Origin: Diphasiastrum complanatum
Taxonomy: Eukaryota; Streptophyta; Lycopodiopsida; Lycopodiales; Lycopodiaceae
Reading direction: 5' to 3'
NCBI GenBank assembly: GCA_029204225.1
Contig: CM055103.1
Location: 57,212,205 to 57,276,204, forward strand
Length of the DNA: 64,000 bases
A model generated the notes under the pieces. That model was given only the letters and a program-made list of their open reading frames with translations. It searched no databases and had not been told where the DNA came from. This document shows positions 1 to 64,000 of this stretch, in pieces. Within the stretch, counting starts at the first letter, position 1. Every line of letters begins with the position of its first letter. Position numbers and translations under genes: made by a program.

Positions 1-851
1 CACTAAATCTATGCAATCGATTCCATAGCCATGCACAAAACTATAGTGAATTATAGTTTTAGCTTTGTGAAAGGGTTGAACTAAATGTAGTGATCAAAGC
101 AAAAAATTGAACAGTGCTATCAGTCATATAAAAAGATAAAGTTTACAAAAACAATGAATCTGCAAGTATGAATTAGTTTGAACATGCAATCACCTTACAC
201 AAACTAAATTGCTAAAACAATGATGGATTAGTCGTGTAGAGACACAATGTGATTGTTGTGCAAAAAGTACAAAAAGGACCAAGAGTGGATCCTAATATGA
301 TCCTCAAGAGGGATTGGTTGTCAGATTACTTGATCTATCAATCTACTTGAGATTAAGATCAATCTAGATCAATTCTAGACACAAAATCCTAACAAGAACA
401 ATCATTAATTGAAGGTAGGTGTACTTTCTGGTTTAACTCGTGTGAAACACTATCTGAGTACGGACTCCAACCTAAAAATCAAGTACACATTGATAGAACC
501 TCAAAACAAATGTAGACAAATGGAGAGAATCACTCAAATTGCTTTCAAAACCAAGATTGGTGTCTCACAATGATTATGGCCAAATGTGGCTCTATATATA
601 CAATAAGTGGGAGCTCTTGTTACTGATCATCCCTTTGATCTCACATGTGTGAAGGTGCTTTGTCATATGATGATTCATCATGCAAAACTAACACTTGGAC
701 AAAACCTTCTATTTTGAGCACTTTTGGTCCATTTTCCTTCTATATGGAGATCTACTTGGAAATCTTCTAGAAGTCAAAATTCGTCTACTTCAGCTTATTC
801 CACACATGTGAGCTATCCTCTACACATGGGATATGACACCTAACCAAAGGA
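1..851. repeat. Unassigned stretch, diverged copia-LTR-like
   Basis: No coding frame is recognisable. The stretch from about 270 to 400 loosely follows the start of the LTR at 13177 (the same order of GGACC, TGGATC, GATCC and GATTGG words), and ACATGTGTG palindromes near 650 and 805 resemble those in other LTRs of the window. It lies where the 3' LTR of the broken minus-strand copia at 852-3165 would be expected. A diverged LTR is an inference; the boundaries are not visible. Confidence 0.3.
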
Positions 852-3165
852 CTAGTCTTTTGTAGTCGAGATGTACCTTAACACCCTTTTTGCTCCTTTC
901 CAATGACATATTAATGGACTTTGCATGTATTGACTCAACTTGCCAACACAAAAACTAAGATATGGTCTATTGATGGTTAAGTATATCAAGGAACCAATAA
1001 GCATTCTATAGGTAGTGATGTCCTCAAAAGATGCTTCATCACTTTCCTTAGAAACTTTTACACTTAGTTCCATAGGAGTTTCAACTCCTTTACAATCAAT
1101 CATGCCAAATTTTGCTAAGATTGATCTAGCATACTTAGATTGAAATATGAAGGCAAAATCATTACTTCTAGTGACTTCAATTCCACGTATAACTTTAAGA
1201 AGTCCTAGATCTACCATCTTAAATTCACTAGACAAGGAAACTTCTACATTCTTGATGCCATCTAGATCATTTCCTGTGAGTATAATGTCATCAACATATA
1301 AAACTAAGATAATGATCTTTCCATCATTACATTTGTAGTACAATGATGGTTCATAAGAACTTACAACAAATCCAATGGAAATAAGATAGGAATGCAACCT
1401 AGAGTACCATGCTCTTGGTGCTTGCTTGAGTCCATAAAGACTCTTCTTCAAGAGACACACCTTGTCTTCTTCTCCATCTTTGATGAAGCCCTCGGGTTGA
1501 CACATGTAGATTTCCTCTTCCAAGAATCCATTCAAGAAAGCATTTGTCACATCAAGTTGGAAGAGCTCCCATTTGAAAGAAGTTGCAAGACATATGATTA
1601 ATCTAATGGTCACAAGCTTTGCAACAGCTGCAAAGTTTTCATCATAATCTATGCCTTTGACATGCAAAAAACCTTTTGCTACAAGTCTAGCTTTGTACTT
1701 ATGAATGGAACCATCTTGATTATATTTCAATCTATATATCCATTTACAAGTAAGAGGCTCCTTTCCATAAGGTAAATCAACAAGTTTCCAAGTTTGATTT
1801 TCCATTAATGCATCAAACTCTACTTGCATAGCTTTCCTCCAATATTGAGACTTATTTGCTTCCTCAAAACTAGTTGGTTCTTCAAGCATAGTAGTCAAGA
1901 AAGTATAAGAGTTGAGTAGTTGAGAATCTTTCCTTTGCTCCCCTTTGTCACTATAAGTGAGCCTTGATGGCTCAATCCTTGTCCTTGTTGATCTTCTTGG
2001 CACCCTTGGACTTGGAGTAGGTTCCAATTGGTCTTCATCTTCATGAAGCTCCTCCTCGGCCATAGCATGATCTTTGACAAGTTGAGTGTTTTTGGAAGTC
2101 ACCTTTCCTTTGGCTTGGAGAGATTCATCAAAAAGTACATCTCTACTAGCAACAACTTTTTTTGTAATAGGATCATATATCCTATAAGCTTTCTTACTTT
2201 CACTATAACCAACAAAGATGCCTTTCAAAGAAGTGGCATCTTCCTTTTTCCTTGTTTCTAAAGGAATATGTACATAACAAGTACATCAAAAAATTGTCAA
2301 ATCACTAAGATTGGCTTTTTGCCAAACAATACTTCATAAGGTGTAAGTCCTTTAATGGCACTATTAGTCATTCTATTACAAGGAAAGTTTGCACATAAAA
2401 TAGCTTCTCCCCAAAATGAAATAGGAAGAGATGCATCTAATCTCATAGCTTTAGCACACTCACATAGTGTCCTATTCTTTCTCTCAGCTACTCCATTTTG
2501 TTGTGGAGTATATGTACAAGTAAACTTTCTCTTTATGCCATTAGTTTCACAAAACTCTTTCATCCTATTGGAGATGTAATCCCCTCCATTATCACTTCTT
2601 AGTACTTTCAAGCTAGTATTAAGTTGCTTTTCCACAAGAGTTTTGAACTTTACAAAGGACTCAAAAAGTTCACTTTTCTTAGACAAGAGATAAACCCAAG
2701 AGTATCTTGATTTATCATCAATAAAAGTGACATACATAAGAGCTCCACCATTTGATTCATGTGAAAATGAATGAACATCCAAGTGTATAAGGTCAAGAGG
2801 AGAGTGAGATCTTATCAAAGGTCTCTTGAAAGGAAGCTTATGAGATTTGGAGAGCCCACAAGCTTCACAAAGCTTGCCACACTTAGATATGGTTTTGGGA
2901 AGTCCTCTTGCTAGCTCCTTTGTCACCATGGTCTCCATAGCTTTGTAGTTAGGATGGCCTAACCTTTTGTGCCATAATTCCACTTGAGTGAGCTCTTCCC
3001 TTGCCATGTTCACAGTTCCAACCATCACATTAGCATCCAATTTGAATAACCTCCCTTGCTTGAAACCATTAGCAATACATTTTTCATCTTTCAAGATAGA
3101 ATATGCTCCATGCTTGAAATGTACATCTAATCCACACCGAAGACATGAAAACGATGGTGGATCTC
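852..3165 (-). pseudogene. Ty1/copia pol fragment (integrase and reverse transcriptase)
   Basis: The minus strand encodes the middle of a copia polyprotein in two frames. The first, 3165-2297, holds the end of the GAG-pre-integrase domain (WHKRLGHPNYKAM, CEAC) and the integrase core (LDVHS, RSDNGGDY, NGVAERKNRT). The second, 2228-852, holds the post-integrase linker and reverse transcriptase (QLDVTNAFLNG, LVLYVDDIIL). A frameshift near 2230-2296 separates them. The fragment stops just after the RT/RNase H hinge (RYISTTKD), so the RNase H domain and 3' end are missing. Gag and protease are also absent upstream: the frame starts abruptly at a region that occurs again, diverged, at about 4720-4815. 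This and the next gag fragment are therefore separate elements. It is a dead remnant. Confidence 0.9.
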
Positions 3166-3674
3166 CACACGTAAAAGGATAGATGAGATCGCGAAAGTAC
3201 CAGGAGGACGACATCCTTCGGAGACTGACATGATACCATTAGGACATGCCTAATCAGCCATTCTTGTAATGTCCTGATTTGTTAATTGTGTCCTCCTCTC
3301 TACATACATGTAGATCCTGATTATTAATTAAAGAGTCGTAGCAGATTGGCAAGATACCAATATAAGTTGAGCACTGTGTAGCCAACACGTAAGCAAGAGA
3401 TTCAAGAAGTCTGCTAGTAAGTGCGACAAGTTTTCATTCACGAAAGAAAGAGTTTCTTTCACGTTGACGCATTGTGTGATCTGTCACAACAGTGCTTAAG
3501 GAATTCTCTGATAATGCAGTAGATATTTTTTATGCAGAAGAGTTTCTTGTCTTGAACATGACCGAATGCCTAATTTTCTAATAGTTGTATGCTTGTATCT
3601 TATTCCACACACTGGTTTTACCTTGTCAAATGCATAAATAAATCATGTGAGAGATTTTAACAAGTTTAGTCATA
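3166..3674. other. No gene seen
   Basis: AT-rich sequence between the truncated copia pol fragment and a plus-oriented LTR. I see no coding frame, repeat unit or RNA gene in it. Confidence 0.5.
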
Positions 3675-4484
3675 TGTTGGTAAATTGTCAATATGAGGCC
3701 AAAACTCATTTTAGACTTAGAGATAAACTTTCTAAAGTTATATTAGTTTAAGATACATTCAATAAACACTTTTTGAAAGTGTATAAAAGTTGGTAGTTGA
3801 GTTTGAGAGAGATTCAAATTTGAACTTTGGGTACATTGAATCTAGACCCAAAAATAGTAGGTTTTACATTTTGGAGAGAAAGCCAAGTGGCAAAATAGGC
3901 TTTGGACCTGTTATAAAAGGATGTAACTCATGGAGAGACACATCTTCTCTTTTCTCTCTCTCATTTCATCATTATACATGGTTCTCTTTGGGTTCTACTA
4001 CTCATTGGTGCACTCTCATGATGTTATCTTGCAATTCTATGTGTAGAATGATCATTTATTGCTATTTTTGGTTCCACATGTGTGAAATATAGTAGGGTAC
4101 TGTAATTGTATGGACAAAAACTATATTTTATGTTTTGGTTCATGTTCAGTATCTCTTAGAGTTTGCATCTCATTTTGTATGTAGATGCTGAATTTTCTAC
4201 ATTGGTAGGATTGTTGGTTTGCTCCTTATTGTAACCAAAGATCAGGGACATGGATTGGATCTTGAATGATCTAAAATCCTTCACAAACTCTAGATAAGTC
4301 GACAGTGTCTGTCGTCACCTTGGAGGACTGTAGATCCTGTCACAAAGGGTAGTAGACCCAAGGACACAATCGAATTTTATCTGGGTTTGTTTCTGTGGGA
4401 GTCTCAATAGTGGGTATCAGAGGACGAAATAATTTGTGTCTATATGCCCACTGCACCCATTATTGAACAGAGATTTTTCCATCA
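3675..4484 (+). repeat. Probable plus-oriented copia LTR
   Basis: It starts TGTTGGTAAATTGTCAA, resembling the reverse complement of the end of the 7045 LTR, and ends TTTTTCCATCA. It is followed at 4486 by TGGTGTTAGAGC, a degenerate initiator-Met-tRNA primer-binding site, and another GGTATTAGAGCC lies at 4519. A TATA-like TTATAAAAGG near 3911 is followed by a CT-rich stretch, as in LTR promoters. No matching second LTR or plus-strand gag follows, so it is a solo or truncated LTR. Boundaries are inferred. Confidence 0.5.
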
Positions 4485-4599
4485 GTGGTGTTAGAGCAGA
4501 GATTATTTCTTCAACAACGGTATTAGAGCCATGATAGGCTCATATCCGAGACCTGATATAGCTAAAGAGCTATCAATATTGTCATTGAGGACTCCCTTG

Positions 4600-5936
4600 G
4601 AACTCTCATGCTTTGAGGCTGATCCTCAAAATCTTCCTCCTTTTGATGCTCCTCCTCAATGCAAGCAAGATCTCCTCTTGAGTGATCTCCTCCTTTGCCA
4701 AGCTCATTCTTTCAAAAGCAACCATAGCTTCCAACTTAAACAATCTTCCATGTTTAAATCCCTTTGCAATGCAGACATCATTCTTCAATATGAAACAAAC
4801 ACCATGCTTAAAGTGGAATCCAAACCAATTTCTAAGAGTAGACCAACACTGAGCATATTCTTGGTGATTGATGGTACATAAAGGACATTTTCTAGATCCA
4901 TGCATTTTGAGGATTCTAGACACAGAGAGATGGTGCCAACACCATCTATCCTACACTCTTCATCATTTGCAGTAAAGACAAACTTTGTAGCATCATTGAA
5001 TGAGTGTAAGGTTGAGAAAAAGTCCTTTTCAAAAAACATGTGGGAGCTAGCCCCACTGTCGATCCACCAATTGTCTCTTGAATTGCTATTGCTTGTTGGT
5101 GAGGATGTAGATGCTATCAAGAATACATCTACTTCATCTTCCTCCTCCTCCTTTGCAAGGTTTCCTTGTTTGTCCTCCTCCACTTGTGCTCTTAGCCTCT
5201 TGTAGCATTCAAATGAATAATGCCCCTTCTTTCCACAAAAGAAGCATTTTTTCTTTGACTTTTCCGGTGAGCTTGATGCATCATCATCTTCTTTGGCCTC
5301 CTTTGGATGCTTCTTCTTTCCATTCGCCTTCTTTTTTCCCTTGAATGAGAAATTGGCTTTCTCATCACCATCCTACAAAGACAAGGAACTCATCCTAGAT
5401 TTTGCATGGAGTATCCTACACTCTTCAACCACTAATACACTGTGAAGTTTTTTTATAGTTGGCAAAGTGTCTTAGATGACAAAACTTTGGAACACATTTG
5501 CAAAGCCAAATCCTAGACCATTAAGAACAATTTGTACAAGCTCTCCATCATGAATCTTCTCTCCATCATGTGCACTCTCCTCACTTCTTTTCATGCTTTG
5601 CAAAATCTGATTTCTAAGCATGAGAATCCTTGAAGTGTTACTAGATTCATAGATTGATTTTAAAGACTCCCAAGCCTCTTTAGCACCTTTACATGATGAT
5701 ACTTCCCTAAAAAAATCATTGCTCACATTCATTTTCACACAATGAAGTGCTAGCCTAGATCTCTTTTTGTATATCACTAATTCCTATGCAGCTAGAGGTT
5801 CATCTTCATCCTCAATCAAAAACTCATAAAGGTATTAGAGCACCAAAAGTGACTCCATCCTAACCTTCCAAATAGCATAGTTTTTTGAAGTCAATCTCTC
5901 ACTAGCTTCTAGAAGGTATGCTCCAGCAGATCCCAT
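4600..5936 (-). pseudogene. Ty1/copia gag-protease fragment
   Basis: The gag frame starts at ATG 5936 (MGSAGAYLLEASERL) and continues in several frames. The middle of gag is at 5777-5472 (KEAWESLKSIYESSNTSRI). A CX2CX4HX4C zinc knuckle (CFFCGKKGHYSFEC) lies at about 5250-5205. The aspartic protease motif WWIDSGASSHM lies in the 5183-4785 frame, followed by the region leading to GAG-pre-integrase. Stops and frameshifts between these blocks show decay, and it ends near 4600 without integrase. It belongs to the older copia whose leader is 5937-6390 plus 12822-13163 and whose 5' LTR is 13177-13952, now split by a younger insertion. Confidence 0.85.
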
Positions 5937-5952
5937 ATTACAGTGACTTCTA

Positions 5953-6290
5953 CAAACAAGAAATAGATTTGATTGACTTGAAACTCACAAAGGTCCCACA
6001 CTTGCAGTGTTTCACTCAAATTTGATTTCTAATCCAACAACTGGACTTATAATCACAGTTCTATCACTCCCTCACAAAGATGGAACGAAGATAAGATGAA
6101 GTGAAAACTACTTTCAAACAAATCTTGCCAAGAAATGGATTTGATTGTCTCTAGAAACTCACTAAGGTCTCTCTCTTGTAGTGTTTCACTCAAATTAGAT
6201 TTCTAATCCAACAAATGGACTTATAATCTCAGTTTTAGAACTCCCTCACAAAGTTGGATTGAAGATAAGATGATGTGAAATCTACTTACA
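5953..6290 (-). repeat. Tandem duplication in an old copia leader
   Basis: Two diverged units of about 160-170 bp lie head to tail (about 5953-6112 and 6125-6290). Each contains TTTGATTG, GTGTTTCACTCAAATT, TTTCTAATCCAACAA, GGACTTATAATC and ACTCCCTCACAAAG in the same order. They lie in the untranslated leader upstream of the gag ATG at 5936. Confidence 0.75.
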
Positions 6291-6390
6291 ATCAAATCTT
6301 GTCAATTTTGGCTATTTTTGGACAATAACAAGACTAAATCTCCCGCACACTTTTTGATGTACGTTCAAGACCTATAAAAAAAGTTTAGAG

Positions 6391-7045
6391 TGTGAAAAAT
6401 ACAGATCCTAAGTGGATCTAAACTCCAAGATCATTGGCTTGAATGCTTGCACTCCAAACTACATAAGCTAGGAATTGGCAACACATTCTATGCTACCTAG
6501 AATGCAAAGAACTTGATCAAAAAGCATTTATCACAAATGGAAACTTCCATAAACATCAAGTGCGGCCCAAAATAGCATTATACAGTCCATAATACATCAG
6601 CCTACCACTTTTGAAAAGCACCTAAGATCATACACAATAGCTTGAAGACAATACACACAACAATGCTCTCAATGGAGGAAGAAACAATGACAATGATCTA
6701 TTGATCTCAATGAAGCATACAAAAGGTTTCTCCAACCTGTTCTCCACGACTTCCCTACTATTTATGGATGAGGAAGATGACTCTCTCTCCTCTCTCTAGA
6801 AGGTACTTGACCCTAGATATTCCCTATATAGGAAAAATAGCTAAAAATGGCTTATATGACCAAAATACATCAAAATGGTCTCATTTTGAAGGGTATGAAG
6901 TTTGAAACTTCATCATACTGAAAAAATACAGTAAATAAAAACATTGTGGCCTGGTTCACACGTGTGAAACTCCAGAACCAAAACTATTTACAATTTTAGC
7001 CAATTTAGGCCTCAAACTAGCTAGGAAATGTTGACAATTTTCACA
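6391..7045 (-). repeat. 3' LTR of the young copia
   Basis: It begins TGTGAAAAAT and ends TTTTCACA on the plus strand (TG...CA). In element orientation it carries a TATA-like CCTATATAGGG near 6830 upstream of a GA-rich stretch, and a TTCACACGTGTGAA palindrome with a G-box at 6959-6964. Confidence 0.96.
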
Positions 7046-10000
7046 CTCCCTCTTCAACATTGGATGCTAGTTTCAACATAGTCTTTGAGCACATTCCAAG
7101 ATTAGATCTATGCATTAAATATAGGTCCTTTCCCAATGGTTTGGTGAAGATATCAGCCACACACTCCTTTGAAGAGACATGTTGAAGCTCCACCTCTTTG
7201 GCAATGACTTGATCTCTCACAAAATGGTGAGCAATCTCAATGTGCTTGCTCCTTGCATGAAAAACAGGATTGCTTGCCAAGCTTTGGGCTGAAAGGTTAT
7301 CACAAAGTATGATTGGAGTCTTCTCTGGTTCCAGCAAGTGAAGATCCAATAACATCCTCTTGATCCAAAGAATCTCCTTGGTGCATGTTGTTAATGCCTT
7401 GTACTCGGCTTCGGTGGAAGATAGAGAGATAGTTGGTTGCTTCTTTGATAGCCATGAGACCACTCCATCTCCAAGATAGATTGCAAAGGCACTTGTTGAC
7501 TTCCTATCCATTTGATCACCTGCAAAATCTGAATCTGAAAATCCACAAAGGTTAGGTGTAGTACCTCCATACAAGATGCCAAAATCTCTAGATCCCGAGA
7601 TGTATCTAAGTACTCTCTTTCCTAGCTTCCAATGAGCCTCACTAGGATCTTGCATAAATTGACTTAGTTTACCAACCACAAAGCTTAGATCAGGTCTTGT
7701 GATGGTTAACCATATAAGAGATCCTATTAGCTTTCTATAGAGAGTAATGTCCTTGAAGGATCTTTCATTACTTCTTGTAGTTAGCTTTACATTTGATTCC
7801 ATAGGAGTAGAAACAACTTTACAATCTTCCATATGAAACCTTTTTAGAATAGAGTTAACATACTTTTCTTGACATATGAATGTAGATTTAGAAGTTCTAA
7901 TAATCTCTATTCCTAAGATATAATGAAGTTTACCAAGATCTTGAATTTCAAACTCTCTTTTGAGTGCCATCTTGATTTCATCTATATCTAGATTGTTACC
8001 ACCACTTAAGATAATGTCATCAACATAGATCAAAAGTAAAGTGATATCATTTTCATTCAATCTAAAGTAGAGAGAATGATCATACTCACTCATAACAAAG
8101 TTTTGAGAAAGTAAGAAGGAATTGAGCTTAGCATACCAACTCCTTGGTGCTTGCTTTAGCCCATACAAACTCTTTTGGAGATAGCACACATGATTAGGCT
8201 CATCATGTGAAACATAGCCCTCGGGTTGCTCCATGTAAATATCTTCTTCAAGATCACCATTCAAGAAGGCATTAGTAACATCCATTTGCCACATATCCCA
8301 ATCATAAAGAGTTGCAAGAGAGATTAGGATTCGAATAGTTACCATCTTTGCCACGGGTGCAAAGGTCTCATCATAGTCAATACCATATTCTTGAGCATAC
8401 CCCTTTGCCACCAACCTTGCCTTGTACTTGTTGATTGATCCATCTTGATTTGTCTTGATCTTGAAGATCCACTTACAACCAATTGCCTTCTTGTCCTTTG
8501 GAAGCTTTACCAACCTCCATGTGTTGCTTTTGATGAGTGCTTGATGCTCATGATCCATGGCTTGGATCCATTCCTTCTTTTGAATTGCTTCACCTACACA
8601 AGTTGGTTCATCAAAAGAGGTAAGAAAAGCAAAGTTAGAGTTGTCCACCACTTGCTTTCCTTTTTCATCATAGGTTAGCCTTGATGGCTTAGCCCTTTGC
8701 CTTTGAGTCTTCCTTGAAGTTTGCTTTGGAGTGGCATCTCCATCTTCATCCAAGACATCTTGCACATCATGATGATTAGTAGGCACATCAACATCAACAT
8801 CAACAACATTGGAAACATTCTCTTCATGAAAGATGACATCCCTACTTATGACAACTTTCTTTGTAGAAGGAATGTACACTTTGTAAGCCTTTCTTACTTC
8901 ACTATAGCCAACAAACACACCCTTCTTTGATGAAGGATCTTCTTTAGTTCTATCATCAAGTGTGATATTGACAAAACATGTACATCCAAAGATCCTACAA
9001 TGCTTGACACTCGGCCTTCTACCATAAAGAACCTCATGAGGAGTTTTACCATCCAAGGAAGCACTTGTCCATCTATTACATAGATAGTTAGCACATGCTA
9101 AAGCTTCCCCCCAAAAAGGTTTAGCAAGATTAGCATGTAGTCTCATTGCCTTGGCACATTCACAAAGGGTTCTATTCTTCCTCTCGGCCACTCCATTCTG
9201 TTGTGGAGTCCTAGGACTAGACATCTCCCTCTTAATCCCATGTGCTATACAAAAGTCTTTGAACCTATTTGAGGTGTATTCCCCTCCATTATCAGATCTT
9301 AAGCATTTGATCTTTGTATTGAATTGGTTTTCCATTTCATTCTTGAACTTGACAAATGCAGCAAACACTTCATCCTTACTTTTAAGAAGATAGATCCAAG
9401 TATACCTACTAAAGTCATCAATGAAAGTTGCATACATCTTTGCCCCACCATTGCTAGTTGTACTAGAAGAATGAATATCAGAATGCACAAGTTGAAAAGC
9501 TTCTTTAGATCTAGAAGTAGATCTAGAATAAGCAAGTCTATGAGATTTGGACAAGGCACAATGTTCACAAACACTATTGTTTGCAACAAGACTTTTAGGG
9601 AGACCAAGAACAAGCTCTTTCTTTGCCATTACCTCCAAAGATTTGAAGTTGGGATGGCCCAACCTCTTGTGCCAAACTTCTTGGTTTGTCAATTGCTCCC
9701 TAGCCATACATCCTTCATGATTAGAGATCACACATGCATCAAGCTTGAAAAGTTTACCATGCCTCCTACCTTGAGCAATCAAGGATCCACATTTACTTAT
9801 CAAACATGCATCTCCAATGAACTCCACATCAAGTCCTTTGTCAATCATTTGACTTACACTAAGCAAATTCTTAGTGATTGAAGGAATGTACAAAACATTT
9901 TCAAGATTTGCTTTCCTATTTGTTGAAAGGGAAATAGGAATAGTGCCTATGCCTTTGATGTCACATTGACCATCATTTGCAGTGTAGATGATGTTACCTT

Positions 10001-10994
10001 CTCCCTCATAAGACAATAAGGATGTAAAGTATTCCTTATGTCTTGTCATGTGAGATGAGGCTCCACTATCAATCCACCAAGGATCATTATCATCTATGTT
10101 GGCTAACAAACTTGAAGTCATAACAAGTGATTCACATGTGTTATGTTCTTCCTCATCTATTGTAAGATTTCTTTGCCTCTCTCCTTGCTCTCTTTTCTTC
10201 TTATAACATTCATTTGCAAAATGACCTTTTATCCCACAATAAAAGCACTTGAACTTTGACTTATTGTTCTTAGTAGAAGAGGAAGAGGAAGAGTGATCAT
10301 CATGATCAAAGTTACCACCTTTGGACCATTTCCCTTTGCCTTTACCTTTGCCCTTGAATTTGCCTTTTGTGAAGAAAGCCTCTTCACCTCCACCTTGCAA
10401 GGATGCACCATCAAGCTTTGATTGCAACCTATGTTCTTCAGCCAATAAGATTTCTTGCAAGTCAACCACACTTGGCAAGACTCTTTGAATGGCAAAACTT
10501 TGCACAAGGTTAGCATGTTCATTTAGCAAACCATTCAACATAACTTGGACTATTTCACCATCTTTTATGTTCTCATCAATGCATGCTAAATCATCACTTA
10601 GGGACTTAACTCTCAAGATAAATGCATGAGCACTTTCACCCTCTCTTTGCCTACTAGAAAATATTTGTCTCCTTAGGGTCAATACCCTAGATGTGGACTT
10701 TGATTCAAAGAGCTTCTTTAAGGCATTCCATGCCTCACTTGCACTTTGACACTTTCCAACTTCCTTGAGAAGTTCATTTGTAACATTCATTTTAATGATA
10801 TGAAGAGCCCTTTTGGCCTTCTTATCAAACCTTTGTTGCTCTTGAAGTGTGAGAGGTCTCTCTTCAATTTCTGCAACTATGTCCATGAGTTCATTCAACT
10901 CAAGTAAGGACTCCATCCTCACTTTCCAAGTAGAGTAGTTTGATGAACTCAACCTTTCACTAGACTCTAGCATGATCCCACCATTGGAAGCCAT
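7041..10994 (-). CDS. Copia gag-pol polyprotein, intact, 1317 aa
   Basis: One frame encodes all retrotransposition functions. The gag capsid-like region is at residues 15-185, then a Lys/Gly-rich stretch, then the zinc knuckle C250-C253-H258-C263. The aspartic protease site is D309 (WWIDSGASSHM). GAG-pre-integrase has H442/H447 and C476/C479. The integrase triad is D506, D568 and E604 (DD35E). Reverse transcriptase has D905 (MDVTNAFLNG) and YVDD at 990-993. RNase H has D1154, E1197 and D1232, ending in the usual copia tail (HARSKHIE, ADIFTKPL). Length and order are normal for a single-frame plant copia. The start MASNGGIMLESSERL aligns with gag starts of the other copies in the window. No stop or frameshift and no lost catalytic residue was seen. 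The stop lies at the polypurine tract. It differs from neighbouring copia genes by being undamaged. Confidence 0.97.
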   Translation of the reverse strand: MASNGGIMLESSERLSSSNYSTWKVRMESLLELNELMDIVAEIEERPLTLQEQQRFDKKAKRALHIIKMNVTNELLKEVGKCQSASEAWNALKKLFESKSTSRVLTLRRQIFSSRQREGESAHAFILRVKSLSDDLACIDENIKDGEIVQVMLNGLLNEHANLVQSFAIQRVLPSVVDLQEILLAEEHRLQSKLDGASLQGGGEEAFFTKGKFKGKGKGKGKWSKGGNFDHDDHSSSSSSTKNNKSKFKCFYCGIKGHFANECYKKKREQGERQRNLTIDEEEHNTCESLVMTSSLLANIDDNDPWWIDSGASSHMTRHKEYFTSLLSYEGEGNIIYTANDGQCDIKGIGTIPISLSTNRKANLENVLYIPSITKNLLSVSQMIDKGLDVEFIGDACLISKCGSLIAQGRRHGKLFKLDACVISNHEGCMAREQLTNQEVWHKRLGHPNFKSLEVMAKKELVLGLPKSLVANNSVCEHCALSKSHRLAYSRSTSRSKEAFQLVHSDIHSSSTTSNGGAKMYATFIDDFSRYTWIYLLKSKDEVFAAFVKFKNEMENQFNTKIKCLRSDNGGEYTSNRFKDFCIAHGIKREMSSPRTPQQNGVAERKNRTLCECAKAMRLHANLAKPFWGEALACANYLCNRWTSASLDGKTPHEVLYGRRPSVKHCRIFGCTCFVNITLDDRTKEDPSSKKGVFVGYSEVRKAYKVYIPSTKKVVISRDVIFHEENVSNVVDVDVDVPTNHHDVQDVLDEDGDATPKQTSRKTQRQRAKPSRLTYDEKGKQVVDNSNFAFLTSFDEPTCVGEAIQKKEWIQAMDHEHQALIKSNTWRLVKLPKDKKAIGCKWIFKIKTNQDGSINKYKARLVAKGYAQEYGIDYDETFAPVAKMVTIRILISLATLYDWDMWQMDVTNAFLNGDLEEDIYMEQPEGYVSHDEPNHVCYLQKSLYGLKQAPRSWYAKLNSFLLSQNFVMSEYDHSLYFRLNENDITLLLIYVDDIILSGGNNLDIDEIKMALKREFEIQDLGKLHYILGIEIIRTSKSTFICQEKYVNSILKRFHMEDCKVVSTPMESNVKLTTRSNERSFKDITLYRKLIGSLIWLTITRPDLSFVVGKLSQFMQDPSEAHWKLGKRVLRYISGSRDFGILYGGTTPNLCGFSDSDFAGDQMDRKSTSAFAIYLGDGVVSWLSKKQPTISLSSTEAEYKALTTCTKEILWIKRMLLDLHLLEPEKTPIILCDNLSAQSLASNPVFHARSKHIEIAHHFVRDQVIAKEVELQHVSSKECVADIFTKPLGKDLYLMHRSNLGMCSKTMLKLASNVEEGV
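7046..7060 (-). promoter_or_regulatory. Polypurine tract of the young copia
   Basis: On the minus strand GAAGAGGGAG lies directly before the 3' LTR (TGTGAAAATTG). This is the expected place for plus-strand DNA priming in copia replication. It overlaps the last codons of the polyprotein. Confidence 0.8.
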
Positions 10995-12152
10995 GATTCT
11001 AATGTTTCTTCAACTTTTAGGTTCTGTCCTAAAGCACTTAGCACTCACTTTTCTCTCAACAAATGATAGATAAAGAGATCTATGAAGATTTAGGACCCTA
11101 AAACACTTCTATCTTGAACCTAGATGGTTTCCAAGCATAGAAAGGAAGATTGAAACACATGCAACACTTTGCACACACTAAGAATGGATTACAAAATCAA
11201 ACCAACCTGAACACACTCTTGCTTAAGCTCTCAAACTTTCCAGCAAGTGACCAAATCAAGTTATGGTGTGAAGAGTTACTTGCATTCTTAGAAAATACCC
11301 AAAACTAGGATGCCAAGATTACCTAGTAATGAACAAACTTGATCAACATATGATCAACACACTAAGATATTGATTCAACCTGTAAAACCACATGTAAACC
11401 ACACTTCTAAAAGTTTATAAACTCCAGCAAGTGATAAATACAAGATTTAGAGGTGAATGAATGAGCACACTTAGTGAATCACAAGACTAGCTTCACTATC
11501 TTGTCAAATCTTGGTGTTTAGATGTAGATCTAAGATCACTTCACATGAGAATGTTCCTCAACCTGTTAAGAACCTGAAAACACACTTGCATAATGGTTAA
11601 CACCTTCCAGCAAATGCTCCAATCAAATTACATAAGGAGAGTTACTTACATGCTCAACAAAGTACACCAAAATTTATGCCAAAATTGATGACAATCTTTA
11701 CAATATGCTCTTCACAATGGAGCTTACAATATGTTCACCCAAAAAAGGGGATCTTTCATCCAAATGGGAGCTTTGCTCAGCCTTTAGGAGAATTACAACT
11801 CACTCAAAAGAGCATTTGTCATCCACTTAAGGAGAAGTTTCATCCACTTAAGGAGAGTGTTCATCCAAGAATGGAGATTGTCAACAATAGGATTGAAAAG
11901 AACATTGTTAGTATTGAATATGCACAAGCCTCACAATCACAAATGATTAGGTGTTATGATCTGATCCAAAATAGTTTCTTTTCAGCCTCTGATCTTCAAT
12001 AGACCTGAAATATGCTTTTGATCCACAAGTTCAACTCACAAAACAAAGGTTAGTAAGATTTGATCAACAAAGCAATGCAAAATCATGCTAGAACTTGATC
12101 AAACATCCAAATATCACCAAAAATGGAATACTTACTGTAAATAGAAGCCAAC
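10995..12152 (-). other. Long untranslated leader of the young copia
   Basis: About 1.16 kb lies between the PBS and the gag ATG with no conserved frame. From about 11203 to 11690 there are three degenerate units of about 175 bp, each with CAACCTG (11203, 11374, 11559) and, further on, CCAGCAA. A second short repeat, CATCCACTTAAGGAGA, occurs twice near 11820-11850. Such a leader usually carries dimerisation and packaging signals; that role is inferred here. Confidence 0.7.
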
Positions 12153-12166
12153 CAGCTCTGATACCA
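12153..12166 (-). promoter_or_regulatory. Primer-binding site (initiator-Met tRNA type)
   Basis: On the minus strand TGGTATCAGAGCTG follows the 5' LTR directly. It matches the 3' end of plant initiator Met-tRNA, the usual minus-strand primer of copia elements. Confidence 0.92.
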
Positions 12167-12821
12167 TGTGAAAAATACAGATCCTAAGTGGATCTAAACT
12201 CCAAGATCATTGGCTTGAATGCTTGCACTCCAAACTACATAAGCTAGGAATTGGCAACACATTCTATGCTACCTAGAATGCAAAGAACTTGATCAAAAAG
12301 CATTTATCACAAATGGAAACTTCCATAAACATCAAGTGCGGCCCAAAATAGCATTATACAGTCCATAATACATCAGCCTACCACTTTTGAAAAGCACCTA
12401 AGATCATACACAATAGCTTGAAGACAATACACACAACAATGCTCTCAATGGAGGAAGAAACAATGACAATGATCTATTGATCTCAATGAAGCATACAAAA
12501 GGTTTCTCCAACCTGTTCTCCACGACTTCCCTACTATTTATGGATGAGGAAGATGACTCTCTCTCCTCTCTCTAGAAGGTACTTGACCCTAGATATTCCC
12601 TATATAGGAAAAATAGCTAAAAATGGCTTATATGACCAAAATACATCAAAATGGTCTCATTTTGAAGGGTATGAAGTTTGACACTTCATCATACTGAAAA
12701 AATACAGTAAATAAAAACATTGTGGCCTGGTTCACACGTGTGAAACTCCAGAACCAAAACTATTTACAATTTTAGCCAATTTAGGCCTCAAACTAGCTAG
12801 GAAATGTTGACAATTTTCACA
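12167..12821 (-). repeat. 5' LTR of the young copia
   Basis: The 655 bp match the left LTR except at one base near 12676. The G-box palindrome is at 12735-12740. It is followed on the right by the TAGAG target duplication. Confidence 0.96.
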
Positions 12822-13176
12822 TAGAGGACCTTATCTCAGGCTAGATTAATTAGATCTCATGACCCTAAGTCAAATCTAATCAATGGCACTCAATTTTGGT
12901 AGCTTATCCTAAAATTTCCACCAAAAATTACATCAAAGACTCGCAGATTGAATTTATTTGGATCAAATGAATACCATGCATTAAATGCAGGTTCAGAGGT
13001 GTCCACACATGTGGATAGTACGGATTCGGACCCCTACCAAGTTTGGGATCAAATCTCCTCACCAAAATCAAGATTCTAGCTTGCCCTTTCAATACTAGTT
13101 TTTAGCACCAAAACTTGCTAAAAATGGATTTGCAATAGATCAAAAGCTTATGCTCTTGTACTTGGCTCTGATATCA
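12822..13176 (-). other. Leader and PBS of the older copia
   Basis: This continues the sequence broken at 6390 by the young insertion. It ends with GGCTCTGATATCA at 13164-13176, the reverse complement of an initiator-Met PBS with one change from the usual form, directly before an LTR. Confidence 0.8.
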
Positions 13177-13952
13177 TGTGAAAGTACTGTACTTTAGGAC
13201 CATAAATGGATCTACAAAAGATCCACGAGAGTGATTGGATGCTTGCTTAACAACCTATCAAAAAACTAGACACAAAAAAGTTGATCTAGATTGGCAATTT
13301 GACAAACAACAAGCATTAACAATCAAAAGCATTGATCAACATTGAAATTTGAGCCCACACATGTGTAATACAGGCTGTAGTATGGCCTTCAAGATGAGAA
13401 ACAAGTAGAAATTGATTTGGTTGCATTTGGATCACAAAAACTCAATGTACATAGAGAACTAGCTTGAGATTGCCAATGAGCTCCAAAAATATTCTATCTT
13501 CTCACTATGGGAGCTTGGAATACATAGCAAATTTGACTTCCTTTGTGAAGTTAGGTGGATTTCCATCATTTAATAAGGAAGTTAACTCAGCCTTTTTGCC
13601 CTAAAATGAAACCCTAGTCTATTTCCTAGAGTCATGCTTGGTAGATAGCTAGTTGGTCAATTTTCACCTTAAATCTAGGATTTAGGTCCTATAAACTAGG
13701 AATCACTACTAAAATGACATGACCAACCCTATGGACTTGAACTAACCTACATTAGGAGTGGAGCCCTAAACAATTGTGCTCATAGCCTTTTTCATTATTC
13801 AAGAATTCAATTTAATTCAAGAATCCTAATTTGTTCTTTTCCACGTGGCATCTTGGCCTCAAATGTGTGAAATCCACTTATGTACAAAATTTACATTATT
13901 CTACATGGTTTTTTATCAAGCTAGATTTGCCAAATTTTGGCAATTCTTCACA
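13177..13952 (-). repeat. 5' LTR of the older copia
   Basis: It begins TGTGAAAGTACTG next to the PBS and ends GGCAATTCTTCACA (776 bp). The matching 3' LTR is not found intact; the left end of this element is truncated near 4600. It was inserted into another copia gag at 13953. Confidence 0.8.
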
Positions 13953-14200
13953 TCATATATGGCTTTGAGGGTGTCCCAAGCCTCCATTTGAAACATTCAT
14001 CTTTATGTAGTGAAGAGCTATCATTATTGCTCTTTTCTTGTACCTTTGGACTTCTTGAAGCGATTGAGGCTCCTCCTCAAGTACAAGAATAATATCTATC
14101 ACGTCTTGGAGGATCAGAATTGACTCCATCCTCACCTTCCAAATAGAGTAATGGTTAATCTCTCACTAGATTCCAAGAGAAAGGATCCCAAGGAAGCCAT
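13953..14200 (-). pseudogene. Copia gag 5' fragment, interrupted by an LTR
   Basis: From ATG 14200 (MASLGSFLLESSERL) the minus strand encodes the gag start (RMESILILQDVIDI, RYKKRAIMIALHYIKMNVS). A deletion of about 13 codons and a frame change follow, then EAWDTLKAIY, cut at 13953 by the end of the LTR of the older copia. Compared with gag at 48187, the missing segment is the EILREIG block. The rest of this gag is not seen, because the inserted element is truncated on the other side. Confidence 0.8.
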
Positions 14201-14694
14201 GAAAACTTGAGAAATTGTCTTGTAATGGATCAAATAGTATTACTTCTCTCTCAATAATGGATTCAATATGGTGTCCTACCAACTCCAATTTATGATCTTG
14301 CAACTTGGCGTGAGATCAATCTTACTAGCTCTTCCAGTCTCTTCCAAACTAGATCAAACTCTCATACAAAGATGAAACAAGGACATACTTGTTGGAATTT
14401 TGATGCTCAACCTCAAATCCATTCAATAATGAGCATCTTGAAAAACTAGAAAATAGAAGGCTCGAATTTATGACCAAAGGATCGAAAAATTTAGGTTTGA
14501 ACTTTTTAGAATTCTTCTATACTATATCGTGTCAGTATATATTTTCGAGTCATTGATAATTTTTTATACTTGTAAATTTTGATACTGTCAACTTCACGTT
14601 GAGTTGAAGTAATGAAATCACTCTTGAAAGAGTGATCTTCTCCTAGATCGAAATTGCTAGAACCCAATTCTCATAGGCCTTAGGAAAACTCGAT
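14201..14694. repeat. Copia leader remnant and plus-oriented LTR start
   Basis: The part 14201-14390 resembles the leader after 48241 (GATCTTGCAACT, CTCACTAGCT). At 14391 TGTTGGAATTTTGATGCTCA begins an LTR in plus orientation. The same LTR type ends in minus orientation at 16944. The copy runs into a gag fragment near 14695 without a clear end. Confidence 0.5.
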
Positions 14695-15150
14695 AATAGA
14701 GTTGACAGCATCAATATCATCTATGACTGAGCCAGTTGCAGTCATCTGATCCATAATATTTTGGAAAGTGTTGATATGGCTTGAAACACTTACTGCTTCA
14801 GACATTCTTAGGGTGAAAAATTTCTTCCTCAAATGGAGTTTGGAGGAGACATCCCTGATATCATAGAGGATTGCTAGGATGTCCCATGCATCCTTAGCAG
14901 TCTAAGTAGCATGTATGTGACTGGTTTGATTGTCTTTTATGTTGAAAGTGATCATGGAAAAAGCCTTGCCATCTTTCAATTTCCATTTGGTGATAGTGAG
15001 TGCATCATCTTTAGGTTTAACTTCTGTGCCATCAACGATGTCACACAGTTACTTGGCTAGTAGTATGACCTTCATTTTGAATTTCCAGAGATGGTGGTTA
15101 CTCCCATCAAGTCTATCGATTAGAGAAGAACTAGTAGATGGATCCATTCT
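14695..15150 (-). pseudogene. Copia gag fragment, second family (UBN2-like)
   Basis: From the ATG at about 15148 the minus strand reads MDPSTSSSLIDRLDG, then WKFKMKVILLAK, KWKLKDGKAFSMI, AKDAWDIL and KLHLRKKFFTLRMSEAVSV. This is the normal order of the UBN2-type gag domain of plant copia elements. At least two in-frame stops interrupt it (after LLAK and after HIHAT), and zinc knuckle and pol are missing. A PBS-like TTTGATACCA at about 15280-15289, followed by TGTCAGAAATC, marks the lost 5' LTR boundary. Confidence 0.75.
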
Positions 15151-15344
15151 GGTTGAGTGAGATTGTTGGTAGAAACAACGATTTTGAGATACTGTTGGTT
15201 GCGCGCTTGCTAGTACAATGTCTTGATAGAAACAAGACTTGATAATCTGTAGACAATGTGTAGATTATAAGCAGTCCACTTTGATACCATGTCAGAAATC
15301 AGTGGGAATGAGCAGAAACTGATGAGTGGGATTGATGTAGGATC

Positions 15345-15700
15345 AAAAGCACAACAGACAACAACGGGGGGACATTTTGCATCCGAGTGCTACAAGAAGA
15401 AGAATGCCCAAGAGAAGGACAATCAAGGCAATCTTGTGCTTGAGGAGGAGGAAGAAGGCAATCTATCTTTGATGGTATCCTCATCACAAACATCTAATAA
15501 AGACACTTGGTGGATTGATAGTGGGGCAAGCTCTCACATGACTCACCAAAAAGACTATTTTTCTAATCTACTTTCTTACAATAGTTCTAAGAGATTTATC
15601 TTCACTGCAAGTGATCAAGATTTTGAGATTGTAGGTGTTGGATCCATTCCTTTATGTCTAGGATCATCTAAAAAAGTAGATTTAGACAAGCTTTTCCTGT
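15345..15700 (+). pseudogene. Copia zinc-knuckle/protease fragment (plus strand)
   Basis: The frame holds the end of a zinc knuckle (GHFASECYKKK), an acidic linker and the protease motif WWIDSGASSHM, followed by FIFTASDQ and IVGVGSIPLCLG. It then leaves copia sequence into a short repeat (TTCATGTCTTTGGA three times, 15700-15810). Gag upstream is missing. Confidence 0.8.
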
Positions 15701-15894
15701 TCGTTGTCTTCATGTCTTTGGAACTCGAAGCTTTATTGTTCGTTGTCTTCATGTCTTCGGACCTCAAAGCTTTTCGGTTCATTGTCTTCATGTCTTCGGA
15801 CTTTAATCATCGTCTATGACTAGTCCGACAACGACCATCTGTTGTGAGAAATTCTTAAACTGGTTAATATGATTTTGAAGAGAATCATTGTTCG

Positions 15895-16375
15895 ACAAGA
15901 GGGTGATCTACATGGCCAATGATGGTGAGTGTGAAATCAAAGGAATTGGAAGAATTCCAAGTTTTGCTCTCTACAAATAGGAATGTTCATTTTAATTATA
16001 TTTTGTTCATACCTTCCATTACTAAGAACTTTCTTAGTGTTAAACAAGGGTCTTAAGGTTGAGTTTGATGGTGATACATGCTTGATCAAGAAAAAGAATA
16101 TTGTGATTGCAAGAGGTAAAACACAAGGTAAATTATTCAAACTTCATGCTTGTGTTATTGCAAAAGAGCAAATGTCAATTCAAGAGGTTTGGCACAAAAG
16201 GATGGGGCATCTGAACTTCAAGTCATTGGAGGTAATGGCAAGAAAGCAAGTTGTGATTGGTCTTCCAAAGTCCTTAACTAGCATCAATCATGTTTGTGAG
16301 CAATGTGCTTGAGCAAAGTCACATAGGTTACCTCATAATAGATCTACATCTAGATCTACTATAGCTACTCAAAAA
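15895..16375 (+). pseudogene. Copia GAG-pre-integrase fragment (plus strand)
   Basis: The plus strand encodes GLKVEFDGDTCLIKK, KLFKLHACVI, VWHKRMGHLNFKSLEVMA and VCEQCA, then a stop and AKSHRLPHNRSTSRS. These are the zinc-binding residues before copia integrase. It is in the same orientation as the protease fragment 200 bp upstream and probably from the same broken element, with sequence between them lost or replaced. Confidence 0.8.
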
Positions 16376-16957
16376 TTCTTCTTGAGAGAAGATTGATTAG
16401 TATTATTTATACAACTATTGATCAGTCTATTATAGCTGATTACAAAATATCTACTTGTAAAATATCTGTTTGCCAAATATCTATTTAGCATTTATTACAA
16501 TCGTCTTAGAGCAATAGATGTATGTAGGTGAACTCCCATAAAGACCTTTGATAGTTTCTTTGGATCGATTTTTCCCTGATGGAAAGAATCGATAAATGTC
16601 AATTGACGATGAATTCATCTAAGTCAACTAAGTAAAACATGTCGTCTGATTTGGTTGATGGAGTTAGTGTGAGAAGTCGAAGTTGATGAAGTAAGTCGGG
16701 TACTTCAAATACTTCGATGTCGGGTACCTTGATGAAATAAGTTGAATATATATACATTTGAGAAGTCGAAGTCGATGTAGTCTATGACTTCGATGTTGGG
16801 TAGGTTGATGTTGTATATATCAGATGAGTACACAGGAGAAGTCGATGACTTCGATGACTTCGAAGTCGATGAAGTTGACTTCAGCTGAATCTTTCAGGAT
16901 GCTCATTACTCCATGGATTTGGTCCTGAGCATTAAAATCCAACACTCCCCCTTAATG
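16376..16957 (-). repeat. Copia LTR end with polypurine tract
   Basis: The plus strand ends GAGCATTAAAATCCAACA at 16944, so in element orientation the LTR starts TGTTGGATTTTAATGCTCA. CTCCCCCTTAATG at 16945-16957 is the reverse complement of a polypurine tract. The body has several GTCGAAGTCGATG repeats (16680-16880). The outer end is not visible, and only about 60 bp of interior follow. Confidence 0.6.
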
Positions 16958-17013
16958 TGGATCCTAAAAAGCTTGGATCTTCAAAATATGTCTTTGTAGG
17001 GTCTTTGATCTGC

Positions 17014-17796
17014 TGTTGTAGTAGCCCTCCCGCCTATCAACAAGGGTTAGTTCACTAGATAGGCACCTAACTATGCATAGATGCTACTTTTAGTTAGTTC
17101 CCTACTTTTCAACTAACTCTACCACCACTAACACTACTTCCACTAACTCTACTCCCCTAAACTACCTTCATCATGATTGTAGGTGAAAGGAAAGGGAAGA
17201 TTAGAAGAGATTGAGAGAAGAGAAGAGAGAAAGAGAGAGATAGAGGGTGAGAGTGGAGGTTAGCTCAAATGCTCCTTATGCTTGCTAATGGAGAAACATT
17301 AATCAAGACAACCAATCAACATGAAAATAGAAAGCAATGGAAACACAATCAAAAGCATTAGCAAGTAGTTAATAGCAAATGAGGATGCTTCTTTCCAAAA
17401 AGTGGTAGAGTTTCCTCCTTCTCATTAAGCATGGACATAGAGTACAAATGGTGCCCTTGCCCCAAAATCCTATTGGCTAATATTTACATTGATCCTATCC
17501 ATTCATCTTGGACCCAACTTGATCCAAGGGTCCACAAAAAGTACATAGGAAATCACAAGATTCATGTGAGTCCAAAATTGGTCCCAACTCTAAAAAAGTA
17601 AACTCTAAATTTAAAATTGACTTTGGGCCTCAAGTTTTATTTTAATTACAAAGGGGCCCAAGTCTATTATTTTATTTACAACTCAACTTGCGTGCTCATT
17701 GGGCCATGGACTTATACGCACAGGATGCCATGCCCTCGCAACACATTTTATTGGCCAATATTATTTATTTACAATTCGTCACAAATACCCCCAACA
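17014..17796 (-). repeat. Ty3/gypsy 3' LTR
   Basis: It ends ACAAATACCCCCAACA at 17796, directly next to the end of a minus-strand gypsy integrase, so in element orientation the LTR starts TGTTGGGGGTATTTGTG. A GA-rich block lies at about 17180-17245. The outer border TGTTGTAGTAG at 17014 is the best TG start but is not proven. Confidence 0.6.
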
Positions 17797-18175
17797 GTCT
17801 TTACGGCTTACATGAAACACAAGGTGAGCTATAGACTTGCTCTAAAGATCCAGTTCGTAAGCTAAAGAACCAATTTTCTTTATAATCCGAAATCGTCCAC
17901 AATATCTGGTAGACAATATATAATGTTTCCCCGTACGCATAGTCTTAGAATCCTTAGGTATTCTAAAATATACCCAATCATCAACTTTAAAATCTCTGGG
18001 AGACCTCTTAAGATCGACATAGTGCTTAGCTCTATCTTGAGCACTCCGAATACAATCACGGGCCAATCAAATTGTGAGGTGAAGATCATGAGGTCCAATC
18101 CTGATGAGAGGTGCAAGTCTAGGGCTCCAATCATGACGTAGGAAGGTAATCAATTGGTTCCAATCATTTTAGAGT
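17797..18175 (-). pseudogene. Ty3/gypsy integrase C-terminus
   Basis: The minus strand encodes ARDCIRSAQDRAKHYVDLKR, then KVDDWVYFRIPK and LSTRYCGRFRIIKKIGSLAY. This is the GPY/F-type C-terminal part of gypsy integrases, which helps target integration. After YELDL the frame breaks; VFHVSR follows in another frame and then the LTR. An upstream frame (DWSPRLAPLIRIG) with a stop precedes it. Integrase core, RT and gag are missing. Confidence 0.8.
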
Positions 18176-18229
18176 ATTTCCTCATGCAAGAACACGAGCT
18201 AGCACTATTTGAGAAGTGCTCTCCTTTGT

Positions 18230-18545
18230 ACATACTATTGGAATGATGATAATCAAGTTTGATGAGTGTTTTTGCTTCCAACACATTGTTTTTTATGTTC
18301 TCTCTCTACCCAAGTGTAAGAGCTCTATTTTCTCTCTCTGCCCAACAACCTATTTTGATAATTAGTTTTTCATCAAATATCATGTCATTATGTGAATGAT
18401 AGCTCTTTGGTGGGAAGATACATGCTTGTGTGCTCTTGCCTTGAAGATTGTCAAGATAGATTGGTAAGTACAATCAAGAGATAGTTTCATGTGCAATCAC
18501 ACACATTTGGTTGTCCTCACACGTGTGAAAAGTGCACAATAAGGT
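18230..18545 (+). repeat. Copia LTR fragment (plus orientation)
   Basis: It contains two TCTCTCTCTACCC/TCTCTCTCTGCCC blocks around an AAGAGCTC word, then TCCTCACACGTGTGAAAAG. The same order occurs, inverted, in the LTRs at 43493 and 48945. A similar fragment lies at 33200-33460. No ends are visible. Confidence 0.45.
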
Positions 18546-18935
18546 TACTGTGAGTACTATCGTTCTGTAATTGTAACTAGTCTAGTTTCCAAATTTCATT
18601 ATACTAACCAACACAGTTAAACAAATTTAACTTGAGGTATTGTCTTCAGGCAAATTACCACGTATTGGGCAACAAGAGCCAACCAATGGAATACATCCAT
18701 GTTGCACAGTGAAAATTTCAAACTTTGCTATAGTATATATTTATTTTTCAATTTATTTGAGCTACATTATGTAGATTTCAACTCTGTGCATTTTGAGTGG
18801 GCCAAGTGGTCAAAATCAAAGAAGAAAAATAAAGGTGTATTTACAAATGGTCATTTTGAATTTTGGAACTCTAATGAAAACAAACAAGGGAATTTGCACA
18901 TTTGCATTTTAGTGAAAAGGGTGTCAGATTGATAA
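18540..18935 (+). repeat. Dispersed repeat, copy A
   Basis: It aligns by eye to 38665-39070 over about 390 bp at roughly three-quarters identity (shared words include AGTTAAACAAATTTAAC, ATCCATGTTGC, TTATTTGAGCTAC and GTGCATTTTGA). Both copies keep a short similar frame (MLHSENFKLCYSIYLF against MLPNNNFKVFYNIFLF). The family is not recognised. Confidence 0.65.
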
Positions 18936-21685
18936 CAAGGATCTTGCACCTTCAATAAAAAAAATTAGCATGACAATTTGAAACAAAAATATGACAAGGA
19001 TTGGTATTTCATGTATTTTGAATCAAATTTACTTTTAAGTACATTCATTTTGTTTGTGCGACCATGCCTAAGCGGAATCTAACTCCATACATGAATTTTT
19101 GATACAAGAATTTAATTCTTTAGCATTTTGAAATATCATGTTTGAGGGGAATTCATCAAAATTAAGATTTTCAATAGGTAAAGTCTCTATAGCAGCTAAC
19201 ATGATTATTTAACTTTGAAAGTTACCATGTACTTCGCAAATTGAGAGAGATACTAATCCTCTTGACAACTTTTCAGGAGTATCTATTTTGTGATGGAGAT
19301 GTCTAACTAAGTTTGTAAAGGCATCTTCAAAAGAGGCATCATCAATCTTACAAGCACATTTTCATGGAAGTACCAATCACATTTGCAACCTTAGTGATTT
19401 TGGAAGGGGTTAAAAGATTTATGACAGGCAACAATCAGCAAGTGTTGTAAACTCAATAACAATCAATTGAGCACAATATGAAAGCCACAAATGACCTACA
19501 CAAGTCACTCAGTAGATGTCTCCACTTTTCTTCTCTCACAAGAGCAGGAAATTGTGGTAGAAAAAGTGAAAGACGGAACCTCAAAAGTGCTTTGCGTTGC
19601 GGGCTTTCGCCCAAGGAGAATAAAATATAAGCTGAAAAAGTCCAGTTTAAACCAATAAGCTTCTAATGATGGACTCATAAAAATCTAAGTATGTCACTTG
19701 GAAAGAGAATGCTTCATAACAAGTTGATGATAAGGAAGAATTGACTAAAATCACGATAGCTCATGGGTAAATAGCACCAATTCTTTGTCGTTTGTACACC
19801 GCTAATGGCTGCTCATCATCTTGGGTATTGTATGAGGCAAAGTTGCAATGACCTACCAATTGACACAGATATATGAAATCCAGAAATGACGAGTTTACAA
19901 GCTCAATTGCAAAAGAATATATAGCACATAATACCCTATCAGTGCTAAGAGAGCTTCACTACTGAAACACAAGTTTCTAGAATACTCCAGCCTCGTTTTC
20001 TATAAACTATTCAAGAAAATGAATGCCTTCCTCCAAGGTAAGGTAAATGCTCATTATATAACCATAGGTTCTGAATATCAACAAGCTTTTCTTGCAATAG
20101 CCAGCCACAGGCAAATCACACCAGATTTTCACTTTTACAGAACCTTTTCATTATACACATTGCAGTTGAGATCTACGATATATAGCATGTAAACAAACCC
20201 TAATAAAGAGATAGGTGAGATCCTTCAGATTTTCCATAATCCATATAAAGTACACATTATTAAAATAAAGAGGTAGGAGAGATCAGAGGTGGGAGAGATC
20301 TTTGAGATATACCAACACAAATCAAGAGGTAAGTGAGATCTTTGAGATATACCATTAAGTACACAAACCCAGAATTAAGACTTCTCTGTATTTCGTACTA
20401 ATATACTCATTTTGATCACTTTTCTAACATGGTATGCACTAGGAGTTGCAGAGTTTTTGAGGCTCAATTTACTGCGTATAGTATTGGTATTCAAGGTGGT
20501 TCCTGGAGCTACTGAAGAAGAGGCATATCTGATTTGAAGCGAAAATAAACAGTATCAGCATCCCCAGTGAGTTGATAGGTTGAAATCTTTCACGGAAAAG
20601 TAACTGCAACCAGGAATCACAATCGAATTGATATGGTTGCTTATAACGTATGATTATGACCAATTTTCTTATGGAAGATTCTTATCAACAACGTATATTT
20701 TAACACAAACCTAGCCTTTATATCCATCGACTCTTGCAACAGCAACGCTAAAAAAGAAGCAAATACTTTACACATCATAGACTCATTAAACCATTTATCT
20801 ATGGAGACTTCAGATTTACAAAAATATGACGATGACATGTAACCTCCATAGATAGTTTAGATTGTACAAGCATATGACGCTGACATGCAACTTCCAGAAT
20901 TGAATACGTTATTGCAACCTCAAGACTAATCATCTTTGCAAGCGTAATAATCTTTGCTGGAATAATGACTACTAACAAGTAAAACTTTCTGAAATCAGTA
21001 CTTCCATAAGTAAGGTATAATTTCGATAATTTGAATCTTTTTAACTCCAGGCCGAAGTGACATAATCGGCTTTCGATTTCCTCATCACTGCGAATGCAAA
21101 TAAGTCTGCCTTCTAAATGTCAAGCATGACGAGACAAAATGAGTAGAATACAGGGCCATGTCCTGGCTCGGTATCTCTCACTCAAAAACAAAATACATGC
21201 TCATATTCATTCGCAATACCACTTGTCAAATGCACAAAAGTTTCGAGAACGTCATGATGGAGGAAGTATAGCTTCAAGAAGAATCATAGAAGTTGAAACA
21301 AAGCTTACTGATCAACTTCATTCACAAATACACAGAGTAAATGGAACTAGAATCTCAAAACATTGAAAGTGGACAAAAGATGCTAGCTCCTTTAGCGTCA
21401 GAAACATCACGGATACACAATAAGCGAACTCCAGGTCCTATGAGCCTCACCATGTGAACGAGCCTATTACAGCTCAACCTTTGCATAAGCAAAGGCAAAA
21501 AACTTACCCGAAGATTCGCAACACTACGAGCTTTCGAATAACAGAAGTTGATTTCTATAGAACATTGCGATCCACTATAGCAAAATCTAAATAAGTTCTG
21601 CACATCTGATTAGTGGTAGAAGAAACATGAAAAATTCCATTTCTCGATTGATTCGATAAATGAGAGCCTTCGAACAAAAAGATCA
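18936..21685. other. No gene seen; possible LTR end near 20431
   Basis: AT-rich DNA without a convincing frame on either strand. At 20280-20365 a unit containing GTGAGATCTTTGAGATATACCA is imperfectly repeated. At about 20422-20445 TTTTCTAACATGGTATGCAC looks like an LTR end followed by a PBS-like TGGTAT, but the rest of the PBS does not match. The last few hundred bases probably include the 3' untranslated region of the S40 gene. Confidence 0.4.
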
Positions 21686-22453
21686 TTAGAGATCTAGAAA
21701 GCCTGTCCTTCGCAGAACCGCATTCCTGACGCGACTCAGATCTCTGCCTTTTAACGTACGTCCAACTCCTTCAAAAACAGAAAATGTGGTACGTTGAGTT
21801 TTCTCATACTCTCTGGCAAGAAGCTCGTGAGGAGGGAGTCTTTCTTCATCCTCATCATCATCTTCTGCAACAGGTTGCCTCATGATGCTGCCGTTACTCT
21901 TCTTATCAGCTCCTAATATCTTCGACCAATCAGGAACATCAACTGGCGCCGATTGTTGCCTGATCTGCCGGCCTGCTTCATTGCTCTGAACCGATTGAGA
22001 AAGAGGGATCATTCGTAAGGCAGTCGACATGCGCCCGGGCTTAGAATCTTGTCCTAGAGACACTCCAACTCCACGATCCAGTTGCGAAAGCAAAGATAGA
22101 CCGCGAGCAACGCCCATGTCACCAAAGGAATCATTATCTCGGATCAGCCAGCGTCTATTGCTACCAATGACCTTTGACAAATCCACGCTAAGCTTACCCA
22201 CATAATCAAGGCCATATCCATCTCGTTTCTTATCATCTTCATCCTCCAGACCTGTTCTCACCTCTTCCCCCCAAACATCTTCCTCTCTCAAGTCATTCAT
22301 CTCATGGCTTGAGTCCACAGACGGCATCAAAATTCCAACAGATGAAACCGACACTCCCAGAATCTTATCCCTCCGATTCGCTGCACCAGATGAAAGCTTG
22401 TGATCACGCATCACAGAGCTAAGCCCACTCATGCTGCTGAAACGAGCCATCAT
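21686..22453 (-). CDS. Senescence regulator S40 family protein (DUF584)
   Basis: The single-exon frame encodes 255 residues. The C-terminal half carries the family signature: DVPDWSKIL (about residue 172), a short acidic run DDDEDEE, LPPHELLARE (about 206), and the closing block GRTLKGRDLSRVRNAVLRRTG near the C-terminus. Ser-rich and Arg-rich segments fill the N-terminal half. S40 proteins are plant-specific, mostly nuclear, and several respond to senescence, dark or stress hormones; no enzyme activity is known. Length is within the usual range. Two Met codons open the frame; either could be the start. It is the only clear, undamaged host gene in the window, and its base composition is richer in GC than the surrounding DNA. 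Confidence 0.93.
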   Translation of the reverse strand: MMARFSSMSGLSSVMRDHKLSSGAANRRDKILGVSVSSVGILMPSVDSSHEMNDLREEDVWGEEVRTGLEDEDDKKRDGYGLDYVGKLSVDLSKVIGSNRRWLIRDNDSFGDMGVARGLSLLSQLDRGVGVSLGQDSKPGRMSTALRMIPLSQSVQSNEAGRQIRQQSAPVDVPDWSKILGADKKSNGSIMRQPVAEDDDEDEERLPPHELLAREYEKTQRTTFSVFEGVGRTLKGRDLSRVRNAVLRRTGFLDL

Positions 22454-22584
22454 TCTACAAAAGATCTATCAAACAATCCTAGAACTTTCACAAAACCTCT
22501 CTCGCTCTCTCTGTCTCTATATCCTAATTCCTGATCACTCTTCACAATCAGCGATTCTAGACCTCTGCTCTGCTCCGCTACCTT

Positions 22585-22594
22585 CCCTATAAAT
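22585..22594 (-). promoter_or_regulatory. Probable TATA box of the S40 gene
   Basis: On the minus strand ATTTATAGGG lies about 130 bp upstream of the ATG. A GA-rich leader (AGAGAGAGCGAGAGAGG) lies between them. This would place the transcription start near 22560. Inferred from spacing only. Confidence 0.45.
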
Positions 22595-22664
22595 GATCGT
22601 CAGCACATGCAATGGAATTGGGCTTTGTCCAATGGCTAGCAGTGTTGGTATGGTGCATAGTGCA

Positions 22665-22689
22665 GGTGCAGCAGCAGCAGCAGCAGCAC
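22665..22689. repeat. GCA trinucleotide microsatellite
   Basis: About eight GCA units lie upstream of the S40 gene. A second, (CAG)n run of about nine units lies at 23008-23033. Both are outside the coding frame. Confidence 0.85.
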
Positions 22690-23007
22690 TGTGGTCTCTA
22701 GTGAAGGTATCATGTCGCTATTGGTCACTCACAGTGCACACGCACACCGAGAGTTGTCTCATTCTACTTGTCTGCAGCCATATCCGAGGACCGATCGTGT
22801 ATGCCGTGAAAGAAGAAGCAAGCAAGCAAGCAAGCAGGCGATCATTGATGCTACTTAGCTTACTATAATTGTATGTAGCCTCTTTGCTGCTCTTCTCTCT
22901 CCATCTCTTCTCCTTTTCCTGCTCTGCCACTGCCTTCCTTCTCCTGCGCCTGTGGCTGCATTATTGTTGATTGTGCAGTAGCCGTAGCATTGCATCAGCT
23001 TCAGCAA

Positions 23008-23033
23008 CAGCAGCAGCAGCAGCAGCAGCAGCA
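23008..23033. repeat. CAG trinucleotide microsatellite
   Basis: About nine CAG units, followed by a CT-rich tract with a short CAGCT repeat (23072-23095). It lies about 550 bp upstream of the S40 ATG. Confidence 0.9.
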
Positions 23034-23189
23034 ACTGTTCCAAATGCTTTTCTGCTTTACTCTTGGGCCCCAGCTCAGCTCAGCTCAGCTCAGCCCAGCC
23101 AGCCACACACTCCACTGCTCCTGCTCTTTGCTCTTTTGCTCTCTCTTCTTTCTCACCCTCTCCTATATTTTTTCTCTAGCATAGCCTGA

Positions 23190-23715
23190 TTTCTGGAATT
23201 CGGTTTTACTTTCCTTTTGTTTTCTGGGCATTGCCAATTTTTTCCATCCTTTTTTTGGGATCGGTTTTGTTTCCCATTTCTCGGCGTAGCATAGCCTGAT
23301 TTTTTGGATTTGGTTTTAGTTTCGCTTCGTTTTCTTCCCATTTCTCGGCATTGCCAATTTTTCCCGTCCATTTCTTGGCATCGGCAATTTTTTCCATCCT
23401 TGTTTTTGGGTTTGGTTTTGTTTCCCATTTCTTGGCATCGCCAACTTTTCCCATCCTTGTTTTTGGGATCGGTTTCGTTCCCCATTTCTCGGCCCTTTTT
23501 TGATGGATCGGTTTTGTTTCCCATTTCTTGGCATCGCCAACTTTTCCCATCCTTGGTTTTGGGATCGGTTTAGTTCCCCATCTAGCCAGTGCCAAAAATT
23601 TCCACCCTTTTTTGGATTGGCTTCGTTTCCCATTTCTCGACATGGTCGATCTTTTCTCCTCCTTTTCTTGTGTTGTTTTCCTCTCATTTCTCGGCATGGC
23701 CAACATTTCCCTTTC
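23190..23715. repeat. Minisatellite of roughly 55-60-bp units
   Basis: The words GGATCGGTTTTGTTTCCC, ATTTCTCGGCATCGCCAA and TTTTCCCATCCTTG recur in the same order about nine times with variation and some truncated units. Frames that seem open across it on both strands are products of the repetition, not genes. Confidence 0.9.
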
Positions 23716-23794
23716 CGACCTTTTGACTTGTAAGTTATGTAGTACAATTTAAAGGACCATGATGGCATCTTACCTCATATGTTTTGAAGTGACC

Positions 23795-23880
23795 CAAAGG
23801 GGTTGGCTCAGATTGTTAGCTTGGCATCCAAAGCTTCTTTGGTCCCAGGTTCGAGCCCCCTTGGAAACCAGGAAGCATAT
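23795..23880 (+). repeat. Possible tRNA-derived SINE head
   Basis: TTGGCTCAGATTGTTAGC resembles a Pol III A box, and 38 bp further GGTTCGAGCCCCC fits the B box GGTTCGANNCC. No tRNA cloverleaf can be drawn convincingly, so a SINE or tRNA relic is likelier than a working tRNA gene. Confidence 0.4.
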
Positions 23881-24180
23881 GTTTGAAGTGGATCGTGCAA
23901 AAAACTTTATTTCTCTAAAAATTGTGATTCTAGCTTTGTTTGTGAGTTGTTTTATGTAAAAGGACCATATAATGAAATGTAAAATAGATTCACATTTTGT
24001 GTAAGCGACATGAGACAGTATAAAATCTTGAGGTCCATAAAACCTTTTAAAAGCAAAATATAGCGAATAAAATGTCCATAGAAAATTTGGGACATCACAT
24101 TACACCTCGCAAAAGGTCAAAATCTATGGGTCGTAAGAATATTTCAACCGTAATGGAAAATGCCAAGACAATCTTTTATG

Positions 24181-24400
24181 TTTGGGAAAAGTATTTTTAG
24201 TGACCTTTACACCATATTCAATAATCATCCAATTATGCTTGGGAAAAGTCCTTTTAGTGACCTTTACACCCGATTCAATGATCTTCCAATTATGCTTGGG
24301 AAAAGTCCTTTTAGTGACCTTTACACCCGATTCAATGACCGTCCAATTATGGCGAGGATAAATGACCGTTTTAATGATCTTTGCACTTGGTAAGAAGACC
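24181..24400. repeat. 57-bp tandem repeat, about 3.5 copies
   Basis: Units start GGGAAAAGT and contain TTTTAGTGACCTTTACACC, CAATGATC and CCAATTATGCTT. The unit length is exactly 57 bp, a multiple of three, so both strands stay open across it; this is not evidence of a gene. Confidence 0.9.
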
Positions 24401-24458
24401 ATAAAATTATAGCTCAACCCCAATATTTTTCAATCAAAACTTGATATGACAACCTAAA

Positions 24459-24554
24459 CCCTTACTAGTTTAAAACATTTAGCTTTCTATTACGTGCAAA
24501 ATTGACCCTTACTAGTTTAAAATATTTAGCTTTCTACTACTTGCAAAATTAGTC
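24459..24554. repeat. 48-bp tandem duplication
   Basis: Two units each read CCCTTACTAGTTTAAAA, then ATTTAGCTTTCTA and GCAAAATT. A further diverged duplication (GATGTAAAGTTTTTTATA) is at 24720 and 24776. Confidence 0.8.
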
Positions 24555-26382
24555 ATTCAAATTTGAGTTTGGAGCTAAGACATGCCAACTCCGATCGATC
24601 GAGACTCTATAGGACGCAAAATTTTTGTGTAGCTCTAACTTTATCAATGTTAATGTGTTCATCATGTCCCCACGCAAACTTTGGGCACAAGTTCCACGAC
24701 TTTGCAACTCCAATGTCGCCGATGTAAAGTTTTTTATATAATGCAAGGACACTCAAAGGTGGACAAGGTTTTCCGATGTAAAGTTTTTTATAAAATGCAA
24801 AGACAAAAAGGTAATGAGATTGTAAAAGTTTAGATAAGGTGAAATATCACTAGAATCTTTGTCGCACCTGCGTAAGCTCAAGACTCATTCAAATTGTTAG
24901 AAAATGAAAGAAACAAAGATTGCAAATTAGAACAATTTATAAATATAAAATAAACTAATTTTGTATTCAAACTCACCTTGGAGCAATACATCGGCTTTTA
25001 GCAAATCATCATAATATAGCTATTGCTACCTTGACAAATCTAAAAAACAATTTGTTTTTGGAAAGGATGACAAATATTTTTACTTATTTTTATCCAAACA
25101 AATTGTATGATGCATTATTAAGTCCATGGAAAGACCATTCCCTTATGTAAAGGATGTCCAAAAATTGTACTTACTTTTACGCAAAGAGATTGTAAGATGG
25201 TACACCAAAAACTTTAGGCTTATCCTATGAGATTATAGGATGGGATCTAAATAAATCTATTTATCACATGAATTTTATGTATTGGGTAGTCTTTTTTCTT
25301 GGTAAAATGGCCAAAAAATTATGGCAATGTCGTTAGGCCGAGCCATAATTAAACATCCATTGAACCATGTGCAAAGGGCGCTAGAGAGATCTTTTCCAGG
25401 GATAACGGATGGCTTCTCAAATTTCTTGAACGACCCTTCCCAATGTTCATCTAAAAATTTCTCTATGGACTTTACATTTCATAATATGCCAAAAAGTAGG
25501 TCAAGTCACTTTCAGATTTCATAGTATGCAAAAGGAAGTATGCAAAAGGAAGTCACCTGAGGTCACTTTCAAAATTCATTCAATGTTTTATGGGCAATTT
25601 GGGCAGCTTTGTAGTCACTAAGGAGGGAGAACTCATAATATGTGATTAAGAGCAACCTTTGCAAGACTTGATTATCGTCAAGAATGTGAAGGAATCTTCC
25701 AAGCAAATCCTTTACTAGAACTAAAAATTCTCAATGGGCTTGTAGATTTATGACTATGAACTTTCTATGGCTTGCCCGATAGGTAATTTAATGGAGTAGA
25801 TTTTCTTAGAATGGACTTGTTTTACAAGTTAGTTTAAAACTTTTGAGCTAGCGTAAAGTCATGGGGGCAAACGTTTATGCATTTAAGGGTAGGAGACCTC
25901 AAATCCATGAAGTTCCCATCCCTTCAATGCACATAAACACTTGCATTAGATGATTGGTGTTATAATGACATGGGGAAAGGCCATTTGAGAAATTGTGTTG
26001 ATGGGCAAGCATAATGGTCCTTGACTTTCAAGCATGGGGTCATGGATTTGATACCCCATCCCCTCCATTGACCTAAACCAAAAGCCATTTGAGAAATTGA
26101 TGAGGCGATTTGAGACTTAGCTTTTAATATCACTTGAAGCACCAACAAGTATATTGGGAAGTTCCAAGCTCGAGAGCTTTCAAGTTCTAAGAGTCTGGGC
26201 TCGAGCCCCAAGCCCAAAGGCTTTCCATGTTTTAAGGACTCAGATGAGAGTTCAGGTCTTGGGTTCTTAAAACATGGATAGTCCCATGGCCAAGACTTTT
26301 CATAACGTAAGGTTCATCAAACATCTATTTTTATTGGTGATATTTTGACTTTACATGTTCATCATAAGCAGGCTCAATTTGG
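24555..26382. other. No gene seen
   Basis: AT-rich intergenic DNA. Two short passages (about 25875-25940 and 26015-26085) share words such as CCATCCC and CAATGCACATAAAC/CATTGACCTAAAC and might be degraded short elements. Nothing codes convincingly. Confidence 0.5.
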
Positions 26383-26765
26383 TGGTCACTAGAGCATACA
26401 TCTATTTTGCCATCAAAGCCATTTCCAGTTAAAATGATATCATCTACATATAAAACAAGTACAATGATCTTGCTATCACTAAATCTTATCTACAATGAAG
26501 GATCATAATATCTTGACACGAAATTGGTAGAGTTTAGAAAAGTGTTGAGCCTAGAGTACCAAGCTTTAGGTGCTTGCTTGAGTCCGTAAAGACTCCTTTG
26601 AAAAAGCAAACTTTGTCTTCAAATCCTTTCTTGATGAATCCCTTGGGTTGCCTCATGTAGATCTCTTCCTCCAGGTAGTTATTTAGGAAAGTATTAGTCA
26701 CATCGAGTTGATAGAGCTTCCAATTGAGGGTAATAGCAAGAAAGATGATCAATCTATTTGCATCC
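26383..26765 (-). pseudogene. Copia reverse transcriptase fragment
   Basis: The minus strand encodes RLIIFLAITLNWKLYQLDV, TNTFLNNYLEEEIYMRQP and, in another frame, LVLYVDDIILTGNG. This covers the RT palm with the YVDD site at about 26440. Frameshifts break it, and the start of RT and the RNase H are missing. An AT-rich leader (26766-27003) and a PBS follow directly upstream, so an internal deletion has joined RT to the leader. Confidence 0.85.
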
Positions 26766-27003
26766 AAAATCTCATCAAGATTATGTGTATTGAAATTATG
26801 AGGATTCAATGAATAATGGAACCTAAACACAAGTACAACAGCTCCCACACATGTGAAAAGTACACATGCATCCCACTATCTAATATAGATCTAAAAAATT
26901 GAAGCAATCACTTAGTATAGGCTTACCCTCTAAAAACTAGATTTTAGCTACAAACTTGCTAAATTTTGATTGAGTTTTGATCATCAATGAAACTCTTGTA
27001 CTT

Positions 27004-27016
27004 GGCTCTGATACCA
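27004..27016 (-). promoter_or_regulatory. Primer-binding site of a decayed copia
   Basis: GGCTCTGATACCA is the exact reverse complement of the initiator-Met PBS and lies directly before an LTR start at 27017. Confidence 0.85.
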
Positions 27017-27375
27017 TATTATAATAGTGCTTAGGACTCTAAATGGATCTACAAAAGATCCTCGAGTGATTGGATACTTGTTTAATCAATTTATCTTCAA
27101 AGTGAAGACAAACCAAGATGGATCTATCAACAAGTACAAGGCAAGGTTAGTGGCAAAATAGTATATTATGATGGTAGTTAGATCAACACCATCTTTCGTG
27201 ATTTTTGGAGGTAGTTCCTAGAATTTAGGAAACTTGGCCAAACTTGCTATCTAACTCCTATAATTAGGATCTAACTAACCTACACCTATGATTCACATGT
27301 GGGAACATGCACATGTGGATTACAATATGCATAATGAACTATATGATTATCAAGCTAATATTTGCCAATTTTTAC
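27017..27375 (-). repeat. Copia LTR with a foreign RT fragment inside
   Basis: It starts next to the PBS (GGACTCTAAATGGATCTACA, close to the LTR at 13177) and ends GCCAATTTTTACA. Between about 27092 and 27160 it carries plus-strand copia RT code (FKVKTNQDGSINKYKARLVAK), which does not belong in an LTR. The LTR is also shortened compared with the 776-bp relative. Confidence 0.65.
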
Positions 27376-27489
27376 ATGTATGAACAACATGTAACAAATT
27401 TTTGGCCTTACACTGAGTAGACAAGTTCATAACATATGTGTGATTCAAATGCTCAGGCCTATCATGTGAAAGTAACTCTTTATTAAATT

Positions 27490-28580
27490 GAACAGATGTA
27501 GCAACAAAGATAACAATGACTCAATCTATAAAACTTTCCATGTCTTTTTCGAGTGCAAGGATCTTATTTGTCCTATTGCCAATTTTTCATTGATCAGTTC
27601 TAAATTCTACTCATGTCCTAAATTTGTAATTTTGTTGACAGAAAGCAAATTCGTAAAATGATTTGGAACATAAAGGACTTTGGAGAGTCGCTTTGACTGA
27701 TCATTCTGGAAGTGTAATCTTACAATCTTTACCTTCAATACCATGTGTGCTGTCATTGTAGAGGTGAACAAACTTTTAAGCTTTCTGATGACTGATCACG
27801 AATGCATCTTCATCCACTTCTTGACTGGAAACATGCAATGTCTTAACAATTACATTGACTGATTGATTCGTTTGCTTTTTTCTATTGTGATTAGCCTTTA
27901 GTACTCTGCAATCTTGAATCTCGTGGTTGGTGTGCTTGTAGTACTTGTAGGACATGTTCTTTGGCAGTGGATTTTATGACTGATCTTGGGCTGACTTCTG
28001 ATTCAACTAGTTCAGGCCTTTATTCTTATGCTTTCTTAAGCCTTCGTTTGCATATAGAACAAGTATGAGTTTGACAACATTCAAATTACTCTTGAAAGAG
28101 TCAGATTTGAGTGTGTTGTAATGATCATCACCCAATTTTTGTATGTATCAATAGGAAAGCTTCATGGTAATGTCATGATTGCATCTTGATCATCGATGAA
28201 TGATCTGATAGCTGCCAGCTACTATAATAGATCCTTGAACTGGTTTATGTGATTCTATAATGAATCATAATTGGACATTTTGAGTGAGACGAACTTTTGT
28301 CTAAAATGTAACTTAGGATCTACGTCCCTTACAATGTGTTGAAAATGTCCGAAACTTCTTTTGAATTATGAGCTTTAGATATATGGCAAATCTGAGTACC
28401 TGAAATATTGAGATTGATCAGTGTGAAAGCTTTACGATCCTTTAGCTTCAATCTAGAGATTACTACATTGTTTGCATCAGGCCTTGCCTCAACACCTGTG
28501 ACAACATCATACAATTCCTTGGCCATTAATACTATTTTCAACTAAAGTGATAGTTGGAACTATTCTTGATTTTTTCACAG
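27490..28580 (-). pseudogene. Decayed copia gag-protease region (UBN2-like)
   Basis: The part 28541-28329 reads MKIVLMAKELYDVVTG, then SRLKLKDRKAFTLINLNISG and CHISKAHNSKE, matching the gag at 14695-15150. Further on, near 27950-27905, YKYYKHTNHEIQDC is a zinc knuckle whose first two Cys are now Tyr (TGC to TAC changes). Many stops follow. RT and integrase are not seen. Confidence 0.7.
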
Positions 28581-28909
28581 TCAAATTTCAACCATTTGAT
28601 GGATCATTAATTGCGTTTTAGAAATAGGATCAAGATAGCCTAGAGGAGTGGAGGCTTGCTTGAAAAATTTCAAAAAAGGTTGAGAAATATATATGAAAGC
28701 TAGGTGGTTTGGAGCTAGAGTGTACAACTATAAAATAGAAGATCTTTCACTATAGAAGTCAAAATTGGTATTGTGAAATCACACAATAAAGTGTTGGAGA
28801 AAGACAAAGATATTGTCAAAAGACCGAATAATGTCACAGACCAAGGATAGAGCGGAATCCACTTTTATTTGAAATCATCATAGCAAAAACATATCTTTGA
28901 ATTTTTTGG

Positions 28910-29073
<164 letters not shown>

Positions 29074-29219
29074 CAAGTAGTAGGTCGTGTACATCCATTT
29101 GGAGTGTGAGCTTAGCAATTGAATGTGTCAAACTACTCTAAGAAATGGTTTCAGTTTACTACAGCCGTCCTACAATAGATAGTAGTTGTTGTAAATAGTA
29201 ATTCTATGTACACAGTTGA

Positions 29220-29522
29220 TAATCTGTCAACATCATCCTTCTGATCACGACGTGGGTAGTGTCGAAAAAACATATGAGTTGATATTTGCCTTTGGGTCAA
29301 AATTGTTGCTGGGGTCGAAATATGTACAAGGTTGAATTCGGTTAAGAGTCGAAATATATTAGAACAATTCGATCCATCGACTCAAGTCAAAGATCGAAAT
29401 AGATTTCAATTCCAAAATGGATTTCGATCTTCCAAGTATAACTTTGATTTTTAAAGATTTTTTTGCTAAGTATATAGATATTTCAGGATGCTCAGTATTG
29501 GACTCGAGACTTAAAATCCAAC
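29220..29522 (-). repeat. Copia LTR end (minus orientation)
   Basis: It ends GACTTAAAATCCAACA, the same terminus as the LTR at 16944, after GATATTTCAGGATGCTCAG and several GTCGAAATA words. CTCATTAAT follows where a polypurine tract would be. The other border is not visible. Confidence 0.5.
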
Positions 29523-32500
29523 ACTCATTAATATTCATCATGATTGTGTAATCATGAATTGAAATTGTCACCAAACTCAAAAATAAAAAAATTGATTAGC
29601 AGTTATTTTTTTTAAGATTATATTTCAAATGAATTCATAATTGTGAAATGATTAAACAAAATAGTGATTGCGTCAATAATTGCAAAATTCTAATCTCGAT
29701 TATCAATTTGTATTTTCATAACATGAATTGGGTCTAGATTTTCATAAAAGCTTCAGTTTGTGAAACTTGTGATATCAAAGCTCGTGACTTTTTTATTTGG
29801 ATTTACTGGTTTGAAATCTTGAAAACTAATGTTTGAGACATTCATTTTTCAGACGCATGAACATAAAAATGAATAATGGGTTTGGTTTGGAGAATACTCA
29901 TATAAGATAGTGAGTGTTCTTATGTACAAATGTGTAAGCTTGGATTTAGGTACATATATATTTGTTTCACATCACCATAAATAATGAACTCGTACATTCA
30001 TACTATCTAGACAAATTATTAAAGAGTTATCTACTAGCAATTTGATTTTTGGTCTTTCCTTGCTTTGCAATGAGGTCATAGAATCATGTATTGAATTGAC
30101 TCGTGAGGTGGGGCATAGGGATAAAGTAGCATGTCAACATGTTCGAGTGGGCTATTATTGTCTTCTAATTTACAACCATTTGTTTGGTTGAATTTAAAAA
30201 ATGTGCCTTGGTGCCGTAGTCATACTACAATTTTTTTTAAGACTATTTTGTACTCTTCTTGAGTTCCCTTGTATTTTCAGATCTTAATGAAAAAAGTGCA
30301 AGTAGAAAACCTTTCTACTAGTTGCATCCACATGGTGGCTAGGTGGGCTTTACACAAGCAAAGTATGGGTAATTATGGGCATTTAATGCCACATTCCATA
30401 TAAAGTATTTATAAGTTTAGATACTTATTGATGAATATACAATTATTGGACTATCTTAACCTATTCTTATAACACCATACAAGAGAAACATATCCTTGTT
30501 ATGAATCATAGTATGTTCACAAATTCACAATAAAGGTTCCAAAGATATTTCATCAAACTTTTCAAGGAGGACAAGTACTCTATGATATCCAAGGTAGGGC
30601 CATTGAATTTTAACAAAGCACTTCTTTTATTGTGAGCTAATAGCATGTATTGACAAGCATATATTAGTTCTTTGTTCATTCTTTGTTTTGTTATATTTAA
30701 ACTTAAGCTAAAGATTAGTATAGAAAGTCACATGTCCACAATATACCACTCAACATTTTGTGATTTGACTCAAAATGTCCACAATATACTAATGCATGTT
30801 TTGCAATTTACTCTAAATACCTAATAGATGACCTCACATCATTCATGCCCAATAGAACAATCCCCAAAACCAAGTAGTCACTTAGTAACATTCATGTCCA
30901 ACAAGACAATCCTCAACCTATAAATCACTTAAAGTTTGCAATGTTTTTGTCTAGCAAAAACTTACAAGTTGAAGATAAGCATACTATACTTTGTGTGTAA
31001 GAGTTTGGAAGTCATCTTTCAAATCTTCACAAGTCTACAATTGTACACTAACATGACTTCTATGACTCTTAAAGTTTCTTAAGTATTGAAAAAATTATGG
31101 TTGACTTAGTAAATAGATTCATTATAGAGTATGGTGCTAAAAAATACTTACACCAAATCTTTTCATCAGCTTGAGTAAGAGTAAGTGACATTTTTTTATC
31201 AATGTCTACACACACAAATTCTAAGTCGTGTTTCTACATCTCACCCTAACAAGCTCACCATTAATTCACAAACAACTTATACTACTATTAAAAGTCCTAG
31301 TAAGGCTAGTCTTTCACATGTACCTAGTGAGTTTTACTAGTGTCTTTTAAACATTTTGCTCCTTGAAATTTTACTTGGTCTACATACAAATTATGAATTT
31401 ATTTCACATGTTCATTTTCTAGCTTTTGTAGGAGGATAAATTTTTAATGACCTTTATTGGTGGTAGGGTCAGTTTGAGAAGTACTTGCGAGTTTGTTAGT
31501 GTGAAACTTGACCCAAAAAAAAACTCAATGGCTAGTTAAAGTCTCTAAAAAGACAATTTTCTTATATAAAAATCATATTTAACTATCCAAAATAATCATA
31601 ATATGCACTACTAGAAATTTTAAGGCATTATTTATCTAATAAGAAATAGATTTATGTTTGTAAGAGAGCCAACAATTTTTTGATGGGCATGACTTTCTAA
31701 TTGTGCACTTTTATGGTTCAATTGGGGAAATTTGTGGAAGTTTTTCATTGGACATGTTCTTTTTATTATGTTGTTATGGTACCAATGGTAGATGCTTCAG
31801 CTACCATCTCTATGTACATCATACATCACATAGTCTGAGCAAAAGCCTTGGTGGGCACAATTCCACTCTTATCAAGCTCAACTACTACATGTATGAAATG
31901 GATTCTTATTGTAGTGAAGTTCAAAGTGTATATAATAGCTTCAAAGTGGGTGTCCAATAATTGGTGAGGACCGGAGTTCCTTTACTCTTCTTAAGGTCAT
32001 GGGTTCAACTTCAATCCACCTTGCAAATGAGGACATGCAACTAGAAAGAAAACTACAAAGTTACACATCAAATGCATTGATCTTTTTCAAAGACAAACAA
32101 TGAGGTTCCAAGCAAGTGAAATAGTTTGTTGAAAATGCATGATACCAAAGAAGCTACTAATCTTTATATTTCAAAAAATTAGCATGAGCTTTTGTTATGT
32201 ACAAATGTATGGTAAAGTTGTCCTTTTCAAAAACAAATACAAAAGTTTCAAATAAGTAAAATACAAGATACGAAAAAAAACTAGTAATTCTTTTGGACCA
32301 CCACAATAAAAAATTTCTTCAAAAATTACACAAATAACTAGTATTTCTTTTGGACCACAACAATAATTTTTTTCCCTTAAAAAACTGCAATTACCATTGA
32401 TTACGAGTACATAAAGCCAAGATGCTCATAGAGAAATAAACATGTCAGCCTCAAAAAACAAGAACAAGGGGGAGATGGTAAAATCACTATATCCAAATCT

Positions 32501-32754
32501 CCTATTGTTTATATCTAGCCAAATCCCTAAGAACAAGGATTTTCACGTTATAGGTTTGATTTGGCAAAGATGAGATGATCTAACTTTCCATATAGAAAGA
32601 GGGTCATTATGGAGTTGAACCATGTGAAAGTGAAATATGTTATTTTAAATTGGCAAAAAAAATAGAAGAGTAAAAGCTTTTTCTAAAAGGATCACAAGCC
32701 TTGAAGATCCATTTAGAGCTAAACAAATTATTTGGTATTGCATTCGATCTTGTT
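29523..32754. other. No gene seen; AT-rich
   Basis: About 3.2 kb without a convincing frame. At 31960-32030 GGTGAGGACCGGAGTTCC and GGTCATGGGTTCAACTTCAA look like a Pol III B-box region and could be a SINE relic. At 32463 AAGGGGGAGATGGTAAAATCAC resembles 51330 (AAGGGGGGCGATGATAAGATCAC) and may be a gypsy polypurine tract and LTR start. Confidence 0.45.
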
Positions 32755-33125
32755 ATTACAAGACTTAGTTTAATCATGGAATCTTCATCTTTGAATTGTA
32801 TTGAAAAATTAGATGGAGACAGTTATCATTTGTAAAAATATATAGTTTATTTTATGAAAATACTATAGTTAGTAGATTTGGATGTCCAGTGAAAATTGTG
32901 AGTGATTACGACACTTCTTTTGTCAATGAAACAATCAAGGTTCTATTGGAGGACTTCTTTGTTATACATTAGTTAAGTACACCTTATTACCCAAGGGAAA
33001 ATGGACAAGCCGAATCTTCCAAAACAATTCTATGTAGTAATCTTACTAAAACAGTGGAGGGTAGTAGATTAGATTGGAGACATAATCTATATACTACAAA
33101 TTGGAATCAAAATGATGTTGACTAC
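32755..33125 (+). pseudogene. Ty3/gypsy integrase core fragment
   Basis: The plus strand encodes SRFGCPVKIVSDYDTSFVN, then STPYYPRENGQAESSKTIL and LDWRHNLYT, the central integrase region with the second catalytic Asp (SDYD) and the Glu (NGQAE). A stop (after VIH) and missing flanking domains show it is dead. It is in the opposite orientation to the other gypsy pieces. Confidence 0.85.
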
Positions 33126-33199
33126 ACCTCTTTGACCTCAGATTTCTACTTGAGAGAGTAATTCTACACTGAGTTTTTTTGGAGAGATTTGGAGATTCT

Positions 33200-33460
33200 A
33201 CACTTAGAGATTTTGGTGTATGCTCTCTCTACTTGAGGAGCCATACTTGTATTCTCTCTCTACCCAAGAGCAAGCCTTTTCTATACTTTGTTTTTTTCCA
33301 TCATGAGTTGCCTTTACATGTGAATGTACTTTGGTGAATGATTTATGCATGTTCTATGTCTTGCCTTAGAATTTTCAAGATAGATTGTAGAATTAATCAA
33401 GTGCAAGATCTTTGTACAATCACACACACCTTAAAAGATTTGAGGACCTTGAATAGATCT
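33200..33460 (+). repeat. Copia LTR fragment (plus orientation)
   Basis: It contains TGCTCTCTCTACTTGAGGAG, TTCTCTCTCTACCCAAGAGC and later TTCAAGATAGATTG and CAATCACACACA, in the same order as 18290-18500. Ends are not visible. Confidence 0.4.
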
Positions 33461-33770
33461 ATGACAATCTACATGCATGAGAGGTTGCACATTATCATAT
33501 TACTCTTGATGAACTTGGATCTTGATGAGCTATCAAACATACATTAGAGGAGTTTCAAACTAGAACAAGACCGTATAAGAAATGCCATGAAGTATGAGAA
33601 AAACAGTCTAATAAAAAAATACAATATTGTTTATCTGCTTGCCCACACCACCCCCAAAGCATACACCACTCCCAATGGTATAACCTATGGTTAAGCAAAC
33701 CAACTATAGTCATGGTTACATTCTATCTAGCCATAGTTTAACTTTCTCTCTCTGGAATTTTGAAATCAAT

Positions 33771-33918
33771 ATGAGCGCCATATCCACACTGAAAACAAAA
33801 TATGAGTGTCATTTGGACATTGAAAACAAGATATGAGTGTTATCTTGACATTGAAATCAAAATCTGAGCACCATCTTCACATTGGAATCAAAATACGAGT
33901 GCCATCTCCATATTTGAA
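33771..33918. repeat. 31-bp minisatellite, about 4.7 copies
   Basis: Units begin ATGAGTGTCAT or similar and end CATTGAAAACAAGAT or similar. Each unit is 31 bp with several differences between copies. Confidence 0.85.
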
Positions 33919-34365
33919 TATGGAGAGAATCATCATTACAGAAACAAACATCAAAATTGGTTTTTTTGCATCATATAAGTATACATTTGCATTCAAAATA
34001 TTTTTTTAGTATTTCTATTCTGATTACTTTGAAGCTTGTGATTGGTTTTGTACTTTTAAAAATGACAACTTTGTATCATCTTCATTTGGATATTCCCTCT
34101 GACTTGGCACCTTTGTAGAAAAGAGGAGTCGAAGGATCAACATAATTTGCTAAAGAACTTTTACGTTATCGGACTGAAGAAAAAAAAAATCTGGATTTGT
34201 GTACAGATGGGTCTTTGTACCCTAAAGATCCTAATACCCAAATCTTCTCATCAATAACTCAGTTAGTCATTTGGATATACTATGGGCATAATAATGGTTT
34301 CTTGGGATGTTGTGAAAGATTACAAAACTATGGAAATAAATTTTAATACAAAAGATTCAAAACCT

Positions 34366-34871
34366 AGAGAGTCAAGTCAGATGTATATCCTCTTACTATC
34401 ATGAGAGAGAGAGTGCAATACAAAAATTGCTGCAAGAAAATGCAAACCTTCGAACAAATCATGAGTCATTACAAAAAGCTATCTCAGATCTCAGAGTGGA
34501 ATCTGAACAAATGCAAACAATATTGCATTCTATTCTTTCGGAGAATATAAAAATATGAAAGATGGGAACTACTGACAAAGAATTCTAAGAACAATAAACG
34601 AAAGCAAAAAGCTAGCAAGGATATTCAGAATCTCTCAAGAGGAGGTTATTGGAATAGAAGGATCCGTGCATTCAAGTTAGTATTTTGAGTGGGTTTGTTT
34701 TTATTGTATTAAACTATTTTCTAATTTGTTTTCTTTCTTTGCAGGTCTACATTGGTGCCAAACCAAAATATAAGAGATAATGGATCAATTGGCAAGGCAT
34801 TGGGTAGTATTTTGACAGGTAAATCAATTGAATCTATGTTATTGAATAATAAAAGTTCTCGTAAAGTCTAA
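34366..34871 (+). pseudogene. Unassigned exon pair with a coiled-coil segment
   Basis: A frame from about 34366 encodes a probable coiled coil (ESAIQKLLQENANL, SLQKAISDLRVESEQMQ). After a shift near 34555 comes a basic segment (KNSKNNKRKQKASKDI). A donor-like GTATTT near 34680 and a strong acceptor (TTTGTTTTCTTTCTTTGCAG) at 34744 suggest an intron of about 65 bp. The last exon ends with a stop at 34871. The family is not recognised. The coiled-coil plus basic layout recalls the gene at 56594-53959, but no sequence match was found by eye. Confidence 0.3.
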
Positions 34872-35037
34872 AATTGTAGAGGGATTGATGATTTGAAGAA
34901 TGTTGTCTGAAGCCCTCTCGACATGTAGCAAAGTTCTTGAAAACAAGTGTATTCTACATAACAAAATTGGAGTTAATAGTTTATAAAATTTAATAGAACA
35001 CATACAAAATCGATATTATCATTTGATAAACTTAGAT

Positions 35038-36061
35038 TTAAAGTGCTAAACTTATGCATTCTTCATCATTTGCTACAACCAGATTTGGATGATCTATAGT
35101 GTGACCCCCTATTGAAGAAAATTCATTTGAAAATTTTATTACCGATGGACGAGGGAATCCCAGCTGGGCCGGAAAGGAAATAAATTTCTCTTCAAATGGA
35201 AAACTTTGTCCATGATCACAAACATTTGTCAAAGCCATCAACAAACATTCCTTACTAGTCAAAAGGCCTTCTTCATCATCATAGTCAATGCAAGACACCA
35301 AATCTTGGATTTCAAAATCAACAATATCAAAGAACTCAGAAATGGTGTCCTGACAATAGACAAAGAACCTCATCCTCTCGATACAAAAAAAAAACACATA
35401 GATACATTGTGGTAATATATACATCTTCATTTATATAATATTTAGACAAATCAAAAAAGCATTTGGACTATACATCAGCAATTGTTTCCTCAATACTGGC
35501 ATTGGAGCCAATAGAGGCATCTCTCAACTTATCAGTATCTACACTCATATAGTCGGTGTCTTTATCAGGAGTATCCACCAAGAAATGACTAATATCCTTT
35601 ATGGAATGTTTAAGAGTGAAGGATGAAGAGATCTAAGTTCAAGCATCGATGTATCTGACTCTTTTGAAATTTGTACTAACAAAAAAAACACAAATCCGAT
35701 TTGATACTCGAGATAACGAGATTTCTTTTTACATATACTACATTGAGTGGAATTCTTAAATTGGTCAAAAAGTCTAGTGTACATCATGTTCTAGCTGCTT
35801 CTTATACTATGAAAAATAATGTACAACGTTATTGAAATGCATAAACGACAAATTACCCTGAGAGATTAGAGGGATACTGATTATATCCCTGAATCTGACA
35901 TACTGGTCATAAAAAACATTTGGACTTTGCTGTGTTGTATTGAACACATGCAAAAAAAGGAGGAAGAGAGATTTGAAGTACTCTGAGTACTCAGTTATAC
36001 CATATGTGAGAAATGTGGACAATAAGAACTCATGACTAGAATCAGACAAGGAAGCCATCAC
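35038..36061 (-). pseudogene. Unassigned multi-exon gene candidate
   Basis: Three frame blocks lie on the minus strand. 36061-35868 encodes MMASLSDSSHEFLLSTFL, then EYSEYFKSLFLLFLHVF. About 35625-35470 encodes an acidic stretch (HFLVDTPDKDTDYMSVDTDK, IEETIADV). 35375-35038 encodes MRFFVYCQDTISEFFDIVD, then CIDYDDEEGLLTSKECLLMAL and a tail. Acceptor-like TTTTTTTTTGTTAG and TTTTTTTGTATCGAG precede the last two. No known domain is seen. It lies next to the repeated-motif cluster at 36066-36800, which would be its promoter side. Confidence 0.35.
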
Positions 36062-36065
36062 GTGG

Positions 36066-36800
36066 TTTCGGTTTTGTGCGAGAGGACACTATACATAAAA
36101 AAAAAAGTACACTATGCGCGCACAGGACCGATATGTACGGACTCTAGAGGTTGATATCGCTATTGTGCGCATGTAGTGTTCAGGGTTGCAGATAGGACAC
36201 AATAGGTGCGCACAGAAACGATATTAGCAAAAAACAAAAAAGAAAGATGAAAATAAAATTCTTCAAGGATCGTGCCCTTTATAGTTTTTTTACACATGCA
36301 AGTTAACAGTCAACGGTCAACCAACCATGTGTCCACCCCTGATTGGCTCACGAACGACCACCCGTGTGAAGCCGTACACCTACTAGGTGTCAAAAACTGA
36401 TTCGTTTGTATGTGACACATGTCAAGATCCCATTAGTCCACAAAAATCCACATGTGCAAATGACACATGTCATTTGTTGATTGCTTAGTATGTAACCTCG
36501 CATGTGAGAACACATGTGTGAAATCTGAGGGCACAAGGTCACGAAGGATGAGGCCATTTTCACTTTTTTTTCTTGGTATTTTTGGTCACATATCACTTCT
36601 TCGCACATCCCATAGCTCCCTGATCGCCTCCTCTGTCTGTGCGCGCACAAGAGCGATACTAAGTCTGTACATATCGCTTCTGTGTGCCATTACCTCATTT
36701 GCCACTACCTCCTTCTTTCACGCTCACACAAGATGGATACTGCTGCTCCTTCTATACATATTGCACCTCCGTGCCGTACAACCTCGCACAGAACCGATAC
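36066..36800. promoter_or_regulatory. Cluster of an 18-bp motif in both orientations
   Basis: The motif, roughly GCGCACARRASCGATAY, occurs at 36116, 36206, 36641, 36721 (diverged) and 36783 on the plus strand. On the minus strand it occurs at 36066-36082, 36153-36172 and 36671-36688. Some copies are preceded by GCGC. It sits between the minus-strand candidate gene and plus-strand frames. It could be a shared promoter or the subterminal repeats of a DNA transposon; neither is proven. Confidence 0.6.
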
Positions 36801-38660
36801 AAGGTCAAATAGATCAGGAGGAATTTTCTCTCTCTTGTTATTGTGTCCACAAGAGTTCCAACTGTGAATCACCATGGCAGACTAGACGTAACAGGAGCAG
36901 GTGTCTCTCTGAGATTAAGAAATATCAGAGATCCACTAAACTCCTAATACCAAGAGCCCCTTCTACAGAACGGTCCGTCAGATCACTAGAGATAATCTGG
37001 CTAGTTTTGTTAGGTTCACAACTGTAGCACTACAATGCTTGTAGAAGTCTGTGGAGGAGCCTTTGTTTTAGAGATTAATTTTTGATTTCCATTCATGCTA
37101 AGCAAGTCACCATAATGCCCAAGAATTTTCAAATTTTGTATAGAATTAGGAATAGATATTGTAGGCTTCACAAGGGTGATCCCTCTCCTCTCAGGGACAA
37201 ATCCATTAATAGGACTAACCTTCTCACAAAGAGGCCTTGCAAGCAATCTGCCCCTAAATAGAGTCTAAAAATCTCTGCTCAGGCTCCAAAAAAGGTACGA
37301 TGCATGGACCTCCAACCTTCCTCTTCTGGAGGTGATGCCATTGTAAATACTACTATCTTAGATATTGTGGTCTACTCAGCCACAAAAATTTTGGACATTC
37401 CTCCAGTTAATATCAATAACCCCTCTATTTTGAATACTAGTACTAGCAATCCCACTAGTCCTCTCCCCCCCTACTGTACTTTGATTATGAAGATTATCTA
37501 AATTTTGAGAGATATATCGGATGCACTAGATAATATCGGCATGCCAATTCTATTCAAAATAGAAGAAATTGGTATTAGTCTCAACTTTAGGATCCCTGAC
37601 TATATTCAAATGAAGGACATGAGGGCTTCTATCAGCAATCTAGTGATAGAGGCAGGTCTCCCTCTTCCTGCAATTTGATATTGTGAGGGATTTAATAAAA
37701 GAAGTTTGTCTTCTCAGTAATTTTTTTTTGTAGGCCATCAAGGACAACAATGACACATCCTGGCCAAGGCAATAGCTCAAGAGAGGACTCCACCGATTGA
37801 TATGTCTGATGCTAATGAGGATGTAGTCATCCTGAACAAAGACACAACACTTACAGAAAACAAAACATAGAAATATTATACAATGTATAGAAATTATTGG
37901 AATATATTTATAGAGAAATAGACTCCAATTTCTTGTAATAAGAAGTCAATACGGTGACATTTAAAGATAGCATATTCTCATTGTAAATATGTACGAGCCT
38001 AGCTTGGGCTTCCTTTTATTAAAATAAAGACTCTATACATGAATTCCAAAATATTTGCATCTCACAAATGATTATTCTGATTGCTCTTTCACAACATCTG
38101 TATTGATGCCCACCCAGGGCTTTCTCTTATTGAAGTAAAGTGTCTATACATTGAGTAAACATGATTGCCTTGTTTTCTATTGCTCCTCCACAATAGTGAT
38201 TGTTGTTGGTAGATTTCGACAGCATGTTATTAGCTCCTGTCTTTTTTGTGGCTGCAATAAGAAGAAAAAATTGTTAGTGCACTTATATTTGTATACAATA
38301 TCATTTTGAATCTACTCATTTTCATATGCAACAGTTATGTATTAGTTATAGGTCTTTCACTGATAATGAATTTGAAATAATTGGGTAGATTATTATGAAG
38401 AAGAACCAATTCTATATAATCGAGGCTCCAGTGCTCTTCCACCTCAACCACAATTAAAAATTCTTCATTGTATGTGATGTTTATCTCTAATTGACCATCC
38501 ATTTGAAAGTCTTGATCTAGTAATAGCCAAGTATACTATTTTCTTAAATCTCTGATAGCTGAAGGATAGACATAGCATTTGTTTCTCAATATGTTAACGA
38601 AAAATCATTCAAGATATTTTTCCTACATTCTATATCTCTATTTGTCGTAATGTCGGCAAC
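36801..38660. other. Unassigned frames, no recognised gene
   Basis: Short frames on the plus strand (to 37027; 37304-37501; about 37502-37678, ILRDISDALDNIGMP then EAGLPLPAI) and on the minus strand (37246-37016, VPERRGITLVKPTISIP) show no known domain. AT-rich DNA with TATTAAA-type words follows to 38660. No RNA gene was seen. Confidence 0.35.
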
Positions 38661-39070
38661 CTTATGTTACTGTGCATACTACCATTCCCTAATTGTAACT
38701 ACCCCAGTTAACAAATGTCTTTAGTCCCAATCAACATAGTTAAACAAATTTAACCTGAGGTATTTGGATGTCGGGCAGATTGGACAGGATAAGCCAACTA
38801 ATGGGATAAATCCATGTTGCCCAACAACAATTTCAAAGTTTTCTATAATATATTTTTATTTTCCATTTTATTTGAGCTACGTAACACAGATTTGAAATGT
38901 GTGCATTTTGATTGGGCTAGGTGGTGGCCGAAACTAGAGAAAAAAATAAAAATATCTTTAGGTCATTTCTTATTTTGGAATTCCTCTAATGATTTTGAAT
39001 CTAGGCAAGAGCTCTTGTACGTAAAAGGCAATCATCATCCAAAGTCAAGCAAGTTTCATGCATATCCATG
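38661..39070 (+). repeat. Dispersed repeat, copy B
   Basis: This is the partner of 18540-18935, in the same orientation and about three-quarters identical by eye. No terminal repeats were recognised. Confidence 0.65.
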
Positions 39071-39249
39071 AAAAAACTAAGTAAATCTCATTATGAAAGA
39101 GCCAAACAAGCACCTATCTCTCAAGTAGAGAGAGAATAGACCAAAAGTTTGCAAGACAAAATCTTGATTAACTCTCAAAATTCTATTAAGTACAATGAAG
39201 CTCTTGATGACACTTGGCATGCTTCTACATGATTTCACATTGCTCTGGA

Positions 39250-39388
39250 AAATGAGCTATTCTAAACCATGAACTGGCTAATGCAAAATAACTTATTACT
39301 CACATGTGGGAACATGCTCCACACGTGTGATCTACATATGTACATCAAAATGTCAAATTATAAACCTAAATTTTGCATATTCTTCACA
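39250..39388 (-). repeat. Copia LTR end
   Basis: It contains TCCACACGTGTGATC and ends GCATATTCTTCACA at 39388, followed by CTCCTCATC, which would be a polypurine tract on the minus strand. The termini agree with the LTRs at 13952 and 44222. The coding part that should follow is not recognisable. Confidence 0.5.
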
Positions 39389-39879
39389 CTCCTCATCAAA
39401 ATTTAGCTTGATTGCTATGCCAGTGGTCTCCAAAACTTTAGTAAAAATAGCTTTTCAAGTAGATCCTTTGGCATGAATTTGATGGGAAAACCAGCCAATA
39501 AACCCTTGAAATTGCAACAAGATTACCATATCCAAGACAAGGCTCCCTAGATTGAATAACATTTCTAAGCACCAAGAAGAGCTTTCCACCATTTGAGCAC
39601 TTTTGCCATTGATTTCTTCCATCCTTGAAGAACACGATTGATTCCAAAGCTCCTCCTCCTTGAAAATAGCTACAACTCCATGAGGAAATCAAGACTCCTC
39701 ATTGATTCAAAAGGATCACAAAGATCCTTCATCATATTACCAAGATCTTGAGAACTAGACACATCAAGATTGGTAAGACTATGCATGCTAAAATAAGAAA
39801 GATTTTGCATCATCTTATGAGGCTAAATACATCATCATGGATATAAGTGTCCTAGGAGGATGATTTACTTATTCTCATA

Positions 39880-40509
39880 ATGTGTTTACAAATTGCCTTA
39901 CTACATGTAAAAACACCATCTGATGTTTGTGTGAGAACTAATCATTTGGATGTGATGGAAGCAAAGGGAGATCTTGTTTCTCAAGAGGAAAAATTGGATC
40001 ATTCAAATCTCAACATGGATGTTGGATTTGATGTTAAAGTCAAGAATGTTTTTTCAAGTGTGAATAGGAGTGTTTCTAATGTTGTTGGTGTCAAGAATCT
40101 TGCAAGGCTCAAGGAGGAGTCAAGTGAAGAAGAAGGTGTAGAGCATCAACCTCTACAAACAAGCACACCGAGGGGATCACTAAGATCCAAGGAGGAGCCA
40201 TCAAGGCTTGTTTGCATGAGCATGGATATGCAAAGAGAATGCACTATCTCATGCACTTCTAATACTTTCATGACTTCTTTGATAGATGGATCAAGTTGCT
40301 TTCATGATGTGCCTAGATCTCAAAGTACACTTGAGATAATTCCACATGACTATGACACTTTGATGAGATACAAAAATGTGATGATTTGTGAGTCTCCACT
40401 TGATATTATGTCATTAGTTTATGTGTGGAATATCTTGAAAAGCCTACCATCTCTAATACCTTTGTTAATGACATTTTCTTTCTTGATGATAAAGCAAGTA
40501 TTCCAATAA
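39880..40509 (+). pseudogene. Unassigned 209-codon frame, copia-linker-like
   Basis: The frame holds an acidic segment, then TPRGSLRSKEEPSRLVC and a stretch ending TFMTSL. This resembles the linker between integrase and RT in copia (RRSxRxxxEPSRL ... NTFLT). It lies upstream of a zinc-knuckle/protease piece, which is the wrong order for one element, so rearrangement is likely. The function is not known. Confidence 0.35.
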
Positions 40510-40639
40510 AACTTGACAGGGGTGATTAGATCTAATTTTGGCTTGATTTGGTTAAATTTTTGGTGCTTCATCTTGCTGATCAAAGCAAGGTCCAATTTCC
40601 AATTGACTAGATTTTGGTGTGGTGTGATTCTAAAGTTTG

Positions 40640-41064
40640 TAGCCTAAATGGATTTATTGTGGCAAGAAGGGGAATTTGTCCTTGAAGTGCTACAAGAAGG
40701 AAAAGGATGAAAGAAAGCAAGAAGGAAGGCAAGAGAACTTCATCAATCAAGGGGGAGATGGCTTCAAAGAGTAGTCACTCATGGCATGCACTGGAGCATC
40801 ATCAATTTATATGGAGGAAGATCCTTGGTGGATTGATAGCACTGGGGTGAGCTCACATATCACAAGACAAAGTGAGTATTTCTCTTCATTTTTATCATGT
40901 TCAAGTTCTAACAAAGTCTATTCTTGTTGTAAATGGTGCTAAATGTGAGATTTATGGGATAGGAACCATTCCTATTTGGCTTGAATGAAGAAGGAGAACA
41001 AAGCTTCAAAATGTCTTGTATGTTCCTTCAATGTCTAGAAATTTGTTGAGCGTTACATCAATTT
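40640..41064 (+). pseudogene. Copia zinc-knuckle/protease fragment
   Basis: The plus strand reads WIYCGKKGNLSLKCYKKEK, a zinc knuckle in which the first Cys is Trp and the His is Asn. WWIDSTGVSSHI then marks the protease site with one extra residue, and LQNVLYVPSMSRNLLS-like code follows in shifted frames. It abuts a minus-strand copia at 41065. Confidence 0.75.
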
Positions 41065-43335
41065 TCAGTCAATTGACTTACACTCAAATCTCGGCCCCAT
41101 CTCTCCATGATGATCTTCAAGGGTGATGATTGGAGTATCTTTGTGAGAATCATTGAACTCGGCCTTCTCAAGAATGTATTTTTGATCTTCATGGAATATC
41201 ACATCTCTACTCTCAATTGTAGTTGAGGTAGAGGGAACATAGATCCTATAAGCTTTCTTGTTGGATGCATATCCAACCATGATCCCTTTAACAAAATTAG
41301 GGTCATCTGTTTTCCTTGTTTCCAAGGGCATATTAACAAAGCAAGTACAACCAAAAACTCTAAGGTGATCTACCTTAGATTTTTTCTGAAACAAGACTTC
41401 AAAAGGTGTCTTTCCAGCAAGAGCATTGTGAGGTAATCTATTGCACAAATAGTTTGCACAATTTATAGCTTCACCCCAATATTCAATAGGCAAAGAAGCT
41501 GCTACTCGAATTGCTTTAGCACATTCACATAAAGATCTGTTTTTCCTCTCAGCTACTCCATTTTGGGATGGAGAGTAGGCACAAGGTTATTCTCTCTTTA
41601 TTCCTTCACCTTCACAATAATTATGAAACTTGTTGGAGATATATTCACCTCCTCCATCACATCTTAAAGCTTTAACTTTGCAAGAAAACTGTTTTTCTAC
41701 ATAAGCTTTGAAGATAAGGAAGTGATCAAAAACCATAGCCTTTGAAGAAAGTAGATACAACCAAGTGTATCTAGTAAATTCATCAATAAAGGTGACAAAA
41801 TATGTTGCACCACCAATACTTTTAGAAGAGAAAAAATGTACATCTGAATGTATGAGTTCCAATGGATAAGTAGTCTTTATAAAAGACTTCTGATATGGCT
41901 TTCTGTGTGACTTTGCAATGGCACAAGCCTCATAAGGCTTGAAATCTTTAGAAAGAGATTTTGGAAGACCAAAAGCCTTCTCCTTCTTAACCATAGAAGA
42001 CATAGATGTAAAGTTAGGATGTCCCAACTTTCTATGCCACAGCTCCTCCTTAGATAACAAAGCAACTTCACAAAGGTTTGCATTCTCATAAGAATTCAAC
42101 TTAAAAATTCCACCACATCTAGATCCATCAGCAAGGATCTCATCTTTTCTCTTGATAAAACAAGTATTGGAGTTGAACTTTACATCACGACCATTATCAA
42201 GCAACTTTCCCACACTAATTAAGTTCTTTGTAAGTTTTGGAATGAAAAGAACATTAGAAAGTGCAAGAACTTTTGAAGAAGCAAGTTTCAATGGAATGTT
42301 GCCGATTCCTTCTATTGGACACTCATGATCATTAGTTGTGTAAATAGATCTCTTGAGTCCTTTGAAAGATAAGATTGAGTCAAATGAATCCTTTGAACAA
42401 CACATATGTGAAGAGGCTCCACTGTCTATGTACCAAGCTCCATCTTTCTTGAGAGGTAATGAAGAAAAATTGGACACCATAAGTGATCCTTCTTCATCAC
42501 TTGCAATAGAATCTTCTTCAATCTCTTTGGAGAGATTAGCTTGTTTGAGTTGGTTTTCCTTCTTAAAGCAATTAGAGGCATAGTGCCCCTTTTTGCCACA
42601 GAAGAAGCAGTTCACTTTCTTCTTCTTGGTTTTTGAGTTAGAGGGATGAGATGTTTCATCCTCTTAACCATCTTGATCTCGATCTTTGGCTTTGTCTTTG
42701 TTGTATGCTTGAGAGAATTGGTCCTTACTCCTTCCTTTCTACTTCCCTTTGAGAAAGAGGGCTTTGTCACTTCCATCATGTTCAAGTTTGTTCATCCTGG
42801 AGAGTTTATAGCTTTGTCTAGATTCTTCAGAAATAAGAATTCCTTGGAGAGTTTCTAGATTAGGTAACTCCTCCTTAATAGCAAAAGACTGAACAAGATT
42901 ATCATAGTCATCTCTCAAGCCATTCAATATGACTTGAACTAGCTCAACTTGGTTAATGGTAACACCAACACAGGAAAGCTCTCTATGTAAATCCTTAACT
43001 CTCTAAACATAGTTAGATGCACTCTCTTCACTTCTTTGGAAACTTTGGAAAATCTGATTCCTAAGAGTGAGTATTCTAGAAGTATTCTTTGCTTCATAGA
43101 TGGCCTTTAGTGCATCCCAAGCTTCTTTGGCTGTAGTGCAAGATCCTATCTCTCTCAAAATTTCATTAGATACATTCATCTTAATGAAATGTAGAGCCAT
43201 TCTAGCAACACCAAGCACAGTATCCATAACGTCCTGGAGAATCAAGACAAAATCCATTCTTAACTTCCAAATTGAATAATTTGAAGTGTTTAGTCTTTCA
43301 CTGGCTTCTAGAAGATATCCTTTCTGAGATGCCAT
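41065..43335 (-). pseudogene. Defective copia gag-protease-integrase, copy 1
   Basis: Blocks run from ATG 43335 (MASQKGYLLEASERL) through gag, a zinc knuckle at 42612 (CFFCGKKGHYASNC), protease (WYIDSGASSHM), GAG-pre-integrase (WHRKLGHPNF) and integrase (LIHSDVH, RCDGGGEY) to the integrase C-terminus at 41065. Stops after SASNYV (about 43003), after FLKGK (about 42737), near 42664 and at 41587 break it. All four recur in copy 2 at 56967-58839. RT and RNase H are missing. A younger copia is nested in its leader at 43493. Confidence 0.9.
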
Positions 43336-43492
43336 TATAATGAAGACTTCTTAGTTATTGGATTGAGATATGTTTGAGCTTGTTCCTATCAAACTTAGAG
43401 TTGCTACTCTCTTCACTATCGATATTTTCAAGGTTGAACTACCTTCCTATGTGAAATAATTACAACTATATTTGAGATGAATCTCAAATATT
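43336..43492 (-). other. Leader of defective copia copy 1 (part 1)
   Basis: It matches 58840-58996 closely. It ends with ATATT, the target duplication of the nested element, and continues at 49681. Confidence 0.85.
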
Positions 43493-44222
43493 TATTGAAT
43501 TTCACACGTGTGGACTGTCCACTACATGTACTTGTGATCTCCTAAGGTGTGTAAATGCACCAAGATCAAGACTAGATTGAGATTCAAGATCAATCTTAGA
43601 TCCTATGGCAAAAACACACTATTCAATCACTTCCAACTCTCACTCACACGTGTGGGAAGTATTCAAAAAATAATCTAAGTAAGAACAAGCTGCTCTCCTC
43701 GGGTAGAGAGAGAGAAAATGCATCATGAGCTCTTGGGTAGAGAGAGAAATCTAGAAATCCAATAACTCACAAAATCCATGAAATCACCAAATCAATTAGA
43801 TTCAAAATGAGGAGTACAATGATACTAGTAGGTCCACGAGCTACCACTATGCTTAACTATGATTGGACCATATTTTGTCACCTCTTGATCCTATTGGATC
43901 ATTGATCCATGCACCTCTTAATTCTATTGGACTATATTCAAGCACACCTCAATTTCCTATTGGACCTCACAAGGTTCCACCTCTAAATCCTATTGGACCT
44001 CTTGGAAATCATCAAACAAAAACTTTACACTTGTCTACACTCTAATTGGCACCTGTTTAGCCTCTTACGCTATTTTGGCTCAATAGTGGCATTACAAGTG
44101 GAAATGCATAATTTGCCATCTATGCCAAATTTATTCCTATCAACATCCTACACCTAGATGCTTGATGTAAAAAACATAAGACCCCTATATCCAACATAGA
44201 TAATCTTTTTCAATTCTTCACA
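43493..44222 (-). repeat. 3' LTR of the nested copia
   Basis: It begins TATTGAATTTCACACG (the TG terminus has become TA) and ends TTCTTCACA. It contains six ATTGG words (CCAAT on the element strand) at 43862, 43893, 43926, 43959, 43992 and 44045, and two CACGTG boxes (43505, 43647). Confidence 0.93.
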
Positions 44223-44236
44223 CTCCTCCTAAAAAA
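44223..44236 (-). promoter_or_regulatory. Polypurine tract of the nested copia
   Basis: On the minus strand TTTTTTAGGAGGAG directly precedes the 3' LTR start TGTGAAGAATTG. Confidence 0.8.
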
Positions 44237-44240
44237 TTAT

Positions 44241-47200
44241 CTATGAAGATTTGAGCATTGATCTTGATATAACTCCAAGATTAGATCTATGCTTGATGAA
44301 AGCACTTTTGCTCAAAGGCTTGGTGAGTAGATCGGCAATACAAGAGGACGAGTGGACATGCTCCAAATAGATTTCTCCTCCAATAAGCTTTTCTCTCACA
44401 AAATGGTGTGCCACTTCTATGTGCTTGCTTCTTGCATGAAATATGGGATTATTGGCAAGAGCTTGGGCCGAGATGTTATCACACTTGATCATTGGTAGAT
44501 CATCCTCCTTGATGCACTTTAGCTCCATTAATAACCTCTTGATCCAAAACACTTCTTTGGTAGTTGTAGTGAGTGCTTTGTACTCGGCCTCACATGAAGA
44601 GAGAGATATAGTATCTTGCTTTTTGGAAAGCCAAGATATTAGACTGCCTCCAAGAAAGATAATGTATGCACTAATAGACTTTCGATCCATCTTGTCACTT
44701 GCAAAGTCCGAATCCGAGTAGCCAATAATGGATAGATCTTCACTTTTATAGAGTAGACCATAATCACAAGATGAAGATACATATCTTAGAATCCTCTTGG
44801 CCATCTTCCAATGATGGATCTTAGGATCTTGCAAAAATTGACTCAATTTGTGCACACAAAAACTTAGATCGGGCCTAGTAATGGTAAGCCAAATCAAGGA
44901 GCCTACAAGACTCCTAAAAAGTGTGATGTCCTCAAAGGATCTTTCATCACCTTTATTAGGATCTTTTACAATTTGCTCCATTGGAGTATCTATGCTCTTA
45001 GAATTTTCCATATGAAATTTTTTCAACATAGAGTGAGCATATCTAGATTGGCATATAAAGACATGATTTCATAAGAATCAATTTCTAGGCCTATGATGTA
45101 ATGCATCTCTCCTAGATCTTGCATTTTAAACTCACATCCAAGTGCTAGCTTGGTTTCATCAACTAGCTTGATACAACTTCCAAAAAGAATAATGTCATCA
45201 ACATAAATTAGAAGAATGAAAATATTGCTATCAACAAACTTTAGATACATGGAAGGATCATAGTCACTAAGAGTAAATCCTAGAAAGAAAAGAATTAAGT
45301 CCTGAATACCATGATCTTGGTGCTTGCTTGAGTCAATAAAGACTTTTGAAGAGCAAGCACACTTTGGACTCATCCTTGATGAATCCTTGAGGTTGTTCCA
45401 TATAGATCTCCTCCTCAAGATAACCATTTAGAAAAGCATTGGATACATCTAATTGGAACACCTTCCACTTGAAAAAACAAGCAAGAGAAATAAGAATTCT
45501 TATTGTCACCATCTTTGCAACGGGTGCAAAGGTCTCCTCATAATCAAGACCATGGATTTGAGCAAATCCTTTGGCACATAATCTTGCTTTATGCTTGTTG
45601 ATGGTGCCATCATGATTGAACTTGATCCGAAATACCCACTTGCAACCAATCACATGCTTGTTGGATGGAGGATCCACAAGCTCCCAAGTATTGTTGGTGA
45701 TCAACACATCATACTCTTGCTTCATGGCATCATACCACTCCTTGGTATTGAGTGCCTCTTGTACATTCTTTGGCTCTTCATGAGAGACATAATTAGTGGA
45801 ATCAAGATCCACTTGTTTGCCTTTGTCAAGATATGAGAGCCTCTTAGGCTTGGATCTATCTCTCATGGATCTTCTTGGTGAAAAAATCCGAGGAGAGTCT
45901 TCTTCAAATCTCGACCCCATCACATCATGATTTTCTTCAAAATCAATAATTGATGATGCATCCATAGATTTCTTGATCTCGGCCTCTTCAAATGATGAGT
46001 GTTGTTCTTCATGAAAGACAACATCTCTACTTTCAATAACTTGAGAAGTAGAGAGTATAAAGACTCTATAGGCCTTCTTGGTGGATGAGTATCCAACCAT
46101 GATCCCTTTGCATGCACTAGGATCTTCCTTCTTCCTTGTTTCCAAGGGAATATGGACAAAGCATAAGCATCCAAAAACTCTAAGGTGATCAACCTTAGGC
46201 TTCTTCAAAAATAAGATTTCATATGGTGACTTTCCTCCAAGAGCTATATGTGGGAGCCTATTGCAAAGATAATTTGCACAATTAATGGCTTCTGCCCAAA
46301 AATCTTTGGGCAAAAATGCCTCAATTCTCATAGATTTTGCACATTCACATAGAGATCTATTCTTTCTTTCGGCCACTCCATTTTGAGATGGAGAGTAGGC
46401 ACAAGCTCACAAAAATCTTGAAATTTATTGGGGATATATTCACCACCTCCATCACTTCTATGAGCTTTAATCTTAAATGAGAATTGCTTCTCTACATAAG
46501 CTTTGAAAATAAGGAAATGATCAAACACCATACATTTTGAAGCAAGAAGATATATCCAAGTGAATCTTGTGTAATCATCAATGAAAGTAACAAAACAAGT
46601 GGCTCCTCCCTTGCTTGTAGTTGATGAGAAATGCACATCCGAGTGGATTAACTCCAAAGGATGCTTGCTTTTGATAGAAGATCTTGTAAATGGCTTTTTG
46701 TGAGATTTAGCAATAGCATAGGCCTCACACGGCTTGATCTTCTTGGAGAGTGACTTTGGCAAGCCAATAGCTTCGGCTTCTTTGATCATAGAGGGCATGG
46801 ATTTGTAGTTGGGATGTCCCAACCTCCTATGCCATAATTCCTCCATAGAGAGCTTGTTCACAAGAGCAACATTACAAGCATTCACATACTCATTTGGATC
46901 TAGTTTATAGATGCCACCAAATCTAGATCCTAATGCAAGTATCTCATCATTCTTCTTGATAGTGCAAGTATCAACATTGAATTTTACATCAAGGCCATTA
47001 TCAAGCAATTGGCCAACACTAATAAGATTCTTGGTAAGCTTAGGTACATAAAGAACTCTAGAGAGAGAAAGAACTTTAGAGGATGCAAGCTTCAAGGGAA
47101 TGTTCCCTATGCCTTCAATAGGACATTCAAAATCATTTGCAGTGTATATTGATTTCTTGACTCCATCATAAGGTGCAATAGAAGAGAAAGAGTCCTTGGA

Positions 47201-48187
47201 GCTACACATATGTGAAGAGGCTCCACTATCAATATACCATAGGCCGTCCTTCTTGAAAGGAGTAGATGAGAAACTAGAGACCATAAGAGATCCCTCTCCA
47301 TCACTTGCAATAGTGTCTTCCTTCTCATTGGTAATATTGGCTTGCTTGAGTTGATTCTTCTTTTTGAAGCAATTGGTGGCATAATGACCTTTCTTGCCAC
47401 AATAAAAGCACTTGATCTTCTTCTTCTTGAGCCTGGATGATGAAGCATTAGAGGAATCATATTCCTCCTCATCTTTGTCTGTGGATTTGACTTTGTCCTT
47501 GCTTGAGGATTGTTGATGTTGGTTCTTGATCCTCCCTTTGTGCTTATCCTTGGCAAAGAGAGCTTTGCCATCATTATGAGTGAGAGAAAACTTTTCCATC
47601 CTCAAGAGGTTGTACTCTTGTCTTGATTCTTCTGAAATTAGCACACTTTGGAGAGCCTCCAAACTTGGTAGCTCCTCCTTAATGGCGTAGGATTGGACAG
47701 GGTTATCAAATTCACTTCTCAAGCCATTGAGAATGACTTGAACTAGCTCATTTTGATTGATGAAATCACCAATGCAAGCAAGCTCTCTATGAATATCTTT
47801 TACTCTCAAAACATAACTAGATGCACTCTCATCACTCTTTTGGCTACTTTGAAAGATTTGATTCCTAAGAGTGAGAAGCCTAGAGGTATTCTTAGCCTCA
47901 TAGATAGTCTTGAGACAATCCCAAGCTTCTTTGGCTGTTGTACAAGTACCTATCTCCCTCAATATCTCACTAGAGACATTCATCTTAATGTAGTGGAGAG
48001 CCATCCTAGCTCTCTTTTTGTATTTTTGGACCTCTTGAAGAACTTTTGGTTCTTTTTCAAGGCCAACATCTATGTCCATCACGTCTTGAAGGATCAAGAT
48101 GGACTCCATCCTCATTTTGCAAATTGAATAATTTGAAGTGGTCAATCTTTCACTTGGTTCCAACAAGGATGAACCCATTGAAGACAT
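44241..48187 (-). pseudogene. Copia gag-pol of the nested element, frameshifted
   Basis: From MGSSLLEPSERL at about 48187 one long frame covers gag, the zinc knuckle (CFYCGKKGHYATNC), protease (WYIDSGASSHM), GAG-pre-integrase (WHRRLGHPNYKSM) and the first part of integrase (LIHSDVH, RSDGGGEY). A frameshift near 46380 leads to a second frame with AERKNRSL, the linker and RT (QLDVSNAFLNGYLEEEIYM) to about 45333. A further shift gives the YVDD block (LLIYVDDIIL), and another near 45030 the RNase H (GYSDSDFASD, SSCEAEYKAL) to 44241. All domains are present, so decay is limited to a few indels. In orientation and gag sequence it resembles the host element it is nested in. Confidence 0.93.
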
Positions 48188-48931
48188 TTGAAGTGAAGAA
48201 AACTCAAATGATGAACAATAAATGTTGTTACACACTTTCAATAGGATCCAATAATTGAGTACTATCTCCTCCTATGAAAGATCTTGCAACTATTTGTGAA
48301 TTGATTCTCACTAGCTACTCAAATCTCTCTAAAACAAGATCTATTTCACATCAAATGATGGAGTATAGACAAAGTTAGGATCTAAGACTCTTAGCACGTG
48401 TGAAATACACTAAGAAATCAAATTTGACTCAAATACAATGATATTGCATGAAACAAAATGGCTAAGATCTCAAAACAGTGCCTAGATCACATATAGATGA
48501 GATTGGCAAGCATACAACTGTGATTTTGGATCAACTAAGCAATCTCTTGACCAAACCAAATGTGTCCACCCAGGTCTAGGTGCCCTACCTAACCCTCTTC
48601 AAAATTTTGTAACTTTTGATTGGCTCAACCAAATGAAATGAAACTGATTGCAACAGAAACTAGACAAAAATAGCTTCAAAACAAGCTATCAAGCAAGATA
48701 AATGGATCAAACATGAGAGAGAACTTCCAAACTGAAATTGGATGTTCCTCACATGTGTCTGAGCACCTGATTCCATATAGTACCAGGTCAGACCCAATCA
48801 ATGTCCTTTTGATCTCTTTTGATCCAAGATTGAACAAGATAGCTAGGAAAATGGGCCTTGACAACTTCTAGCTCAAGATTGATGAAATTTTTTTCACTTA
48901 GATGGATCAAAATGCATGGTAACCTTTGGTA

Positions 48932-48944
48932 GGCTCTAATACCA
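48932..48944 (-). promoter_or_regulatory. PBS of the nested copia
   Basis: On the minus strand TGGTATTAGAGCC follows the 5' LTR. It differs from the initiator-Met form (TGGTATCAGAGCC) at one base. Confidence 0.88.
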
Positions 48945-49680
48945 TGTTGAATTTCACACGTGTGGACTGTCCACTACATGTACTTGTGATCTCCTAAGGT
49001 GTGTAGATGCACAAGATCAAGACTAGATTGAGTTTCAAGATCAATCTTAGATCCTATGGCAAAAACACACTACTACATGCATTCAATCACTTCCAACTCT
49101 CACTCACACGTGTGGGAAGTATTCAAAAAACAATCTAAGTAAAAACAAGCTGCTCTCCTTGGGTAGAGAGAGAAAATGCATTATGAGCTCTCGGGTAGAG
49201 AGAGAAAGCTAGAAATCCAATAACTCACAAAATCCATGAAATCACCAAAACAATTAGATTCAAAATGAGGAGTACAATGATACTAGTAGGTCCACGAGCT
49301 ACCACTATGCTTAACTATGATTGGACCATATTTTGTCACCTCTTGATCCTATTGGATCATTGATACATGCACCTCTTAATTCTATTGGACTATATTCAAG
49401 CACACCTCAATTTCCTATTGGACCTCACAAGGTTCCACCTCTAAATCCTATTGGACCTCTTGGAAATCATCAAACAAAAACTTTACACTTGTCTACACTC
49501 TAATTGGCACGTGTTTAGCCTCTTACTCTATTTTGGCTCAATAGTGGCATTACAAGTGGAAATGCATAATTTGCCATCTATGCCAAATTTATTCCTATCA
49601 ACATCCTACACCTAGATGCTTGATGTAAAAAACATAAGACCCCTATATCTAACATAGATAATCTTTTTCAATTCTTCACA
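48945..49680 (-). repeat. 5' LTR of the nested copia
   Basis: It begins TGTTGAATTTCACACG next to the PBS and ends TTCTTCACA, followed by the ATATT target duplication. The row of CCAAT words seen in the left LTR is kept (ATTGG at 49320 onwards). Confidence 0.94.
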
Positions 49681-50420
49681 ATATTCCACAAGACAAGTTT
49701 TCTAGATCCATTAGAGGAGTTCTAAATCCAAAAAAGACCCTTTGTAAAGATTCTTTTTATATTTTTTCTCGAATTTTTCTTACACGTGGACTAATCAAAA
49801 CACTGAAATTTGAAATCTACGTAACGTCACTTTTTGAGTCCACATTTTGATTCCATACTAAAAATGGCATAACGTTTTAGTGGTAAGTCCAAATTTAGTG
49901 AAATTTGGTGCATTGGAAAGCGCTTGACAAAGACTTTCCAATGATATGTAGATGACATACTTCTGAGCTACAATTAAAAAGTTATGGCAAGTCAGAAGTC
50001 TTAGTGTTATAATATTTTAATAATAAAAAAGGCATCTTGCACGAATTCTTAAAGGGTCTTTTTGAAACTCTAAATGAGACACAAAAAGTGGTTTGAGACA
50101 CTTTGGTTGGTTTGAATTCTACTTTTGGCATGTGTGAAATGCTTCAAAAGAAAACACTATTGACACTTAGAAGGCTCAAAGGGTGTTCAAATACTTCAAA
50201 CTCAGTCTTGATCTATAGTTTCTTGTGTTGGATGCTCAAAACAATGAATTCAGAACAAAGTATAATTGAATCAAATCAAAATGCTGTCACTCAGATTTTG
50301 GACCTATCCCTATCCTCTTTAAGAGCTTATAACTCTTGCTAGACACATCAGATTGATTTGATTTCAATTTCTATGGAAAGTACAGATCAAATGCTTTCTA
50401 TCAAGCTATAACACTGCTAT
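49681..50420 (-). other. Leader of defective copia copy 1 (part 2)
   Basis: It matches 58994-59742 closely and stops matching after CACTGCTATCTTT. Copy 1 is truncated here; copy 2 continues to its PBS and LTR. Confidence 0.85.
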
Positions 50421-50959
50421 CTTTCCATCAGATACAATAAAACAACTTTTGGTCATTTGATCTCTATTTGTGTATCTTCGTCTCTAATCGCTCAGTTCCT
50501 TACATAGTCGTTGAATGATCTATTGTTATTCTATTTATAGAGGTTAAAAGATCATTAACAACTTTAGTCATGATCCATAGATCAGCTATTGTCGCGAAGC
50601 ATGAAGACATGGAGAGGTACTAGAAATCTCCTTCAGGAGCATGACCAGAAGCGTAAGAGTACAGTGACATTGCAGCCACATGTTGCGCAAGCAAGCTCCT
50701 GTGGATGCTTTAGCGATCCTTCTCTTTGTAAGCGGGAGCCCTGAGCCTAGGAGGTTGCATGTAGATCATAGGTAAGGTCCCTGCGGTGCCCTGGTGGTGC
50801 CTGATGGTGCATCTCCTTCGTATAGTGATCGCATGCTAGTCTCATGTGGTGCCTTGGCAGTTTTTGATTGTTGAGGTTTTGTGACTATTTCTATAGACTG
50901 TTTGAAAAGGCAGTTCATTTCTGTAGAATTCTTAAGAGAGTAATTTTCTTAATTGATGA
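50421..50959. other. No gene seen
   Basis: A somewhat GC-richer passage (50620-50860) with GGTGCC words but no convincing frame, RNA or repeat structure. Confidence 0.45.
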
Positions 50960-51218
50960 GGAGGGCAGATGAGTAGGAGTAAGAATAACTCCAACAATGT
51001 AAACTTGACGAAATTTCTTTTTTTGCGATTTTATGTCGGAATATATGTCGCAAACGACTATTTTTTTGTTGTTGTGTAAGTTGACTTACATGAAACACAA
51101 AATGCAGTTGAATTTTTATGTTTAGTTCTAGATGATAAGCTAAATGCTTGACTCTTTTTACTATATTGCAACGTCCATAGTGCCCTGTTGATAGCTCACA
51201 ACTACTTCTAGTACACAT
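50960..51218 (-). pseudogene. Ty3/gypsy integrase C-terminal fragment
   Basis: The minus strand encodes LSTGHYGRCNIVKRVKHLAY, then HLELNIKI and FVFHVSQL. This is the pattern of the gypsy integrase C-terminus (LS-R-YG-F-I-I--AY-L-L ... HPVFHVSLL), as at 17842-18066. The aromatic and Gly positions are partly kept. It is short and isolated. Confidence 0.65.
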
Positions 51219-52414
51219 TACCTTTTTTTTTTTTTTGAAGTTTGTTAACCTTGGATTAGAGACTTTTTACAAAAAGTACATGTAATAAAAAAAAATCAAA
51301 GAAGTGCAAGTTTACCAACCTCTTTAAAAAGTAGAAGGGGGGCGATGATAAGATCACCATTTTCCCTACTATTCTTTTCTAAGCAAATTTTTTCATAGGG
51401 TGATACTCCTAATGCATTGCCAGTAAACATTAGTCTTCAAATCATCAAAAATAATATCATTCAACAGCACATTACTTTTGAGTCCTTGGATATCCTTAGA
51501 TACACCCAATTCACAACTTGAATCTTATGAGAAGATATTTTCTGCATATATAATGCTATGTTTGATTTTGGGCACTATAGACATGAAACTTGTTGCATGT
51601 CATTCAAAATAACAACCACCTTTTGGATTTTAATTCCCTTACTCTAAAAAAAGATCGATGATCTAGGATACAAACTAAAACTAGTTGTTGGGTAACTTGA
51701 TAAGCTATCACCCAATTAACATTGTGAGATATTTAAGTCTTGAAAAAATACAACAGCTCATCCTTCAAAGTTTCAAATTCATATTACTCAGTGTATTGAG
51801 TAGAGTTATGTAAATACCATTTTCTGAACTTTTTTATGCATCTACCTACACTATTTTCAATGCAAACCATTCTCACTTTTGTACTCAAATCATAAAGTAA
51901 TTATTGCTTAGCCACAATTGTCAAAATGTAATCCTCCAATTATTTGGAATTATGCAAAAATCAACATTATAGACATTAACGTGTAAAACCTAAAAACGTA
52001 GCAGGACTTCAAAGATATGGTTGTCTCCATCTCTAAAGATTTCTCTCCTATTTGAAGCCATTTCTTAATATGTCATATCCCTGGCGTGAAAATCACGTTA
52101 CGTAAAAAAAGGAAGAGAAACCTTTATCAGAAAAAAAAAATTAAATTCTAAATTCAATAAATAAGCACATCATATAATGACAACAGAGAATTAGGAGAGT
52201 CCACAAGAAAAAAAGGACAAAATCTTTATTCACATTTGATCCATTTCCTTCAGAGAGGACTTCAGCTTCTCTGATCGCTCTCTGATGACAGCACTGGTTT
52301 TAACATTTCTAATGCTAATTTAGGAGCATCTCCCTCATCCTCATAAGGGCCAATTAAACCCGAGAGAATGAGCCGGGTCTCGAATCCAGGACAGAAGTCA
52401 TTCAAAACGGCTTT
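51219..52414. other. No gene seen; possible gypsy LTR start
   Basis: AT-rich. At 51330 AGAAGGGGGGCGATGATAAGATCACC could be a polypurine tract and LTR start, similar to 32463. The part next to 52414 is probably the 3' untranslated side of the minus-strand gene that follows. Confidence 0.4.
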
Positions 52415-53693
52415 TCAGAGGACACAGTAAGCCTTTGGCGCTGACGGTGACAAGTCCAGCTCACCAATGTGCTTGGAGAGTGCTTTGCATTTAAGAAGCT
52501 CTGTCTGTCCATCTGGGCTGTACTTGTTGCTGAAGCAGAAAATAAAGTTGTTGGGCAAGTTCCCAATGTAGTGGGCCATAGACCTGTCCAGAGTTCCTGC
52601 TTCAACTTTCTCCCGAGAGCCCTCCCTTCGCATTGCAAATGCATCAAGCTCCACTGCATCCTGCATTTGGTTCAAATTATTGCAAAATGAGTATAATGAA
52701 GACAAAAAAACATAACAAACACACGCAAGTTGAATTGTTGGGTCAGACTTGCCTCGGTGCCTTCATCAATGTCTTTGGTTTGCGCAAGGTTAATTCCTTT
52801 GCCTTTGTACTTCACGTCAGCAGTTTTCCCTTCGAGTACCTCGAATGGCCTCGTTTGAACTGGTGGTAGTTGAAGCATTTTCAATTGGCAAAGCACCCTT
52901 GCCAGTGCTTGCTCGGTGGTGTCCGTGTCATGCCCGATCAGCTTCTCATACGTGTCGTCGGGCTGGGTGTGGTCGAAAGTGGAACTGCCATTCTGCAGAT
53001 TTACCAATGCTGTCAGCATCTCATCTTCTCGCAAGCCGAGAATATGTTGCAAGTCACGCATGAACACATACTCCTGCCCATCAATGATGATTGGAGCAAG
53101 GCCATGGATTCGAAGCACGACGTCATCGGACTCATCTATATCTTCTGGCTCCGCTAATGTGGATGGACCTGTTGCCTCTTGCGCAGCCAAGGTTGCTTCG
53201 TGCTCCACAGATAAATCTTCCTCTTCACCCGGGTCGTTCATCTCGTTCACCTGCTCACTAGGATTGTGTTTGGTGCTGGCCACAGTCGCTGGAAACTCAT
53301 TAAGCAAAAAAATAACAGTAATCTCACCGGATAGAAACTTCTTTCCTACACTTTCAAGATCAAAAGTTTTCAGCTGATCCTTTGTCAGCTCCAAGTAATG
53401 ATCGTTAACCAAGTGACTAATAAATCTGTTGAGACGAGCGATAAAGGGTCTATCTCCTTTCCATATATAACTAAGCAAGTTATATGGAATCCACATGATA
53501 GTGGAATTTGTATGGCATAAGGCTTCAAAGTTTCATCTATATACTCACTCACGTACGTGAATGCATCCATATTAGCCCGTAGAGTGGCAAGCGAGTCTAT
53601 TCTACTGGTAAACATACAATAAATACAATCTAACAGATCTAAAAACTCTGTGGGGGCTAGCAGATTGGCCAACTCTATTTTAGGGGACGACAT
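52415..53693 (-). pseudogene. Acidic orphan protein gene, two exons, one frameshift
   Basis: From ATG 53693 (MSSPKIELANLLAPTEF) the frame runs to about 53500. It shifts by one base near PLS/MWIPYNLL and continues through an acidic middle (NDPGEEEDLSVEHEA, EPEDIDESDD) and DGQEYVFMRDLQHILGL to GTE at 52753. The intron 52752-52661 starts GC (GAG/GCAAGT) and ends CAG. Splicing joins GTE to DAVELDAF in frame. Exon 2 ends SAPKAYCVL with a stop at 52415. The whole would be about 390 residues. No known domain is recognised. It follows the transposase-like gene on the same strand by about 265 bp, which suggests an accessory gene of the same element; that is inference. Confidence 0.6.
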
Positions 53694-53958
53694 TGTTATG
53701 CAACTAAGAACACTAATTGACCAGCAAACTAGTAGTCTTATTGAACAAGACAAGCTAAATTACGAGGAAACAAATATCAACAAAGCAAGAAGTGACAACA
53801 AAATGAAAACCCCCACTCTTATATAGAGGGACATGTATCCAAAAATAGATATTATTATAAAACCAAATAAAATAATTTCTATTTATAACAACAATCCAAT
53901 TCGGCAGTAATATTTATCACAAAGGAATATTCGAATTACAATTCAACATATATTGTTT

Positions 53959-56594
53959 CTATTCCATCTCATCAGTTTCCGTAGTTTCTCTAGCGCTGTT
54001 TTCCAAAACATTGGATGTTGGTGTCCTCGACATCCATCTCTTTCCAACTTGGACTCTAGACATCCTCCATTCTTGATGCCTTGTTCTAGCATTAGAGGAT
54101 TGCCATGTTGTCTTTCTGACTGAATTTGAATTGGAGATCATTGAACACAACTCTTCAGTTCTTGTGTTTTGAAAGTGTCCTCAGCCCAAAACTCCTCTGT
54201 AAAACCATTGGAATATCTCAACCAATGCATTGCTAAGACCCTTTCCTCCGCCATGCCATGAATTTTTGAAAAACGCAGCCTTTGCCCTGTAATGACTCTT
54301 TTCCATGCCTTGCGTATTCCAAATAGCTAATGATCCATAGGTTTTCATAAACCAAACCCATGAGCATAGAAGATGTGCTGTTCATAGAAAATTTGTATTA
54401 GTTTAAATCTTTACAAATACATAAATATGAAAGTAAAAAATATGAGACACACATACCATATAGTGAGTTATGTGTGTTTCTCCCCATGCATTGATCATCA
54501 ATTCAGTAAATGTTTTGACTTCTCTTGCGTATCTATCCAAATCTTTATCTCTCACAATCCTTTTGTTGATAGTTTGTGACAAGGCATTGCCAAACCGTGG
54601 CACGTGTACTTGCCATGTGAGGATCTGAGCCAATATTTTATTTTCCTCCAGTACTCCCATTCAACACTGCTTTCACGTGCAGTATGATTTGACAATAGGT
54701 GTCTCGCTTTCGCACCACCCATTGAAACTTTTGCTGGAACATCTTGCATTTTTCCACTCATCTCAACGTCTTTGGTAAGACTCACGTGGCCCCCATGCAA
54801 TCCCATATCGGATAAAATTATCTCTAGATTTCTAATGCTAACATCTGCTCTTGATTTGGGCTGCATGTTCCATGCGTAACAACAATGCAAAAATAATAAT
54901 TTGTCCAGTATTCGTAATTCACCATGCATTGTGCAAAAATGGACTCTTTCGAGAGGAATGTTCAACACAGGACTCCAAGCCTTGTCTAGATTGTGCCTAT
55001 TTGGTGCACGACGTTGGTTGCAATTCAAAATACTTTTGTTCCGTCCAGATTCAAACATACAATATATATAAAAATTCTTTGCATTTGCACTGAGACCACA
55101 ACCGTACATGCATTTCAAAGTCTTCAAATCAGCAGCTAGGTGCCATTCTACAGCAAAGCTTTCTCCTTCAACATTGAGCAATTTGCCTTCATTTTGTGCA
55201 TGTATTATCTTAAATATACTACATTTTTCAAATAGCCACTCCAGTACGTCGTGAGACTCCTTAGGAACTTCAAATGCAGAATTCATCAAGGTGATTGTGA
55301 CACGTTCAAGTTTACGCCCTTTTACGATTTCTGCTTCGTCCAACTTAATAACAAATATAACTTTACCTCCGCAATCTGTAAAACAGAAATTTCATTACTA
55401 AAATATATTAGTTGAAGAAAAGCATACAATTGAAAACCAAAATCCACAATAAATGTTCTTACCATTTGTTCTAACTTCGTAATGTCGGATCATCATCGCT
55501 TGGACCTTTTTCCAGATCTAAGAATATATTGTTGCCTTGATGATAACGAAAACATGTCGGAGGTCCTTTCTTCTTATTGGTTACTGTAAAAGAATCCTCA
55601 ATATGTTGAAACTCTCCTAATTCAGAGAGCAATATCGAATTGCATTCTCGTTTGGCGGATTCGACAAGTTTATAAGTAGGTATTATTTGATGGCGTTTTA
55701 ACCCATTTTTGTCAGAGCGTTTCATATACTTCTTCAAAGCTCTATACCCCTTGCAACTCACACCTCCTTGGTCAGATGCGTACACCATCTCTTTAACATT
55801 TGGATTTGGCTTGAACTTGTCGCTAGCTTTTTTGCAATCATCAAGCGAATTCAATCACTTGTTTCATCTTCCACAATCTTAATCCAATCTTTACCCGTCA
55901 AAAAATGTTTCATATATTTTCCGGCAATAAAATCTTTTCCAACCGTCTTTTTCAAGAACTCTTTTGTGTCCCTCATACGTCTTTTACTGGCACCACCACC
56001 TGGTGCCAAAGTTTCTAGTTTGTGTCTCTTCGTGTTTTTATTTTCTGCTTGCTGATCCATCGAGACTCTACGGTTTCGTTGTAAGCCATATATTGTCCTC
56101 TGAAATATATTGATTGAAGATTGCAATTCTTCAATTTTTGCGACAGAACTGGCAAGCTCTATTTTCAAACCATTTATCTCATGTTCCAATTTCATATTTA
56201 TTCCATGCAATGAGTTTAAATTGTCATTCATACTCAATATATGAATGTTTGCCGTATTTGCCAATGTCTCAGCTTGAATTCTTCGAGAATCCATTGCTTG
56301 ACAATAGCCAAGCAGTCCATTCCAACCATCCCCAACGAACCTTAACAAGTTATGTACATCAGAAAATTTAGGAGGAGCATCTACCAGTGGATTATGAGGG
56401 TATAAATCACCTCTTACCCATAGGTCAATATGTTTTTTTCCTTCTAATCTCCAACAATGCATGTCATACGGATTTAAGTTAACACCCCATGCATCTTTGG
56501 TGGTCGCATAATCCTTCTCTAACTTCACATGTAAGTGATATTTGGTTGTCATCTTGAAGATGTCGAATTTTCCAAAAGAATCTATGTAGAACAT
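53959..56594 (-). pseudogene. Transposase-like gene of an uncharacterised family
   Basis: Exon 1 (56594-55463) encodes YHLHVKLEKDYATTKDAWGV, a likely coiled coil (NSLHGINMKLEHEINGL ... SSVAKIEELQSS), then a basic stretch (NTKRHKLE, ASKRRMRD). Frameshifts lie near 55852 and 55510. Introns 55462-55376 and 54456-54378 are GT-AG. Exon 2 has EWHLAADLKTLKCMYGCGLS, then YIYC, then HFCTMHGELRILDKLLFLH and REVKTFTELMINAWGETHITH. Exon 3 has SLAIWNTQGMEKSHYRAKAA and a Ser/Arg-rich tail after an in-frame TGA. From memory, the order ADLK...C..C, H..LRI.D, QG.EK resembles uncharacterised repetitive proteins of corals and Glomeromycota. The acidic residues could be a DDE-type site, but this is not proven. 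The frame at the exon 2/3 junction is off by one. Confidence 0.6.
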
Positions 56595-56966
56595 TACAAT
56601 ATACCTTAATCAAATGGTGTCAAAGTTCAATGTGAACTAACCATGATATAAGCTTTATTAGGCATATACTAGTTTCCATCCCTAGGGTCCTATTGTAGTT
56701 AGGACAATGAAAGGTCGTCCTATACTAACCCTACTCTAGTTGTAATTTGTTACTTACCTATTAGTTGCCTATGATAGTCTATGCAAATAACCTACAATAG
56801 TCTATGAAAATGAGACCTACATTTAGGCCTTAACTCTTGCTCACCTTGTATGGTAACCCAAGGTAAAGGTGCCACGTAGGATTGATTAGCACTAAATTAA
56901 TTATGATTAGAAAACTTGTTTAGGCAAGGAAGAGGCCCTTTTTGAGTCCAAAAAGGGCCCTAATGT
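56595..56966. other. Spacer between the transposase-like gene and a copia
   Basis: No frame is visible. It would hold the promoter of the minus-strand gene. A short inverted repeat (AGGCCCTTTTTGAGTCCAAAAAGGGCCC) lies at 56931-56958, just before the copia fragment begins; 12 bp arms can form a hairpin. Confidence 0.6.
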
Positions 56967-58839
56967 TTATAGCTTCACCCCAATATTCAATAGGCAAAGA
57001 AACTGCTACTCGAATTGCTTTAGCACATTCACATAAAGATCTGTTTTCCCTCTCAGCTACTCCATTTTGGGATGGAGAATAGGCACAAGGTTATTCTCTC
57101 TTTATTCCTTCACCTTCACAATAATTATGAAACTTGTTGGAGATATATTCACCTCCTCCATCACATCTTAAAGCTTTAACTTTGCAAGAAAACTGTTTTT
57201 CTACATAAGCTTTGAAGATAAGGAAGTGATCAAAAACCATAGCCTTTGAAGAAAGTAGATACAACCAAGTGTATCTAGTAAAGTCATCAATAAAGGTGAC
57301 AAAATATGTTGCACCACCAATACTTTTAGGAGAGAAAAAATGTACATCTGAATGTATGAGTTCCAATGGATAAGTAGTCTTTATAAAAGACTTCTGATAT
57401 GGCTTTCTGTGTGACTTTGGAATGGCACAAGCCTCACGAGGCTTGAAATCTTTAGAAAGAGATTTTGGAAGACCAAAAGCCTTCTCCTTCTTAACCATAG
57501 AAGACATAGATATAAAGTTAGGATGTCCCAACCTTCTATGCCACAACTCCTCCTTAGATAACAAAGCAAATTCACAAATGTTTGCATTCTCATAAGAATT
57601 CAAGTTAAAAATTCCACCACATCTAGTTCCATCAGCAAGGATCTCATCTTTTCTCTTGATAAAACAAGTAATGGAGTTGAACTTTACATCACAACCATTA
57701 TCAAGCAACTTTCCCACACCAATTAAGTTCTTTGTAAGTTTTGAAATGAAAAGAACATTAGAAAGTACAAGAACTTTTGAAGAAACAAGTTTCAATGGAA
57801 TGTTGCCGATTCCTTCTATTGGACACTCATGATCATTAGTTGTGTAAATAAATCTCTTGAGTCCTTTGAAAGATAAGATTGAGTCAAACGACTCCTTTGA
57901 ACAACACATATGTGAAGAGGCTCCACTGTCTATGTACCAAGCTCCATCTTTCTTGAGAGGTAATGAAGAAAAATTGGACACCATAAGTGATCCTTCTTCA
58001 TCACTTGCAATAGAATCTTCTTCAATCTCTTTGGAGAGATTAGCTTGTTTGAGTTGGTTTTCCTTCTTAAAGCAATTAGAGGCATAGTGCCCCTTTTTGC
58101 CACAGAAGAAGCAGTTCACTTTCTTCTTCTTGGTTTTTGAGTTAGAGGGATGAGATGTTTCATCCTCTTAACCATCTTGATCTCGATCTTTGGCTTTGTC
58201 TTTGTTGTATGCTTGAGAGAATTGGTCCTTACTCCTTCCTTTCTACTTCCCTTTGAGAAAGAGGGCTTTGTCACTTCCATCATGTTCGAGTTTGTTCATC
58301 CTGGAGAGTTTATAGCTTTGTCTAGATTCTTCAGAAATAAGAATTCCTTGGAGAGTTTCTAGATTAGGTAACTCCTCCTTAATAGCAAAAGACTGAACAA
58401 GATTATCATAGTCATCTCTCAAGCCATTCAATATGACTTGAACTAGCTCAACTTGGTTAATGGTAACACCAACACAGGAAAGCTCTCTATGTAAATCCTT
58501 AACTCTCTAAACATAGTTAGATGCACTCTCTTCACTTCTTTGGAAACTTTGGAAAATCTGATTCCTAAGAGTGAGTATTCTAGAAGTATTCTTTGCTTCA
58601 TAGATGGCCTTTAGTGCATCCCAAGCTTCTTTGGCTGTAGTGCAAGATCCTATCTCTCTCAAAATTTCATTAGATACATTCATCTTAATGAAATGTAGAG
58701 CCATTCTAGCAACACCAAGCACAGTATCCATAACGTCCTGGAGAATCAAGACAAAATCCATTCTTAACTTCCAAATTGAATAATTTGAAGTGTTTAGTCT
58801 TTCACTGGCTTCTAGAAGATATCCTTTCTGAGATGCCAT
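56967..58839 (-). pseudogene. Defective copia gag-protease-integrase, copy 2
   Basis: It is nearly identical to 41463-43335: the same gag start (MASQKGYLLEASERL at 58839), zinc knuckle, protease (WYIDSGASSHM), GAG-pre-integrase and integrase start (LIHSDVH, RCDGGGEY). The four stops of copy 1 are at the same places. It is cut at 56967 inside integrase, 400 bp earlier than copy 1. Differences are scattered substitutions (for example CSKES for CSKDS). Confidence 0.9.
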
Positions 58840-59983
58840 TATAATGAAGACTTCTTAGTTATTGGATTGAGATATGTTTGAGCTTGTTCCTATCAGACTT
58901 AGAGTTGTTGCTCTCTTCACTATAGGTATTTTCAAGGTTGAACTACCTTCCTATGTGAAATACTTGCAACTATATTTGAGATGAATCTCAAATATGCCAC
59001 AAGACAAGTTTTCTAGATCCATTAGAGGAGTTCTAAATCCAAAAAAGACCCTTTGTAAAGATTTTTTTTATATTTTTTCTCAAATTTTTCTTACACGTGG
59101 ACTAATCAAAACACTGAAATTTGAAATCTACGTAACGTAACTTTTTGAGTCCACATTTTGATTCCATACTAAAAATGGCATAGCTTTTTAGTGGTAAGTC
59201 CAAATTTAGTGAAGTTTGGTGCATTGGAAAGCGCTTGACAAGGCCTTTCCAATGATATGTTAGATGACATACTTCTAAGCTACAATTAAAAAGTTATGGC
59301 AAGTCAAACGTCTTAGTGTTATAATATTTTAATAATAAAAAAAGCATCTTGCACGAATTCTTAAAGGATCTTTTTGAAACTCAAAACTCCTCTAATGAGA
59401 CACAAAAAGTGGTTTGAGACACTTTGGTTGGTTTGAAATCTACTTTTGGCATGTGTGAAATGCTTCAAAAGAAAACACTATTGACACTCAGAAGGCTCAA
59501 AGGGTGTTCAAATACTTCAAATCAGTCGTGATCTATAGTTTCTTGTGTTGGATGCTCAAAACAATGAATTCAGAAAAAAGTATAATTGAATCAAATTAAA
59601 ATGCTGTCACTCGGATTTTGGACCTATCCCTATCCTCTTTAAGAGCTTATAACTCTTGCTAGACACATCAGATTGATTTGATTTCAATTTCTATGGAAAG
59701 TACAGATCAAATGCTTTCCATCAAGCTATAACACTGCTATCTTTGGATCTACAAGGAGAACAAAGGGACTGAATAACTCTGATTTTCACACGTGCGGAAT
59801 TCTAGAATTCCGTACTTCCTCAATTCAGGTCTAAAAGTTCAGTTCAAGTCCGATTTGATCCAAATACACTTTAGAGAAAGGTTAGAAAAAGTGCAAAACT
59901 GCTTTTTTGCTTGATTTAGCTCTCAGTTTCTTGTACAATCAAAGTTGTTAGCATGCAGAGCTTATGTGGCTCTGATACCATGA
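58840..59983 (-). other. Leader and PBS of defective copia copy 2
   Basis: About 1.1 kb of untranslated sequence ends with GGCTCTGATACCA at 59971-59983, an exact initiator-Met PBS complement. Near 58993-59000 it shows the empty insertion site CAAATATGCCACAAG that corresponds to the ATATT duplication of the nested element in copy 1. Confidence 0.85.
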
Positions 59984-60779
59984 CAAAATTTCCAGAATTT
60001 ACATGTGTGAGGAATGTCCACAAGAGTGACTGATCTTAATTAAGCTTTGTGATTGGCACTATAACCTGATTCTAGATTGATCAACAAAATCTAGTTCAGA
60101 AGAAATGGCTAATCCACAATCTAGCATGCTAATCAATAGAATATAATAGTAATGAATCAAAGAATGAATAAAAATACAAGATTTCAATGTATGAGCATTA
60201 GCCTCAACACGAGTTAGAGAGAGAGAGAGAGCTAGAGAGATAACAAGCAATATTTGTTTAGATCCAAAATGGCATGAGATGGCTACAAAACTTTGGTCCT
60301 TTATCCTTGATTGTGTGGAGAGCTACACATATTTATGAAGTTTGAGGTAGCTCGAGGTAGAACCATATCTATCCACTCCAAAATGACATCTAAAGTGACA
60401 TCTAGAGTCTATGTGACATTTGTCACTTGTCATGCATGAAATTCTACCAACTTTTTACAAGTGTACTAGTTCTAACTAGAAATGTCCAAATCATCATGCA
60501 TGTGTCCGTTAAACTTTGTGCATGCCTTGCATGTCACTATGGATCACTTACAATTAATGCATGTGAGTTGCCACGAGTTTCTACAAGCATAATCATGCTA
60601 ATTCTATGTCTACAAACTATATGCAAGTTGCATTTATCAAACTAGATAATACATAGCCATGTAGCTCGAGTTCTATTTAGGCCAAACTTGGCATTTTTTA
60701 TTAATGAGCTACATACTTGCATGGCACAACATTTGTAGCAAGCCAAGAAATCAATATGGATTGTTTTTCAATTTTAACA
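59984..60779 (-). repeat. 5' LTR of defective copia copy 2
   Basis: It begins TGACAAAATTTCCAG next to the PBS and ends TTTTTCAATTTTAACA (796 bp). A GA-rich run lies at about 60214-60240. The end agrees with the LTR family pattern TTTTTCAATTCTTCACA. ATATT follows outside, but no second copy is available to prove a target duplication. Confidence 0.75.
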
Positions 60780-60839
60780 ATATTGAACCAAGACATCAGC
60801 AAATTCTCCTGTGTCGTCTACTTTTTCGCTAGCAGGAGG

Positions 60840-63800
60840 CTAAGGTTCCTTGGATAAGAGAATTATTGTATCCTCGCTGTCCAAACTCTTTCCCACCTCA
60901 GATAATTCATCTGGCAAAATTGAAAGAGATTTCATTCTCATTTTTATAGAATCAACTAAATTAGTATCTAAATCTACTGCAGCAACATGTTTGTCTTTCT
61001 GAACAGCATATGCGCTCGTAGTGCCGCTACTGCTAAATAAATCTAAAATCCAATCAGCTGGGTGAGAAAAAATATCAATTAAATGATTAATTAATGGTTG
61101 TGGCTTTTGGTAGGGACAAGCCACGGAATCCGTCATTGGATATTTTAATTTCTTTGTCACAGTTGGATGCTGAAACAAGTTTCCAAAACTTGTCAGTTCG
61201 GAAGTGTTATAATGCAGCATCGAGTGTTTGTCATCCAAAGAATAATAACCGATGGTTATGTATTCTATTTCATTTGCAAAGTCGAGCTCCTCCTGAGTTC
61301 TTGACATTGGGCTTGTACCTGACATGGAACATTACAAGTAAAATCAATTTAAAATTTTAACTTTAAAATAAAAAATTTAAAATAAAATTATGAATTAAAA
61401 TACGAATTGATAATTTAGGAACTTAAGAACTTACCACACAGCATTCTCAATTCCCACATTACAGAAAGTTAGTAGAGCTTTCTGTACTGATGCTGACTGT
61501 CAAGAAGAATGAAAAATAACAACTCTCCAAATTGGAGAAGTTGTGACTTCAAGAAAGCCCTGCATAAAACTACGGATTTCAGTGAATTTGAAAGGAGTAT
61601 TATCATTTAATGATTCCTTCATCTGAAATCCAAATGGTGTATCGGCGATGGAGAGTGTATAAGCATTTTTTTTAGAAATTTTGAAATTTCTCTGCAATCG
61701 CCCTCCTCAACAGAGTAAAAGCATGGTTGATCATCGACACTTTTGGGAAGATAGGTCTCTAATGGAACCTCCTCCGCAATGGTCTCACCCCGTGCCAATC
61801 TCTCCCTGTCCTTTTTTTTTCTGCTTTTGCCTTCAGAATATGTCTCTTGAATTGTTCTGGAAGGACTTTGTTTTTTTTGTCTTCAGGAGACTGAAAAGGA
61901 AAAAGCTATGCTTAGCATGGGAGACAAAAAATATAAAATAGAATAGGAGACTTAACTTATCAAAAAATAATAATTAAATAAAGAAAAAGCTATGCTTAGC
62001 ATAGGAGACATAGAATATAGAAAAGAAACAATCAATAAGCACCTATGCTAAGCATGGGTGAAATAAATACCATGTCTCTAAACCAAATAAAAAATAGACT
62101 CAGGGTTTCATTTCGGCTGCTCAGAGGATAAAGCCTCACTCATCGAAATCTTGACAGTTTAACCCTGTCACAAGGGAACTTTCATAAATAATTTGTGCCT
62201 GCATTTGAGAAATATAATTGTTAAAAATCCAACCAAATTATGAAAATCATTTTATTAAAAAAGATAACATGAAAATAAATATTTGAATTATGATTATTAC
62301 CTCTAAAATTCTTTTCTCATTTCTGCCAAGGGAAGTTGACCATCAGCAACTCTTGAAAGAACACTTATTATTAGTTCTGAAGAACTAATCCCTTGCATAT
62401 TCTTTCACTCTGATATTCCCATTTCAGTAGGGATTGGCTTCAGAGTTTGAGTGCTCACAACTTTTTTTTTGGACTTTGAGGCACCCTGAGCAGGTTGGCC
62501 TTCTATTTGAAAAGTTTTCCACTTAATAAAAATTTTATCAACAAGGGCCCACACCTGAAATAAAAAAAAAATTCATTGATAAAGAAATTAACCAATATTA
62601 AAATTGAGTTCAAAATTTTAGTCTGATAAAAATAATTTAAAAAGAATATAACATATATTATGACCAGAGCATTCCATGACGAGCATAGCCAAATAAATTA
62701 CTTGGCCACTTCGAAAAGCAAACTTAAAAAAATTATCGTATTTAGTAAGGCTCTACGTAGGATTTTTCGAATCAAAAGACAAGCCTGTCTCTTGAGCACA
62801 TAGTGCTTTCAGCTCAAGTTGATTCACATCTCCTGCTTTGGAGACTCTCACGTATTCTTTGCGAAAAAACGAATTCTTTTTGTATCACGGTCATCTTCAT
62901 CCGGTAGTCCTGATCAATGTTGTGGTCCCAAGCCAATAATTTCGCTTCTTCTGTCAGACAAGCAAATGCAATGGCACTCACAGTTCAAAAGCTTGGGATA
63001 TGGGGATACTCTTGAGATAATTGTGTTTGAGCTTGTAAATTGTGTATCCCCTCAAGAACAGAAAAATGATATGAATCTAATAAAGAAAAATGAAAATTTG
63101 CAACATCGTTGCATTCGTTGGGATCAACCAAAACAACAAAGGGAGTAACTATGGCCTGTGTATGATCTTTAAATTTTATTTTTAAATTATGTACATGTGT
63201 TTCATTAGGCTCTCTAACTTCCATTGGCCTGTCTCCTGTTATTGGGTCTACATGTGGCCTATCACACTGATTTATGTCTAAAATTGAAGTTGTTTTTTTT
63301 ATTTCTTTTGTTTTATGGATATCCTCTCTTAATTTGGCAAGTTCAGAGCTGTCTTGTAATGGGCAGATGGATGCACCAGGTAGCAAAAAAGATGGTTCAG
63401 TGGCGGCTTTTTTGCTTTCAATAGAAGGGATGGACTTATGGCGATGTGTAGCCATGGTCTTTGGGCGTGACTTAGGTCTAGTGGGCGAAGTCTCAGAATT
63501 ATTATGAGATCTTTTTTTTTTTGGGATGAGGGACGGCTACGGTTTCATCCTCAACATTTTCAAAGGCCGGCTTTGTGACCTGAGCAGTGGTAGAAGCAGA
63601 CTTGCAAGGTCCAATAGATACATCTTTTGAACTCCGTAATGGATAGACTGGATCTTTTTCCTCAACAATAGCAGCTAAAACCATTTTTAAGCATTGCTTC
63701 ATGTTCTGGATAGAAACAAAAATCAAGTTCAAAAACTAAAAGCTTAAATCTAAAAGTTTAAATAATTTTATATCTAATAACAACTATGCTAAGCATGAAA

Positions 63801-63872
63801 CAAACATGATTAAAAATATATTTTATAATTACTCACCAAAGTAACTAGAGCAATAGGCTTTGATGGCCTCAT
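60840..63872 (-). pseudogene. ParB-like / beta-class DNA amino-methyltransferase fusion, broken
   Basis: Six exon-like blocks are visible: 63872-63837, 63705-62665, 62554-62301, from 62198, 61890-61435 and 61318-60840, mostly with good GT-AG borders. Block 2 has a Lys-rich stretch (PKKKK), then a ParB/sulfiredoxin-like region (EVREPNETHVHNLKIKF, IVTPFVVLVDP, YHFSVLEGIHNLQAQ) and EEAKLLAWDHNID. Block 5 has the methyltransferase motif IV as IADTPFGF (DPPF expected) and RSFMQGFLEVTTSPIWRVV. The splice to block 6 gives NAVW/YKPN. Block 6 has IEYITIGYYS, then KPQPLINHLIDIFSHP and motif I as DLFSSSGTT. Order IV before I marks the beta class, which methylates adenine N6 or cytosine N4. Frameshifts and stops (62985, 62753, 62405, 62303) disable it. 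The true start may lie beyond 63872, since an adjacent frame is mostly open towards 63985. Confidence 0.75.
61908..62055. repeat. ATGCTTAGCAT palindromes in introns
   Basis: ATGCTTAGCAT occurs at 61908-61918 and 61992-62002, and its complement ATGCTAAGCAT at 62045-62055 and, in the first intron, at 63786-63796. The first two share longer flanks (AAAAAGCT before, GGAGACA after). Confidence 0.85.
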
Positions 63873-64000
63873 CCTGACAAAGTTAGATCTTTATCATAGT
63901 CTCATTCAGAATGAAAATAGAACGAGACTTATCCGTCTCCTTTACAAGTATATTCACAAAACCTTCTTCTTGATTCTCATCTGTTTGTCAACAAGCAATG
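63873..64000 (-). other. Upstream side of the ParB-methyltransferase gene
   Basis: On the minus strand, a frame different from the chosen start reads DENQEEGFVNILVKETDKSR, then SIFILNETMIKI before a TAA. This may be more of the first exon after another frameshift, so the gene could run off the window. Confidence 0.35.

Follow-up and report, generated by a model that had tools for sequence, protein, structure and literature searches.

The window (the whole stretch of Diphasiastrum complanatum DNA that was analysed, 64,000 nucleotides) contains a decayed copy from a repeat family with hundreds of members in this eukaryotic genome of 1.74 Gb. The longer copies (~9 kb) were shown to be cut-and-paste DNA transposons with terminal inverted repeats and 4-bp target duplications, and profile matches show one of their genes to end in a putative beta-class N6/N4 amino-methyltransferase domain split by introns. 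The window copy was shown to be dead: it has a TGA within its ParB-like exon and several frameshifts, and both ends are missing. It corresponds to about positions 8152 down to 4911 of the element copy c17a, with 92% identity, and runs past the window end to the equivalent of about 66418. Its features are listed here, with the evidence in brackets.

60779..64000, minus strand: transposon copy, both ends missing (one blastn match of c17a to the window, 60779-63999; the limits are those of homology)
60840..61318, minus strand: last exon, AdoMet-binding half of the putative methyltransferase, with an early frameshift (Pfam N6_N4_Mtase, 4.9e-11; other copies)
61017-61043, minus strand: motif I, FSSSGTT, in the last exon (motif comparison among copies)
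61319..61434, minus strand: intron GTAAGT...CAG joining NAVW to YKPN (sequence; same junction in copy L035)
61435..61890, minus strand: exon with catalytic motif IV, frameshifted here (tblastn; joined exons of relatives match N6_N4_Mtase)
61632-61643, minus strand: motif IV, DTPF, in the motif IV exon (motif comparison among copies)
61908..61918, no strand: palindrome ATGCTNAGCAT, intron site (motif count in the window)
61992..62002, no strand: palindrome ATGCTNAGCAT, intron site, 84 bp from the site at 61908 (motif count)
62045..62055, no strand: palindrome ATGCTNAGCAT, intron site, 53 bp from the site at 61992 (motif count)
62080..62203, minus strand: linker exon 2, in pieces here (tblastn of L035 exons, coordinates converted)
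62306..62554, minus strand: linker exon 1 (VWALVDKIF...), with TTTCAG just before it (tblastn; sequence)
62771..63705, minus strand: large ParB-like exon (VREPNE, PFVVLVDP, VLEGIHNLQAQ) with in-frame TGA and frameshift (tblastn; copies)
63786..63796, no strand: palindrome ATGCTNAGCAT in intron 1 (motif count; exon map)
63853..64000, minus strand: part of the N-terminal exon (MSRISFK... in relatives), the remainder lying past the window (tblastn, coordinates converted)

A sequence-only reading of this DNA had reported blocks on one strand within 60840..63872. The open blocks are present there, on the minus strand, and the span proved too narrow, the copy extending from 60779 past the window end. 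The intron border proposed at NAVW/YKPN was also found (GTAAGT...CAG, 61434-61319). Neither the transposase-like gene nor the terminal repeats and palindromes had been noticed in that reading. A Copia element lies alongside the window copy.

The ends of the family were defined by 11-bp terminal inverted repeats, AACAYGATGAC, which read AACACGATGAC and GTCATCATGTT at the two ends, with one mismatch. Exact 4-bp target duplications flanked 10 of 14 copies examined. The first four all had them (AACT, AACT, AATA, ATGT), as did six of ten further copies; among the remaining four, two differed at one base, one at two and one at all four. These ten came from the 13 end pairs among those listed, from which L011 (already counted), one likely segmental duplicate and one pair 17 kb apart were left out. 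The right end was retained in 15 of 20 fetched copies, the left end was common to copies, and the left-end pattern occurred 353 + 330 times genome-wide with up to two mismatches, while the reversed pattern was absent. A first coverage table had suggested that the right end is fixed and the left ends are ragged, as in a LINE; this reading was rejected because of the shared left end, the terminal repeats and the target duplications. Among the copies mapped exon by exon, none had all exons whole and free of stops.

From the middle of the element two genes diverge, the methyltransferase gene and a gene with a DUF7869 domain (Pfam, 6.4e-51). Pairs of the two within 12 kb were divergent in 14 of 17 cases and on the same strand in three; for this count the 150, 152 and 150 places listed contributed 127, 127 and 130, with most small contigs omitted. 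The best genomic match of the DUF7869 gene reached 1.7e-53, and the 150 scored of 2953 candidates were all above the cut-off. The gene is presumed to be the transposase because of its position in the element; its best PDB match (0.041) was unconvincing. Neither DUF7869 nor a transposon of this kind was found in the literature searched, which contained few subscription papers.

An explanation by bacterial contamination, or by one domesticated gene of the host, has a negligible probability and is refuted for the family. The domain is of bacterial type, and nothing else was found in favour of this explanation; against it stand the terminal repeats and target duplications, the intron borders and the matches spread over contigs C1 to C23. 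The contamination check proposed by the sequence-only reading gave the same answer, since the listed matches lay on C1 to C23 (42-102 Mb where seen), with intron borders and the adjacent Copia element.

The methyltransferase assignment rests on several profile and structure searches. The window block 60840-61331 matched Pfam N6_N4_Mtase at 4.9e-11 (43.4 bits; cut-off 26.7), and the joined exons of relatives at 2.9e-15 (57.3 bits; same cut-off). The window block also matched PHROG methyltransferases (down to 5.9e-9), the best PDB match was CcrM (6pbd, 5.2e-9), and hhalign of the domain against viral ParB-methyltransferases (79 of 80 retained loci) gave 96% over 66 columns. NCBIfam CcrM was matched at 4e-10, yet with 39 bits against a cut-off of 830. 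Motif IV precedes motif I, as in the beta class of N6_N4_Mtase, and DIPY departs from the usual DPPY. The DTPF and FSSSGTT noticed earlier in the window are indeed present and look like mutated forms. In 15 other readable copies motif IV was DIPYG in eight, DIPY with a different following residue in three and changed in four (a stop, DISY and YIPY twice), and motif I was FSGSG in 12 and altered in eight of 20. A search of the same genome for intact copies with DPPF/Y and FxGxG had been proposed; the second motif was found as FSGSG, and the first is mostly DIPY (11/15). The altered motifs in the four and eight copies are to be expected of dead copies and are no proof of a live one. Duplicates (L018, L019 and L005, of L017, L016 and L007) were dropped from the motif comparison, the selection tests and part of the palindrome counts, and the short loci L001, L002, L004, L006 and L008 were left out of hhalign, the motif comparison and the selection tests. 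Searches of phages and plasmids with tblastn returned distant methyltransferases only, the best-covering among the matches listed being 23-26% identical. Viruses were scanned with the methyltransferase, the presumed transposase and the ParB-like part as queries, which gave one short match (43 residues, 42%) or none, and one prokaryote scan gave none; both kinds of scan reach close relatives only. The picture that a bacterial or phage-type methyltransferase domain, interrupted by introns, was spread by a transposon in a eukaryotic nuclear genome held. The accompanying statement that plant DNA is otherwise methylated by C5 enzymes alone was too strong; Marchantia sperm have an N4 methyltransferase, which our literature search did not find.

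The elements also carry an array of a 21-bp palindrome, AACCTATGCTNAGCATAGGTT, which was the top odd palindrome in five of five elements; five long copies contain 7-13 exact cores each. Its 17-bp form occurred 2141 times genome-wide and a scrambled palindrome once; exact cores numbered 129 in 84 kb of element sequence versus 2 in 116 kb outside (both counts including the duplicates L018 and L019), and the window has four core sites where 0.08 are expected. In the five copies, all 66 sites lay outside mapped exons, between the two genes and within introns of the methyltransferase gene; the value of 2e-24 obtained for this treats related sites as independent and was not used. The centre base was even among 68 clustered sites (A16 C17 G16 T19), and the other 49 sites leaned to T. 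Spacings of 30, 40-42, 53-54 and 84 bp approximate whole helical turns (R 0.66-0.85 at 10.5 bp, five elements). Off-turn spacings occur too (34, 70, 75, 81 and 86 bp), a 14.3-bp period beats 10.5 bp in three of five elements, and the spacings are not independent because the array grew by duplication. As a methylation footprint, site decay revealed nothing base-specific beyond general C-to-T change (28 at the inner C in 320 half-sites, 30 at each of the outer two Cs).

Two other explanations turn on this array. The palindromes may be a regulatory region for a host factor or the transposase, with the methyltransferase gene an unrelated passenger. No direct link ties them to the methyltransferase protein in preference to the presumed transposase or some host factor, and one DUF7869 frame, taken by itself, has an array near it (C1:22.80 Mb); but in the five mapped copies sites lie within the methyltransferase-gene introns as well as between the genes, and we consider the passenger explanation improbable. 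The other is a transposition clock, in which the enzyme would methylate the palindromes, whose core is GCTNAGC, or DNA close to them, and the methylation state would act as a switch for the transposase and the divergent promoters, in the manner of Dam methylation in IS10/Tn10. In copy c17b a palindrome lies 34 bp from where the DUF7869 gene presumably starts, which is consistent with such a clock, as are the between-gene sites of the five copies (9-12 with one core mismatch allowed, 3-9 exact) and the PDB match to CcrM, whose recognition palindrome leaves the central base free (GANTC). However, exact sites are absent from the first about 3.5 kb and the last about 2 kb of c17a, and 21 bp is long for a methyltransferase target; the clock is an unlikely explanation.

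The ParB-like exon is real and recurrent, with VREPNE, PFVVLVDP and VLEGIHNLQAQ as read before, and the 150 candidates that were scored, out of 2406 at first look, gave 152 genomic matches. To the eye, the succession PFVVLVDP / GIHxLQAxxxL / LTxEEAxLLAxxxN resembles ParB. The ParB label itself found no support. Of the profiles proposed for checking, N6_N4_Mtase was above its cut-off and ParB gave no Pfam match in the exon; NCBIfam lent no support either, and PF02195 had no match across the whole genome in a search that was positive in 11 of 14 control genomes. Neither the single sequence nor a profile of the exon matched PDB, and hhalign against the viral set gave a probability of 0.5%. Shuffles scored as well as the real copy in hmmsearch in 94/826, 210/862 and 16/837 cases (the last for L027, best of three copies), counted over the scored ones from 1000 shuffles and one reversal supplied per copy. 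AlphaFold2 with the single sequence reached pLDDT 37, with a best Foldseek match of E 9. The N-terminal exon matches no known family in a profile search, and the protein showed no recognisable DNA-binding domain. A ready-made ParB-methyltransferase fusion as the source of the gene is likewise unsupported.

The selection ratio of the ParB-like exon was 0.27 for shared variants and 0.81 for singletons (P 0.001), indicating that it was formerly under purifying selection. For the stretch before it the ratio was 0.70 for singletons and 0.68 and 0.46 for shared variants. The methyltransferase domain gave 0.51 for variants in three or more copies versus 0.85, a difference short of significance (P 0.09), and the tail at its C-terminus appears neutral. 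The majority base of each column served as reference state, and stop counts are biased because copies were picked for stop-free frames (L009-L028, the window copy apart, for a high-scoring, stop-free last exon; L035 for both exons). The stronger constraint on the ParB-like exon, together with DIPY in place of DPPY, would suit a protein whose enzyme domain is idle or secondary and which, like TnpA of En/Spm, is an accessory factor that binds DNA, here acting on the palindromes. The other copies nevertheless keep DIPY and FSGSG in the proportions given above, and DIPF occurs in phage methyltransferase genes, and an idle or secondary enzyme is distinctly unlikely.

The explanation that we favour, tentatively and at somewhat less than an even chance, is that the transposon protein binds the palindromes of its own element and that its methyltransferase marks the element against silencing. 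The N-terminal part of the protein would bind AACCTATGCTNAGCATAGGTT, the methyltransferase would write 6mA or 4mC onto element DNA, and the amino-methyl mark might keep the element promoters active despite host silencing, or gate transposition. The action would resemble that of VANC of the Arabidopsis VANDAL elements, with an enzymatic mark in addition. It is possible, if rather doubtful, that this is a self-marking plant transposon, whose own protein would load on clusters of the 21-bp palindrome, write non-C5 6mA or 4mC, tell self from host and resist C5 silencing. If so, it would be a transposon-borne epigenetic insulator, which we did not find described in the literature searched. Escape of transposons from silencing is understood for few systems, and reports of 6mA in plants have been questioned (PMC12695648). 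A high-copy transposon with its own predicted amino-methyltransferase and a defined 21-bp candidate site provides a direct test case.

Among known systems, the phage ParB-methyltransferase fusions (L040 and its viral relatives) also have an N-terminal domain ahead of a beta-class methyltransferase, but Pfam recognises ParB_N in L040 (8.8e-11), whereas the domain of this transposon is unrecognised. VANDALs constitute another transposon superfamily. In the VANC and VANDAL21 system (PMC5735166), a mobile element carries a second gene, and its introns and intergenic DNA contain many repeats of a short motif, often arranged in tandem; such a motif in element non-coding DNA is present here as the palindrome. 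In contrast, the action of VANC leads to a loss of DNA methylation, its motif is YAGTATTAY, and that account does not present it as a methyltransferase (PMC5735166). Eukaryotic mobile elements with their own DNA methyltransferase are also described, in part of another account, in Symbiodinium and Klebsormidium (retrotransposons with DNMT) and in DIRS elements (Dam-like genes); those are retrotransposons with C5 or Dam-type enzymes, and that part mentions no palindrome array (PMC5890265). DNA transposons with accessory genes, like the present family, also include Sola2 elements that carry Fanzor and Mariner elements that are borne by viruses and carry methyltransferases (PMC3627910), but their accessory proteins differ. 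Sola2 has 4-bp AT-rich duplications and repeats of 12-13 bp or 21 bp (PMC3627910), compared with 4 bp and 11 bp here, a likeness that is no specific sign of Sola membership. Finally, N4CMT of bdelloid rotifers is likewise a bacterial-type N6_N4_Mtase with introns in a eukaryote; N4CMT, however, belongs to the host, has a chromodomain and acts on transposons, whereas the gene described here is carried by the transposon itself (PMC8885841).

The window carries on its minus strand, starting at 60779, a decayed copy of a DNA transposon of about 9 kb, whose family combines a pair of genes, one of them with a methyltransferase domain, with clusters of palindromic sites and a large exon that was under constraint in the past. 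Twenty copies were fetched with 10 kb each, and for six of them another 10 kb upstream. The right end, on the methyltransferase-gene side, was kept in 15 of the 20, and the left end was found in the copies c17a, c17b (a duplicate of c17a), c6, c20, L011 and L012; c13 almost reaches it. The termini, AACACGATGAC... and ...GTCATCATGTT, form an inverted repeat of 11 bp that has a single mismatch. Exact 4-bp target duplications flank four both-ended copies, namely AACT (c17a and L012), AATA (L011), and ATGT (c20). Ten further copies, picked by pairing end patterns across the genome, spanned 1.5–10.9 kb; their 4-bp duplication was exact in six, one base off in two, two off in one, and all four off in one. 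The length of c17a from end to end is ~9.1 kb. With up to two mismatches, the 31-bp left end occurs at 353 + 330 places in the genome, and the reversed pattern at none. Thus, the terminal repeats and target duplications bear out the suggestion of the sequence-only reading that the gene had spread perhaps in a transposon. Both ends are missing from the window copy, which extends to the equivalent of ~66418; no further element copy was found within the window. Pieces of a Copia-type LTR retrotransposon (gag, zinc knuckle, gag-pre-integrase, and integrase; 57091–58854, minus strand) adjoin it.

The blocks described in that reading lie on the strand and at the place it had given, and their identification as a methyltransferase was upheld by Pfam and the PDB. 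Block 60840–61331 alone exceeded the cut-off of Pfam N6_N4_Mtase (4.9e-11). Two joined exons from the near-identical c17a and c17b, read through one stop, reached 2.9e-15 with nearly the whole profile covered, and matched CcrM (6pbd, 5.2e-9) and RsrI (4e-7) in the PDB. A profile of element copies matched 79 viral ParB-methyltransferases along 66 columns surrounding motif I (probability 96%). In the window copy and likewise in copy L035, the intron said to part motif IV from motif I begins with GTAAGT and ends with CAG. This second gene runs rightward from the middle of the element. Its N-terminal exon belongs to no known family; the large "ParB-like" exon comes next, followed by two linker exons and two methyltransferase exons. 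No copy among those whose exons were mapped individually was whole and stop-free throughout; stop-free frames occur in many of the matches listed in genome searches with the methyltransferase block, the ParB-like block, and DUF7869. Viral contig IMGVR_UViG_3300021400_001778 carries at 3739–5204 a pair of neighboring methyltransferase-like genes that have DIPF motifs, and NAVWYK is common to one of them and the element's methyltransferase protein.

The large exon had been labeled ParB from motif resemblance (VREPNE, PFVVLVDP, and VLEGIHNLQAQ). This label found no support from Pfam profiles, the PDB, hhalign, shuffles, a genome-wide search, or the predicted fold, and was set aside. There may still be a very distant relation to ParB, because the copy alignment was shallow (Neff 1.5) and fold prediction used a single sequence. 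The exon was tested for selection as the ratio of observed-to-expected nonsynonymous over synonymous changes, singleton variants being taken as mostly post-insertion and variants common to copies as mostly from the active lineage. Singletons in 11 copies gave 0.81, variants in at least two copies 0.27 (Fisher test, P = 0.001), and those in at least three 0.11 (P = 0.0005). The corresponding values for the methyltransferase domain, measured in 21 copies over the first 150 codons of its last exon, were 0.85, 0.76, and 0.51 (at least three copies vs. singletons, P = 0.09), and the C-terminal tail showed no constraint (1.35, 1.10, and 1.18). Therefore, the ParB-like exon was clearly, and the methyltransferase domain perhaps, under constraint during the element's active time.

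The left third of the element, on the strand opposite the methyltransferase, encodes a DUF7869 protein (6.4e-51 when a c17a piece is read through one stop; best genomic match, 1.7e-53), which from its position in the element is presumably the transposase. DUF7869 gave no match in 14 control genomes, no convincing relative in the PDB, and no paper in the literature searched. Among the places listed, 17 DUF7869–partner pairs lay <12 kb apart, 14 of them divergent (12 of 14 DUF7869 places) and 3 on the same strand. A 5.9-kb insertion splits the DUF7869 gene of c20 (joined positions 4157–10018); its 654-bp ends are 100% identical, and it is probably a very young LTR retrotransposon.

The window belongs to contig C12, and the family is abundant in the assembly, which totals 1.74 Gb in 5,176 contigs. 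First-look candidates numbered 2,903 for the methyltransferase block (150 scored, matching at 71–100% identity), 2,406 for the ParB-like block (150 scored, giving 152 matches), 1,605 for Pfam N6_N4_Mtase, and 2,953 for DUF7869 (for each of the latter two, all 150 scored were over the cut-off). Several N6_N4_Mtase matches at ~5.15–5.57 Mb of contig C24, two of which, both with seven stops, rank first in the Pfam search, are perhaps another subfamily. On contig C17, two inverted stretches of ~20 kb (38.03–38.05 and 38.16–38.18 Mb) are 99% identical and contain two element copies; this pair is a segmental duplication rather than a transposition.

The commonest odd palindrome was ATGCTNAGCAT in all five elements. 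Sites with a neighbor within 60 bp gave the consensus AACCTATGCTNAGCATAGGTT, with little conservation in the flanks; the central base was even in 68 clustered sites (A16, C17, G16, and T19) and leaned to T in the other 49. Across 20 loci, 129 exact cores fell in the 84 kb common to at least three other copies versus 2 in the remaining 116 kb, and all four in the window lay inside the element (0.08 expected). Genome-wide, the 17-bp form occurred 2,141 times, a scrambled palindrome once, and the reversed pattern never. Truncated copies have few or none. Five long copies hold 7–13 exact cores each, and a second piece beside c6 holds 9 more; all 66 were outside the exon blocks, which make up 56% of that DNA, the copies being related and the sites not independent. 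Between the two genes of these copies lie 9–12 palindromes with one core mismatch allowed (3–9 exact), of which one in c17b is 34 bp away from where the DUF7869 gene presumably starts; others are within two introns of the methyltransferase gene. At C1:22795446–22799745, 4.3 kb contain a left end, a stop-free DUF7869 frame, and no fewer than seven exact 17-bp palindromes. Of 71 spacings <130 bp, 29 were 40–42, 12 were 53–54, and 14 were 83–85 bp; the commonest are near whole helical turns, but 34, 70, 75, 81, and 86 bp occur as well, the spacings are not independent (the array grew by duplication), and 14.3 bp fits better in three of five copies.

A palindrome with a free center would suit a symmetric dimer, and we infer that the protein of the second gene binds these sites. 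Simple end-binding by a transposase is disfavored because c17a has no exact palindrome in its first ~3.5 kb or last ~2 kb. The methyltransferase would be active, writing 6mA or 4mC, and by analogy with VANC, the anti-silencing protein of Arabidopsis VANDAL elements, this mark may counter silencing of the element. A methylation-gated switch of transposition could be built from the same parts. The candidate mark and the candidate site can be tested directly, making the system of high interest.

Methyltransferases in eukaryotic mobile elements are already known. LINE, DIRS, and Gypsy elements carry C5 enzymes, DIRS also Dam-like ones (PMC5890265), and virus-borne Mariner elements have methyltransferases too (PMC3627910). 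In bdelloid rotifers, a bacterial N6_N4_Mtase with introns serves as a host gene (PMC8885841). No plant DNA transposon combining a palindrome array with a beta-class amino-methyltransferase turned up in the literature searched, whose coverage was partial. The best parallel, an element protein with a short repeated noncoding motif, is VANC, which is element-encoded, binds short motifs, often tandem repeats, in the noncoding DNA of its own element, and causes methylation loss (PMC5735166); binding of the palindromes by the protein would be the putative counterpart here.
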